NCBI GenBank assembly: GCA_902610995.1
Contig: CACLXU010000001.1
Location: 1 to 47,206, forward strand
Length of the DNA: 47,206 nt
Direction: 5' to 3'
From: an uncultured SAR86 cluster bacterium
GTDB taxonomy: Bacteria; Pseudomonadota; Gammaproteobacteria; Magnimaribacterales; TMED112
Position numbers and translations under genes: made by a program. How positions within the stretch are numbered: position 1 is the stretch's first letter; the number at the start of each line of letters is the position of its first letter. Below, in pieces: positions 1-47,206 of this stretch. The notes beneath the pieces were generated by a model. The model did not search any database. It was not told the origin of the DNA and saw nothing but the letters and a program-made list of their open reading frames with translations.

Positions 1-1490
1 TAATAATTAATGAAATGCTTGATGATAAAGATTTAGAGACAGTTGTGGATGAGCTAAGACGGACTTATAAAGATAGAATTTCTTCATTAAAAAAGCTACG
101 CGCCTCTGATAAATTTGGAGTTTTGGCAAATAACTTCTTATCACAAATTGACCCACATGCTCAATATTTTTCAGAGAGAGATTTAGAAAATTGGAATTTG
201 AGAATGAATTTGAGCTTTGAAGGCATAGGAGCAGTTTTGAGTTATGAAAATGAATTTGCCAAGATTGAGGAGCTAATGCCAGGTGGCCCAGCAGCCACAT
301 CAAATCAAATAAGTGTTGGTGATAAGGTTATTGGGGTCGGACAAGGGGAAGAAGGAAGAATTATTCGAGTAGTTGGTTGGAGATTAGATGATATTGTTGA
401 CAAAATCAGAGGGGAAGAAGGTACGTTTGTACAGTTGAAAATCCAGAATAATTCTGGAACGAGCATTGTAAAGCTAAAAAGGGGTAAGGTATTGTTAGAA
501 GAAAGTGATGCCTCTTCTGAGATATTTGAAAAAGGGATACACAAACTTGGATATATTAATCTACCGTCGTTTTACAGTGATACAGAGTGTCTAAATTTAG
601 GCAATCCTTATACCTGCAAGAGTGCTGGGAATGATGTACGAAAAATTCTCATTGATTTTAATTCAAAGCAAGTTAACGGTCTTGTAATAGATTTAAGAAA
701 TAATGGGGGTGGATTTCTATATGAGGCAGATCTTTTAACAAGGCTATTTATTAATGCTGGACCAACAGTTCAGATAAAGGGCTCCAATAATGAAGTTGAT
801 GTTTATTCAACATGGAGTACAAGAAGAGCCTGGAGCAAACCAGTTGTAGTTTTAGTAAATAAATTTTCTGCATCTGCCTCAGAAATTTTTGCGGGAGCCT
901 TACAAGACTATAAAAGAGCATTAATTGTTGGCCAAGGAACTTTTGGAAAAGGCAGTGTACAGAGATTTGAAAGAACCAAAAATGGTCAGTTTAAATTTAC
1001 TGATTCTCTGTATTACAGGGTAAATGGGAAGCCAACTCAAATTTATGGAGTTACCCCTGATTTAGAGCTTCCTGCATTGCTGGATGCAGAGGAATATGGG
1101 GAACAAAAATATAAAAATGCATTGAAGCCATCATCAATCGAAAGTACGGTTTTTTATAAATTTAATAATGAATGGACCTCGACAATTATGAAAAAACATC
1201 AGGCAAGAATTACTTCTTCCGATTTTTATAATCTTTTATCTGAGATTAAATCGGAGAATGAGAGCAATGAAGAGGTCAGTCTACTTTTCAAAGAAAGAAT
1301 TCTAATTGAGAATACAAGGAAAAATAGAAATCTTGGGCTTGCAAATCTTCGAAGAGAAATTGCGGGGCAGCCTAAATTTGAGAGTTATCAGGATTTCTTA
1401 GATTTTGAAAGTGATGGCATTATGCTTGATGAAGAGATAGATCAATCATTGCAAGCTTTAATAGATATTATTGAAGATAAAAAAACATGA
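1..1490 (+). CDS. prc: Tail-specific (C-terminal processing) protease Prc, 5' end missing
   Basis: Periplasmic S41-family serine protease that degrades or trims proteins from their C-termini. The frame stays open to the left window edge (codons ATA ATT AAT GAA precede the first ATG at 15), so the N-terminus with its signal peptide lies outside. Counting from the ATG at 15, a PDZ-like region occupies about 65-155 (GGPAA, SVGDKVIGVGQG). The S41 core follows: DLRNNGGG, then SASAS with the catalytic Ser at 287, and FGKG with the catalytic Lys at 312. The 25-residue Ser-Lys spacing matches S430/K455 of E. coli Prc. GVTPDLELP and a charged helical tail resemble the Prc C-terminal domain, which separates it from the shorter CtpA type. 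The stop overlaps the xthA start by 4 bases (ATGA), so the two are probably cotranscribed. Confidence 0.93.
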   Translation, partial: IINEMLDDKDLETVVDELRRTYKDRISSLKKLRASDKFGVLANNFLSQIDPHAQYFSERDLENWNLRMNLSFEGIGAVLSYENEFAKIEELMPGGPAATSNQISVGDKVIGVGQGEEGRIIRVVGWRLDDIVDKIRGEEGTFVQLKIQNNSGTSIVKLKRGKVLLEESDASSEIFEKGIHKLGYINLPSFYSDTECLNLGNPYTCKSAGNDVRKILIDFNSKQVNGLVIDLRNNGGGFLYEADLLTRLFINAGPTVQIKGSNNEVDVYSTWSTRRAWSKPVVVLVNKFSASASEIFAGALQDYKRALIVGQGTFGKGSVQRFERTKNGQFKFTDSLYYRVNGKPTQIYGVTPDLELPALLDAEEYGEQKYKNALKPSSIESTVFYKFNNEWTSTIMKKHQARITSSDFYNLLSEIKSENESNEEVSLLFKERILIENTRKNRNLGLANLRREIAGQPKFESYQDFLDFESDGIMLDEEIDQSLQALIDIIEDKKT

Positions 1491-2299
1491 AAATAATAAC
1501 GTTCAATATTAATGGTTTGAGGGCCAGACCTCATCAGCTAGATGAACTCCAGAAAAAATATGATCCAGATATCATTGCGTTGCAGGAAATAAAAGTCAGT
1601 GATGAGGATTTCCCTGAATCTATACCACTTAACCTTGGATACAAATATCAAAATTATGGCCAAAAAGGATTCCATGGAGTAGCTATTTTTTCAAAATCGG
1701 ATCCAATGCGTACCATTAAAGGTTTAGATGGAGGTGATGATGAAGTACAAAAAAGATATATTCAATGTGACTTTAAAACAAATATAGGAGTGCTTTCAGT
1801 TTGCAACTCATACTTTCCACAGGGTGAAAATAGGAAACATCCTGACAAGTTTCCCTATAAAGAACGATACTATAAGAGAATTACCGATCATATTGGAAAC
1901 CTTGATTCTCATGTCGTTCTTACTGGAGATTTTAATATTGCACCAAATAGAAATGATATTGGCATGAACGAAGATGGTATTAAAAGATGGTTGAGAGAGG
2001 GACACACAGCTTTCCTACCAGAAGAAATCGAATGGTATGAGAGGCTTGTTAATCTTGGCTTGATAGATGAATGGCGCAAGAGAAATCCAGATAGTACAAA
2101 GTGTACTTGGTTTGACTATAGATCAAGAGGATTTGATCAAAATCCAAAAAGAGGTTTAAGAATTGACCATTTTTTAACCTCCGAAAAACTTACTGATAAG
2201 TATATCTCTTCAGAGATAGATCATGAGGTAAGGGCAATGGAAAAACCTTCTGATCACTGTCCAGTTATACTTGATATTGACGCAAATATCATAGATTAA
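1487..2299 (+). CDS. xthA: Exodeoxyribonuclease III
   Basis: AP endonuclease and 3'-5' exonuclease of base-excision repair. At 270 residues it is the length of E. coli Xth and follows it closely from the first residues (FNINGLRARPHQL at 6-18). The catalytic set is visible: E34 in LQE, Y109, D148 and N150 in GDFNIAP, D227 in LRIDHFL, and the D256-H257 pair in KPSDHCP. WFDYRS at 208-213 is also typical. The ATG overlaps the prc stop (ATGA), implying translational coupling. The 3' end overlaps the convergent DUF962 gene by 4 bases. Confidence 0.96.
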   Translation: MKIITFNINGLRARPHQLDELQKKYDPDIIALQEIKVSDEDFPESIPLNLGYKYQNYGQKGFHGVAIFSKSDPMRTIKGLDGGDDEVQKRYIQCDFKTNIGVLSVCNSYFPQGENRKHPDKFPYKERYYKRITDHIGNLDSHVVLTGDFNIAPNRNDIGMNEDGIKRWLREGHTAFLPEEIEWYERLVNLGLIDEWRKRNPDSTKCTWFDYRSRGFDQNPKRGLRIDHFLTSEKLTDKYISSEIDHEVRAMEKPSDHCPVILDIDANIID

Positions 2300-2601
2300 A
2301 AGATCTTATGCTTGCCACGTAAAATCTCAAAAAACATTATGTAATCACTGACAAGGCTATAGAAAGGATAAGTAAAAGTTGCAGGTTTATTCTTTTCAAT
2401 AAAAAAGTGACTTACCCAGGCAAAACCATAGCCAGACAAAGGAATTAATATTAGGCAGAAAACATTGAAAGTAGCTATAAACGCAAATAAAAAGAAAAAT
2501 GTAAATGAAGTACCAATAAAATGAAATAATTTAGTGTATTTATCACTATGTTCGCTTAAGTAGTATGGATAAAACTCTTTAAGTGTTGTGTACTTTTTCA
2601 T
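2296..2601 (-). CDS. Mpo1-like / DUF962 small membrane protein
   Basis: A 101-residue protein of the DUF962 (Mpo1-like) family. Recognisable signatures are YLSEHSDKYTKLFHFIGT at 14-31 and GYGFAWVSHFFIEKNKPATF at 57-76, with His18, His27 and His65 as likely metal ligands, plus two hydrophobic segments at about 31-56 and 77-92. Yeast Mpo1 of this family is an Fe(II)-dependent dioxygenase in alpha-oxidation of 2-hydroxy fatty acids; whether bacterial members do the same is not settled. It is the last gene of a minus-strand set that also carries a 2-oxoglutarate oxygenase, so lipid or surface-glycolipid modification is possible but inferred. The ATG at 2601 follows the GT2 gene by 13 bases. Confidence 0.75.
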   Translation of the reverse strand: MKKYTTLKEFYPYYLSEHSDKYTKLFHFIGTSFTFFFLFAFIATFNVFCLILIPLSGYGFAWVSHFFIEKNKPATFTYPFYSLVSDYIMFFEILRGKHKIF

Positions 2602-2614
2602 TAGCTAATTATAC

Positions 2615-3385
2615 TTAAACTCGAAAAAGATTCATAATCCGACGATAACAGAATTTAGTAAGCATTTCAGAGATCCTTACAAGCGAACCAAACCTTGGGA
2701 GATAGGTTGCTGCTATGTTTGCGGTTTCTAAATAGATAGTTCCATCATTAATCATATTTGACGACATGCTATCTTCATGTATTCGGTATTTTGCTAAAAC
2801 TTTATCAATGAAAAGAAACTTATAATCTTTCATAACTTTTAAAACCAAATCGTAATCCTGAGAATTTGGATATCTTTCGTCAAACCCACCCAAGGCATCA
2901 AAACAATCTCTTTTAATCGTTATGGTTAATAAGCCAACATTTGCCCTACCAAGTAAAATATTTGAAAACGAACCCTTTCCAAACGAGCCTTTTCCTAGTG
3001 ATTTATTTTGTTGATCGATTTTTTCAAAATCAGAGTAGATAAATTTTAGACTTTGATCTTGGTTGGCCCTTTTCATGGGTTCAGATAGTCGATTTGTAAG
3101 GAAAACATCGTCTTGATCATTGAAACACAACCATTCTCCCTTAGACGCTTTTACTGCCTTGTTGCGTGATGCTGCAAGAGAGTCCTTACTATCACCATCA
3201 ATAAAATGGTAATTATCTCTCTTAAATTTCTTAAAAATTTCAATTGAATTATCTGAAGACTCACTATCATAGAATATCACCTCGAAATCAGTGAAATCCT
3301 GTTTATCTAGGGCTTTAAATGTATCTTCAAGAAAAGGTTCACCATTTTTACAATTTATTATTATTGAAATTTTTGGTGGTGTCAT
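2615..3385 (-). CDS. Family 2 glycosyltransferase
   Basis: A 256-residue GT-A fold transferase. The N-terminus has the usual ISIIINCKNG strand (6-15), an acidic nucleotide-site motif YDSESSDNS (39-47), and NDQDD at 89-93 as the DxD-type metal/nucleotide site. GGFDERYPNSQDYDL in the second half is the common GT2 acceptor-side motif (Q/E-D-Y-D). There is no membrane domain, so it is probably cytoplasmic or peripheral. Donor and acceptor sugars cannot be read from sequence. It lies 5 bases after the oxygenase gene and 13 before DUF962, all on the same strand, implying one transcript. Confidence 0.88.
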   Translation of the reverse strand: MTPPKISIIINCKNGEPFLEDTFKALDKQDFTDFEVIFYDSESSDNSIEIFKKFKRDNYHFIDGDSKDSLAASRNKAVKASKGEWLCFNDQDDVFLTNRLSEPMKRANQDQSLKFIYSDFEKIDQQNKSLGKGSFGKGSFSNILLGRANVGLLTITIKRDCFDALGGFDERYPNSQDYDLVLKVMKDYKFLFIDKVLAKYRIHEDSMSSNMINDGTIYLETANIAATYLPRFGSLVRISEMLTKFCYRRIMNLFRV

Positions 3386-3390
3386 ATTTT

Positions 3391-4230
3391 TTAAAGATAA
3401 ATATTGAATTCAGTTTTCATGGTATGGTCGTACTTTTCCATGAACCTATTTTTTCCAGATAGTTGAGTAAAGCCACCATAAATAAAGAACCTATTCTCGC
3501 TTGATGTCATTTTACTAACAGAATGAAAGGAGTAATTATCATTCTTGAAAATAATTAATTTCCCTGGCTCGGGCGAAATTTTTTCTATAAGTTCGCAATC
3601 ATCTTGATTTGGCCTTCCACTTTGTGAATCAACATTATCTTTTAATTTCCAGGTTACAAATTCTCCTCCCTCCTCTGCGGAGTCCTTGAGTGAATTAAGA
3701 TATATCAAAAAAACAAATTTTCTGTTGTTGCTATCTCTATGAATTTCTCTTGTATAGCCTTTAGATGCAATTGAAAAATCTATAAGCAATTCTAGACTTG
3801 TTTTGTTTTCAAAGATTGAGGAGTACAAAGATAAGAAATGTCTACTTAGGTAAAGGTAGCACTTATAGATAATGGCTCCAATAAGAGTTTTTATTCCTGC
3901 AATTTTTACTTTCTGGTTTAGGTTTGAGCTAAATTTTCTCTTTTTGGAGTAGAGCTTGATGCACTTGAACTCTTCATCTTTCTCATCAAAAAGACCTGAA
4001 ACGTAATCTAAGAAATCCTGGCTATTTAGCTTTTCATTTAACTTTTTCCATGATGGTTTTTTTTTGCAAAGGTCATGCCAGTCTAGAGATGTATTTGGAA
4101 TAAAGTTTCTGCCACCATGAATTACATCTCCTCCTGAAATATGATTATCAAAAAAGTCTTTTCCTTCATTTACAAGATTGTTGCAGAATTGCTTATCTAA
4201 ATAATTTTTTTGTGCTCTATATTTAATCAC
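3391..4230 (-). CDS. 2-oxoglutarate/Fe(II)-dependent oxygenase (prolyl 4-hydroxylase-like)
   Basis: A 279-residue protein whose C-terminal half carries the double-stranded beta-helix oxygenase signature. HRD at 164-166 supplies the first His and Asp of the iron triad. His236 (NYSFHSVSK) is the distal His, and Arg247 (SENRFFIYGGF) is in place for the 2-oxoglutarate carboxylate. EEGGEFVTW (186-194) and SPEPGKLIIF (219-228) are typical of the 2OG-FeII_Oxy_3 group. The N-terminal 140 residues are not recognisable. The substrate is unknown; proteins of this group hydroxylate peptides, sugars or small molecules, and the neighbouring glycosyltransferase-like genes suggest a surface molecule. The coding strand has an A9 run at 4065-4057 (Lys56-58), a potential slippage site. 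Confidence 0.8.
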   Translation of the reverse strand: MIKYRAQKNYLDKQFCNNLVNEGKDFFDNHISGGDVIHGGRNFIPNTSLDWHDLCKKKPSWKKLNEKLNSQDFLDYVSGLFDEKDEEFKCIKLYSKKRKFSSNLNQKVKIAGIKTLIGAIIYKCYLYLSRHFLSLYSSIFENKTSLELLIDFSIASKGYTREIHRDSNNRKFVFLIYLNSLKDSAEEGGEFVTWKLKDNVDSQSGRPNQDDCELIEKISPEPGKLIIFKNDNYSFHSVSKMTSSENRFFIYGGFTQLSGKNRFMEKYDHTMKTEFNIYL

Positions 4231-4252
4231 AACTGAAATTCTATCAAAAAAA

Positions 4253-5884
4253 CTACTTATAAAAAAAATCTATACCTTGATTTATGCTGCTATTGAAATA
4301 ATCAGCTTGAATAGATTCTTGTGCATCTAAAGCACTGAATTTATCTTCTTTAATTTTATTAATGAGTTCAATTGTATCTGTAAATATTGGTAGGGGGTGT
4401 TTTTGTCCCTTTGCAAATAGTGATGTTTCATATTGATCATATTCATTTTTATATAAAATAGTTTTAAATCCCATTGCTGCCGCTTCCAAAGCCGCGATAC
4501 TGGCAACTGAAATAATAATTGATCCCTTCGGCAAGTCTTCAATTTTTTTGTCGATTAGTTCAACCCCATTGAGTTTTTTTGATTGTTTGAAATAAGGATG
4601 TAGTTTTGCATAAATTTTAAAATGCTTTGATAAATTATTAGCTTTCAAATCAGAGATGGTTCTTTGCAGCGACTTAAAGGATTCATTATCGCCTGGCATT
4701 ATAAAGATAACCTCATTAATTAATTTTGACTTTGAAGTTTTGTTTTCTGCTCTATAAGTCCATTTATACCTAAGGTTTGGGCCCATTGAAACTTGAATGT
4801 CTAAATTATTTTTCTTAAATCTCTCCAAAGCTTTATTTCCAGTAACAACTATACTTTTTGGGCAAAGGCCATTTTCAGCTTCTTGTTTAGAGGGGATGAT
4901 ATTAAATTCATTTTGTTTAATTGGTCGTGATACATAGCCACACGTATCAATCTCTTCATATTCATTTGCAGCAATCAGGATAGCTTTTTCTGAAGATTGA
5001 TTTTCCCATGACAGAATTAGTTTTTTCGGAGGCCCCAGATCCTTAAAAATCTTGCTTAGACCTAGAAGATTCAAGTGTGCTTCAAGGGACAGAGTGTTAA
5101 ATGACGAATTTAATAGATGTCCTCTAATCAATAAATCATTTATGTTTTTAGTTGTAATTTTTTTGGCGAAATCTTTTTCGAATGAATGGTGAGATAAACT
5201 TTTAAAAACATCATTTACGCTCAAATAATGCTCTCTGAATATAAACTTATTTTTAAGGGCTTTTAGCTCTCTTGATGTATTAAAGATTCCAGATAGGCCG
5301 ACATCAATAATTACAGGCATAAAAATCGCTTTTGACTCAGGCAAATCAGTAATGCTGCCAAAATAGTTATTCTCGACTACCTTCCCTTGGAAAACATAAG
5401 AAGTAAATAATGCATAGATTTTATTTGGTTTTATTTTTTTATGAAAAGTGGATCTAATAAGAAATATCTGAACCAATTTAAGGCCTGTAAATTTTATTAA
5501 ACGCATCAAATCTTTTAGAAGCTTAAGCCTTGTATTCACTACGGAATATTCAAGAATCGAGTTTGGATGGCTGGCTTGTAATTCCTTAAAAGCACCTTCT
5601 AACTCTTTATTGATTTCTATGTACTCGACTTGGTGACCTTGCGCTATTAATTCTTGAATAGATGCTAGCAAACAATAATCATAGTAGATTCTTGATTGAT
5701 AATTGCTTCTACTTAGAGTTGATGACAACTGAAGAAACTTTATCTTTTTGTGAGCTAAAGAGAATCTATCAATTTCTTTAGTAAATTGATCTTCAAGATG
5801 GAAAAGTTTTTCAGTAATAAATCTATTTATTTCCTGATATGAAAAAGCCTTTCCATTTTTGGTAATCCTTGCATTGACCTTCAT
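4253..5884 (-). CDS. Putative surface-carbohydrate biosynthesis protein, GT-B-like C-terminus
   Basis: A 543-residue protein with no signal peptide that I cannot assign firmly. The middle (SWENQSSEKAIL, then GYVSRPIK, IIPSKQEAEN, then GPNLRYKW) and the C-terminal part (IFIMPGD, KIYAKLHPYF, SVASIAALEAAAMGF) follow the pattern of bacterial surface carbohydrate biosynthesis proteins and GT-B enzymes such as capsule or CDP-glycerol-type transferases. In those, a K-x-H-P motif and a glycine/alanine-rich helix line the nucleotide-sugar site. The N-terminal 280 residues are Lys-rich and anonymous. It is the first gene of the 5884-2296 set and is transcribed away from the FkbM gene, 53 bases apart. 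A glycan transferase is the best guess, without known substrate. Confidence 0.6.
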   Translation of the reverse strand: MKVNARITKNGKAFSYQEINRFITEKLFHLEDQFTKEIDRFSLAHKKIKFLQLSSTLSRSNYQSRIYYDYCLLASIQELIAQGHQVEYIEINKELEGAFKELQASHPNSILEYSVVNTRLKLLKDLMRLIKFTGLKLVQIFLIRSTFHKKIKPNKIYALFTSYVFQGKVVENNYFGSITDLPESKAIFMPVIIDVGLSGIFNTSRELKALKNKFIFREHYLSVNDVFKSLSHHSFEKDFAKKITTKNINDLLIRGHLLNSSFNTLSLEAHLNLLGLSKIFKDLGPPKKLILSWENQSSEKAILIAANEYEEIDTCGYVSRPIKQNEFNIIPSKQEAENGLCPKSIVVTGNKALERFKKNNLDIQVSMGPNLRYKWTYRAENKTSKSKLINEVIFIMPGDNESFKSLQRTISDLKANNLSKHFKIYAKLHPYFKQSKKLNGVELIDKKIEDLPKGSIIISVASIAALEAAAMGFKTILYKNEYDQYETSLFAKGQKHPLPIFTDTIELINKIKEDKFSALDAQESIQADYFNSSINQGIDFFYK

Positions 5885-5925
5885 AAGCTGACAATAAACT
5901 AAAGTATGATTATGAGCAAATAAGT

Positions 5926-5931
5926 TATAAT
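5926..5931 (+). promoter_or_regulatory. Candidate -10 box just upstream of the FkbM start
   Basis: A perfect TATAAT lies 6 bases before the ATG at 5938. Transcription from it would begin at or next to the start codon, and no Shine-Dalgarno is visible, so the mRNA may be leaderless. No convincing -35 element is seen, and such hexamers are common by chance at this AT content. Confidence 0.3.
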
Positions 5932-5937
5932 CCCAGA

Positions 5938-6894
5938 ATGATTCTAATTGATGTAGGAGCTGCAGGAGAAATATTGCCTAGATTTTCAGGCATTAAAAAT
6001 AAAACTACTGTAGCTTTTGAACCCGATCCTGAAGCATTTATGGATCTACAGAAAAAATATTCTTCCCAAAATTACATCATTATTAATGATGCACTCTCAT
6101 CGAAGGAACAAGAATTAGAAATAAACTTTACAAAAAAAGGTGAATGCTCATCAATTTATAAACCTAATACTCAGCTTTTAAAAAAATTTCCTTTTTCAGA
6201 GAGATTTGATGTTAAGACAAAGGAAAAAATTAAAACAAAAACCCTTGATAATGTCCTCAAAATGAAGGGATTGATGCATCCAAACTACATGAAACTAGAT
6301 ATCCAAGGAGCTGAATTAGAAGCTTTAAAAGGATCTATAGAGTCTCTAAAGAGTATTTGTTGCATTGAGCTGGAAATTGAGTTTGCCGAACTGTATGAAA
6401 ATCAACCTCTTTTCAGTGAAACAGAACTATTTCTTCGTAAAAATGGATTTGAGATATGGGATATAAGAAGAGTCTACCAAAAAGATAAAAGTTCACTTTT
6501 TCATGGGTCTAAAAAGGGGCGCCTGGTATCGGGAGATGCATTATTTTTTAAAAATCCCAGCAAGCTACATGCCGATCTAAAAAACCTGAAAGAAACTGAC
6601 TGGAAAAAAATAATTTTAGACTCAGCAGAAATCGCAAAAGTTTATGGTTACTCTGACTATGTTGTTGATTTAATTAATTCAGTGCCCTCTTACAGAAATA
6701 AAAATGTTGTAAGCCAAAAATTAGAGTTCAAAAAGAAAGATAGGCTTACAACTGATAGCATGTTTAGCAAACTTCGTTATAAATTTAGCAAATTTTTATC
6801 AAAAAACCTTTTTTCATTAGCGCAAAAAATTGACCCGTATGACTCAGGCTTTAAAACAGGTGACTCTAGCCTAGGAAACAAAAAAATAAAATAG
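5938..6894 (+). CDS. FkbM-family methyltransferase
   Basis: S-adenosylmethionine-dependent methyltransferase of 318 residues. The AdoMet-binding motif I is LIDVGAAGE (3-11), the acidic ribose-binding residue is E28 in AFEPD, and the FkbM hallmark KLDIQGAELEALKG spans 119-132. The catalytic core ends near residue 205. A Lys-rich tail of about 110 residues follows with no recognised domain, which is long for the family. Members O-methylate sugars or polyketides; the glycan-type neighbours favour a sugar substrate, by inference. The ATG was chosen because upstream in-frame codons lack a better start. Its 3' end nearly touches the convergent acyltransferase stop (2 bases apart). Confidence 0.82.
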   Translation: MILIDVGAAGEILPRFSGIKNKTTVAFEPDPEAFMDLQKKYSSQNYIIINDALSSKEQELEINFTKKGECSSIYKPNTQLLKKFPFSERFDVKTKEKIKTKTLDNVLKMKGLMHPNYMKLDIQGAELEALKGSIESLKSICCIELEIEFAELYENQPLFSETELFLRKNGFEIWDIRRVYQKDKSSLFHGSKKGRLVSGDALFFKNPSKLHADLKNLKETDWKKIILDSAEIAKVYGYSDYVVDLINSVPSYRNKNVVSQKLEFKKKDRLTTDSMFSKLRYKFSKFLSKNLFSLAQKIDPYDSGFKTGDSSLGNKKIK

Positions 6895-6896
6895 AG

Positions 6897-8768
6897 TTAC
6901 TTAAAAATATGCCTGGCATAAGTACTTGACCCTCTCTCAGTCAAATGACCGTAATCCCAAAAAAGCAATTCATTATTTCCTTCAGGATCCATGCCAAGGC
7001 AAGCTGAGTTAAAGCAGTACTCATCTAAAATTGAAATGAATTGTATATTCTCATTATCAATTTCATCTATAGAATCTTTAATTAATACATCTGAAACAAC
7101 TTGCTTTTCCAAATGAGTTTGAATAAACCCTGAATTCTTTTTTATATCTTGAATAGAGATAGCATTAAATACCAAATATTTTGGAAGGGAATTAAACCAT
7201 TGCGGAGTATTCCCAACAACTATTATTTTTGCATCTTCTCGACTGGTAGAGATCTGTTGAAGTGTATCTTTGAACGATTCGATATAATCCCCATAACCAT
7301 GTCTAACCCAATTAGCATGCAGAATTATTAGTTTATATTTATTTTCTTTTATTGAAGTGAAAATTTGATCGTTCAAGAACGCACAAACATTATTATCAGA
7401 AAGGCTTATATCTAATATGGGAGGACAGCCTGACGAAGTCAGCTGTGTAATTGGTTGGATTTCATTTAAACCATGGAAAAGAGCGGCGGCATGAGAATCT
7501 CCCCATAAAAGCGTTTCTCCAGAAAAACATGAACTATCAAAACTTTGAATCGAATCATCCTCTTCCAGAAAGCATGCTCCGGTTCTTAGCTGTTGGTTAA
7601 ATTTGTCGAGATTTTTGATTCTTAATATTTCCTGTTCTTGTTTGCTTAACCTTTCATCAAATCCATTATTGAAATGGCCCAAAAGTCCTATTGATACGAG
7701 AAAAACGCTGCCAAGTGCTGCAAATTTAAAAATAAATCTCCTATCTATAATCTTCTTATCACGAAACTTTCTTTCAAAAAACCTCCAAGATATGTAAGAG
7801 ATGATTATAGAGATTGTAAAAATAATCACTGTTTGTATGAAATTCAATTCTTGGAACTGAGCATATTTTGTGAATGAAATGATTGGAAAATGCCAAAGAT
7901 AGAGGCTATAGGAAATTAATCCAATCGATACTAGTGGTTTGAATGAAAGAATCTTATAAATTTTAGTCTTTTGGTTACAAAAGACTATGACTAAAAACGT
8001 ACCAAGTACTGGTATTAATGTCCATAAGGAGGGGTGGTCGAGGTTCTGATCGAATAAAATTAAGGAAATCAAAAGAAGTGAAAAGCCAATTGCAGATCCT
8101 AGTTCTGAGATAATTTTTGACCCTAAAACTTTTTTTTCATTCAACAGAATTGCTGCATATATTCCAATTATAAGCTCCCACGCTCGAGAAATTATAAGAT
8201 AAAACTTCCAGCTTGATGGTTCGACCTCCAGTAAAAAAAGTGATAAAAAACTACTGAAAAAAAATAGACTGATTACAACAACAAAAAAATTAAAGCTTAT
8301 TTTGAGACACAACAAAATTAAAATTGGAAAGAAAAGATAGAATTGCTCTTCAACTGATAAGCTCCATGTATGCAGTAATGGCTGCAGATCTGCTGGTGGA
8401 GAGAAATAAGGATTAGTCAGCCAAAAATAAATATTTGATAAAAAAATTGATGAGGAAAATATGCTTTGAGACAATGATTTAAAATCAGGCGGTAATAGCA
8501 AAAACCAACCAAAAATCGCGGTTGTCAAAGTCACCAGAAATAATACAGGAAATATTCTTCTTACTCTTCTTTCATAAAAATTTATCAAGGAAAAAGATTC
8601 ATCTTCAATTTCTTTGATAATTAATGTTGCTATGAGGTAGCCACTTATAACAAAAAAAATATCTACGCCTATATAGCCGCCATCAAAAATTGACCATCCA
8701 AGATGAAAAAAAACAACTGGTAAAACGGCTAATGCTCGGAGGCCATCGATTTCTGGTCTATAATTCAT
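6897..8768 (-). CDS. Membrane O-acyltransferase with SGNH domain (OafA-like)
   Basis: A 623-residue inner-membrane acyltransferase-3 protein that probably O-acetylates a cell-surface sugar. It opens with the family signature YRPEIDGLRALAVLPV (3-18) and the likely catalytic His22 in VFFHLGW. About ten hydrophobic segments run to roughly residue 370. RRVRRIFPVLF and LLHTWSLSVEEQFYLFFPI are standard internal motifs. The periplasmic C-terminal SGNH hydrolase-like domain has GDSH at 423-426 and a D605-x-x-H608 pair, completing a Ser-His-Asp triad. It is a full paralogue of the gene at 11435-13381, so the pair may acylate different positions or sugars. It diverges from the DUF305 gene across 79 bases. 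Confidence 0.9.
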   Translation of the reverse strand: MNYRPEIDGLRALAVLPVVFFHLGWSIFDGGYIGVDIFFVISGYLIATLIIKEIEDESFSLINFYERRVRRIFPVLFLVTLTTAIFGWFLLLPPDFKSLSQSIFSSSIFLSNIYFWLTNPYFSPPADLQPLLHTWSLSVEEQFYLFFPILILLCLKISFNFFVVVISLFFFSSFLSLFLLEVEPSSWKFYLIISRAWELIIGIYAAILLNEKKVLGSKIISELGSAIGFSLLLISLILFDQNLDHPSLWTLIPVLGTFLVIVFCNQKTKIYKILSFKPLVSIGLISYSLYLWHFPIISFTKYAQFQELNFIQTVIIFTISIIISYISWRFFERKFRDKKIIDRRFIFKFAALGSVFLVSIGLLGHFNNGFDERLSKQEQEILRIKNLDKFNQQLRTGACFLEEDDSIQSFDSSCFSGETLLWGDSHAAALFHGLNEIQPITQLTSSGCPPILDISLSDNNVCAFLNDQIFTSIKENKYKLIILHANWVRHGYGDYIESFKDTLQQISTSREDAKIIVVGNTPQWFNSLPKYLVFNAISIQDIKKNSGFIQTHLEKQVVSDVLIKDSIDEIDNENIQFISILDEYCFNSACLGMDPEGNNELLFWDYGHLTERGSSTYARHIFK

Positions 8769-8847
8769 ATATAGAGTATGAGTTTAATTTAAATCCACAT
8801 TAAATGATTGTATTTTTTTTAGTGGTGAAGTTTGAAGAGGAAAAATT

Positions 8848-11034
8848 ATGAAAAAAAATCTATTGAGTCTTTTATTGATTATCTCAATGGCACTAATTGC
8901 CATTGAACCAAAAATTATACAACCTGGTGCACCTGGAAAACCTAGTGCGAATATAGATGCTGAGGATGCTATAGCCATTGCAGAGTCGTCCTACACAACT
9001 GCAGACGTGGCCTTCCTCCAAGGAATGATAGTTCATCATGAACAAGCACTCTTTATGTCAGAACTTGCTTCGGAGAGAACAAATGCTCAATCGATTGTCG
9101 ACTTGGCTGGCAGAATTGAAGCATCACAGGAAGACGAAATAAATTTTATGGAAGGATGGCTTGCTGAAAGAGATGAAAGTGTAGCAATGGATATGGATCA
9201 TGGAATGAGCGGAAGTGATCACAAGATGAATATGCATGTAAATATGGCTGGCATGGCTACACCTCAACAACTTGCTCAGCTTGAGAAATCTAAAGGAACA
9301 GATTTTGATAGATTATTTCTCAACCTGATGATAAATCATCACGATGGAGCTGTAAAAATGGTTGCTGAACTTCGCAAACAATCTGGCTCGGCATATGATC
9401 CTGTATTGAATGAATTTGTTTCAGACTTAGTAAATGATCAAGGTGTTGAAATTGAAAGAATGAATGGCCTGTTAGTGGGATTATCAAATGATCCTCGTTC
9501 GGGCCTCAAAGGAGGACTTAAATATGCAGAGGAAGCTATCCTTAACCTTGAATTAGTGAAACACTTAGATAAGCCTGTGGGTTTTTATGATCCCAATAAT
9601 CCAGCACTGAGAGGCTCAGATAGTGCTAAAGATCCTGAAGAAAAAGAAAACATTTCATTAGAGGAGCGATCAGTAAAACTGAGGTCACCAATGTTTAGTT
9701 TTTCAAATACAGATATGGCATTTAGTGAAAATCTTTTAGTTGCTGGCAGTTATCATGGTTTTAACATGTATGAACTTGACAATGATGGTGTGCCAAATTT
9801 AGTAACTTCAGTAGTTTGTCCCGGAGGACAGGGTGATGTCTCAATTGTTGGTGATTTGCTTATCATGTCAGTAGAGCAGACAAGGGGCAGGCTTGATTGT
9901 GGTCGAGAGGGCGTAGGTACAGAACCAAGCATGGAAAGGTTTAGAGGGATTAGAATATTTGATATTTCTGATATCTCTAATCCAGTACAAGTTGGAGCTG
10001 TGCAAACATGTAGAGGCTCGCATACACATTCCGTCGTAGCTGGACCTACGGAGGATGGAAAAATCGTAGTCTATAACTCTGGAACTGGCAGAATTAGAGA
10101 TAATGAAGAGATGGCATCTTGCTTTGACAATCCAGGAGATACTAGGACTGCATTGTTTAGAATAGATGTAATCGAAATCCCTATTAATGATCCCAGTGCA
10201 TCAAAAATTGTTTCCAGCCCTGCTGTTTTTGCTGACAAAGAAACTGGCCAACTTGCTGGGCTTTGGCGTGGAGGGGATCATGGAGATCCTTATGAAACAC
10301 AAAATACTAGGATGACTAACCAGTGTCATGACATAACAGTTTTTCCAACTAAAAATATAGCTGCTGGAGCATGTTCGGGAAATGGTATTTTATTTGATAT
10401 TTCTGACCCCTATAACCCAGAGAGAATTGACGTAGTGACAGATACAGGTTTTGCCTACTGGCACTCTGCTACCTTTAATAACGATGGAACTAAGGTAGTT
10501 TTTACTGACGAATGGGGTGGCGGTGGAAGGCCTAGATGTAGAGCATGGGATCCACTTAATTGGGGAGCTGATGCGATCTATGATATTGTCGATAATAAAC
10601 TTGTTTTCAAAAGCCATTACAAAATGCCGGCACCACAATTAGAATCTGAAAACTGTGTTGCTCATAATGGATCGATCGTTCCTGTGAAAGGGAGAGATAT
10701 CTTCGCACAGGCTTGGTACCAAGGCGGGATATCAATTATGGATTTCACTGATTCTGCAAACCCAATAGAAATAGGTTATTTTGACAGAGGGCCAGTTCTA
10801 GAGGATGAGCTTGTTACTGGTGGTTACTGGTCTGTATATTATTATGAAGGAAAGCTCTATGGTACTGAGATTGCAAGAGGGCTTGATGTATTTAAATTAC
10901 TTCCAAGTGAGTTCCTTTCAGAGGAGGATATTAAGTCAGCCGAAAATGCAAGACCTGCTGCAGGGCCTAAAAGACTATTTAATCCTCAACAGCAAATACC
11001 AATGGAGTGGACAGATTATTCCGCATCTGAATAA
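8848..11034 (+). CDS. Secreted tandem DUF305 - LVIVD beta-propeller protein with Met/His-rich linker
   Basis: A 728-residue protein with an N-terminal export signal (hydrophobic 5-19). Two DUF305 helical domains follow, at about 52-108 (FLQGMIVHHEQAL, His63-His64) and 152-210 (LFLNLMINHHDGAV, His164-His165). The linker at 114-136 contains seven Met and three His in MDMDHGM / HKMNMH / MAGM spacing, which resembles periplasmic copper-binding segments. DUF305 includes the copper-binding CopM of Synechocystis. From about 285 onward, LVIVD-type propeller blades recur (GIRIFDISDISNP, ILFDISDPYNP, ISIMDFTDSANP), with several Cys. A GAGG Shine-Dalgarno sits before the ATG. It is followed after 2 bases by the DoxX gene. 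A copper or redox role is inferred, not shown. Confidence 0.85.
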   Translation: MKKNLLSLLLIISMALIAIEPKIIQPGAPGKPSANIDAEDAIAIAESSYTTADVAFLQGMIVHHEQALFMSELASERTNAQSIVDLAGRIEASQEDEINFMEGWLAERDESVAMDMDHGMSGSDHKMNMHVNMAGMATPQQLAQLEKSKGTDFDRLFLNLMINHHDGAVKMVAELRKQSGSAYDPVLNEFVSDLVNDQGVEIERMNGLLVGLSNDPRSGLKGGLKYAEEAILNLELVKHLDKPVGFYDPNNPALRGSDSAKDPEEKENISLEERSVKLRSPMFSFSNTDMAFSENLLVAGSYHGFNMYELDNDGVPNLVTSVVCPGGQGDVSIVGDLLIMSVEQTRGRLDCGREGVGTEPSMERFRGIRIFDISDISNPVQVGAVQTCRGSHTHSVVAGPTEDGKIVVYNSGTGRIRDNEEMASCFDNPGDTRTALFRIDVIEIPINDPSASKIVSSPAVFADKETGQLAGLWRGGDHGDPYETQNTRMTNQCHDITVFPTKNIAAGACSGNGILFDISDPYNPERIDVVTDTGFAYWHSATFNNDGTKVVFTDEWGGGGRPRCRAWDPLNWGADAIYDIVDNKLVFKSHYKMPAPQLESENCVAHNGSIVPVKGRDIFAQAWYQGGISIMDFTDSANPIEIGYFDRGPVLEDELVTGGYWSVYYYEGKLYGTEIARGLDVFKLLPSEFLSEEDIKSAENARPAAGPKRLFNPQQQIPMEWTDYSASE

Positions 11035-11036
11035 TC

Positions 11037-11417
11037 TTGAATAAATATCAGATTCCAAGCAAAACCTTTTATAAAGTTGGAAGAGTTTTGCTTGGAATTT
11101 ATTTTCTAATTCCCGGCTTATTCAAATTTTTACTTTTTGAAAATAATTTAGAAATAGTCATCCTTCGGGAGGTTCCATTCCCAATTTTTTCCCTGTTGTT
11201 GATAGGTGCTTTGCAAGTCATATTTGGAACTTTAATCATAGTCGGTAAAAAAGTAAGCATTAGTGCATGTATCCTTGTTTTAGTAACAATCTTAATAAAC
11301 CTTTACATTCATGATTTTTGGAACATAACAATAAATACAGATCATGAGACTCAGAACTTTGTAAAAAATTTAGGGATAATCGCTGGGTTATTGCTATTAA
11401 CAAAAGATAAAAATTAA
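11037..11417 (+). CDS. DoxX-like small integral membrane protein (TTG start)
   Basis: A 126-residue, four-helix membrane protein. VGRVLLGIYFLIPGLFKF at 14-31 is the DoxX-type first helix, followed by hydrophobic segments near 48-68, 74-90 and 106-122. DoxX proteins are linked to quinone or thiol redox chemistry at the membrane, but specific roles differ. The only possible start is TTG at 11037: upstream the frame closes at a TGA within the preceding gene, and there is no internal Met. It begins 2 bases after the DUF305/LVIVD stop with no clear Shine-Dalgarno, so it is probably translated by reinitiation and may work with that protein. Confidence 0.78.
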   Translation: MNKYQIPSKTFYKVGRVLLGIYFLIPGLFKFLLFENNLEIVILREVPFPIFSLLLIGALQVIFGTLIIVGKKVSISACILVLVTILINLYIHDFWNITINTDHETQNFVKNLGIIAGLLLLTKDKN

Positions 11418-11434
11418 TAGAATCTCCAAAAAGT

Positions 11435-13381
11435 CTAATTTAGAATCTCAAGGATTGTCTCTTCTAGCTTTAAAGAGCCATGAGTTGATAAGTGATCATC
11501 GTCATAATAGAAACTTTTGTTTATTTCTCCAATTAGACATTTTTCTTCATCACAGAATGTATCAATAATGTGGTAGAGATTGATTTCGTCTTCAGAAGAT
11601 TTAAATATTTTAATTGGTATTCTTTCCAACTCTTCAAACTTTTCTCGAGCAACTGACAAGTCATAAATACTGCTAATGCCCCTTGCAGCTCTAAAATAAA
11701 AGGACTCTGGAGAAGAAACTTGTTGAGGAGGCTGGGATATTAGATATATAGGAATATTGCTTCCTTTATATTCTTTGACAGTCTCGAGAAAAGACTGATT
11801 AAATGCTTTTATACTATTTTCTCTTGTAAACGGACCATCTGAGGATCTTGCAATTAGCTGAGCTCCACTACCATCATAATTTCCATCAATGTAATAAGAC
11901 CATCTAGCAGATAAAATTATTCCATTGACTTGTTGTTCACGTGCATAATTTAGAACTCTATCATTCAGTGCTTTGCAATTATTAGTTCTCTGATCTGGTC
12001 TGTTAGGAACCACTCCTATGAAGGGAGGACAACCAGAAGACCCAGTAAAAAACACACTTAAATTTTTTTCTGTAGCAATATTATCCACAAGATTTTTTAG
12101 AGATAAGGCATGTGAGTCGCCAAATAAGATGAAATCAATACTTTCTTTTTTAGCTCCTAATAGACACCCCCATTCGTCAGAGGAATGATTGAAAGGCCGA
12201 TCAAAACAAACTCCAACTTGAGGCTTATTAAAAGAGTCTTTTAATTCCTCTGAAAAGTTAACCCTTCCTTCAAATCCTTTACTTAGATACATACTCATAC
12301 CAATAGCACTAAAAAATAATATTCCTATTACAGAAAAATTAAGAATAAATTTCTTTGAGGTTTGTGTTTTATCCCTAAAAGGTTTTTCAACCCATTTCCA
12401 GCTAATGTAAGCCAGCACCAATGAGCTTAAACAAAGCATAATCAACATAAGGTCTGACACCTCTTCCAAAAATTTGTGTTTCGCAAAAGCTAGTAACGGC
12501 TGATGCCAAAGGTACGCGCTATAGGAAATAAGTCCAACTGAAACAATTGGAGAAAAACTTAGAATTTTGTAAATGATAGTCCTATTAATAGCCGACAGAA
12601 TTAATAGACCTGTACCAACAGTTGGCACTAATGTATATAAACTTGGAAATGGTGTAGATTCATCGAAAAATAATATTGAATAAACTATCATTGCAAATCC
12701 AGTAATGCTAAAAATTTGGTTTAAAGTTGAAGATTTCAGGTGACCTTTATATTTTAAATAAAAAGCAATAAAAACACCTATCAATAATTCCCACCCTCTT
12801 GTTGGAAGAAGATAAAATGCTGCCGATGGTTTGTTATACGCTCCCCATTCAGCGAGTAGCAGACTAGCAAAAAACGCTAGCCCTAAAATAAGTAGAATCC
12901 ATTTAATCCCTAAACGCCAAAATACAAATAAAAATATCGGAAAAATGATGTAGTACTGTTCCTCTACAGCCAAACTCCATGTATGAAGAAGTGGTTTAAG
13001 CTCAGCTGTTGCTTCAAAGTATCCACTCTCAAGCCAAAATAAAAAGTTTGATGAAAAGGTAGAGACAGCAATAAGACTCTCGCCAAAATCTCTAAGGTCA
13101 TTTGGTGTAAGCCAAAACCAAGCAAATGGAATACAACTTAACATTACTAAAAATAGTGCTGGCAAAATTCTTCGAGCTCGTCTTTCATAGAAACTTAAGA
13201 CACTAAAGCTCTCTTGTGCTAATTCAGATAAAATTATGCTTGTGATCAAGTATCCACTGATTACAAAGAAAACATCTACTCCAATAAATCCACCACTAAA
13301 ATATTGAAATCCTGCATGAAAGAAGATTACTGGCAATACTGCCAATGCTCGTAAACCGTCAATTTCTGGTCTGTAATTCAG
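11435..13381 (-). CDS. Membrane O-acyltransferase with SGNH domain, probable CTG start
   Basis: Paralogue of the gene at 6897-8768: acyltransferase-3 membrane domain followed by a periplasmic SGNH domain. Read from a CTG codon at 13381-13379, the protein has 648 residues and begins NYRPEIDGLRALAVLPVIFF, the same as the ATG-started paralogue. AGGAG lies 6 bases before that CTG. An in-frame TAA at 13399-13397 excludes any start further upstream, and the next usable start (TTG at 13345) would remove the conserved RPEIDGLR motif. GDSH has its Ser at 423; D627-x-x-H630 completes the triad. It probably acetylates a surface polysaccharide or lipopolysaccharide; the target is unknown. Confidence 0.88.
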   Translation of the reverse strand: MNYRPEIDGLRALAVLPVIFFHAGFQYFSGGFIGVDVFFVISGYLITSIILSELAQESFSVLSFYERRARRILPALFLVMLSCIPFAWFWLTPNDLRDFGESLIAVSTFSSNFLFWLESGYFEATAELKPLLHTWSLAVEEQYYIIFPIFLFVFWRLGIKWILLILGLAFFASLLLAEWGAYNKPSAAFYLLPTRGWELLIGVFIAFYLKYKGHLKSSTLNQIFSITGFAMIVYSILFFDESTPFPSLYTLVPTVGTGLLILSAINRTIIYKILSFSPIVSVGLISYSAYLWHQPLLAFAKHKFLEEVSDLMLIMLCLSSLVLAYISWKWVEKPFRDKTQTSKKFILNFSVIGILFFSAIGMSMYLSKGFEGRVNFSEELKDSFNKPQVGVCFDRPFNHSSDEWGCLLGAKKESIDFILFGDSHALSLKNLVDNIATEKNLSVFFTGSSGCPPFIGVVPNRPDQRTNNCKALNDRVLNYAREQQVNGIILSARWSYYIDGNYDGSGAQLIARSSDGPFTRENSIKAFNQSFLETVKEYKGSNIPIYLISQPPQQVSSPESFYFRAARGISSIYDLSVAREKFEELERIPIKIFKSSEDEINLYHIIDTFCDEEKCLIGEINKSFYYDDDHLSTHGSLKLEETILEILN

Positions 13382-13386
13382 TTTTT

Positions 13387-13395
13387 GCTCCTGCC
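13387..13395 (-). promoter_or_regulatory. Shine-Dalgarno supporting the CTG start of the acyltransferase
   Basis: On the minus strand the sequence reads AGGCAGGAG, then CAAAA-A, then CTG AAT TAC. The AGGAG core lies 6 bases upstream of the CTG, an optimal distance, whereas the next in-frame start at 13345 has no such site. This decides the start codon assigned to this gene. Confidence 0.65.
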
Positions 13396-13442
13396 TTTAA
13401 GTTCCGATTTTGATACTCTTTATAAGTTTTATCAATAATAAG

Positions 13443-14288
13443 CTACATTTTATTCTCTATTAAAAGTGTTGGAACATTGTGATTATGGGATTTTAGAGTA
13501 GCCACTAAGGTTCCATCTTTGATTCCATCCTTAATTTCTGTAACATCGATATTATTTTTTAAAAGCCTTTTTCTAGTTTTACGAATATCTTTTACCTGCC
13601 AGGCCAATCCCCAAAGAGTGTCATGACTTTCAAGATTAGAATCACCCTCCTCTATAACTTCAATAGTGGTTTTGTTCAGCCTAAAAAATAACATCCTCTT
13701 TTTCCAGGCCTCGATAAATTTATCTAGCGCTAATCGAATACCAAATACGTCTCTATATATTTTTATGAATCCATCAGGATCATTTGTTTGGATTACAGCA
13801 TGATCTAGTCTATGTATAGATGATTTTGGATATGAATTAATAGAGGGCAGAACTCCAGTTTTATGCTGAATGATAAAAGAAAATAGACCCCGAGATATCT
13901 CAGAGGGGAAAAATTGGTTTATCCAAGTTCGCGTTTCTCCGGTATGGTCATCTATGCCCTCACCACTTGTTAGCTCAGGTAATGAAAAACCAGAATCACT
14001 AATTTTTTTTCTTAAAAAATCTACATCATCAGTACCCATTACAAAGCCAAATAGCCCCTCACCTTTTTCATTGATATGTTTTTCTACAAGCTCTGCTCCC
14101 AAACCAGTTCCGGTGGACGCTAAAAGTTCAAAATAGGTATTTTCAAAATTAAATAGTACGTTAGAAGTTCCTAACTCTTTGTGTTTTCCTCTCCAAACTG
14201 GTGGTACACCAAAGATCTTCTCGTAATTTTCTTTTGCGATTTCAAGGTCTTCTACTGCAACAATAATATGATCTAAAACATTAACCAT
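13443..14288 (-). CDS. VOC-superfamily (glyoxalase-like) protein, two modules
   Basis: A 281-residue cytoplasmic protein with two vicinal-oxygen-chelate modules. The first begins LDHIIVAVEDLEIAKENY (5-22) with FGVPPVWRG and FELLAS; the second begins RLDHAVIQTNDPDGF in the middle of the protein with FFRLNKTTIEVIEE. The paired His of each DH motif and the following Glu (FELLAS, IEVIEE) could be metal ligands. The layout matches the Glyoxalase_3/glyoxalase-like group, whose substrates are mostly unknown (dioxygenase, lyase or isomerase chemistry). It begins 8 bases after guaA ends, so it may be cotranscribed with guaBA, without an obvious functional link. Confidence 0.75.
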   Translation of the reverse strand: MVNVLDHIIVAVEDLEIAKENYEKIFGVPPVWRGKHKELGTSNVLFNFENTYFELLASTGTGLGAELVEKHINEKGEGLFGFVMGTDDVDFLRKKISDSGFSLPELTSGEGIDDHTGETRTWINQFFPSEISRGLFSFIIQHKTGVLPSINSYPKSSIHRLDHAVIQTNDPDGFIKIYRDVFGIRLALDKFIEAWKKRMLFFRLNKTTIEVIEEGDSNLESHDTLWGLAWQVKDIRKTRKRLLKNNIDVTEIKDGIKDGTLVATLKSHNHNVPTLLIENKM

Positions 14289-14296
14289 TACTCACT

Positions 14297-15820
14297 TCAC
14301 TCCCACTCTATTGTGGCAGGCGGTTTTGAAGTGATATCGTAGACCACTCTACTTATACCATCAATTTCGTTAACTATTCGTGTAGAAACATGCTCTATAA
14401 ACTCATGAGGAAGGTTTGTTGCTTTAGCAGTCATAAAGTCTGTTGTATTTACTGATCTCAATCCAATTACATCTGCATATATCCTATTATCTCCAACTAC
14501 TCCTACTGACTTAATTGGCATATAAAAGGCATAAGCCTGACTCGCTGAATAATATAAATCATAATTTTTTAGCTCTGTTAAAAAGATGTGATCTGCATCT
14601 CTCAATCTTTGAAGCCTTTTTTCATTTACTTCGCCTATTACTCTTATACCAAGGCCAGGCCCTGGGAATGGATGTCTTTCTATAATCTCGTTTGGCAAGC
14701 CGATTTCCTTGCCAATATTTCTGACTTCATCTTTAAATAACATTCTGAATGGTTCCAATAAATTTAGATTCATTCTTTCTGGCAGGCCGCCAACATTATG
14801 ATGCGATTTAATTACTTTGGCCTTAGTTTTTGAATTACCAGCAGACTCAATAACATCAGGATAAATTGTTCCTTGAGCAAGCCAATTAATTTCTGCAAGG
14901 TTCTTACTCTCTTTTTCAAATACCTCTATAAAAGTTTTGCCAATTATTTTCCTTTTATTCTCAGGATCAGCAATTCCTTCTAACTTTTTTAAAAAAAGGG
15001 ATTGTGCATTTACTAAGTTCACCTCTAAACCTATCTTTTTTTTAAGGTTTCGAATTACATTCTTTGCCTCATCTTTTCTCAAGAGCCCGTGATCTACCAT
15101 GACACACGTAAGCCTTTTCCCTAAAATTTTATAAAGCACTGCAGCTAAAACAGTTGAATCGACTCCGCCACTTAATGCTAATAACACATTTTGATCCTTA
15201 ACTTTGCTTACAACTTCAGTATCAATTTGTTTAAGAATGTCTGTTGCATCCCAATTTTGTTTAATGTCACATTTTTGAAGGAAGTTTTCTATGATCTTTG
15301 TTCCAAATTTTGTATGTGTCACTTCAGGGTGAAACTGTAATCCGTAATAATTTTTTGAGCAATTTTGGAATGCTGCAATAGGTGAATTATCAGAGGATGC
15401 AATTACTTCATACCCCTCTGGCAAAACTTTTACTTTATCACCATGCGACATCCAGACATTGATAGCATTACTAGTTTCATCAAAAAGGTGGGATTTGTTT
15501 TCTAATTTTATCTGAGCATGACCAAATTCTTTTTTCCCTTTATTTTCAATTTTTCCACCTTCTTGAAAAGCAAGTATTTGCATTCCGTAGCAAATGCCCA
15601 AGATAGGTTTCTTAGAATTTAAAATTCTCTTATTTATATCAGGATTACCCTCAAGATTTGAGGATTCTGGCCCACCAGACAAGATAAAACCTGAAACTTC
15701 AGTGAGATCTGAAATTTCATCCCATGGACATACCTCAGAAAAGATTTTTAACTCTCGAAGTCGGCGTGCTATAAGTTGTGTATATTGAGAGCCAAAATCA
15801 ACAACTAGAATTTTTTGCAT
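14297..15820 (-). CDS. guaA: GMP synthase (glutamine-hydrolysing)
   Basis: Converts XMP to GMP using ATP and ammonia from glutamine. The 507-residue chain has a class I amidotransferase domain with nucleophile C77 (GICYGMQ) and H164/E166 (FHPEVTHT). An ATP-pyrophosphatase domain follows with the P-loop SGGVDS at 217-222, and then the dimerisation domain ending in KPPATIEWE, the conserved GuaA C-terminus. The start ATG shares one base with the guaB stop (TAATG), the classic coupled guaB-guaA arrangement. No missing residue or truncation is seen. Confidence 0.98.
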   Translation of the reverse strand: MQKILVVDFGSQYTQLIARRLRELKIFSEVCPWDEISDLTEVSGFILSGGPESSNLEGNPDINKRILNSKKPILGICYGMQILAFQEGGKIENKGKKEFGHAQIKLENKSHLFDETSNAINVWMSHGDKVKVLPEGYEVIASSDNSPIAAFQNCSKNYYGLQFHPEVTHTKFGTKIIENFLQKCDIKQNWDATDILKQIDTEVVSKVKDQNVLLALSGGVDSTVLAAVLYKILGKRLTCVMVDHGLLRKDEAKNVIRNLKKKIGLEVNLVNAQSLFLKKLEGIADPENKRKIIGKTFIEVFEKESKNLAEINWLAQGTIYPDVIESAGNSKTKAKVIKSHHNVGGLPERMNLNLLEPFRMLFKDEVRNIGKEIGLPNEIIERHPFPGPGLGIRVIGEVNEKRLQRLRDADHIFLTELKNYDLYYSASQAYAFYMPIKSVGVVGDNRIYADVIGLRSVNTTDFMTAKATNLPHEFIEHVSTRIVNEIDGISRVVYDITSKPPATIEWE

Positions 15821-17280
15821 TAGTCTGCTCGATAATTTGGCGCCTCTTTTGTAATGCTTACATCATGAACATGACTTTCTTTTACTCCAGAGGAAGTTAT
15901 TTTTTGAAACTGAGCCCTATCTTTTAAATCTAAAATTGTTTTTGATCCTGTATACCCCATGCCTTGTCTTAAACCACCTTCCATTTGGAAAACAACGTCT
16001 TTTAACCAGCCTCTGAAGGGCACTCTGCCCTCAATCCCCTCTGGAACCATTTTATCTGGATCTATATCATCGCCATGCATGTACCTGCTTGCATCAGTTC
16101 TTTTTGCCATAGCGCCTATTGAGCCCATGCCTCTGTAGGTTTTAAAACTACGTCCCTGATATAACTCAACCTCACCTGGTGCCTCTTCTGTTCCTGCAAA
16201 TGCACTGCCTAGCATAACAGTATCAGCACCAGCTCCAAGTGCCTTAACAATATCACCAGAAAATCTTATACCCCCGTCAGAAATCACAGGTATATTTTTT
16301 GCTGCTTTTACAACCTCTAAGACTGCTGATAGTTGAGGCACCCCTACTCCAGCAATGATTCTTGTTGTACAAATAGAACCAGGTCCAACACCAACTTTTA
16401 TAGCATCAGCTCCAGATTCTATAAGCAACTTAGCACCATCTTTTGTTGCAACATTTCCAGCAACAACGTCAATATTTGGATATTTCTTTTTAAGGAATTT
16501 AAGCACTTTAATTACTCCTTCAGAATCGCCATGAGCGCTATCTATGATAAAAACATCAACACCAGCCTGAGCTAGATTTTCTGATCTCTCTTCAAGGTTT
16601 TTACCCACGCCAACTGCTGCTCCAACCATTAACCTGCCCTCTGCATCTCTTGATGCTAAAGGATAATCAATTGATTTCTCAATATCTTTCATTGTAATTA
16701 AACCAACTAGTCTATTTTTACTATCTAAGACTAAGATTTTCTCTATTCTGTGTTTATACATGAGTGATTTAACAACTTCTTGATCTTCCCCTTCCTTTAC
16801 AGTAATTAACTTTTCCTTAGGAGTCATAATAGTTGTTACGCTTTGATCTACATCTCTGGCATACCTAAAATCTCTTCGTGTGACAATTCCTTTTAATTCT
16901 CCATCATCAACTACAGGCATGCCTGATATATTCAGCTCTGAGGTTAGTTGAATTAGTTCTGCAATAGAATTTGATGATTTTATTGTAATTGGGTCTCTGA
17001 CAACTCCACTTTCAAACTTTTTTACCTTCTTAACTTCATTTGATTGTTCATTGGGGGAGCAATTTTTGTGGATTATTCCAATCCCGCCAAGTGATGCAAG
17101 AGCAATTGCCATCTTTGATTCTGTTACCGTATCCATTGCAGCAGAACAAAAAGGCAAATTTAAAGAAATGTTTTTTGTAAATTTTGTTTTGAGTGAAACG
17201 TCTTTGGGTAAGACATTAGAATGCTTTGGTAGAACCAATACATCATCAAATGTCAGAGCTTCTTGAAGAACCTTTTCCAT
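15820..17280 (-). CDS. guaB: IMP dehydrogenase
   Basis: Catalyses the NAD-dependent oxidation of IMP to XMP, the committed step to GMP. It is 486 residues, the normal length. The N-terminus [10 protein letters not shown] (9-18) is typical. Two CBS domains, the usual allosteric nucleotide module, occupy about 95-205. The active-site loop GPGSICTTR places the catalytic Cys at 304. The flap region contains YRGMGS and the expected downstream RVPFRG. It is the first gene of the guaB-guaA-VOC unit and starts head-to-head with the prepilin peptidase. A TATACT hexamer lies 5 bases before the ATG with no Shine-Dalgarno, so its message may be leaderless or start very near the ATG. Confidence 0.98.
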
Positions 17281-17316
17281 AATATAGTATATATCAACAG
17301 ATTAATTGTTTCCACC

Positions 17317-18066
17317 ATGAATGGCTTATACCTTCTTATACCAATACTTTCAGGCATAGTTGGTGCCATTTTCACCAGTTGGTTAGTGCAAGAATATGAT
17401 AATTATGGGAAAAAATACTCTCATTTTTCAGACAGATTCACTAAACGTTCTCAGTGTGATTTTTGCCAAAAAAAACTAAAGTTCTATGAGTTAATGCCAA
17501 TTTTTTCCTTTATTTTGCAAGGAGGAAAAAGCAGATGTTGTGATAAAAGTTTACGTAAAAAATATATCGTCTTCGAAGGTCTTGGGGCATTAATCTTTAT
17601 GGTTGGAGCTTTGTATAGCTTAATAAATATTTCAATATTAGCTTTACTTTTGATATTCCTAATTTTTGTAGATGAAAGATATAAAGAAATTGCGCTTTGG
17701 AATAATTTATCCCTACTATTTTGGGTCTTGCATGAGGTTACTTATAGATTCGAATTTAATGAGATTATGGCTAATCTGATCGGTGCAGTCTCTGTGACAT
17801 TAGTATTAGTATTTATATACTTTTTTTATAGAGCTACTAGAAAAAGAGAGGGAATTGGAATTGGAGATATTATTTTGCTTTTTACAACTTTTCTGTATTT
17901 TGGAGTACCTTTATCCCTTTACCTGCTTATAGCAGCATCATTATCTCTAATAGTAAAAATTATAGTTACGAGAAAATATAAAGATGAGCATGCCTTTGGT
18001 TCATGGATAGCAGGCTTTTTTCTAATATTTACTGTATTCCAAGAATTTTATGAGATTGTAGGCTAA
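17317..18066 (+). CDS. Prepilin peptidase (A24 family, PilD-like)
   Basis: Membrane aspartyl protease that removes leader peptides from type IV pilins or pseudopilins and N-methylates them. I use the ATG at 17317 (249 residues), since the earlier in-frame TTG at 17263 lies inside guaB. C47-x-x-C50 with C74-C75 forms a zinc-like cluster in the N-terminal domain; the second pair is SRCC rather than the usual CRxC. The catalytic aspartates fit D119 (FLIFVDERYK) and D184 (GIGIGDI). There are about seven membrane segments. No pilin, PilB or PilC gene is nearby. Its last 38 bases overlap the convergent queE. Confidence 0.85.
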   Translation: MNGLYLLIPILSGIVGAIFTSWLVQEYDNYGKKYSHFSDRFTKRSQCDFCQKKLKFYELMPIFSFILQGGKSRCCDKSLRKKYIVFEGLGALIFMVGALYSLINISILALLLIFLIFVDERYKEIALWNNLSLLFWVLHEVTYRFEFNEIMANLIGAVSVTLVLVFIYFFYRATRKREGIGIGDIILLFTTFLYFGVPLSLYLLIAASLSLIVKIIVTRKYKDEHAFGSWIAGFFLIFTVFQEFYEIVG

Positions 18067-18658
18067 TTTTCCAATTTGCATTTTTCATACAAAATTTTAT
18101 AGATCGATTAGTATTTGAATCTAACTTTTCAGAATCCATTGGCTGAATATAGAAGTGCTTAAAGCTCAATTTTTCAAAAGGCTCTGGTTTGAAATTGGGC
18201 TGAGGGTAAATAAATTTTAGCTCATCTCCCTCTGTTATTTTTATTTTTGTATTTGGTTTTGGGCTCACACATATCCAATCGATTCCAATTGGAGGTTCAA
18301 TCGTCCCATTTGTTTCAATTGCAATATAAAAATTATTTTCTTTTAAATAATTGATGAGTTTTTGATCGGCTTGCAATAGAGGCTCTCCACCTGTCAAAAC
18401 AACATTGATTCTCTTACTTTCTCCCATCCAAATAGATTTTACTTTTTCTAGTAACTCTTCTTTTGTATATGAGCCTCCATTGACTCCATCCGTGCCATAG
18501 AAATCAGTATCACAAAAATTACATATTGCGTTTCCTCGATTCTTTTCTTTGCCACTCCACAGATTACATCCTGTAAATCTTATAAAAACTGAATTCATGC
18601 CGGTATTTTTACCTTCGCCCTGCTGCGTGAAAAAAATTTCTTTAATTTTATATTTCAT
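18029..18658 (-). CDS. queE: 7-carboxy-7-deazaguanine synthase
   Basis: Radical SAM enzyme that converts 6-carboxytetrahydropterin to 7-carboxy-7-deazaguanine in queuosine biosynthesis. The N-terminus IKEIFFTQQGEGKNTG (5-20) is the family signature. The iron-sulfur ligands C31, C46 and C49 follow the expanded C-x14-C-x2-C spacing characteristic of the E. coli-type QueE. LTGGEPLLQ and WKISLQSHKILGI near the C-terminus are conserved. Its start overlaps the queC stop by 11 bases. The last 38 bases overlap the convergent prepilin peptidase gene and still encode the conserved C-terminal motif. Confidence 0.95.
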   Translation of the reverse strand: MKYKIKEIFFTQQGEGKNTGMNSVFIRFTGCNLWSGKEKNRGNAICNFCDTDFYGTDGVNGGSYTKEELLEKVKSIWMGESKRINVVLTGGEPLLQADQKLINYLKENNFYIAIETNGTIEPPIGIDWICVSPKPNTKIKITEGDELKFIYPQPNFKPEPFEKLSFKHFYIQPMDSEKLDSNTNRSIKFCMKNANWKISLQSHKILGIQ

Positions 18659-19298
18659 TTAACGGATCCTTGAAATTATTTTTTTCAAATGCATTGATTC
18701 TTTCAAGACAGGCGCTACATTTCTTGCATGGTTTGGCTTTACCTTCATAACAAGTCCACGTTTGAGAGTAATCCAGACTCATTTCAAGCCCAATTTTTAC
18801 AATCTCTTCTTTAGACAAGTCTTTAAATGGAGCATCTAAAATGATTTTGTGATAGTCACAAATTTTCAAGACCTCAGAGAGCTTGTTTATAAATTCTGGT
18901 CTGCAATCTGGATAAACTTCATGATCCCCAGCATGAGCTGCATACCATATATGATTTATTTTTCTTGATATTGCTAGAGATGCAGCTACTGAGATCATAA
19001 CCATATTTCTGTTTGGAACTACGGTAAGTTTCATTCTTTCTTTATCGTAATTACCCTCAGGTATTTCTATATTACCAACCAAAGCAGAATCTGATAAGAA
19101 ATCTTCAAATGGTAAGCGAACAATTTTATGTTCAACGCCAAGCTTTTTTGTTGAACTTGAAGCAACATCAAGTTCTTTTCGATGCTTTTGCCCATAATCG
19201 AAGCTGATAGCGTATACCCTATTAAAATTTTTCTTAGCTAAATTTAGTAAAGTGAAAGAGTCTAAACCGCCTGAATAGACAACTAGAACTTTATCCAT
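18648..19298 (-). CDS. queC: 7-cyano-7-deazaguanine synthase
   Basis: ATP-dependent enzyme that turns 7-carboxy-7-deazaguanine into preQ0 for queuosine-modified tRNA. It is 216 residues long. The PP-loop SGGLDS is at 9-14, FDYGQKHRKE is the conserved second motif, and the zinc site near the C-terminus has Cys spaced C-x7-C-x2-C-x2-C in the segment starting TCYEGKA. The start directly abuts the phhB stop and the end overlaps queE by 11 bases, so queC and queE are translated from one message. queD and queF are not in the window. Confidence 0.96.
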   Translation of the reverse strand: MDKVLVVYSGGLDSFTLLNLAKKNFNRVYAISFDYGQKHRKELDVASSSTKKLGVEHKIVRLPFEDFLSDSALVGNIEIPEGNYDKERMKLTVVPNRNMVMISVAASLAISRKINHIWYAAHAGDHEVYPDCRPEFINKLSEVLKICDYHKIILDAPFKDLSKEEIVKIGLEMSLDYSQTWTCYEGKAKPCKKCSACLERINAFEKNNFKDPLNEI

Positions 19299-19673
19299 TT
19301 AAAGTTCATCTGTTTTGGCTGCACATACAAAATCGTTTTTGTGTAATCCCTCAATTGCATGTGTCCACCACCAAACCCTAACCCTACCCCATTCTAGTGC
19401 AATTAGAGGATGGTGATTTTCTTGTTCTGCTAAATTAGCAACCTGAGTGGCGAATTCCAAGGCAAGAGCATAATTTTTGAACTTATATTCCTTGAAAAGC
19501 TTATTTATTTTTTTCGTGGTAGAGGTTTCGTTGTCAACGTAATTTCTTGTTTCCTTGACTTCCGTAATTACAATCCAGTCATCAAGCTCCTGCAAAAATT
19601 GCTCCTGTTCTTCTGAAGTAACTTTTGGAGCCCCAACTTGGCAAGCTTCGCATTTTTCTTGTGTAAGTTTCAT
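19299..19673 (-). CDS. phhB: Pterin-4a-carbinolamine dehydratase
   Basis: A 124-residue enzyme that dehydrates 4a-hydroxytetrahydropterin, recycling the cofactor of aromatic amino acid hydroxylases. The active-site motif ENHHP is at 85-89, followed by WGRVRVWWWTHAIEGLHKND, the usual W..V.V...TH...GL...D pattern. The N-terminal CEACQVGAP is common in the family. No phenylalanine hydroxylase lies in the window. Its position between fumC (2 bases) and queC (adjacent) places it in a unit with deazapurine genes, which share pterin intermediates; a wider role in pterin handling is possible. Confidence 0.93.
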   Translation of the reverse strand: MKLTQEKCEACQVGAPKVTSEEQEQFLQELDDWIVITEVKETRNYVDNETSTTKKINKLFKEYKFKNYALALEFATQVANLAEQENHHPLIALEWGRVRVWWWTHAIEGLHKNDFVCAAKTDEL

Positions 19674-19675
19674 TT

Positions 19676-21073
19676 TTAAAAATAAGGTTTAATTAAGTTT
19701 TTTGGATCTAGCAAACTTTCCAACTCCTTCCTCTCTATAGTAGTCATCTCTGAGGCAACATCAATAATAGCACGCTTTTCTTTGTATGCTTTTTTTGCAA
19801 TTTCTGCAGCCTTTTTATAGCCGATGATAGGGTTAAGAGCGGTAACCAAAATCGGATTTCGATGAAGGTTCTGCAAATTATTTTGTTCATTAATTTTAAA
19901 TGTTTTAATACATTTTTTTGCTAGTAATGGCATACAATTCCCCATCAAGTTGATACTTTTTAACAGGTTATATGCAATAACTGGAAGCATTACATTTAAC
20001 TGGAAACTTCCACTTTGTGACCCAATAGAAATTGTTAAATCATTTCCCATAACATCCGCACAAGCCATTGCAACAGCTTCTGGTATCACGGGGTTTACTT
20101 TGCCTGGCATGATGCTACTGCCTGGTTGCAATGCCTCAAGCTCAATATCTGAAAGCCCTGTTAATGGGCCGCTATTCATCCATCTTAAATCATTTGAAAT
20201 CTTCATTAATGAGAGTGATAGATTCTTAACTGCGCTGGAAAGCTCGCTTGTGTTATCTTGTGCACTCAAACCCTGAAAAAAATTTGACGCTGGCTTAACA
20301 TTAAAGCCAGTTACTTTCTCCACTGCATTGCAAAAATACTTTGGAAAATCTTTATGAGCATTAACACCAGTGCCAATTGCTGTTCCTCCTTGAGGTAAAT
20401 TTAACATTCTCTTATTTGCAACTATTAAAGCATCCCTTGAGCTTTTCAATTGTGCTGACCAACCAGACAATTCTTGATAAAAGTCAATTGGCATTGCGTC
20501 CATCAAGTGAGTTCTGCCAGTTTTAAGTTTGCCCTTTAATTTTTTTGCTTTTGTGTCAATTTCCTTGATTAAAAGCTCTAATCCAGGAAATAAAAACTCT
20601 TCCATATCATATAGAGCACTAATGCATATTGCTGTTGGTATAGTGTCGTTACTACTTTGACTCATATTAACTTCATCATTTGGACTTATAGGGGTTTTTA
20701 GCTTTTTAGAAGCTAAATTCCCAATAACCTCATTAGCATTCATATTTGTGCTCGTTCCAGATCCAGTTTGAAAAACATCAAGTGGAAAATGATCATCGAA
20801 GTCACCATTCATTACTGATCTGGCAGCATTTTTAATAGCATTAGCTTTCCTAGATGTTATTAAGCCTAGATCTTGATTTGCTACTGCTGCAGAGTATTTA
20901 ATTGCCCCCAAAGCTTTGATAAAAGATCTCCCAAAAGGAAACTTAAACTTTATTCCACTTATAGGAAAATTTTCTATTGCCCTTTGAGTCTGAGCACCCC
21001 AGAGTGCGTTTAAAGGCACCCTCACTTCACCTAGACTATCTTTTTCAGTTCTAAACTTTTCCGTTTTTTTCAT
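19676..21073 (-). CDS. fumC: Fumarate hydratase class II
   Basis: Iron-independent fumarase of the TCA cycle, interconverting fumarate and malate. The 465-residue length is normal. The N-terminal ALWGAQTQRAIENF and the superfamily signature GSSIMPGKVNPVIPE, which carries the catalytic Ser loop, are present, along with TGSGTSTNMNANEV and GRTHLMDAMP with the substrate-site His. These separate FumC from aspartase, argininosuccinate lyase and class I fumarases. It is the first gene of fumC-phhB-queC-queE, diverging from the aldolase-like gene over only 36 bases. Confidence 0.96.
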   Translation of the reverse strand: MKKTEKFRTEKDSLGEVRVPLNALWGAQTQRAIENFPISGIKFKFPFGRSFIKALGAIKYSAAVANQDLGLITSRKANAIKNAARSVMNGDFDDHFPLDVFQTGSGTSTNMNANEVIGNLASKKLKTPISPNDEVNMSQSSNDTIPTAICISALYDMEEFLFPGLELLIKEIDTKAKKLKGKLKTGRTHLMDAMPIDFYQELSGWSAQLKSSRDALIVANKRMLNLPQGGTAIGTGVNAHKDFPKYFCNAVEKVTGFNVKPASNFFQGLSAQDNTSELSSAVKNLSLSLMKISNDLRWMNSGPLTGLSDIELEALQPGSSIMPGKVNPVIPEAVAMACADVMGNDLTISIGSQSGSFQLNVMLPVIAYNLLKSINLMGNCMPLLAKKCIKTFKINEQNNLQNLHRNPILVTALNPIIGYKKAAEIAKKAYKEKRAIIDVASEMTTIERKELESLLDPKNLIKPYF

Positions 21074-21097
21074 GATTTATTAAGAATTATAAATTAT

Positions 21098-21103
21098 TAT
21101 AAA
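21098..21103 (+). promoter_or_regulatory. Candidate -10 box close to the aldolase-like start
   Basis: TATAAA ends 6 bases before the ATG at 21110, and no Shine-Dalgarno precedes that ATG. The spacing matches the FkbM case (5926-5931) and would give a leaderless or near-leaderless message. The intergenic region is nearly all A/T, so a chance match is quite possible. Confidence 0.25.
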
Positions 21104-21109
21104 TCTAAT

Positions 21110-21946
21110 ATGGCCACAGCAGATAATTTTAACGCATCAATAGCAGATAAGATTGATTTAAGTAAAGGAAAACTTCCTTTTAAAGGTAGAGGTCTTTCTG
21201 GCTCAATTGATATTAATTCGAAATCAATAGAAGAACAAAGAAGATATGGAGTTGAGCATCTTGCTGCGGCATATAGAATTTTCTCACAAAAAGGGTTTGA
21301 CCTTGGATTAGTGGGTCATATCTCTTTTAGAGATCCAGAATTTAAGGATTGCTTCTGGATTAATCCTTTGGGGTATCATTTTTCTCAAATGAGAGTATCC
21401 GATTTATGCCTAATGAATCAAAATGGAGATTTAGTTTATGGTAGGGAAAGAACTGGTGATGCAGCCCAATCTATTCACTCCAACATTTACAAAAATAGAG
21501 ATGATATAAATGCCATAGCTCATGCCCATCCAATGTATGGTAAAACATTTTCAACACTTGGTAAGGAGCTAAAACCTTTAACTCAGGATTCATGTGCCTT
21601 TTTTGAAAGAACAGCAACTTTTACTGATTATGATGGAGTTGCAAATGGGCCTGATGAGGGAATAAATATTTCTAAAGCGCTTGCTGATAAAGATTTTTTA
21701 ATATTGCAAAATCATGGAATTCTAACAACCGGAACAATGGTTGATACTGCACTCTGGTATTTCATAAACATGGAAGAGGCTTGTCAATCTCAGCTGATTG
21801 CTGAATCTGTTGGTGAACCAATGGAAATAAGCGCTGAAGTAGCTCGTCATACGAGAGACTATGTCGCCAACGATCTTTCAGCTTTTGCAAGCATGCAGCC
21901 ATTACTTGACGTTCTTTGGGAAGAAGATTCAGATTTTCTTGACTAA
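21110..21946 (+). CDS. Class II aldolase/adducin-family protein
   Basis: A 278-residue protein of the zinc-dependent class II aldolase/adducin fold. LGLVGHISFRDP (65-76) is the phosphate- or carboxylate-binding loop region. Metal ligands fit H138 and H140 (AHAHPMYG) and H202 (LQNHGILT), and a third turn includes FERTATFTDYDG. Enzymes of this fold cleave sugar phosphates (fuculose- or ribulose-phosphate) or act as decarboxylases. The specificity cannot be assigned; the sequence looks closer to the broad hypothetical group often annotated as aldolase in marine proteobacteria. The gene stands alone on the plus strand between fumC and an aldehyde dehydrogenase that converges on it with a 4-base overlap. 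Confidence 0.82.
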   Translation: MATADNFNASIADKIDLSKGKLPFKGRGLSGSIDINSKSIEEQRRYGVEHLAAAYRIFSQKGFDLGLVGHISFRDPEFKDCFWINPLGYHFSQMRVSDLCLMNQNGDLVYGRERTGDAAQSIHSNIYKNRDDINAIAHAHPMYGKTFSTLGKELKPLTQDSCAFFERTATFTDYDGVANGPDEGINISKALADKDFLILQNHGILTTGTMVDTALWYFINMEEACQSQLIAESVGEPMEISAEVARHTRDYVANDLSAFASMQPLLDVLWEEDSDFLD

Positions 21947-23361
21947 GTAATTACTGCTTGCACCTCAAGATATTCATCAATACCGAAAGTGCCATGCTCT
22001 CTACCATTTCCAGACATTTTAAAACCACCAAATGGCGCCGGATAATCACCCCTTGAGATCCTATTCACAATAACCTGACCAGCTCTAATTTGCTTTGCAA
22101 TCTGTTGTCCTTTTTTAGGGTCTCCACATGAAACCATACTTGAGAGACCATAACTTGTATCATTTGCAATATTAATTGCTTCTTCTATATTCTTGTAAGG
22201 AATTAAACATATTACTGGTCCAAATATTTCATCTTGCGCGATTTTCATTGAATTTTTAACATTGGTAAAAACTGTGGGCTTCACATAAAAACCATTTTTT
22301 ATTCCATTTGGTTTCCCAACACCTCCACATGCTAGTTTGGCTCCTTCATCAATGCCCTCTTGTATTAGATCTTGAACTTTTTCATATTGAGTTTTATTTG
22401 AAATAGGCCCGAGAAATGTTTCTTCTTCACTTGGATCACCTGTTACCATAGCTTCTGATGCTTGGACTGCGTATTTTGTTGCCTCTTCTAAAAGATTCTC
22501 TGGTACCAACATTCTTGTAGGTGATGAACACGATTGCCCGGTATTAAAGAAACATTGCTTCATTCCCATATTCACCGCTGCCTCTAAATCAACATCATCC
22601 ATAATAATATTCGGAGACTTCCCGCCAAGCTCAAGCGAAACTCTCTTAATGTTTTCAGATGCTTTCTTCTGAATATCTATACCAGCTCTAGTGGAACCAG
22701 TAAATGAAATCATTTCTAAATCAGGATGAGAGCTCATTTCTCTGCCAACTGTTTGCCCATAGCCATGAATAAGATTTAAAATTCCTTTCGGCAATGAAGT
22801 CTCATCAATAACCTGGGCCAAAATATGTGCAGCGCCAGGAGTAATTTCACTAGGTTTCAAGACAAAAGATGTCCCTGCTGCGATAGCAGAGGCAATCTTA
22901 GTACACATCTGATTCAGCGGCCAGTTCCATGGCGTAATCATACCCACAGGACCAATAGGTAGCTTATTAATAGTTATATTGTCATGAACTTCACAAAATT
23001 TAAAATCATCTATAACAGACAATGTATTCTTAAAATGAATTATTCCTGAGCCATATTGTGCTCCTGCTGCCATTTTAAGAGGAGCACCCATTTCTTCAGA
23101 GATGACTTTTGCAAAGTCCTGTCTTCTTGTATCCATCCCATCAATAATTTCTTGCAGCACTTTTTTCTTTTGCTCTAGTGTGAGGGCTGAAGCTACTTCA
23201 AAACTTTTTTTTGCTGATTTAACTGCATCATCAACATCTTTTTTTGAAGCTGAAATAATTGAACCCGTAATTTCTTCATTAGCAGGATTAATAAGATCAA
23301 TAACATCAGTTCCGTCAGGACTGACCCATTCCCCATCTATATAAAATTCTTTAATATCCAT
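21943..23361 (-). CDS. NAD(P)-dependent aldehyde dehydrogenase
   Basis: A 472-residue member of the aldehyde dehydrogenase superfamily, probably cytoplasmic, oxidising an aldehyde to its acid. PWNWPLNQ and LKPSEITP form the nucleotide-binding region, FTGSTRAG is the cofactor loop, LELGGKSPNII carries the general-base Glu, and NTGQSCSSPTR holds the catalytic Cys. IFGPVICLIPY is the usual later motif. The substrate is not determinable; length and motifs fit the broad betaine/aliphatic aldehyde group. It is encoded opposite to both neighbours and probably has its own promoter. Confidence 0.93.
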   Translation of the reverse strand: MDIKEFYIDGEWVSPDGTDVIDLINPANEEITGSIISASKKDVDDAVKSAKKSFEVASALTLEQKKKVLQEIIDGMDTRRQDFAKVISEEMGAPLKMAAGAQYGSGIIHFKNTLSVIDDFKFCEVHDNITINKLPIGPVGMITPWNWPLNQMCTKIASAIAAGTSFVLKPSEITPGAAHILAQVIDETSLPKGILNLIHGYGQTVGREMSSHPDLEMISFTGSTRAGIDIQKKASENIKRVSLELGGKSPNIIMDDVDLEAAVNMGMKQCFFNTGQSCSSPTRMLVPENLLEEATKYAVQASEAMVTGDPSEEETFLGPISNKTQYEKVQDLIQEGIDEGAKLACGGVGKPNGIKNGFYVKPTVFTNVKNSMKIAQDEIFGPVICLIPYKNIEEAINIANDTSYGLSSMVSCGDPKKGQQIAKQIRAGQVIVNRISRGDYPAPFGGFKMSGNGREHGTFGIDEYLEVQAVIT

Positions 23362-23401
23362 AGGTATTATTTTACTGTATAAGAATCAAAGAGAATAGAA
23401 A

Positions 23402-24247
23402 TTGAAAAAAATAGTTATTGCAGGTGGTTCTGGGTATATAGGGCAGGCCTTTTATAAAAAATATAAAGATAAATACCACATTAGAATCCTGAGCAGGAAT
23501 CAATCTCTAGAAAATTTCTTTATCACATCACTTGAAGAATGCGATGTTCTTATTAATCTTGCTGGTCAGAGCATTTTTCCTACGAGGTGGACTAATCATA
23601 ATAAACAAAAAATTCTTGACAGTAGAGTTAAATATTCAAAAAGCCTTCTCAAGACGGCAAGCTCTATGAAAATTAACCATTATATTCAAGCTTCTGCAAT
23701 AACTTATTATCCATTTTCTTCCTCAAGAAAATTTATTGAGTCTATGGGTAAGCAAAAGGGGTCAAATTTCTCACTTAAATTAGTACAGGATTGGGAATCA
23801 GTAGTTAATAAATCCAGTATTAAAAATAATACAATCTTAAGGCTCGGTGTAGTAATGGGTCAAAAATCAAAATTTTTAGAGCCTATTAAATCTCTTTTTA
23901 ATTTATATCTAGGAGGTATGATTGGTGATGGCAAGCAATGGGTTTCTTGGATACATATTGATGATGTTACGAGTGTTATTGATTATATAATCCAGAATAA
24001 AATATATGGTCCTATAAATCTTACATCACCTAACCCAATTACAAATGCAAATATGTCATCAACAATTGCAAAGACACTTGGAAAGCCAAATTATTTACAT
24101 GTGCCAAAATTTCTCTATAGATTAATGTTTGGTGAATCATCAGAACTGCTTACAGAGGGGCATCAAGTATTTCCTAGATTATTAACTGATGTAGGATACA
24201 GATTCAAATACAGCGATTTTAAAGACGCTCTAGATGATTCAATTTAG
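23402..24247 (+). CDS. TIGR01777-type NAD-dependent epimerase (YfcH-like), TTG start
   Basis: A 281-residue extended SDR protein. The start is TTG at 23402 directly followed by KKIVIAGGSGYIG, the dinucleotide-binding strand, so a later start would destroy the fold and no upstream ATG is available. INLAGQSIFPTRWT, ILDSRV, WISWIHIDDV-like text (KQWVSWIHIDDV) and LTSPNPITN match TIGR01777 / YfcH / SulA-like proteins. The active-site Tyr is expected in the AITYYPF region. The family's role is poorly known, with a link to cell division inhibitor SulA-like proteins noted in some bacteria. It converges on the photolyase gene with a 4-base overlap. Confidence 0.85.
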   Translation: MKKIVIAGGSGYIGQAFYKKYKDKYHIRILSRNQSLENFFITSLEECDVLINLAGQSIFPTRWTNHNKQKILDSRVKYSKSLLKTASSMKINHYIQASAITYYPFSSSRKFIESMGKQKGSNFSLKLVQDWESVVNKSSIKNNTILRLGVVMGQKSKFLEPIKSLFNLYLGGMIGDGKQWVSWIHIDDVTSVIDYIIQNKIYGPINLTSPNPITNANMSSTIAKTLGKPNYLHVPKFLYRLMFGESSELLTEGHQVFPRLLTDVGYRFKYSDFKDALDDSI

Positions 24248-25650
24248 TCTTTTCTTAAATTTCCAAAAGCTTCTATAGCAGCTTTTCGTGATTTTTTTAG
24301 ATCAACTATCGGTTGATAGTACCCATATTTCAATGGATCAACTGGCATGTGAATTTCAGAAATTGGGCATTGCGATAACTCTGGAATCCATTTTTTAATA
24401 TATTCTCCCTGGGGATCAAATTTTATTGATTGCGTTTCAGGATTCATTATTCGAAAATACGGAGCAGCATCAGTTCCTGTTGAAGCACTCCATTGCCATC
24501 CACCATTATTAGAAGCAATATCGCCATCAATAAGATGCTCCATGAAAAATTTCTCCCCTTCTCGCCAATCAATTAATAAATTTTTACTTAGAAACATCGC
24601 AACTATCATCCTCAATCGATTATGCATCCATCCAGTATTTAGCATTTCTCTAATGCCAGCATCTACGATTGGTATACCTGTTTTGCCATCCTTCCATCTT
24701 TGTAAATGTTCAATGTTTTTGGACCACTCTAAATTTTCGGTATAGTCCAGAAAAGGCCTATTCATTGATACTTTTGGAAAGTTATAAATTATGTGTCTAT
24801 AAAACTCTCTCCATAATATCTCTGAAACCCAGTGGACAATACCTCTGTCGCCCTCATCAAGAAGATTTTGGTTGTATTTTTTTGCTTCCAATATGCACCA
24901 TTTCGGAGAGACTATGCCGGAATTTAAATAAGGTGAAATTTTTGAGCAGCCGTCAATAGCTGGAAAGTTTCTATCATCTTTATATAAATGTCCCTTAGTT
25001 GAAAGAAAGTCTGTTACTTTTGACTTGATATACTCTTCGCCTACAGGCCATAAATCGTCAATCTTTGAAGCAAATTTCTTGGATATTTTTTCGACATCAG
25101 AAGACTCTATATTCACTTTATTTTTTGGTGAGGGAATATCAAATAAGGCGAGTTGCTCTTCTCTTAATTCTTCAAACCATTTTCTTTTAAAAGGACTATA
25201 AACTGAAAAATTTCCACCTGCTTTTGTTTTTAGACTGCCAGGAGGATGAATAACTTGATCGTGATAATTAAAGACCCCAAAACCAATTTCTTTAAAACTT
25301 TTATAGATATATCGATCTCTTTTTAGCTCGTTAACAGGATATTCATTATTGAAATAAAGGCTTTTACAATCATATTGCTGCATTAACTTTAGCAAGCTTG
25401 CGTAGATTGAATCATAATTTTCCGTTTCAATTATAAGAAGCGGTATATTTAGTTTCTGAAGTTCTTTTTCAAGACAGACTAGACTTCTGAGCCAGAAACT
25501 TTTTTTTGCTTTTGAATCATTGTGTTGCTCCCATTGTGATTCTGTCAGAAAGTAAACAGCAATCACTTCCTCAGAAATTACACAGCAATTACTTAAAGCA
25601 GGATTATCATCTACTCTTAGATCATTTCTAAACCAAATTAGTGATCTCAT
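24244..25650 (-). CDS. phrB: Deoxyribodipyrimidine photolyase
   Basis: A 468-residue FAD-dependent, light-driven repair enzyme for cyclobutane pyrimidine dimers. The N-terminal Rossmann domain starts SLIWFRNDLRVDDNPAL (3-19), as in E. coli PhrB. The C-terminal FAD domain has ILWREFYRHI, TGIPIVDAGIREMLNTGWMHNR and the FAD/DNA-contact stretch ending NNGGWQWSASTGTDAAPYFR. The Trp residues of these motifs include the electron-transfer and substrate-contact positions. Length and motifs fit class I CPD photolyase better than a (6-4) enzyme or CRY-DASH. It is the last gene of the aceE operon, overlapping the preceding ELM1-like gene by 4 bases; such a position for a repair gene is unusual. Confidence 0.93.
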   Translation of the reverse strand: MRSLIWFRNDLRVDDNPALSNCCVISEEVIAVYFLTESQWEQHNDSKAKKSFWLRSLVCLEKELQKLNIPLLIIETENYDSIYASLLKLMQQYDCKSLYFNNEYPVNELKRDRYIYKSFKEIGFGVFNYHDQVIHPPGSLKTKAGGNFSVYSPFKRKWFEELREEQLALFDIPSPKNKVNIESSDVEKISKKFASKIDDLWPVGEEYIKSKVTDFLSTKGHLYKDDRNFPAIDGCSKISPYLNSGIVSPKWCILEAKKYNQNLLDEGDRGIVHWVSEILWREFYRHIIYNFPKVSMNRPFLDYTENLEWSKNIEHLQRWKDGKTGIPIVDAGIREMLNTGWMHNRLRMIVAMFLSKNLLIDWREGEKFFMEHLIDGDIASNNGGWQWSASTGTDAAPYFRIMNPETQSIKFDPQGEYIKKWIPELSQCPISEIHMPVDPLKYGYYQPIVDLKKSRKAAIEAFGNLRKD

Positions 25651-26594
25651 ATCAGCTCCATTATCTGCTTCTTGAGAGAAGCTCTTTCTTCCATTACAAA
25701 GCTTCTAACTCCAGTATCAAGTTTTGGTTTTGATCTATTTAGTTCAGTTAGCCTAAGAACCCTCAAAAGACCCTTTCTTTCAAAGTTTTCTATTATCTCA
25801 TGGTGGTGCTCTCTTTTAATTGGCCCTCTCAGTTCAATCACATTTACAAAATATCCTCTGGTAATAATTTCTACAATCATGCTAGTGCTATCTGCTGTAA
25901 CAAAAATATTTCCATGAGAATCTATAGCGTCTTGCATAATTTCAAAGGTTGTAGTTTCAAGATCAAGAAATCTATGTTTTGGCCCCTTATTGTCCTTGAG
26001 ATTCTCCCAGGCATACTTTGGCGTTCGCCTTGAATTAATAAATGTAGTTTCTATAGACTTGAATTCATATGCCAGTCTGTACCAGTCTTTTTCACCATAA
26101 TCATAACCACTACCATCTCCTCCTATAAGCACCAAACTATTTGAAGAAGAAACTTCATTCTGCTCATAAGGGGAAAACTTTGTGGGAGGCAAAATAGTTG
26201 GGATTACCTTAAAAACATCACTAAGGTCTCTTTTTGTTGAGACAATTCCATCAAATTTTTTCATAATCCTGAATTTCGGTGTACCAATGTAGATGATTTT
26301 TGCTTTTGAAGATTTTGCCAGTAGGTATGCAGGAATAGCAGTCCTCGAGCCAGAACAAATCACTAAATCAAATTTTAATTCAACTAGGCTGGGGTTTAAT
26401 AACTTTAAAAGAAACAGATAAATTTTCTCACCGAAAATAACCAATGATCTTTCAAGAAAACCTGGGAAAGAAATAATATCTTGATTAAGAAAAAAAATAT
26501 CTTTGTTTTGATCTTGTTTTTTTAAAATGCTTCGAAGCCCAATGCATTGACTCAAGTGTCCTGATTTTTTATCTGCAACAATTGCAATTTTCAT
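25647..26594 (-). CDS. ELM1/GtrOC1-like protein (mitochondrial fission ELM1 family), possible glycosyltransferase
   Basis: A 315-residue protein of the family named after plant ELM1. The start MKIAIVADKKSGHLSQCIGL (1-20), the middle SGSRTAIPAYLLAK with IYIGTPKF, and LVLIGGDGSGYDYG plus the C-terminal VTADSTSMIVEIITRGYFVNV are characteristic. This last motif resembles the donor site of GT-B glycosyltransferases, so an enzymatic role in glycan assembly is plausible, though biochemical proof for the family is limited. Its place among galE, an undecaprenyl-sugar transferase and an IMPase-like gene supports this. It overlaps both neighbours by 4 bases. Confidence 0.7.
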   Translation of the reverse strand: MKIAIVADKKSGHLSQCIGLRSILKKQDQNKDIFFLNQDIISFPGFLERSLVIFGEKIYLFLLKLLNPSLVELKFDLVICSGSRTAIPAYLLAKSSKAKIIYIGTPKFRIMKKFDGIVSTKRDLSDVFKVIPTILPPTKFSPYEQNEVSSSNSLVLIGGDGSGYDYGEKDWYRLAYEFKSIETTFINSRRTPKYAWENLKDNKGPKHRFLDLETTTFEIMQDAIDSHGNIFVTADSTSMIVEIITRGYFVNVIELRGPIKREHHHEIIENFERKGLLRVLRLTELNRSKPKLDTGVRSFVMEERASLKKQIMELI

Positions 26595-27316
26595 AACTTG
26601 TTATTTGTTATATGGACTTCATATCTGTTTTCATCTATCTTGCTAAAGTTAACAGAGCCGCCTGCCTCCTTTACTAAACTAATTCCAGCTGCGAAATCCC
26701 ATAAAAAAACACCCTTTTCATGGTAGTAATCACATTTTCCTGATGATACATATGCACAAGATAAAGCGGCACTACCAAACATCCTTACTTTCTTCCAGGG
26801 ACGAAGGAATTCAATATAACCTTGAGTCATTTCAATGTCTTTAGAAAATGGTATCCCTGTAGTGAGTGAAGCTTTTTCCTTAGAGGCAATATTCGATACC
26901 GAAATCTTTTCGTCATTTTTAAAAGCTCCGTTACCTTTAGATGCATAATAAAGGTCATCTTCGTTGAAATCATAAATAACTCCAAGATGTCCTTCATCTT
27001 TTCCAATAAGAGCAATTGAAACACAGCATGCTGGAAGATCTCGAAAATAATTTGAAGTTCCATCAAGAGGATCAATTACCCATGTAAGATCATCATCGTT
27101 TAAAGTATCTAGTCCTGTTTCTTCTCCAAGAATATTAATTTTAGTTTTTTCAAGATGATTTTTAATCAAGATTTCTGTTTCTAAATCAAGTTCAAGCTTA
27201 ATATCTCTACCGACCTCAGAGGAAATTTTTTTGAATGAATTCTTTTTTTCAGCAAGGAGGTATCCTGCATCCAAGGCAGCTTCTTTTGCAATGCTCAAAA
27301 GATCACTTAAATTCAT
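26591..27316 (-). CDS. Inositol monophosphatase / CysQ-family phosphatase
   Basis: A 241-residue Mg2+- and Li+-type phosphatase. Metal ligands are seen as E65-E66 in GEETG, then D82 and D85 in WVIDPLDGTSNYF, and a C-terminal WDFAAGISLVKEAGG. Candidate substrates are inositol phosphates or 3'(2'),5'-bisphosphate nucleotides (CysQ). The sequence alone does not decide, and some bacterial members act on sugar phosphates. It overlaps galE upstream (4 bases) and the ELM1-like gene downstream (4 bases), suggesting a glycan-precursor role as an alternative. Confidence 0.88.
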   Translation of the reverse strand: MNLSDLLSIAKEAALDAGYLLAEKKNSFKKISSEVGRDIKLELDLETEILIKNHLEKTKINILGEETGLDTLNDDDLTWVIDPLDGTSNYFRDLPACCVSIALIGKDEGHLGVIYDFNEDDLYYASKGNGAFKNDEKISVSNIASKEKASLTTGIPFSKDIEMTQGYIEFLRPWKKVRMFGSAALSCAYVSSGKCDYYHEKGVFLWDFAAGISLVKEAGGSVNFSKIDENRYEVHITNNKL

Positions 27317-28305
27317 TTCTTATATGGTCTCCATGCATCTAAACACATCTCTCTTAAATCTTTTTTCGCTTCCCATTTCAAAATATTTTTAGCTTTTGAA
27401 TTATCAGCATAGCAAATTGGAACATCACCCTCTCTTCTATCAGAAATTTTTACAACAAATTCAATTGAATTCACCTCTTTAAAAGTTTTGATTATGTTTT
27501 TAACACTTACAGAGTTGCCAGTGCCAATATTAAAAACCTCATATCCGTTTAATTGTTCAAAATATTTAAGTGATTCAAAATGTGCATCTATCAAATCTTG
27601 AATGTGTATAAAATCTCTCTCTGCTGTACCATCTGAGGTTTTATAGTCATCGCCAAAAATGTTTAGTTCTTTTGTTTCACCAATACATACATCAATGATA
27701 TTGTCCATAAGGTTTTTTGAATCCTGCCGTGGAGAATTTACAGGCATCATTTGAATATTTCCTACAGGATTAAAGTATCTTAATGAAATTGTCTTGAGGT
27801 TGCCTTTGGTTGATAAATCTTCAAGAAATTTTTCGTTTGCTTCTTTAGTAGCTCCATAAACTGACATAGGTTTCAACTTACAAGCTTCACTTACAGGTTG
27901 GTTGTTGTTTTTACCATAAACACTTGCAGATGAAGAAAACAAGATATTTTTAACACCATATTCCAACATCATTCTGGTAAGGTTTTTTGTTGATTCAAGG
28001 TTGTTGTCCCAATACATTTTAGGATGCATTTGAGATTCAATTACTGATTTAAAACCAGCAAAGTGAACAACATAGTTGATTTCGTTGTTTACAAAAATTT
28101 CCCTTAGTGATTCTAGATCTTTACATAAATCAACTTCTGAGAAAGTAAAATTATGTTGTTTACTTTCCATTAGAAAGTTAATGCTTTGATCTGAGGAGTT
28201 CGAGAAATTATCAATACCAATAATATTGAATCCTCTTTCTAACCCCTCTTTACAAAATGCTGAGCCTATATAACCTGCAGCACCTGTTACAAGGATTCTA
28301 CTCAT
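27313..28305 (-). CDS. galE: UDP-glucose 4-epimerase
   Basis: A 330-residue SDR that interconverts UDP-glucose and UDP-galactose (and possibly the N-acetyl forms). It has the NAD motif ILVTGAAGYIGSAF (4-17), the Asp anchor IGIDNFSNS, the substrate-side HFAGFKSVIES, the catalytic Ser/Tyr/Lys set in SSSASVYG and YGATKE, and RYFNPVGN. These fit GalE rather than UDP-glucuronate epimerase. It supplies sugar nucleotides for the glycan genes in the same operon. Overlaps are 8 bases with the upstream transferase gene and 4 with the downstream phosphatase. Confidence 0.93.
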   Translation of the reverse strand: MSRILVTGAAGYIGSAFCKEGLERGFNIIGIDNFSNSSDQSINFLMESKQHNFTFSEVDLCKDLESLREIFVNNEINYVVHFAGFKSVIESQMHPKMYWDNNLESTKNLTRMMLEYGVKNILFSSSASVYGKNNNQPVSEACKLKPMSVYGATKEANEKFLEDLSTKGNLKTISLRYFNPVGNIQMMPVNSPRQDSKNLMDNIIDVCIGETKELNIFGDDYKTSDGTAERDFIHIQDLIDAHFESLKYFEQLNGYEVFNIGTGNSVSVKNIIKTFKEVNSIEFVVKISDRREGDVPICYADNSKAKNILKWEAKKDLREMCLDAWRPYKK

Positions 28306-29338
28306 TCCTTAGGAAGCCTCTTGGAGCAAGTAAAAAATAAATTAGAACATAAATAGATATAAAAATTACCGTCAAAATCTGTAAGATTTGTGTTTCTTTT
28401 GAAAAATAGTTTGCTCCTAGTAAAAAGGGCGTATAGATAACAAATGTCATCAATGTTACAAGAAAGTGTTTTTTGTTCTCTGATTTTAAATCTAACTTTG
28501 ACACACGTTTATATATCAAGTGATGCAAGTGTAAATTATCTGGTTCTAAAGCAGATACTTTTAAGACAATTCTTCTGTATATCGAGAATAAAACGTCTGT
28601 CACTGGATAAACCAGCATCAACATAACGTACCATGGTGAAAGATCATTTACTTGATAATACTTTATCAAGCCTATCACAATCATCGCACCAAGAAAGTAA
28701 GCACCGCCATCACCTAAAAAGATTCTTCCGAATGGGAAGTTCAAAATAAATATTCCTAAAATAGCAAAAAATAATGCGACTAAATACAAGTAAAATTCAA
28801 GGTTTATTGCACTCTGGGGAAATATAAGTATTGAAACACATACTGTCAGACAGAATAGCATCAATAATCCATTTATCCCGTCAATCATATTGAAAGCATT
28901 TATCATCCCTGCTACCGCGAAACAAATAAATAACAGGGAAAAAATTTCAAATGTAAATAAATAATCGACAAAGGGAATATTTAAGTTGTATGCCTTGATT
29001 CCAAGAATGTAATAAAAAAGTAACGATATCATGAAAAGCACTGCTAGCCTTAAAGCTGGTTTAATTTCAATATTGAAATCGTCTGCAAGCCCCAGTAAAA
29101 ATACCGGAGAGGATACAAAAATTGCTTCTCTTAAAAAAGTGTATTCTTCTAAATCAGATATTGTTGAAATTATCAAAAGAGAGAAAAATACGGCAATACC
29201 ACCAAAACGTGAAACTGATTTCTTATGCATGGTTTGTGGAGAATTTCTTAAATTCCTGCTCCATCTTGTTGAGATGGTTTTATTAATAAAGATAAATGCT
29301 AAGCCAATGCAAAAAGATAATGGCAGTATGTCTATCAT
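28298..29338 (-). CDS. WecA/MraY-type undecaprenyl-phosphate sugar-1-phosphate transferase
   Basis: A 346-residue polytopic inner-membrane enzyme that loads a sugar-1-phosphate onto undecaprenyl phosphate, the first lipid step of O-antigen or other glycan synthesis. Family motifs are FGGIAV, LLGLADDF (catalytic Asp pair), NAFNMIDGINGL, RIFLGDGGAYFLGA and HLHHLIYKR, the last typical of the WecA/TagO side rather than MraY. About ten hydrophobic segments are present. It is located between aceF and galE in one overlapping operon, so PDH and glycan initiation share a transcript. The donor is probably UDP-GlcNAc or a related HexNAc, by inference. Confidence 0.87.
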   Translation of the reverse strand: MIDILPLSFCIGLAFIFINKTISTRWSRNLRNSPQTMHKKSVSRFGGIAVFFSLLIISTISDLEEYTFLREAIFVSSPVFLLGLADDFNIEIKPALRLAVLFMISLLFYYILGIKAYNLNIPFVDYLFTFEIFSLLFICFAVAGMINAFNMIDGINGLLMLFCLTVCVSILIFPQSAINLEFYLYLVALFFAILGIFILNFPFGRIFLGDGGAYFLGAMIVIGLIKYYQVNDLSPWYVMLMLVYPVTDVLFSIYRRIVLKVSALEPDNLHLHHLIYKRVSKLDLKSENKKHFLVTLMTFVIYTPFLLGANYFSKETQILQILTVIFISIYVLIYFLLAPRGFLRNE

Positions 29339-30537
29339 TTAACTTTTTCCTCCAATTCAATTTTTAAGTCAACCATAAATTCTCCAGCTTCAACGCCGTT
29401 TATTACCCTATGATCGTAAGACAATGAAATTGGCAATACCATATCCTCAATAATTTCTTTACCGTCTAGTCTAATATTTGTCCTAGTATTTGAGATTCCA
29501 ATGATTGCAACTTCGGGTGGATTAATGATAGGAGTAAATCCATGTCCTCCAATTTTACCTAAACTTGAGACTGTGAATGAAGCTCCTTCAATATCTGTTT
29601 TTTTCAATTGTTTTTGGCGTGCCTTTTCAGAAAGCTTTTTTATAGAAACATTTATTTCTTCAATATCTAATTTATCTGGGTTTTTAAGAACAGGAACAAC
29701 TAAACCATTTTCAGTATTCACAGCAATGCCGACATTAATATAATCTTTAAGCAATATTTCAGAGTCATTTAACAATGAAGAATTAAGTAATGGATGTTTT
29801 TTTAGCGTGTTTGCTATACCTTTAATTATTACAGGTAAAGGGGAGCATTTGAGAGATTCCCTGAGGGAATTTACTCTCGATAAATTTATTTCTTCGAAAT
29901 GAAACACATGTGGAACTGTTGTCCAAGAGTTTCGTAAATTTTTTAAGCCTGCTTTTCTTATTCCAGAGAGGCTTTTTATTTCATAAGGGCCAAATTTTGC
30001 AAGATTTTCTAGATTAGGGTAATTATCCTCTACTTTTTGAGACATGCCTTGATGAATATATCTTTTAAGGTCGTCTTTTGTTATGCGTCCATCTCTTCCA
30101 GTACCTTTAATGCTATCTAAATTTATTTCAAGTTCTCTTGCATACTTTCTAACAGCTGGGCCAGCATTAATTGAAAGAGAATTGATTTCGACTGGTTCTT
30201 TTTTAGTATTAAGGTCTGTAACTTCGGATGCAATGTTTGGTGCTGGGGAATCAGAGTCATTTTTTTTAATGGTATTTTGATTTGTTTTTTTAGACGACAT
30301 TATTGTTGCGAATACCATCCCTTCCTCAGCAACATCTCCAGCTTTGACATGGACTTTTGATATTTCTCCTTCAAAATCTGAGGGTATCTCCATTGCTGCT
30401 TTTTCTGACTCCAACACAATAAGCGGATCATTTAGGTTAACCGTGTCGCCTGGCTGAATGTTGACTTCAATTATTTCTGTGGACTCTGCATCACCGAGAT
30501 TAGGTATTTTAAGATCAATATTATCTACTTTAGCCAT
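29335..30537 (-). CDS. aceF: Dihydrolipoyllysine-residue acetyltransferase (E2 of pyruvate dehydrogenase)
   Basis: Core component of the pyruvate dehydrogenase complex, passing acetyl groups to CoA. It has 400 residues, with one lipoyl domain (lipoyl Lys at 46 in ESEKAAME), a short linker, an E3/E1-binding domain (GPAVRKYARELEI, TGRDGRITKDDL) and the catalytic domain ending in YDHRVINGVEAG. E. coli AceF has three lipoyl domains, so this is the compact form. The usual HxxxDG motif reads HRVING, an Asn also known in some gammaproteobacterial E2p enzymes. The start overlaps the aceE stop by 13 bases, inside CCATGG. The lpd (E3) gene is not here. Confidence 0.94.
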   Translation of the reverse strand: MAKVDNIDLKIPNLGDAESTEIIEVNIQPGDTVNLNDPLIVLESEKAAMEIPSDFEGEISKVHVKAGDVAEEGMVFATIMSSKKTNQNTIKKNDSDSPAPNIASEVTDLNTKKEPVEINSLSINAGPAVRKYARELEINLDSIKGTGRDGRITKDDLKRYIHQGMSQKVEDNYPNLENLAKFGPYEIKSLSGIRKAGLKNLRNSWTTVPHVFHFEEINLSRVNSLRESLKCSPLPVIIKGIANTLKKHPLLNSSLLNDSEILLKDYINVGIAVNTENGLVVPVLKNPDKLDIEEINVSIKKLSEKARQKQLKKTDIEGASFTVSSLGKIGGHGFTPIINPPEVAIIGISNTRTNIRLDGKEIIEDMVLPISLSYDHRVINGVEAGEFMVDLKIELEEKVK

Positions 30538-33134
30538 GGCGCAATCTCATCCAGTTTTATTTTATTTGATTTTATAAATTCTCTTGCTTCTTTTTTCATA
30601 TTCAAAGAGTACAGTGCGTTTAAGGCAATATGGTTTGCATTGATTTCAAAATGATCTCTTAGCTTATCTCGTGTGTCACTTCTACCAAACCCATCAGTTC
30701 CTAGAACAATATAATCACCCTTTACCCATTGTCTGATTTGGTTTGGGTAAGATCTAATATATTCTGAAACTGCAATTGTTGTCATTTCATTTGAAAAACA
30801 TTCCTCTACGTGGGATGGCGAATTGTTAATTTCCAATCTATTATTTCGATCTGATTCTATTGCCCCTTTATAAAGCTCATTGAAACTAGTTATTGACCAT
30901 ATCTCAGCTATAACGTTCATTTTAGATAGTAACTTTTCTGCCTGAATAGCAAAATTCAAAGTTACTCCTGATGCAAGTATTCTTATCGATGGGTTTTTTG
31001 CTTCTAGAAATTTGTAAGCTCCATTAATTATATTTTTAGAAGTTGCATTTTTTGGTCTTTTTGGATGTTGATAATTTTCATTCATTAAAGTCAAATAATA
31101 GAATCTATCATTTCCTTGAACATACATGTCTTTAATTCCCTCTTGGATAATTGTCGAAATTTCATAAGAAAATGCAGGATCATAAGAACGACAATTTGGA
31201 ATTGTTGAAGCAAGAACATGACTATGACCATCTTGATGTTGAAGCCCCTCTCCATTCAATGTGGTGCGACCTGAAGTTGCGCCTAAAAGAAAGCCTCTAG
31301 CTCTTGAATCTCCTGCAGCCCAGGCCAGATCATGAATTCTTTGAAATCCAAACATTGAATAAAAAATATAAAATGGAATCATAGGGAATTGATTGTTTGA
31401 GTAAGATGTTGCTAATGCAAGCCATGCAGAAAATGCCCCTGCTTCATTAATCCCCTCTTCAAGCATTATTCCTGACTCGCTTTCACGGTAAAACATTACT
31501 TTATCAGCATCCTCAGGCTCATACTTTTGACCCTCTGAAGAATAAATTCCAAATTGCCTAAACAGAGCATCCATTCCAAATGTTCTGGCTTCATCAGGAA
31601 CAATTGGCACAACTCTTTCACCAAATTTTTTATCCCTAAGCAGCTTTGTTAAAAGTTTCACAAAGATCATGGTTGATGATTGCTCTCTTTCGATAAAATC
31701 ATCAAAACCTTCAAATGTACTACTCTCAAATTTAAGCTTTTCATCTGATACTTTTCTTATTGGCAAATAACCTCCCAGCTTTTTTCTTCTTTCATGTAAG
31801 TAGTCTTTAAGATCTTTTTGCGAGCTTAGGTCCAAGAAATCTGGGTTATCAAGATTTGCCTTATCAACTGGTAAATTGAATTTTTCAATAAAATTTTCAA
31901 GGTTTTCTTTTGTAAGTTTTTTAACTTGGTGGGTTGTGTTATCAGCTTGCCTTGAACCTATGCCATATCCTTTGATTGTAAATGCCAAAATAACTGTTGG
32001 TTTTTGTTTATCTTCATAAGCCAATCTGTATGCATTAAAAACTTTTATAGGGTCATGCCCTCCTCTATTAAGTCGTTCAACCTGCTCGTCAGACATATCC
32101 TCTACCATTTTTAAAACCTCAGGATCCTTTGCAAAAAAGTTTTCTCTTGTGTAGCTGCCACCTTTTGCCTTAAAGTTCTGGTATTCTCCATCAACTGTTT
32201 CATCCATCACTTTTTGTAAGAGTCCTTTATCATCTCTGTTTATTAGGTCGTCCCAATGTCTTCCCCAAATAAGATTAACTACATTCCATCCTGCACCATC
32301 AAACTGTTTAGCTAGTTCTGTAATAATCTTTGAGTTTCCTCTTACAGGACCATCTAACCTTTGCAAGTTGCAATTAATTACAAAGATAAGATTATTTAAG
32401 TTTTCTCTCCCTGCAAGGCTTATAGCTCCCATTGATTCAGGTTCATCCATTTCACCATCACCGCAAAAGACCCAAACCTTTCTATCTGCTTCATTATGGA
32501 TTAACTTCCTTTTTTCCAAATATCTCATTACATGAGCTTGATAAATGCCAAATATTGGGCCCAAACCCATTGAAACTGTAGGGAATTGCCAATAGCTTGG
32601 CATTAGCCAAGGATGAGGATATGAAGATAGTCCTTCACCATCGATCTCTTGCCTAAAATTCTCAATTTGTTTTTTAGTCAACCTGCCTTCCAAAAACGAT
32701 CTGGCGTATATACCTGGTGAGGAATGCCCCTGAAAATAGATTAAATCTCCAAGCTGATTATCTGATCCCCTAAAAAAATGGTTGAACCCAACCTCATATA
32801 AGGTTGCTGCAGAGGAGTAAGTAGAGATATGCCCTCCGAGATCATCAGCTTTATTTGCCTTTAAGACCATTAATAGACTGTTCCATCTTATAATGTGTCT
32901 TATTCTTTCCTCAAAATCCCAGTTTCCAGGATAAGATACCTCTTCATCATTTAAAACTGTATTTTTGAAAGGCCAATTTTGGAGCCTATTCGTATTTAAA
33001 CCTCTTGCTCTTGCTTCTTCTATAAGCGCTGATAGTAACTGGATTGAGTATTCTTTTCCGTCAGAAATCAATGAGTTATCAAGTGCCTCAATCCAATCTT
33101 GTAGCTCTTCATAAAATTGATCTTGCTTTGACAT
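30525..33134 (-). CDS. aceE: Pyruvate dehydrogenase E1 component (homodimeric)
   Basis: Thiamin-diphosphate enzyme that decarboxylates pyruvate and reductively acetylates the lipoyl group of AceF. The 869 residues compare with 887 in E. coli. The ThDP motif GDGEMDEPES and NCNLQRLDGPV is intact, and other family blocks are LGGHISTYSSAATLYEVG, SSPGIYARSF, VPDEARTFGMD, TSGRTTLNGEGLQHQDGHS and SEYIRSYPNQIRQWV. It is the homodimeric gammaproteobacterial type, not alpha/beta. It is the first gene of the overlapping minus-strand operon running to 24244. A perfect TATAAT lies 33 bases upstream of the ATG. Confidence 0.97.
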   Translation of the reverse strand: MSKQDQFYEELQDWIEALDNSLISDGKEYSIQLLSALIEEARARGLNTNRLQNWPFKNTVLNDEEVSYPGNWDFEERIRHIIRWNSLLMVLKANKADDLGGHISTYSSAATLYEVGFNHFFRGSDNQLGDLIYFQGHSSPGIYARSFLEGRLTKKQIENFRQEIDGEGLSSYPHPWLMPSYWQFPTVSMGLGPIFGIYQAHVMRYLEKRKLIHNEADRKVWVFCGDGEMDEPESMGAISLAGRENLNNLIFVINCNLQRLDGPVRGNSKIITELAKQFDGAGWNVVNLIWGRHWDDLINRDDKGLLQKVMDETVDGEYQNFKAKGGSYTRENFFAKDPEVLKMVEDMSDEQVERLNRGGHDPIKVFNAYRLAYEDKQKPTVILAFTIKGYGIGSRQADNTTHQVKKLTKENLENFIEKFNLPVDKANLDNPDFLDLSSQKDLKDYLHERRKKLGGYLPIRKVSDEKLKFESSTFEGFDDFIEREQSSTMIFVKLLTKLLRDKKFGERVVPIVPDEARTFGMDALFRQFGIYSSEGQKYEPEDADKVMFYRESESGIMLEEGINEAGAFSAWLALATSYSNNQFPMIPFYIFYSMFGFQRIHDLAWAAGDSRARGFLLGATSGRTTLNGEGLQHQDGHSHVLASTIPNCRSYDPAFSYEISTIIQEGIKDMYVQGNDRFYYLTLMNENYQHPKRPKNATSKNIINGAYKFLEAKNPSIRILASGVTLNFAIQAEKLLSKMNVIAEIWSITSFNELYKGAIESDRNNRLEINNSPSHVEECFSNEMTTIAVSEYIRSYPNQIRQWVKGDYIVLGTDGFGRSDTRDKLRDHFEINANHIALNALYSLNMKKEAREFIKSNKIKLDEIAPWLK

Positions 33135-33166
33135 TAATTTTTACTCTTCAAAGAATTGAGTTTGTA

Positions 33167-33172
33167 ATTATA
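33167..33172 (-). promoter_or_regulatory. Candidate -10 box of the aceE operon
   Basis: The minus strand carries TATAAT whose end lies about 32 bases upstream of the aceE ATG, leaving an expected 5' leader of about 25 bases. The -35 region at 16-18 bases spacing (TTTTAA) is weak, so the assignment rests mainly on the hexamer and on the absence of other genes in the gap. Confidence 0.35.
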
Positions 33173-33344
33173 GCCGTTATGACAGCATTTAAAATACAAG
33201 TTTTAAAGAAATTACAAATTCAACTAATTAACATATTTTTATTTACAAAACTTTTGTTTAAAAAAAACCCAAAATACTTGTAAATAGGCAAATTAATGAT
33301 AATATTCCAGAAATACATGGATAGAAGGTTTTATGACAAACACA

Positions 33345-33372
33345 TTGTAATTCTGTCCAAAGGGTATAGAAT
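33345..33372 (+). promoter_or_regulatory. Candidate sigma-70 promoter of the PT-repeat gene
   Basis: TTGTAA at 33345-33350 and TAGAAT at 33367-33372 are separated by 16 bases (4/6 and 5/6 matches to consensus). The predicted transcript would have a leader of about 42 bases containing a strong GCGGGGAA Shine-Dalgarno at 33409-33416, shortly before the ATG. Together with the terminator at 34008-34036, this suggests a monocistronic, well-expressed transcript. Confidence 0.4.
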
Positions 33373-33420
33373 TAACAATAATATGGAGTTAAACTTTATT
33401 TTCATTAGCGGGGAACAGTT

Positions 33421-33990
33421 ATGAAGGATATTTTAAGATTATTAATTACGGTTCTTTTAATGCCTGCCAGTTTCTTATTGGTAGCAGACGAGGCCGTTAA
33501 CTCAAATGAAAACGACGTTAGAGTAGAAGAAGAGGAAGCTGACGTACAAGTCGACGACGACGACGCAGAATCTGATGTGGACGAACCTGAAGAATCAGGT
33601 AGTTTCTTAGACAATTTAAGTGCTGCTGAAATAGCTGGCATTTTAGCTGGTGCAGCAGGCGTTGTAAGCCTTTCTGATGATGATGATCCCGCACCTACAC
33701 CGGCTCCAACTCCAGCACCAACTCCAGCACCGACACCAGCGCCAACACCGGCTCCGACACCGGCGCCTACACCGGCTCCGACACCAGCGCCTACACCAGC
33801 GCCTACACCGGCTCCGACACCAGCGCCAACACCGGCTCCGACACCAGCGCCTACACCAGCGCCGACACCGGCACCGGTTGCAGATACAACTGCTACAACA
33901 ACTACAAGTACTACAACTACTACATCGACTACTACAACCACAACTACAACAAGTAATTGTGAAAACCCAGAGTCGTTTGTATGTCCATAA
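33421..33990 (+). CDS. Secreted Pro/Thr-repeat protein, GfcA/YjbE-like architecture
   Basis: A 189-residue low-complexity exported protein. Visible parts are a signal peptide (about 1-23), a very acidic stretch (about 24-60, with EEEE and DDDD), a short Ala/Gly-rich hydrophobic segment [17 protein letters not shown] (68-84), a DDDD patch, and fifteen PAPT repeats plus one PAPV (90-153). A 22-residue Thr-rich run (156-177) and a C-terminal tail with Cys180 and Cys188 complete it. It matches no enzyme. The layout (signal, Ala/Gly-rich segment, Thr-rich tail, next to YjbH and Wza homologues) recalls E. coli GfcA/YjbE of group 4 capsule-type loci; this is an inference from architecture and context. 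The gene is much richer in GC than its neighbours because of its Pro/Ala codons. Own promoter and terminator are likely. Confidence 0.75.
33688..33879 (+). repeat. In-frame 12-base tandem repeat (16 units) encoding PAPT
   Basis: Sixteen contiguous 12-base units code for PAPT x15 and PAPV. Units differ only at synonymous third positions (CCA/CCG/CCT, GCA/GCG/GCT). Larger blocks recur: the two-unit block CCGGCTCCGACA + CCAGCGCC(T/A)ACA appears three times between 33772 and 33867. The repeat presumably expanded by slippage or recombination and may vary in length between strains. Confidence 0.92.
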
Positions 33991-34007
33991 CTTGATAGTT
34001 AGAATTC

Positions 34008-34036
34008 AAAAGGCGTCTTAGGACGCCTTTTTTTTT
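34008..34036 (+). terminator. Rho-independent terminator after the PT-repeat gene
   Basis: The stem AGGCGTC/GACGCCT (34011-34017 and 34022-34028) closes a TTAG loop, extended by A-T pairs, and is followed by a run of at least seven T. It lies 18 bases after the stop of the PT-repeat gene and ends before the SMR gene at 34051, separating the two transcripts. It is the clearest terminator in the window. Confidence 0.92.
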
Positions 34037-34050
34037 ATATAATTTATTTC

Positions 34051-34368
34051 ATGGGTTACATATATCTCTTTGGGGCAATAGCATTTGAAGTATTAGGAAC
34101 AATGCTGCTTCCTTTATCTCAAAACTTTACAAAGATTATTCCTACGGTGGTTTTACTTCTATCGTATCTACTCTCTTTTTTTCTATTAGCTTTGACAGTA
34201 CAGAAACTTCCATTGAGTATTGTTTACGCATCTTGGGCAGGATTAGGCGTATTCTCAGTTGCTATTCTGAGCAGTGTATTTTATAAGGAAGTAATTTCGT
34301 TTGAAATAATAGTAGGACTATTTTTTATTATAGTAGGTGTAACTTTGATAAATATTTATAAGGAATAA
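34051..34368 (+). CDS. Small multidrug resistance (SMR) family transporter
   Basis: A 105-residue, four-helix inner-membrane transporter, the exact length class of EmrE. The essential membrane Glu is E13 in AFEVLGTMLL, equivalent to E14 of EmrE, and YASWAGLGVF matches the conserved YAxWxGxG segment of helix 3. SMR members export cationic drugs or guanidinium by proton antiport; the exact subgroup is unclear, and a flippase role (as in ArnE/F) is less likely because the Glu is retained. It follows a terminator and needs its own promoter. It is encoded convergently with the YjbH gene, 5 bases apart. Confidence 0.88.
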   Translation: MGYIYLFGAIAFEVLGTMLLPLSQNFTKIIPTVVLLLSYLLSFFLLALTVQKLPLSIVYASWAGLGVFSVAILSSVFYKEVISFEIIVGLFFIIVGVTLINIYKE

Positions 34369-34373
34369 ATTAC

Positions 34374-36497
34374 TTAATCTTTATAGAACTCTAAGATCTT
34401 TGATTGGCGAATTAAGGGATATAGCTCAGAAGGTCTCTCAAGCTTGCTGGCTCCATCTCTTGTCATTGGTCTCCAAACGATTCCATTATATCCTTTTGAT
34501 CTACTTCTTTTTTTATTAAAACTAAATCCAAGAAGATCTGTAGGAAAGAAAAAGAACACACCTTTATCAAATGAACCCTCTCCAAATTGATCGGTTGAGA
34601 TATTTGTTAGACTGAAAAAACCACCATAGCGTGTACCATTGGCGAAAGATTTTGAGAACTCAAATGTATAGCCATCATCACGTGCAAGATACCTTCCGTA
34701 GGATAGCTTAAAATCAAAGTTTAGATATGGAACATTATAGTAAAGACTTAGATGGTGGGTTGTAGTTTTATAATCCTGAAATGTATCAAGTGATTTTTTA
34801 AAGTCTCTTTGCCAAACATCTCCAATTTCAAAGCCTACTGCAAACCGTGAATTATATGGAGCATATAAGATCTCACCTACTGCTCCTGCAAACATTTGTT
34901 CTAAGTGCCCAACTTGGACTGCAGAATAGATGTCGTTCCCTAAATATTTAAAATATTGAAAGAACAGTGATTCAAACCCCTTTTTACCCTGTCTTAGATA
35001 TTCAGCAACATATATCCTTACTGGTGGTAAATCTGTTGGAACTGGATCATATCTCAAGGTTTCATAATCATCACGAAGTGGATATGTATAATGGAAACCT
35101 AATTCAATATTTTTACTTAGTACTACTGCTCCTGGTATGCTTAAATTTATTTCGCTGAAGAAAAACTTTGGAGCAGCACCAATGTGTGATTTAAATCCAG
35201 GAACTATTGAATACGAGAGTACAGGGTATTCCACTCTTGGGGTGAAGTGTTCTGAAGTTTCTCTATTCCTAGGTCCTTGATCATCTTGATAAACATACCT
35301 TATATCCTGATCATTTGTAGTTGATAAGTAAGTAAATTCATTTAAGACAGGTATGAGTGTTAATTCATCGACGAATGGAAATGATTCTCTTACTATTCTA
35401 TCAACGTAGATTCTCCCCTCCTTTTCACTGTTAAAAATGTTTTGATTATAAGAAACATAAAGATGATTATCTCCCATGAAATTAGCACTTTGCACATATA
35501 CACCGTTATTGCCGAGCTCTCTAAGTAGATCTAAATAAAAAGTTTCACGATTAAATTCTGTTTTTGTTGATTTGTAATCAGGAAGCTCTCTAGGTGCTGC
35601 AAAGTTTTTGCTCCATGACCACCTGAAAGATAGTTGATTTAAATTTTCATGATATAAGCCTAAATTTAACCCGCCCAAAGATGTCTCAACACCATAACTT
35701 AACGGAGAATCGGGTGGAGGATAATCCCTCAACCTTGATACTCCACCAAAATCAGTTTTATGATCGTTGGGATCATAATCTAATTTGAATTTTACTGGAA
35801 TTCCAAATGAATTAATTCGAAGGCGTTTTTTTGTTAAAGGAATATCTAAAGATTGTTCTCTAAATCTTAAGACATAACCTGTTTCTATCCCAGCAAAAGG
35901 TGATGCAGGCCCTCTGAACCATTGATTAAACCCAGGTATACCTCCAAAACCTTGAAAACCTCCACGGGTTTCAAATCTTTCATCTAACTGATAAAGAGGA
36001 TTTAGATCTAAAGAACCTCTGGTCCCATACTTTCCCCAGCCCAAGCCAAGTGTGATATCAAAATTATTTATAAGCTTAGTTGCAACAATGTACTCTGATG
36101 ACCAAACACCGGTTCCAGCAAAGTCCTCCATGCCAACTGCCACTTGAGGAAGAAAACGAGATTCGTCTAGAAGTTTAAGCTTAAAATTAAAGCCTTTATC
36201 TTTGTGTGACTGTATTCCAAGGCCTCCAATACCCTCACCATCAATATCAGCATATCTGATAGTATTTGTATCATTGTAAAAAAAAGACCCTTCCAACCAT
36301 GAAAAAGGTTGTGCATAAAAATAATACTTGTTGTAAGGTGCAAAGTTTGAATATCCTAGACTAAATGAACCCTCTTCCATCATACGCGCTGAGGGAGTCT
36401 GAATTAGACCTATTCCACCTTGAATCTTATGAGTATAGAGTTGGTCAGCACTAAAGAATGAGGAAAGTGCAACTAAAAATATCGTAATTTTTTTCAC
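34374..36497 (-). CDS. YjbH/GfcD-family outer-membrane protein
   Basis: A 707-residue exported protein with a short signal peptide (about 1-17). The YjbH-domain opening is clear: GGIGLIQTPSARMMEEG (27-43), then GSFSLGYSNFAPYNKYYF, GQPFxWLE-like text (AQPFSWLEGSFFYND) and the block around GGIPGFNQWFRGPASPFAG. The remainder is rich in aromatic, alternating segments, consistent with a large beta-barrel. YjbH and GfcD are linked to exopolysaccharide or group 4 capsule output, and GfcD/YjbH-type proteins are proposed to form an outer-membrane exit. It lies 12 bases after the Wza/SLBB gene on the same strand, which supports a shared export machine. Confidence 0.86.
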   Translation of the reverse strand: MKKITIFLVALSSFFSADQLYTHKIQGGIGLIQTPSARMMEEGSFSLGYSNFAPYNKYYFYAQPFSWLEGSFFYNDTNTIRYADIDGEGIGGLGIQSHKDKGFNFKLKLLDESRFLPQVAVGMEDFAGTGVWSSEYIVATKLINNFDITLGLGWGKYGTRGSLDLNPLYQLDERFETRGGFQGFGGIPGFNQWFRGPASPFAGIETGYVLRFREQSLDIPLTKKRLRINSFGIPVKFKLDYDPNDHKTDFGGVSRLRDYPPPDSPLSYGVETSLGGLNLGLYHENLNQLSFRWSWSKNFAAPRELPDYKSTKTEFNRETFYLDLLRELGNNGVYVQSANFMGDNHLYVSYNQNIFNSEKEGRIYVDRIVRESFPFVDELTLIPVLNEFTYLSTTNDQDIRYVYQDDQGPRNRETSEHFTPRVEYPVLSYSIVPGFKSHIGAAPKFFFSEINLSIPGAVVLSKNIELGFHYTYPLRDDYETLRYDPVPTDLPPVRIYVAEYLRQGKKGFESLFFQYFKYLGNDIYSAVQVGHLEQMFAGAVGEILYAPYNSRFAVGFEIGDVWQRDFKKSLDTFQDYKTTTHHLSLYYNVPYLNFDFKLSYGRYLARDDGYTFEFSKSFANGTRYGGFFSLTNISTDQFGEGSFDKGVFFFFPTDLLGFSFNKKRSRSKGYNGIVWRPMTRDGASKLERPSELYPLIRQSKILEFYKD

Positions 36498-36509
36498 TAT
36501 TCAATAATA

Positions 36510-39143
36510 CTAATCTGCTATGACATTCAAGCTTGCCGCAGCGATTGAAATATCAGAAATTACTCTTGTTGCGATGCTTAAATTCCCAAGAAGCTCTGCT
36601 CTAGAAAAATTTCTTGGAACAACTATGGTATCTCCTGGAAGAATTTCATAGTAACCATTCCTAAAAGCTGAGTTGCTTAATGGTTGCGACAGGCCGTTGC
36701 TCCTTATGACATAAATATTTTTTTTATCTGCGTAATAATTATATCCACCCGCTAAGCCAACATACTTCTTGTATGAAAGTTTAGGATCATAAACTACTGT
36801 AGTTGGAGATAATACTTGTCCTAAAATATTTACTACATTTGATTTTGAAGGAACAACAATTGTATCCCCATTCTCCAAAAGTAGATCTTTTGAGGTATTC
36901 GAGTTAAATGATAAATCTCCAGATATCCTCCCGGCAGGTTTAGTTTTGTCACTCAACTCGATAAGTGGCAGTAACGAGCCGATGTTGCCAGCACCTGAAG
37001 CAGAGCTTGACCTTGAAATTATTGAATCAATTAAAATTCTCTTTGCAGATTGTAGAGCAGTTTTTTCCTTTTCTTTAAGAGATTCTCTAGCGAAGATTAT
37101 TGATTTGTCATCAGCAGAGGGTTCTAGGCCTCCTGCTAACACATATAAATCTTGTAAAGTTGAGTTAATTGGCACTGTAAATTCCCCAGGTGATTTTACA
37201 TTTCCTAAAATTTTTACTTGGATATTTTGCTCTAACACTAGAGGGATGGAGAATACTCCACCAGATTGGAATAAAATTGTGTCAGTAAGTTCTGAAATTG
37301 GACTGTCAAAGCTCTTCATGAGAATTTTTGCATTTTGATAATCATAATTCGAGGCATCCCTACCAATGTAATCTATTACTCTATTTGGTGAGAAATTTCC
37401 TGTTAATGGGAATAAGAACTTATCCTTACCAAGATTGACTATCAATGAATTTCTCTCAAGATATTCAATGATTTCTGTGGTCCAGTTAAAATCTGAAATC
37501 TTTCTTTTCCTAAGCTCTTTAAAACCATTTTTTGCTACGTTAAGCTCATATTCAATCTCACTTAGTCGCTTTTGGAAAAAAGTTGTAAATTCAGTCTGGG
37601 TATCAACTTTATTTTTTAGTTCTTGCAAGAGTAACTCTTTACGCTCTAACTCTTGATCATATTCAGTTGATGGTGGTTCAAATGGGTTTTCATCGTATCT
37701 TTCTTTTTGATTCTCAGCCAACTGTAAATCAATATCGCTAATAAATGAGTCAGGAGCACTTTCAAAATAGGCATCCAAAATTTCATTTTTTTGATTCTCT
37801 AAATCATTGATCCTTTGAAGAGATTCAAACTCAATATCATTAAACTTTGCAAGAAACTGAAGATCTTCCACATCTTGTCTTGAAAGAAAGGTTATTTTTG
37901 CATTGTTCTTGAGGTTAATATTCTCTAGCGAGCTTCTGTCAGCTAATGAAAATGAAATTATTTCTTTTCCAAAACTATCATTATCATTCTGTTCAAGCAT
38001 AGAAAAGTATGGGAATACATTTGGTGAGAAACTAAGTGCATCTATTAGTTCGATTAATGTTGAGTAGGATTCTTTAGAAAATGAGCCATTTGAAACGCTT
38101 GACCCATAAACCTCAATATCACGCTCATCAATTTCTACATTAGAGGAAATATTTAATTCTCGGAGATTTAAAGGCACTTTATCCTCCAATACAACTCTTG
38201 ATGACCTTACAACGCCATTTTCTAGATATGTAGCAGTAATACTTTCTCTGTTGGCCGAGGATTCAAAGCCTTGAGCGAATTTAATTAGGTCTTCAATGGT
38301 TTCATCTTCATTGTATTCATATATCTTTGGTCTCATGACTGCACCTTTGATTTTTACAAAGTTATCTGTTTCGCTCATTAGGATCACATCACCATTTTCC
38401 AGTGAAACATTGGATCCAGTATCCCCGTAAACAAGATACTCGTAAGCATCAAAAATAACTGTTCTGTTATTATTTTTCCTAACAGTAATGGTTCTAAGAG
38501 ATGTATTTTCACTGAGTCCATCAGCGTATCTAAGTGCTTCAATCACAGATAGATACGGGTTTATAATGTAGATTCCTGGACTTTTAACTGAGCCAAGAAT
38601 TGAGATTTTTCTGAAACCCGCTTGTTTAACGTTCACATCTACTGATGTTCCTGTTAAAGCTCTTGCAACAATTTCTTCAATTTTGGATTGAGCCTCCATG
38701 ATGGAGAGCCCATTTATATTAACATCACCAACTTCAGGGATATTTATTGAGCCATTCAGAGAAACTTGTAACGTTATGGATCTTGATCTATTGCCATACA
38801 TTACTAATGAAATTTTATCACCGAAAGAGATTGTATAATCAGCCATCAATGGTATATCCATCAATGGTGCATTGGTTGAATACAAAATGTTGTCGTAAAA
38901 ATCAAAACCAAATTTTTCATCCTCTGGATTAACAAATATATCTTTATCAGGATTTTCTTTTTGAATGAGGCTATTTGCCTGTTCAGGCCCCGCAGAGCCA
39001 CCTTGGTCTCCTAAAAACATTCCCTGAGTATTGGTTGGTAAATTATTTAAAAAATCTAGAGCAGAGGATGTTCCTGATGCCTGTGAAAACACCATGAAAT
39101 GCTGTAATGCAAATATAAGCAGTACCGAAATTTTTTTAATCAT
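36510..39143 (-). CDS. Large Wza/SLBB-type polysaccharide export protein
   Basis: An 877-residue exported protein of the outer-membrane polysaccharide export family. A signal peptide (about 1-21, MIKKISVLLIFALQ...) lacks a lipobox Cys, unlike lipoprotein Wza. A polysaccharide-export domain follows at about 100-175 (YTISFGDKISLVMYGN, GSINIPEVGDVNINGLS), then several SLBB domains (KISILGSVKSPGIYIINP, FVKIKGAVMRPKIYEYN, VKILGNVKSPGEFTVP, NILGQVLSPTTVVYDP). A charged coiled-coil segment lies at about 455-560. It is much longer than E. coli Wza (379 residues). It starts 50 bases from the divergent epimerase gene and is read together with the YjbH gene. Confidence 0.9.
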   Translation of the reverse strand: MIKKISVLLIFALQHFMVFSQASGTSSALDFLNNLPTNTQGMFLGDQGGSAGPEQANSLIQKENPDKDIFVNPEDEKFGFDFYDNILYSTNAPLMDIPLMADYTISFGDKISLVMYGNRSRSITLQVSLNGSINIPEVGDVNINGLSIMEAQSKIEEIVARALTGTSVDVNVKQAGFRKISILGSVKSPGIYIINPYLSVIEALRYADGLSENTSLRTITVRKNNNRTVIFDAYEYLVYGDTGSNVSLENGDVILMSETDNFVKIKGAVMRPKIYEYNEDETIEDLIKFAQGFESSANRESITATYLENGVVRSSRVVLEDKVPLNLRELNISSNVEIDERDIEVYGSSVSNGSFSKESYSTLIELIDALSFSPNVFPYFSMLEQNDNDSFGKEIISFSLADRSSLENINLKNNAKITFLSRQDVEDLQFLAKFNDIEFESLQRINDLENQKNEILDAYFESAPDSFISDIDLQLAENQKERYDENPFEPPSTEYDQELERKELLLQELKNKVDTQTEFTTFFQKRLSEIEYELNVAKNGFKELRKRKISDFNWTTEIIEYLERNSLIVNLGKDKFLFPLTGNFSPNRVIDYIGRDASNYDYQNAKILMKSFDSPISELTDTILFQSGGVFSIPLVLEQNIQVKILGNVKSPGEFTVPINSTLQDLYVLAGGLEPSADDKSIIFARESLKEKEKTALQSAKRILIDSIISRSSSASGAGNIGSLLPLIELSDKTKPAGRISGDLSFNSNTSKDLLLENGDTIVVPSKSNVVNILGQVLSPTTVVYDPKLSYKKYVGLAGGYNYYADKKNIYVIRSNGLSQPLSNSAFRNGYYEILPGDTIVVPRNFSRAELLGNLSIATRVISDISIAAASLNVIAD

Positions 39144-39193
39144 ATGAGTGGGATATTATCGTATATTGAATTAATATAGTCCATTATTAAATT

Positions 39194-40201
39194 ATGAAAG
39201 TTGTAATTACAGGAAGTAGCGGTTTTATTGGCTTTCACGCTGCAAAAAAATTTTTAGATAATGGGTTTGAAGTTATCGGAATAGACAATGAAAATGACTA
39301 CTATGATAAGGAACTAAAAACAAATAGAAGGAAAATTTTACTAAGCAATGAAAACTTTAAATTTGAGTGTTTAGACTTATCAAAAGATACTATCATAGAG
39401 AAACTAAATGAAATATCACCTGATTATATTGTAAATCTAGCTGCGCAGGCTGGTGTTCGTCATTCGCTAAAGTTTCCACATGATTATACCAGGAGCAATA
39501 TTGACTCATTTCTAAACATTCTTGAATATGCAAAATCCTCCGATTCATTGCAGCATCTTGTATATGCTTCTACTAGTTCAGTTTACGGAGCAAATACAGA
39601 CTTACCCTTCCAAGAATCACATGGAGTAGACCATCCTTTGCAATATTATGCAGTTACAAAGAGAGCAAATGAACTAATGGCTCATTCATATTCAAATCTC
39701 TATAACATTCGAACAACAGGTCTAAGATTCTTTACTGTCTACGGGCCATGGGGAAGGCCAGATATGGCCTTGTTCTTATTTACAGACGCCATTTTGAAGG
39801 GAGAACCAATAAAAGTTTTTAATAATGGTAATCACAAAAGAGATTTTACTTATGTTGATGATATTGTTCAGGGTATTTTTCTTTCAACTACAGATACTAA
39901 ATTTGTAACCCCAGACGACCACAGATTTAAAAATCCTTCCATATCAAAATTTCCCTATAGAATTTTGAATATCGGAAGAGGGAAACCTGAGAACCTTGAA
40001 GACTTCATCACTGAAATTGAGGAGAACTTAGGAAAGAAGGCAAATAAAGAGTACTTGCCAATGCAGCCAGGAGATGTGCCTACCTCTCATGCAGATATAA
40101 GCGAGATAATGAAACTGGGCTACAAACCTGAAACATCAATAAGCCAAGGGGTAAAGAACTTTATTGAATGGTATTTGGATTACTATAATATTGAAGTATG
40201 A
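39194..40201 (+). CDS. UDP-glucuronate 4-epimerase-like SDR
   Basis: A 335-residue NAD-dependent sugar epimerase. Motifs are the Rossmann VVITGSSGFIGFHAA (3-17), GIDNENDYYD (the IDN(L)NDYYD hallmark of UDP-glucuronate or capsule epimerases), LAAQAGVRHS, the catalytic STSSVYG plus YAVTKRANE, and RFFTVYGPWGRPDMA. These point to UDP-GlcA to UDP-GalA conversion (LpsL / Cap1J type) rather than GalE. It would provide an acidic sugar for the surface polysaccharide. The end overlaps the next gene by 4 bases (ATGA). It is divergent from the Wza/SLBB gene across a 50-base gap. Confidence 0.92.
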   Translation: MKVVITGSSGFIGFHAAKKFLDNGFEVIGIDNENDYYDKELKTNRRKILLSNENFKFECLDLSKDTIIEKLNEISPDYIVNLAAQAGVRHSLKFPHDYTRSNIDSFLNILEYAKSSDSLQHLVYASTSSVYGANTDLPFQESHGVDHPLQYYAVTKRANELMAHSYSNLYNIRTTGLRFFTVYGPWGRPDMALFLFTDAILKGEPIKVFNNGNHKRDFTYVDDIVQGIFLSTTDTKFVTPDDHRFKNPSISKFPYRILNIGRGKPENLEDFITEIEENLGKKANKEYLPMQPGDVPTSHADISEIMKLGYKPETSISQGVKNFIEWYLDYYNIEV

Positions 40202-41385
40202 TCTCTATCGTAATACCTGCCAGAGATGATGATATTCAAATCTTCAACAAGACGCTCGAGTCATTAAATAACCAGAAGGTTAAGCCAAAAGAAATAATCC
40301 TAGTTGATTCATCCTCTAATAATGCAGTTAAAACGGCGTTTGATGAGTTTGATCTTGGAAAAATTAAAAAGATTTATAAGAAAATTCCTCCTGCTTTTGC
40401 AGGGAAGAGTACAAATCATGGGTTAAAAGCAGCCTCATCTGACTTTATTGGGTTGCTTGATACTAAAACTTTGCCCGATCAAAACTGGATTAGAGATTAT
40501 CTTGAATTTCTTAAAAATAAGGATATCGATGTAGTTTTTGGTTCAACCAAATTTTTTGCTAGTTCCAGTTTTCAGAACCTAGTAAAAGATTGTTCTTATG
40601 GTAACGATAATCATGAAACAGTGCCAGGAACGATTTTCAGAAAATCAATAATTAACAAACAATACCTTTTCAATGAAAATAGTAGATCTGGATATGATAT
40701 TGAGTGGAGGGCTAGGATTAAGAAAGAACTAAATTTTAAAAATCCTGACAAAGAGTATATTTCATACGAGACACTATCAAGCAATATTAAAATGCTAACA
40801 AAGAAATACTTCAGCTATTCCTTTTCGTCAGCACTAATTGATATTCAAAGCAATCAAAAGGAGATATATTTATCTATATTTCTGGTTCTCTCTCTTTTAA
40901 TTGTTCCTCGGTGGAATTACTTGATTGGAGGATGGGATGCAAATCCACTTTATATTCCTGATATTGCGAAGAAATATCTTTTAGCAATTTTGGTTTTATT
41001 TCTCTTAATGGCATTTCAAAGGAGATTGCTAAAAGATGAGTCAGGCTCATTAAGTTTTAAATTAGTGAAATTTACTTTAGTTGTTGGAACTTTTTACTTA
41101 ATTTATAACTGGAATGCTATTTTTGCAGGTTGGATTGAGGATGCAATTCTTTATATCCCCCACATTACAAAAATTTTTGTTTCACTAGTTTTACTGGGAT
41201 CATTCATTTCACGTGGAATAATTTCTCCGATTTCAAAACAAGTCCCTATCTCGGAAATCTTTCCATTTAGGTTTCTGCAGCTAGGAGCTCTTGGTATATA
41301 TCTAGATCTTGTAAAATTTCCTGGTTATGTATTGGGTGGTATTTTGCAAATAATTCGAACATTAAGGAATTTATTACGTAGCTAG
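40198..41385 (+). CDS. GT2-family glycosyltransferase with duplicated membrane module
   Basis: A 395-residue protein. Residues 1-210 form a GT-A domain: ISIVIPARDDD (2-12), ILVDSSSNN, AGKSTNHGLKAAS, then LLDTKTLPD as the DxD-like region. Residues about 220-395 hold several hydrophobic segments. Two of these regions share the pattern W-N-x4-G-W-x(4-5)-L-Y-I-P-x-I-x-K, at 239-258 and 305-325, 66 residues apart, each leading into a membrane helix; this looks like an internal duplication. The role is probably transfer of a sugar onto a membrane-linked glycan, with substrate unknown. The start is ATG overlapping the epimerase stop. The last gene of this plus-strand pair ends 3 bases from the convergent rmlA stop. 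Confidence 0.82.
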   Translation: MISIVIPARDDDIQIFNKTLESLNNQKVKPKEIILVDSSSNNAVKTAFDEFDLGKIKKIYKKIPPAFAGKSTNHGLKAASSDFIGLLDTKTLPDQNWIRDYLEFLKNKDIDVVFGSTKFFASSSFQNLVKDCSYGNDNHETVPGTIFRKSIINKQYLFNENSRSGYDIEWRARIKKELNFKNPDKEYISYETLSSNIKMLTKKYFSYSFSSALIDIQSNQKEIYLSIFLVLSLLIVPRWNYLIGGWDANPLYIPDIAKKYLLAILVLFLLMAFQRRLLKDESGSLSFKLVKFTLVVGTFYLIYNWNAIFAGWIEDAILYIPHITKIFVSLVLLGSFISRGIISPISKQVPISEIFPFRFLQLGALGIYLDLVKFPGYVLGGILQIIRTLRNLLRS

Positions 41386-41388
41386 GAA

Positions 41389-42243
41389 TTATTTTTTGTA
41401 GGTTTGATAAATAAACTCAGAGTATTGATTATTCTCCTTGCTAAGAATTTTTAACATTTCTTGTTTTTTCACTAGTCCGCTATTTATTGCTGCAACTTCT
41501 GGAGAGCCAATAGGCTTTTTATTTTTCATTTGATACTGATGCACATATTTACTCGCTTCGAAGAGTGAGGAAAAAGTACCAGTATCGAACCAATCAGTAG
41601 CCTTTTGAAGCATCACCGAGTGAAGTTTATTTTCTTTAATGTACAGATTATTAAGATCTGTGATCTCAAGCTCACCTCTTTTTGAGGGTTTGAGCTCACC
41701 AACATAGTCAATTACATTTTTGTCATATTGATATAAGCCAGTTACAGCATAGTTAGAGGGTGGATTTGATGGTTTTTCAACAATTTTGTTTATCATTTTG
41801 TTTTGGCCAAATTCTACTACTCCATATCTTTGTGGATTTGAGACCTCTTTACAAAAAACTCTAGCTCCATCTACATCTCCGCATTTTAATTGATCTTTAT
41901 CAAAATTAAAGAAAATATTATCTCCAAGAATTAAAGTCACTGACGAGTCTTTTATAAATTTTCTAGTTACATTAAATACATCTGCAATTCCTACAGGTTT
42001 TAATTGCTTGAAGTAAGTTAAATCTATACCAAATTTTTTTCCATCGCCCAAAAGTTTCTTAAATTCTGGTAAATCTTTTGGGGTTGAAACAATGCAAATT
42101 TCATTTATCCCAGAATTTAAAAGGATTGATAAAGGATAAAATATCATTGGCTTATCATAGATTGGTAAGAGCTGCTTGGAACAAGTTTTTGTAATGGGTC
42201 TAAGCCTTGTTCCCATTCCGCCTGCAAGTATTATTCCTTTCAT
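41389..42243 (-). CDS. rfbA: Glucose-1-phosphate thymidylyltransferase
   Basis: Makes dTDP-glucose from dTTP and glucose-1-phosphate, the first step of dTDP-L-rhamnose synthesis (RmlA). The 284-residue length is normal. The nucleotidyltransferase signature MKGIILAGGMGTRLRPITK (1-19) is followed by KQLLPIYDKPMIFYPL, LILGDNIFF and the later VEKPSNPPSNYAVTGLYQYD and TDWFDTGTF, all typical. It overlaps rmlD by 4 bases and is the last gene of the rml operon. In E. coli the end product dTDP-rhamnose inhibits this enzyme; that feedback is assumed here by family. Confidence 0.96.
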   Translation of the reverse strand: MKGIILAGGMGTRLRPITKTCSKQLLPIYDKPMIFYPLSILLNSGINEICIVSTPKDLPEFKKLLGDGKKFGIDLTYFKQLKPVGIADVFNVTRKFIKDSSVTLILGDNIFFNFDKDQLKCGDVDGARVFCKEVSNPQRYGVVEFGQNKMINKIVEKPSNPPSNYAVTGLYQYDKNVIDYVGELKPSKRGELEITDLNNLYIKENKLHSVMLQKATDWFDTGTFSSLFEASKYVHQYQMKNKKPIGSPEVAAINSGLVKKQEMLKILSKENNQYSEFIYQTYKK

Positions 42244-43103
42244 ACTAAGTAATCAATCACTTCCTCAATACAATTTTTAAGCGTTTTATCTCTCAAATCA
42301 AATAATGTTGTGATTTTATTACAATCGAAGGTCGCGTTTTCTGGCCTTGTAACTCCATCAGATATTAAGTTCGAAACTGATTCTTCTATTTTATAGGAAG
42401 AAATAAGTCCCTTTTCCTTCATGACCTCGCAAATCATTTTTACGAAGTTGTACCTGGAGGACACTTCCGAACCAGAACAATGAAACACACCCTCAATATT
42501 TTCCCCTTTACTTATCTTTTCAACTAATTTGGAAATAATTCTTGCAAGCTCAAAAGCAGAAGTGGGATTTCCAAACCTATCATTGACACCATAAATTTGA
42601 TCTCCCTTCAAGACAGCATTAAAAATTTTCATTAAAAAATTCTCGCCATAATGGCTGTATAACCAAGATGTTCGCAGAATTGCATATTTCGAACAATTAT
42701 TTACTACCATCTGTTCTCCAAGCATTTTTGTTTTTCCATAAACATTTAAGGGGTTTGTAGGGTCATCTTCAGTGTAGGGCTGCTTTTTTTCTCCATCAAA
42801 AACTAATTCTGTAGATATATGAATGAAATGTGCATTATTGAGGTTACAAAATTCAGAAATCTTTCCAACTGATTCAACATTAATTTTATGAGCAGATTCT
42901 TCATCATTTTCTGCTGCAACAACGTTTGTATACGCTGAGCAATTTATAATTAATTCGGGCGATATATCATTCAAAAACTCCGAAACTCTAGAGGGCTTCA
43001 TAAAGTCAACTTCAGCAGAAGAAACATAGTTTGCATCCAAATTTGCCTGATTCCTTAACGATTGTGCCAGTTGGCCGTTTTTGCCAAAAACAACTATATT
43101 CAT
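42240..43103 (-). CDS. rfbD: dTDP-4-dehydrorhamnose reductase
   Basis: Last step to dTDP-L-rhamnose: NAD(P)H-dependent reduction of the 4-keto group (RmlD). I set the start at the ATG at 43103, overlapping the rmlB stop as ATGA; the alternative TTG at 43112 would add three residues and lies inside rmlB. This gives 287 residues, the usual size. NIVVFGKNGQLAQSL is the cofactor strand, INCSAYTNVVAAE the nucleotide loop, and VYGKTKMLGE carries the Tyr-x3-Lys catalytic pair. LRTSWLYS is characteristic. The end overlaps rmlA by 4 bases. Confidence 0.95.
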   Translation of the reverse strand: MNIVVFGKNGQLAQSLRNQANLDANYVSSAEVDFMKPSRVSEFLNDISPELIINCSAYTNVVAAENDEESAHKINVESVGKISEFCNLNNAHFIHISTELVFDGEKKQPYTEDDPTNPLNVYGKTKMLGEQMVVNNCSKYAILRTSWLYSHYGENFLMKIFNAVLKGDQIYGVNDRFGNPTSAFELARIISKLVEKISKGENIEGVFHCSGSEVSSRYNFVKMICEVMKEKGLISSYKIEESVSNLISDGVTRPENATFDCNKITTLFDLRDKTLKNCIEEVIDYLV

Positions 43104-44101
43104 TCCCACCAATCTAAATTTTTCTGATACCAGGTCACCGTACTCTGAAGCTGATCACTAAAGCTTTCTTTGTCTACTTTGCCAAGAAAATTTCTCATCT
43201 TTGTGTCATCAATTGCGTATCTCATATCATGTCCTTTTCTGTCATCAACAAAGGCTATATATTCACCTAGGTTCCATTGCCCTGAAGGATGAATAATTGA
43301 AACAATCTCTTTTATTATTTCCACGTTGGATAATTCATTATTTCCTCCAATTAGATAGGTATCATTTTTAGCAGAGCTCATTTGCAAATCAATAAGTCGA
43401 TCGACGTGCTCCCCAACATATATCCAATCTCTAATATTTTTTCCATTGCCATAAATGGGGACTTTTTTATTATCTAATAATAAATTAATAGCCTTAGGAA
43501 TAAGCTTTTCAGTATATTGTCTTGGACCGAAATTATTTGAGCAATTTGTGATCAAGTAATTAATTTTGTATGTTCTAGCCCAGGCTCTAACAAGATGATC
43601 TGAAGCTGCTTTTGATGCTGAATATGGTGAACTTGGATCATATGGGGTGGTCTCGGAAAATTTTGCTGTGCCTTCAAGATCTAAATCACCAAATACCTCA
43701 TCAGTTGAAACGTGATGTAAAATACAATTCTCGCCGTCATCTTGAATTAAACGAGTAGCTTCAAGAATATTAAAAGTGCCCTTTATATTTGTATCTATAA
43801 AAACCTCTGCACTTTCAATTGAGTTATCTACATGAGATTCTGCTGCAAAATTTACAATTAAATCTGGACTGAATTCTTTTAATGCTGAAATCACCTGATC
43901 TTTATGCCTTATATCAGATTTTATATAGATATAGTTTTCAATAGTATCTAACAGTTCTTTCGTATGCAGTGAAGTAGCATAGTTTTGTGAATCAAAATTT
44001 ATTATTTTGGCATCTGGAAAGCGTTTACGAGCTTTTAAAATATATTCAGATCCTATAAAACCCAAACCGCCAAAAATTAAGATTGATTTAAAATCTCTCA
44101 T
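43100..44101 (-). CDS. rfbB: dTDP-glucose 4,6-dehydratase
   Basis: Second enzyme of dTDP-rhamnose synthesis (RmlB), forming dTDP-4-keto-6-deoxyglucose. The 333-residue SDR has the NAD motif ILIFGGLGFIGSEYI (7-21), where a Phe replaces the more common Thr after the first strand. NFAAESHVDNSI, the active-site HHVSTDEVFGDL (the T-D-E set), and YSASKAASDHLVRAW with the Tyr-x3-Lys pair follow. NCSNNFGPRQYTEKLIP completes the signature. Overlaps of 4 bases join it to rmlC and rmlD, so the four rml genes read C-B-D-A on one message. Confidence 0.96.
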   Translation of the reverse strand: MRDFKSILIFGGLGFIGSEYILKARKRFPDAKIINFDSQNYATSLHTKELLDTIENYIYIKSDIRHKDQVISALKEFSPDLIVNFAAESHVDNSIESAEVFIDTNIKGTFNILEATRLIQDDGENCILHHVSTDEVFGDLDLEGTAKFSETTPYDPSSPYSASKAASDHLVRAWARTYKINYLITNCSNNFGPRQYTEKLIPKAINLLLDNKKVPIYGNGKNIRDWIYVGEHVDRLIDLQMSSAKNDTYLIGGNNELSNVEIIKEIVSIIHPSGQWNLGEYIAFVDDRKGHDMRYAIDDTKMRNFLGKVDKESFSDQLQSTVTWYQKNLDWWE

Positions 44102-44586
44102 ATTTCTAAATCCCTTATAAATGGGGCTTTTTCATCTTTTTCTGATAGAAAATACTCTTCGAATTCCGGCCATATTCCTTGAAAAACTTCATCTTTCCAA
44201 TTAATAGAGCCTTCACTCTCTTTGTTGTAGTAATTGTCAACTTTATAGCTAACTAAAGTATCATTTTCTAAAGTCATGAATCCATGAACGAAATCATTGG
44301 GGACTAGCAAGCTGTCCATTTTTTTGGAGCATAATTCAAAAGAATACACTTCCTTAGTTTGCATATTCATTACGACATCTAAAATGCTTCCTTTAAGGAC
44401 TGTGACTAATTTTGTCTGTGCAAATTCTCCCTTCTGGAAGTGCATGCCCCTTACGGTTCCTTTATTCTTTGAAAAGGATAGATTGTCTTGAACAAATTGT
44501 TCAGAGAAATCTGCTTTTTTAAAGTTTTCTATAAAGAACCCTCTTGAGTCTTCAAAAATACTCTTACTAAAGATTTTTGGCTGCAT
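44098..44586 (-). CDS. rfbC: dTDP-4-dehydrorhamnose 3,5-epimerase
   Basis: Third enzyme of the dTDP-L-rhamnose route (RmlC). The 162-residue cupin has FEDSRGFFIENFKKADF (11-27), LSFSKNKGTVRGMHFQKGEFAQTKLV (36-61) with the catalytic His, the ILDVVMNM strand and VPNDFVHGFMTLEND with the second conserved His. It is slightly shorter than the E. coli protein (185) but the catalytic core is complete. The ATG follows the GT4 stop with no gap; a G7 run just upstream within that gene's end is positioned as its Shine-Dalgarno. The end overlaps rmlB by 4 bases. Confidence 0.94.
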   Translation of the reverse strand: MQPKIFSKSIFEDSRGFFIENFKKADFSEQFVQDNLSFSKNKGTVRGMHFQKGEFAQTKLVTVLKGSILDVVMNMQTKEVYSFELCSKKMDSLLVPNDFVHGFMTLENDTLVSYKVDNYYNKESEGSINWKDEVFQGIWPEFEEYFLSEKDEKAPFIRDLEI

Positions 44587-45666
44587 TTAGACCCCCCCTA
44601 TTGATTCGTGTACAATTTTTAAAAAAATTTCTTTTGTAGAGTTTAGAGAGTATAACTTTCTGACACGCTTTACACCATTACTTCCGAACTCTTGTCTTAG
44701 CTTTTTATTGGTTAATAGCATTTCAAAATTCTTTAGCCATTCTTTGTCTGAATTACAAAGAAAGCCTGTTTCACCATTTATTATTATTTCTGAATTTGCT
44801 CCAACACTGTCTGCTATTGTTGGCAATCCTGATGCCATATATTGGATTAATTTAAAACCACACTTTCCTAGCTCCCATTCAGAGTTAAATAATGGCATTA
44901 TTCCAATATCATAATCAGATAAGTTTGACGATTCATTAGTCTCATCAAAATCTATTTGAGCGTGTCTGATATTTTTATTTAGATCAACATTTCTTGCACC
45001 AATTATGTCCAACTCAAAACTATGTGATTCAGATAATCTAAGAAGAATGCTTTCAATTTTTTTTAAATATTTTGAAGTCGAAGGCGATCCTATCCAAACA
45101 ACTTTTATATTGTCTGAGAAATCTTTCTTATGAGGGTATAAGTCCGGGTTAACAACTGTTGGTATTAAAAAAATATTCCTTTGAGAACTGGTTTTAGCAT
45201 ATTCAAATAAGTACTTATTTCCAACAATAACAGCTGCAGATTTCTTCATCACATTTTTAACTTTTTTAGCAAGAAAGGTTTTGATAAAAAGATTTGTAGA
45301 TTTATCGTATCTATGAAAAACCGCATCATCATAAATTGAAACATAACGTATGCCCTTCCAGGTCAAGATGCTCTCAAAAATACTAGGGAAGTATGGTATA
45401 AGCTCATACTCTATAAGCACTAATTTCGTATTTCTTGCAGATAGCAAGATGACTTTTAAAGCTCTTTTTATAAATGAAAATAATGCGGAAAAGATTGATG
45501 GCTTATAGCCTTTCAATAGTTGACTTATATAGTTGTCACTAAAAAATGGGGAGACCTCTACTGAATACTTTTCACTCAAAATGGGAATGTATTGATAAAG
45601 CCGGTAGCGGCTGCTGGGGCCTTTTTTCGTGTATTTTGGTAGAAGAAGTATTTTTTTCTTTTTCAC
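44587..45666 (-). CDS. GT4-like glycosyltransferase
   Basis: A 359-residue GT-B fold transferase, probably peripheral at the inner membrane. KILLLPKYTKKGPSSRYR (4-21) is an N-terminal acceptor-side loop common in GT4 members, and IKVVWIGSPSTSKYL begins the C-terminal donor domain. The donor motif is ELGKCGFKLIQYMASGLPTIAD, followed by GANSEIIINGETGFL. The sugar is not assignable; rhamnose is a reasonable guess because the four rml genes follow directly. The last codons before the stop contain a G7 run (44592-44598 as C on the plus strand), unusual in this AT-rich region and a possible slippage site. Confidence 0.83.
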   Translation of the reverse strand: MKKKKILLLPKYTKKGPSSRYRLYQYIPILSEKYSVEVSPFFSDNYISQLLKGYKPSIFSALFSFIKRALKVILLSARNTKLVLIEYELIPYFPSIFESILTWKGIRYVSIYDDAVFHRYDKSTNLFIKTFLAKKVKNVMKKSAAVIVGNKYLFEYAKTSSQRNIFLIPTVVNPDLYPHKKDFSDNIKVVWIGSPSTSKYLKKIESILLRLSESHSFELDIIGARNVDLNKNIRHAQIDFDETNESSNLSDYDIGIMPLFNSEWELGKCGFKLIQYMASGLPTIADSVGANSEIIINGETGFLCNSDKEWLKNFEMLLTNKKLRQEFGSNGVKRVRKLYSLNSTKEIFLKIVHESIGGV

Positions 45667-46827
45667 TTATAAACTTAAATAAATATTTTTATACTCTCTA
45701 ACTCCACTATCTAGTGTGAAGTATTTCTCATAAGTATTTTGACACCTTTCATTTAAAGAATCATTTAAAAGAAAATCATTAATTTCTTCAAAATTAGAAG
45801 TCTGAAAATCTACCACCTTACATGCATTACAAAAATTTGAAATTTCTTCAATGTCATCATTGAAATTATTACAAATCACTGGTGTATTTGAGGATAATGA
45901 TTCACCAATTTTTGTGGGCATAGATGCTGAGATAGAAAAATTAATATTCAAATTAAATATAAGACAATCAAATTTTTCAAAAGCATCTGAGATCTCTTCA
46001 CTTTTCACAAATGAAAGTTGATAATGATCAGGTTGAAGTCCACAATCTCTAACTTCTTTTTGTACTTTTTGATGATCATCTCCAGTAAATATAAAAATTT
46101 TTCCAACTTCCTTAGATTTTTTTAATTTTTTAAAAAAAAGAAGGGTTTGACGAAAATTATAGGCCCTTCCTGTCGACCCTAGATAGCCAAAATTAATCTT
46201 TTCATCTCTTTTAGTTTTAGATGGCTTAATTTTATCAGCACAGGTTCTTATTACTGAGATCTTTTTATCTTCAACATCATGAACATTTTGTATAATTTTC
46301 TTTGACATCTCTGTAAGAGTTACAATCTTGTCTGACATTTTAAATAGTCTTTTTTCAATAAATTTAAGAAATTTGTATTTAATACTGCTTTTTGACCACC
46401 CATCTCTATCAACTTTTTCATCAACCCAAAATCCTCTTATATCGAAAATAACTTTGTAATTAAAAAGCCAATTTAAAAATACAAGGGGTATTCCTAGTGG
46501 GTATCCTCTTAGATGGATAATGTTGGCTCCATAAAATAACCGCTGTATAAGCATCGTCTTTGTAAGAACTATTAGATCATAAATTGTTGAAGGTACTTGT
46601 GGTTTATGATGATATTTATGTTTGATCCATTTAATGCCTTTTTTTTGTATCAAACCCCTCACTTTTTCATAGTTTTTAGTGTCTTTAACATTAGCCGACT
46701 TTTCAAATGAAACTATAGAAATATCAAAATCCTTAGACAGTTTTTCAACATACTTAAAAACTTGTGAATAGCCAAGTGGCTCGAGTATTCCATCATATGA
46801 CAAATAAAGGATTTTATTTTGACTCAT
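45667..46827 (-). CDS. GT4-like glycosyltransferase
   Basis: A 386-residue GT-B-like protein. The N-terminus KILYLSYDGILEPLGYSQ (5-22) is the typical start of GT4 enzymes that carry a G-x-S/G loop. IIHLRGYPLGIP and FDIRGFWVDEKVDRDGW lie in the N-terminal domain, INFGYLGSTGRAYNF begins the second domain, and ISASMPTKIGESLSSNTPVIC is the donor-binding end region with the conserved Glu of the E-x7-E-like site. Donor and acceptor are unknown. It abuts the next GT4 gene with no gap and overlaps the asnB fragment by 14 bases upstream, so it belongs to the same glycan operon. Confidence 0.8.
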   Translation of the reverse strand: MSQNKILYLSYDGILEPLGYSQVFKYVEKLSKDFDISIVSFEKSANVKDTKNYEKVRGLIQKKGIKWIKHKYHHKPQVPSTIYDLIVLTKTMLIQRLFYGANIIHLRGYPLGIPLVFLNWLFNYKVIFDIRGFWVDEKVDRDGWSKSSIKYKFLKFIEKRLFKMSDKIVTLTEMSKKIIQNVHDVEDKKISVIRTCADKIKPSKTKRDEKINFGYLGSTGRAYNFRQTLLFFKKLKKSKEVGKIFIFTGDDHQKVQKEVRDCGLQPDHYQLSFVKSEEISDAFEKFDCLIFNLNINFSISASMPTKIGESLSSNTPVICNNFNDDIEEISNFCNACKVVDFQTSNFEEINDFLLNDSLNERCQNTYEKYFTLDSGVREYKNIYLSL

Positions 46828-47206
46828 GATTATTTAGATACCATTGATTGAACTGAATTAAATACCACAGCTTATATTCGTTATTTACTCTTCCATCAAC
46901 ATGCTCTTTAAATGTATCGTCAACAACTTTTTGATTAAAAAAATTATGCTTTAGATTTGTTTCACATGATAGATGGTCATAAGCCCAATCTTTTAATTCA
47001 TCTTTTAACCATATTGATACAGGTACCCCAAATCCTTGTTTTGGTCGCTCAAATAGTGATGCTGGAATAAATTCTTGTAAGATTTCCCTGAGTATCTGTT
47101 TGGTTTCTCCTTTTTCACTGATTTTTTGATTCTGACCAATCATTTTTGAAGTCTCAATAACATCTAAATCTAAAAATGGAACTCTAGTTTCTAAGCTGTA
47201 GTTCAT
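46814..47206 (-). CDS. asnB: Asparagine synthase (glutamine-hydrolysing), C-terminal part
   Basis: The 3' end of a gene entering the window from the right on the minus strand. The 130 visible residues begin NYSLETRVPFLDLDVIE, which corresponds to the S-L-E-x-R-x-P-F-L-D motif in the synthetase domain of AsnB, so the Met at the window edge is internal and not the real start. The following KQILREILQEFIPASLFERPKQGFGVPVSIWL stretch is the conserved AsnB C-terminal region. AsnB-like genes are frequent in polysaccharide clusters, where they may amidate uronic acids rather than make asparagine. It overlaps the downstream GT4 gene by 14 bases. Confidence 0.88.
   Translation of the reverse strand: MNYSLETRVPFLDLDVIETSKMIGQNQKISEKGETKQILREILQEFIPASLFERPKQGFGVPVSIWLKDELKDWAYDHLSCETNLKHNFFNQKVVDDTFKEHVDGRVNNEYKLWYLIQFNQWYLNNHESK

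Follow-up and report, generated by a model that had tools for sequence, protein, structure and literature searches.

An exported protein encoded by an uncultured SAR86 cluster bacterium carries a CopM-type DUF305 domain fused to a predicted seven-bladed beta-propeller, and the same DUF305-propeller pairing recurs in several phyla. It has the look of a copper-handling protein not described before, and may be an enzyme equipped with a copper supplier of its own. The gene lies in the window, that is, the whole stretch of 47,206 nucleotides herewith analysed (contig CACLXU010000001.1), and its features are listed in Table 1. The features that we consider most telling, namely the Asp/His series conserved in the propeller, its eight invariant Cys and the occurrence of the same two parts as neighbour genes in other phyla, had been missed by an earlier sequence-only reading of this DNA.

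Table 1. Location of the DUF305-propeller fusion, its predicted parts and the adjacent DoxX gene in the window
Feature	Position	Strand	Basis
CDS, exported CopM-type DUF305 domain fused to seven-bladed propeller	8848..11034	+	728 aa, ATG; ORF, Pfam, AF2 model
Probable signal peptide, residues 1-20, hydrophobic N-terminus	8848..8907	+	by eye from sequence
DUF305 (PF03713), residues 53-209	9004..9474	+	Pfam; helical bundle in AF2 model
First MxxHH motif, M60 H63 H64	9025..9039	+	invariant, 54/54 homologues
Met/His-rich linker, residues 106-136, joining the DUF305 halves	9163..9255	+	composition in 54 homologues
Second MxxHH motif, M161 H164 H165	9328..9342	+	invariant, 54/54 homologues
Seven-bladed beta-propeller, residues 232-685	9541..10902	+	AF2 model, structural alignment, conservation
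Putative channel residues, one per blade: D289, D330, H394, H494, H539, H606, W661	9712..10830	+	conservation; geometry inferred
DoxX-family membrane protein, 126 aa, TTG start, optional SAR86 partner	11037..11417	+	Pfam DoxX

Both open reading frames delimited by the sequence-only reading, that of the fusion protein and that of DoxX starting 2 bases after the stop codon of the fusion gene, were confirmed. Homologues with 44-86% identity span the propeller and most of them align over the whole length of the window protein, indicating that the fusion frame did not arise by chance. One homologue (G006; L047 1471-3685, minus strand) is broken into two overlapping frames inside DUF305, by either a frameshift or an assembly error. 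The AlphaFold2 model, for which an alignment of 53 relatives was used as the input, places the DUF305 helices before the propeller (mean pLDDT, 79.3; pTM, 0.78).

The N-terminal part gave one full-length Pfam match to DUF305 (142.9 bits against the cut-off of 27), covering positions 1-151 of the 151 in the model. Since this single match takes in both halves and the linker, the tandem DUF305 domains with an independent linker, as previously proposed, were ruled out in favor of one ordinary CopM-type domain, and the PDB structures of CopM and 3bt5 likewise align across both halves. The HH pairs at residues 63-64 and 164-165, and the seven Met and three His within residues 114-136, were confirmed in the sequence. 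Conservation differs between motifs and linker: both MxxHH motifs, including the His pairs, are invariant as listed in Table 1, while the linker is conserved in composition, being Met/His-rich in all 54 homologues (on average 31% Met plus His versus 8% in the rest of the domain) with a length of 17-42 residues. Position-by-position conservation was not found in the homologue alignment except for M133, G135 and M136; of the Met-rich linker noted earlier, the composition is conserved and the individual Met/His positions, except M133 and M136, are not. In two loci (L042 359-2581, minus strand; L043 1435-3654, plus strand) the linker extends to 42 residues with 19 Met/His in near-repeats such as MDHDMDHNMDHSMHH, and is an expanded Met/His repeat.

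The CopM protein of Synechocystis (PF03713; PDB 5ffa and 5fej) binds Cu(I) with a KD of about 3.7e-16, and its absence renders the mutants copper-sensitive while its presence lowers the copper load (PMC4335983); in addition, peptides of the CopM MxxHH motifs and linker bind Cu(II) (PMC11836926). The window domain resembles CopM in being exported, in its two-half helical organization with one HH motif in each half, and in the Met/His-rich linker between them. In contrast to CopM, which is free-standing and encoded beside copRS, the domain of this family is fused to or paired with a propeller, and stays under the cut-off of the NCBIfam CopM family metallochaperone model (NF049983; 70.5 versus 90 bits). 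Among 60 ORFs neighbouring 24 DUF305 loci of other Pseudomonadota outside the fusion family, six encode copper P-type ATPases, a count taken without a matched random-locus control; no propeller was present among the 25 most frequent neighbour families listed at these 24 loci. Taken together, the CopM match, the two motifs, the linker and the copper ATPases often found beside DUF305 genes elsewhere lend good support to the previous suggestion that the N-terminal half is copper-related, and copper binding by the DUF305 part, likely on the grounds of homology, is the firmest step of our interpretation.

The C-terminal part had been described as an LVIVD beta-propeller. A seven-bladed propeller is indeed predicted, but its assignment to the LVIVD family is not sustained, with a score of 11.8 bits against the cut-off of 20.2 for PF08309. 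The choice-of-anchor B model (TIGR04312) was not reached either (48 versus 100 bits), yet a relationship with this family was detected by hhalign (probability, 98.3; E, 1.9e-14). When the blades were aligned manually, the first residues of the inner strands formed a D-D-H-H-H-H-W series, in which D289 is conserved in 61 of 62 propellers and the other six residues (Table 1) in all 62; we infer from these positions that the series lines the mouth of the central channel. Eight Cys (324, 351, 388, 425, 493, 509, 564 and 603) are also invariant in 62/62 propellers, and the propeller is probably disulfide-stabilised. Three choice-of-anchor-B propellers show the same series, again invariant (D57, D125, H176, H227, H281, H335 and W384). 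The window propeller is like the choice-of-anchor-B propellers in profile and in the one-per-blade series, but differs from the choice-of-anchor-B and LVIVD families in falling under both cut-offs, in the eight invariant Cys, in long private motifs and in its DUF305 partner; unlike choice-of-anchor-B proteins, no C-terminal sorting anchor was seen in the window protein. Solved seven-bladed WD40-type propellers align to the propeller region of the model with Z about 30 (VIA-align), and were set aside as a guide to function, being generic propellers.

We consider it rather probable, by analogy, that the propeller holds a metal. A comparable site is known for SELENBP1, also a seven-bladed propeller, whose copper ligands are His, Asp and Glu residues and in which mutation of His137, His140, Asp189 and Glu252 cuts the copper content and nearly abolishes the activity (PMC10362175). 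Blade motifs comparable to the series in the window protein begin with H145, D208 and E272, three residues conserved among SBP56 homologues. The likeness to SELENBP1 and methanethiol oxidase (a copper-dependent seven-bladed propeller with His/Asp/Glu channel ligands) is in the way of working only: the window propeller lies outside SBP56 by Pfam, with no match to PF05694 in the window protein at E up to 1, and none was found in its own genome. The same D-D-H-H-H-H-W series occurs in choice-of-anchor-B propellers, which are not known to pair with DUF305; its presence is therefore no specific sign of a copper partner, and the metal bound could be a different one.

Relatives were identified at 32 loci in 84,980 species genomes, using search patterns drawn from the window protein, which favour close relatives. 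Within the SAR86 order, the fusion was matched in 105 of 203 genomes and 16 of 22 genera, usually as a single copy. One non-SAR86 genome was matched in the class sample, and 13 of 398 genomes in the phylum sample; most of these 13 lie outside the class, the fused as well as the separate form occurs among them, and they are taken to be alphaproteobacteria. Carriers of the fused form are SAR86, Woeseiaceae, further gammaproteobacteria and one MAG labelled Acidobacteria (L010); the DUF305-linker-DUF305-propeller order noted beforehand recurs in the SAR86 order as well as in other gamma- and alphaproteobacteria. Separate neighbour genes with DUF305 first were found in 14/32 loci, mostly of Acidobacteriota and Gemmatimonadota, and also in L082 and L087. 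The stop codon of one gene overlaps the start of the other in L014, L019, L023 and L029, and also in L082, which points to translational coupling. Variations in gene order include propeller-DUF305-propeller (L014) and DUF305 followed by two propellers (L019 and L022), and the propeller stands without DUF305 at six loci (L016, L017, L018, L020, L021 and L032), where some of the sequences are incomplete.

In the maximum-likelihood tree of 71 propellers, a single branch sets all 46 fused ones apart from the separate ones, with support of 99/92 and recovery in 97% of the bootstrap trees. The fused and separate forms are thus parted by a single change, which with the midpoint root may be read from the tree as one fusion or one fission. 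Some separate DUF305 proteins (L012 4881-5558, L023 3860-4516 and L030 5001-5657) start with a lipobox-like sequence such as LLGACS, suggesting that they are lipoproteins. Two pairs carry unexpected labels, one Acidobacteriota-like in a MAG labelled Bifidobacterium breve (L023 3860-6405) and the other nearly identical to a Gemmatimonadota pair in a MAG labelled Rhodospirillaceae (L028 4647-7224); both contigs are probably mislabelled or misbinned. In the plasmid collection, the DUF305 proteins were exclusively those of actinobacteria, and a Nonomuraea record contained one distant propeller.

Beyond the two parts, the neighbourhood is not conserved. Clustering of the neighbouring ORFs over the loci, together with Pfam analysis of ten of them, ruled out a larger conserved operon, the neighbours being lineage-local, for instance an amidohydrolase, an epimerase and Sortilin/BNR proteins. 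In the window, paralogous acyltransferase-3/SGNH genes (6897-8768 and 11435-13345, both on the minus strand) flank the DUF305-DoxX pair, and such flanks were seen also in L001, not in other SAR86 loci.

The product of the DoxX gene, a small membrane protein, exceeds the Pfam cut-off for DoxX (PF07681; 29.8 versus 23.6 bits) and also that for SURF4 (28 versus 27), and its subfamily keeps IHDFWN and HExQNFxKN. It differs from DoxX at large in that the gene directly follows that of an exported copper-protein candidate, an arrangement found only in SAR86. The adjacency is not peculiar to this genome: in 25 SAR86 genomes DoxX immediately follows the fusion on its strand, with 6 to 47 bases between the match ends, and its start frequently overlaps the stop of the fusion gene. 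In the genus of the window, DoxX is present in 11 of 15 genomes with the fusion (adjacent in 10) and in none of the 6 without it; the more distant DoxX genes of SAR86 genomes lie away from the fusion. DoxX was not found at the other gammaproteobacterial, Acidobacteriota or Gemmatimonadota loci read, and its absence there and beside the fusion in many SAR86 genomes rules it out as an obligate partner. It is a lineage-specific, optional accessory recruited in part of SAR86, and the membrane redox partner of the metal unit originally envisaged therefore falls outside the conserved system.

Two precedents of the pairing were found in the literature. In Myxococcus xanthus, a PQQ_2-propeller lipoprotein gene (MXAN_3417) adjoins a DUF305 lipoprotein gene (MXAN_3416) in the copper-induced curA operon (PMC3707914), and in Starkeya novella 12 bp separate the DUF305 gene from a YVTN-propeller gene (Snov_0990/0991), the pair being driven by an ECF sigma factor that is active when the cells grow on tetrathionate (PMC6527743). 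As in the present family, a DUF305 gene adjoins one annotated as a propeller in both cases; they differ in that the genes are separate and the propellers carry PQQ_2 and YVTN annotations. The available portions of these two reports treat the pairing as a system in neither organism. Our literature search found no paper on DUF305 together with LVIVD, on choice-of-anchor B, or on SAR86 with DoxX.

The explanation that we prefer, with about an even chance of being correct, is a periplasmic two-part copper protein in which DUF305 supplies or guards copper for the propeller, a probable oxidoreductase. The CopM-type domain would capture copper through the two MxxHH motifs and the Met/His-rich linker, and the propeller would bind a metal at its channel mouth through as many as four His and two Asp; copper would then pass from the DUF305 part to the propeller, or be guarded there by DUF305, and the propeller would act as a copper-dependent oxidoreductase in the manner of the SELENBP/methanethiol-oxidase propellers without being a member. 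Since the parts form one protein in Proteobacteria and are mostly encoded by neighbouring genes in Acidobacteriota and Gemmatimonadota, supplying or guarding the propeller copper is the most likely role of DUF305. By analogy, an enzymatic, redox role of the fusion is plausible at somewhat less than an even chance, and the transfer of copper from DUF305 to the propeller is proposed more tentatively. The CopM score under the cut-off, the lack of any recurring copper gene beyond the pair in the neighbourhoods read, and the lack of a copper P-type ATPase match in the window's own genome all count against this explanation. The ATPase family was found in all 14 control genomes, and its absence from this genome, which is about 80% complete, may be a gap.

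The function could alternatively be copper sequestration or storage only, with DUF305 and the linker binding excess periplasmic copper as CopM does and the propeller serving as a structural or docking platform without catalytic metal. The copper sensitivity of CopM mutants and the lowered copper load agree with this, as does the strongly varying amount of Met/His in the linker, which reaches 19 of the 42 residues in L042 and L043 and would be expected of a sink more than of a precisely built site; propellers with seven blades, moreover, often serve as docking platforms. We nevertheless regard it as rather unlikely, as a passive platform would need neither the long invariant motifs nor four invariant His and two invariant or nearly invariant Asp, one per blade, and two propellers per DUF305 gene at some Acidobacteriota loci (L014, L019 and L022) also speak against it.

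If the propeller is instead catalytic with another metal, it could be a phosphotriesterase-like metallohydrolase with a binuclear centre of the Mn/Zn/Fe type, DUF305 handling that or a different metal. The Sphingobium TCM1 phosphotriesterase (PDB 5hrm and 5ioj) has a binuclear metal centre in its seven-bladed propeller. Its structure 5hrm was the best Foldseek match of our model, well ahead of others (E, 1.2e-11 over 515 columns), and the sole propeller touched by query-sequence or profile searches (E, 0.035 to 0.43); that this match is not a copper enzyme counts against the copper-enzyme reading. Yet the sequence match is limited to a generic repeat motif, and DUF305 indicates copper, which is unusual in hydrolases; we regard this assignment as improbable. 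The identity is about 13%, and the phosphotriesterase lacks DUF305. Quite improbable, too, is a sulfur-compound or thiol stress protein, made upon reactive sulfur species and oxidising a thiol or sulfur compound with copper as cofactor. The control of the Starkeya pair by an ECF sigma factor active on tetrathionate and the thiol oxidation by the copper propeller SELENBP1 (PMC10362175) are consistent with it, but no recurring sulfur gene was found beside the pair in the loci read, and Snov_0991 is only a candidate member of this propeller family.

A further proposal, speculative and on balance unlikely, is that the seven-bladed propeller represents a new class of periplasmic copper enzymes, having a His4Asp2 site in its channel and a dedicated copper chaperone that is covalently attached in Proteobacteria and encoded alongside it in other phyla; if true, the unstudied choice-of-anchor-B propellers that share the series would likewise be metalloproteins. 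The fused or adjacent pattern ties DUF305 to a specific partner and supplies point mutants for testing, and with the residue series in common, a metal site can be tested for across a whole family of unstudied propellers. SAR86 is among the most abundant groups of surface-ocean bacteria and has small genomes, and about half of the SAR86 genomes searched retain one copy of this long protein despite their small size. If it is copper-handling, the fusion would be a candidate for the little-studied use of copper in streamlined marine heterotrophs.
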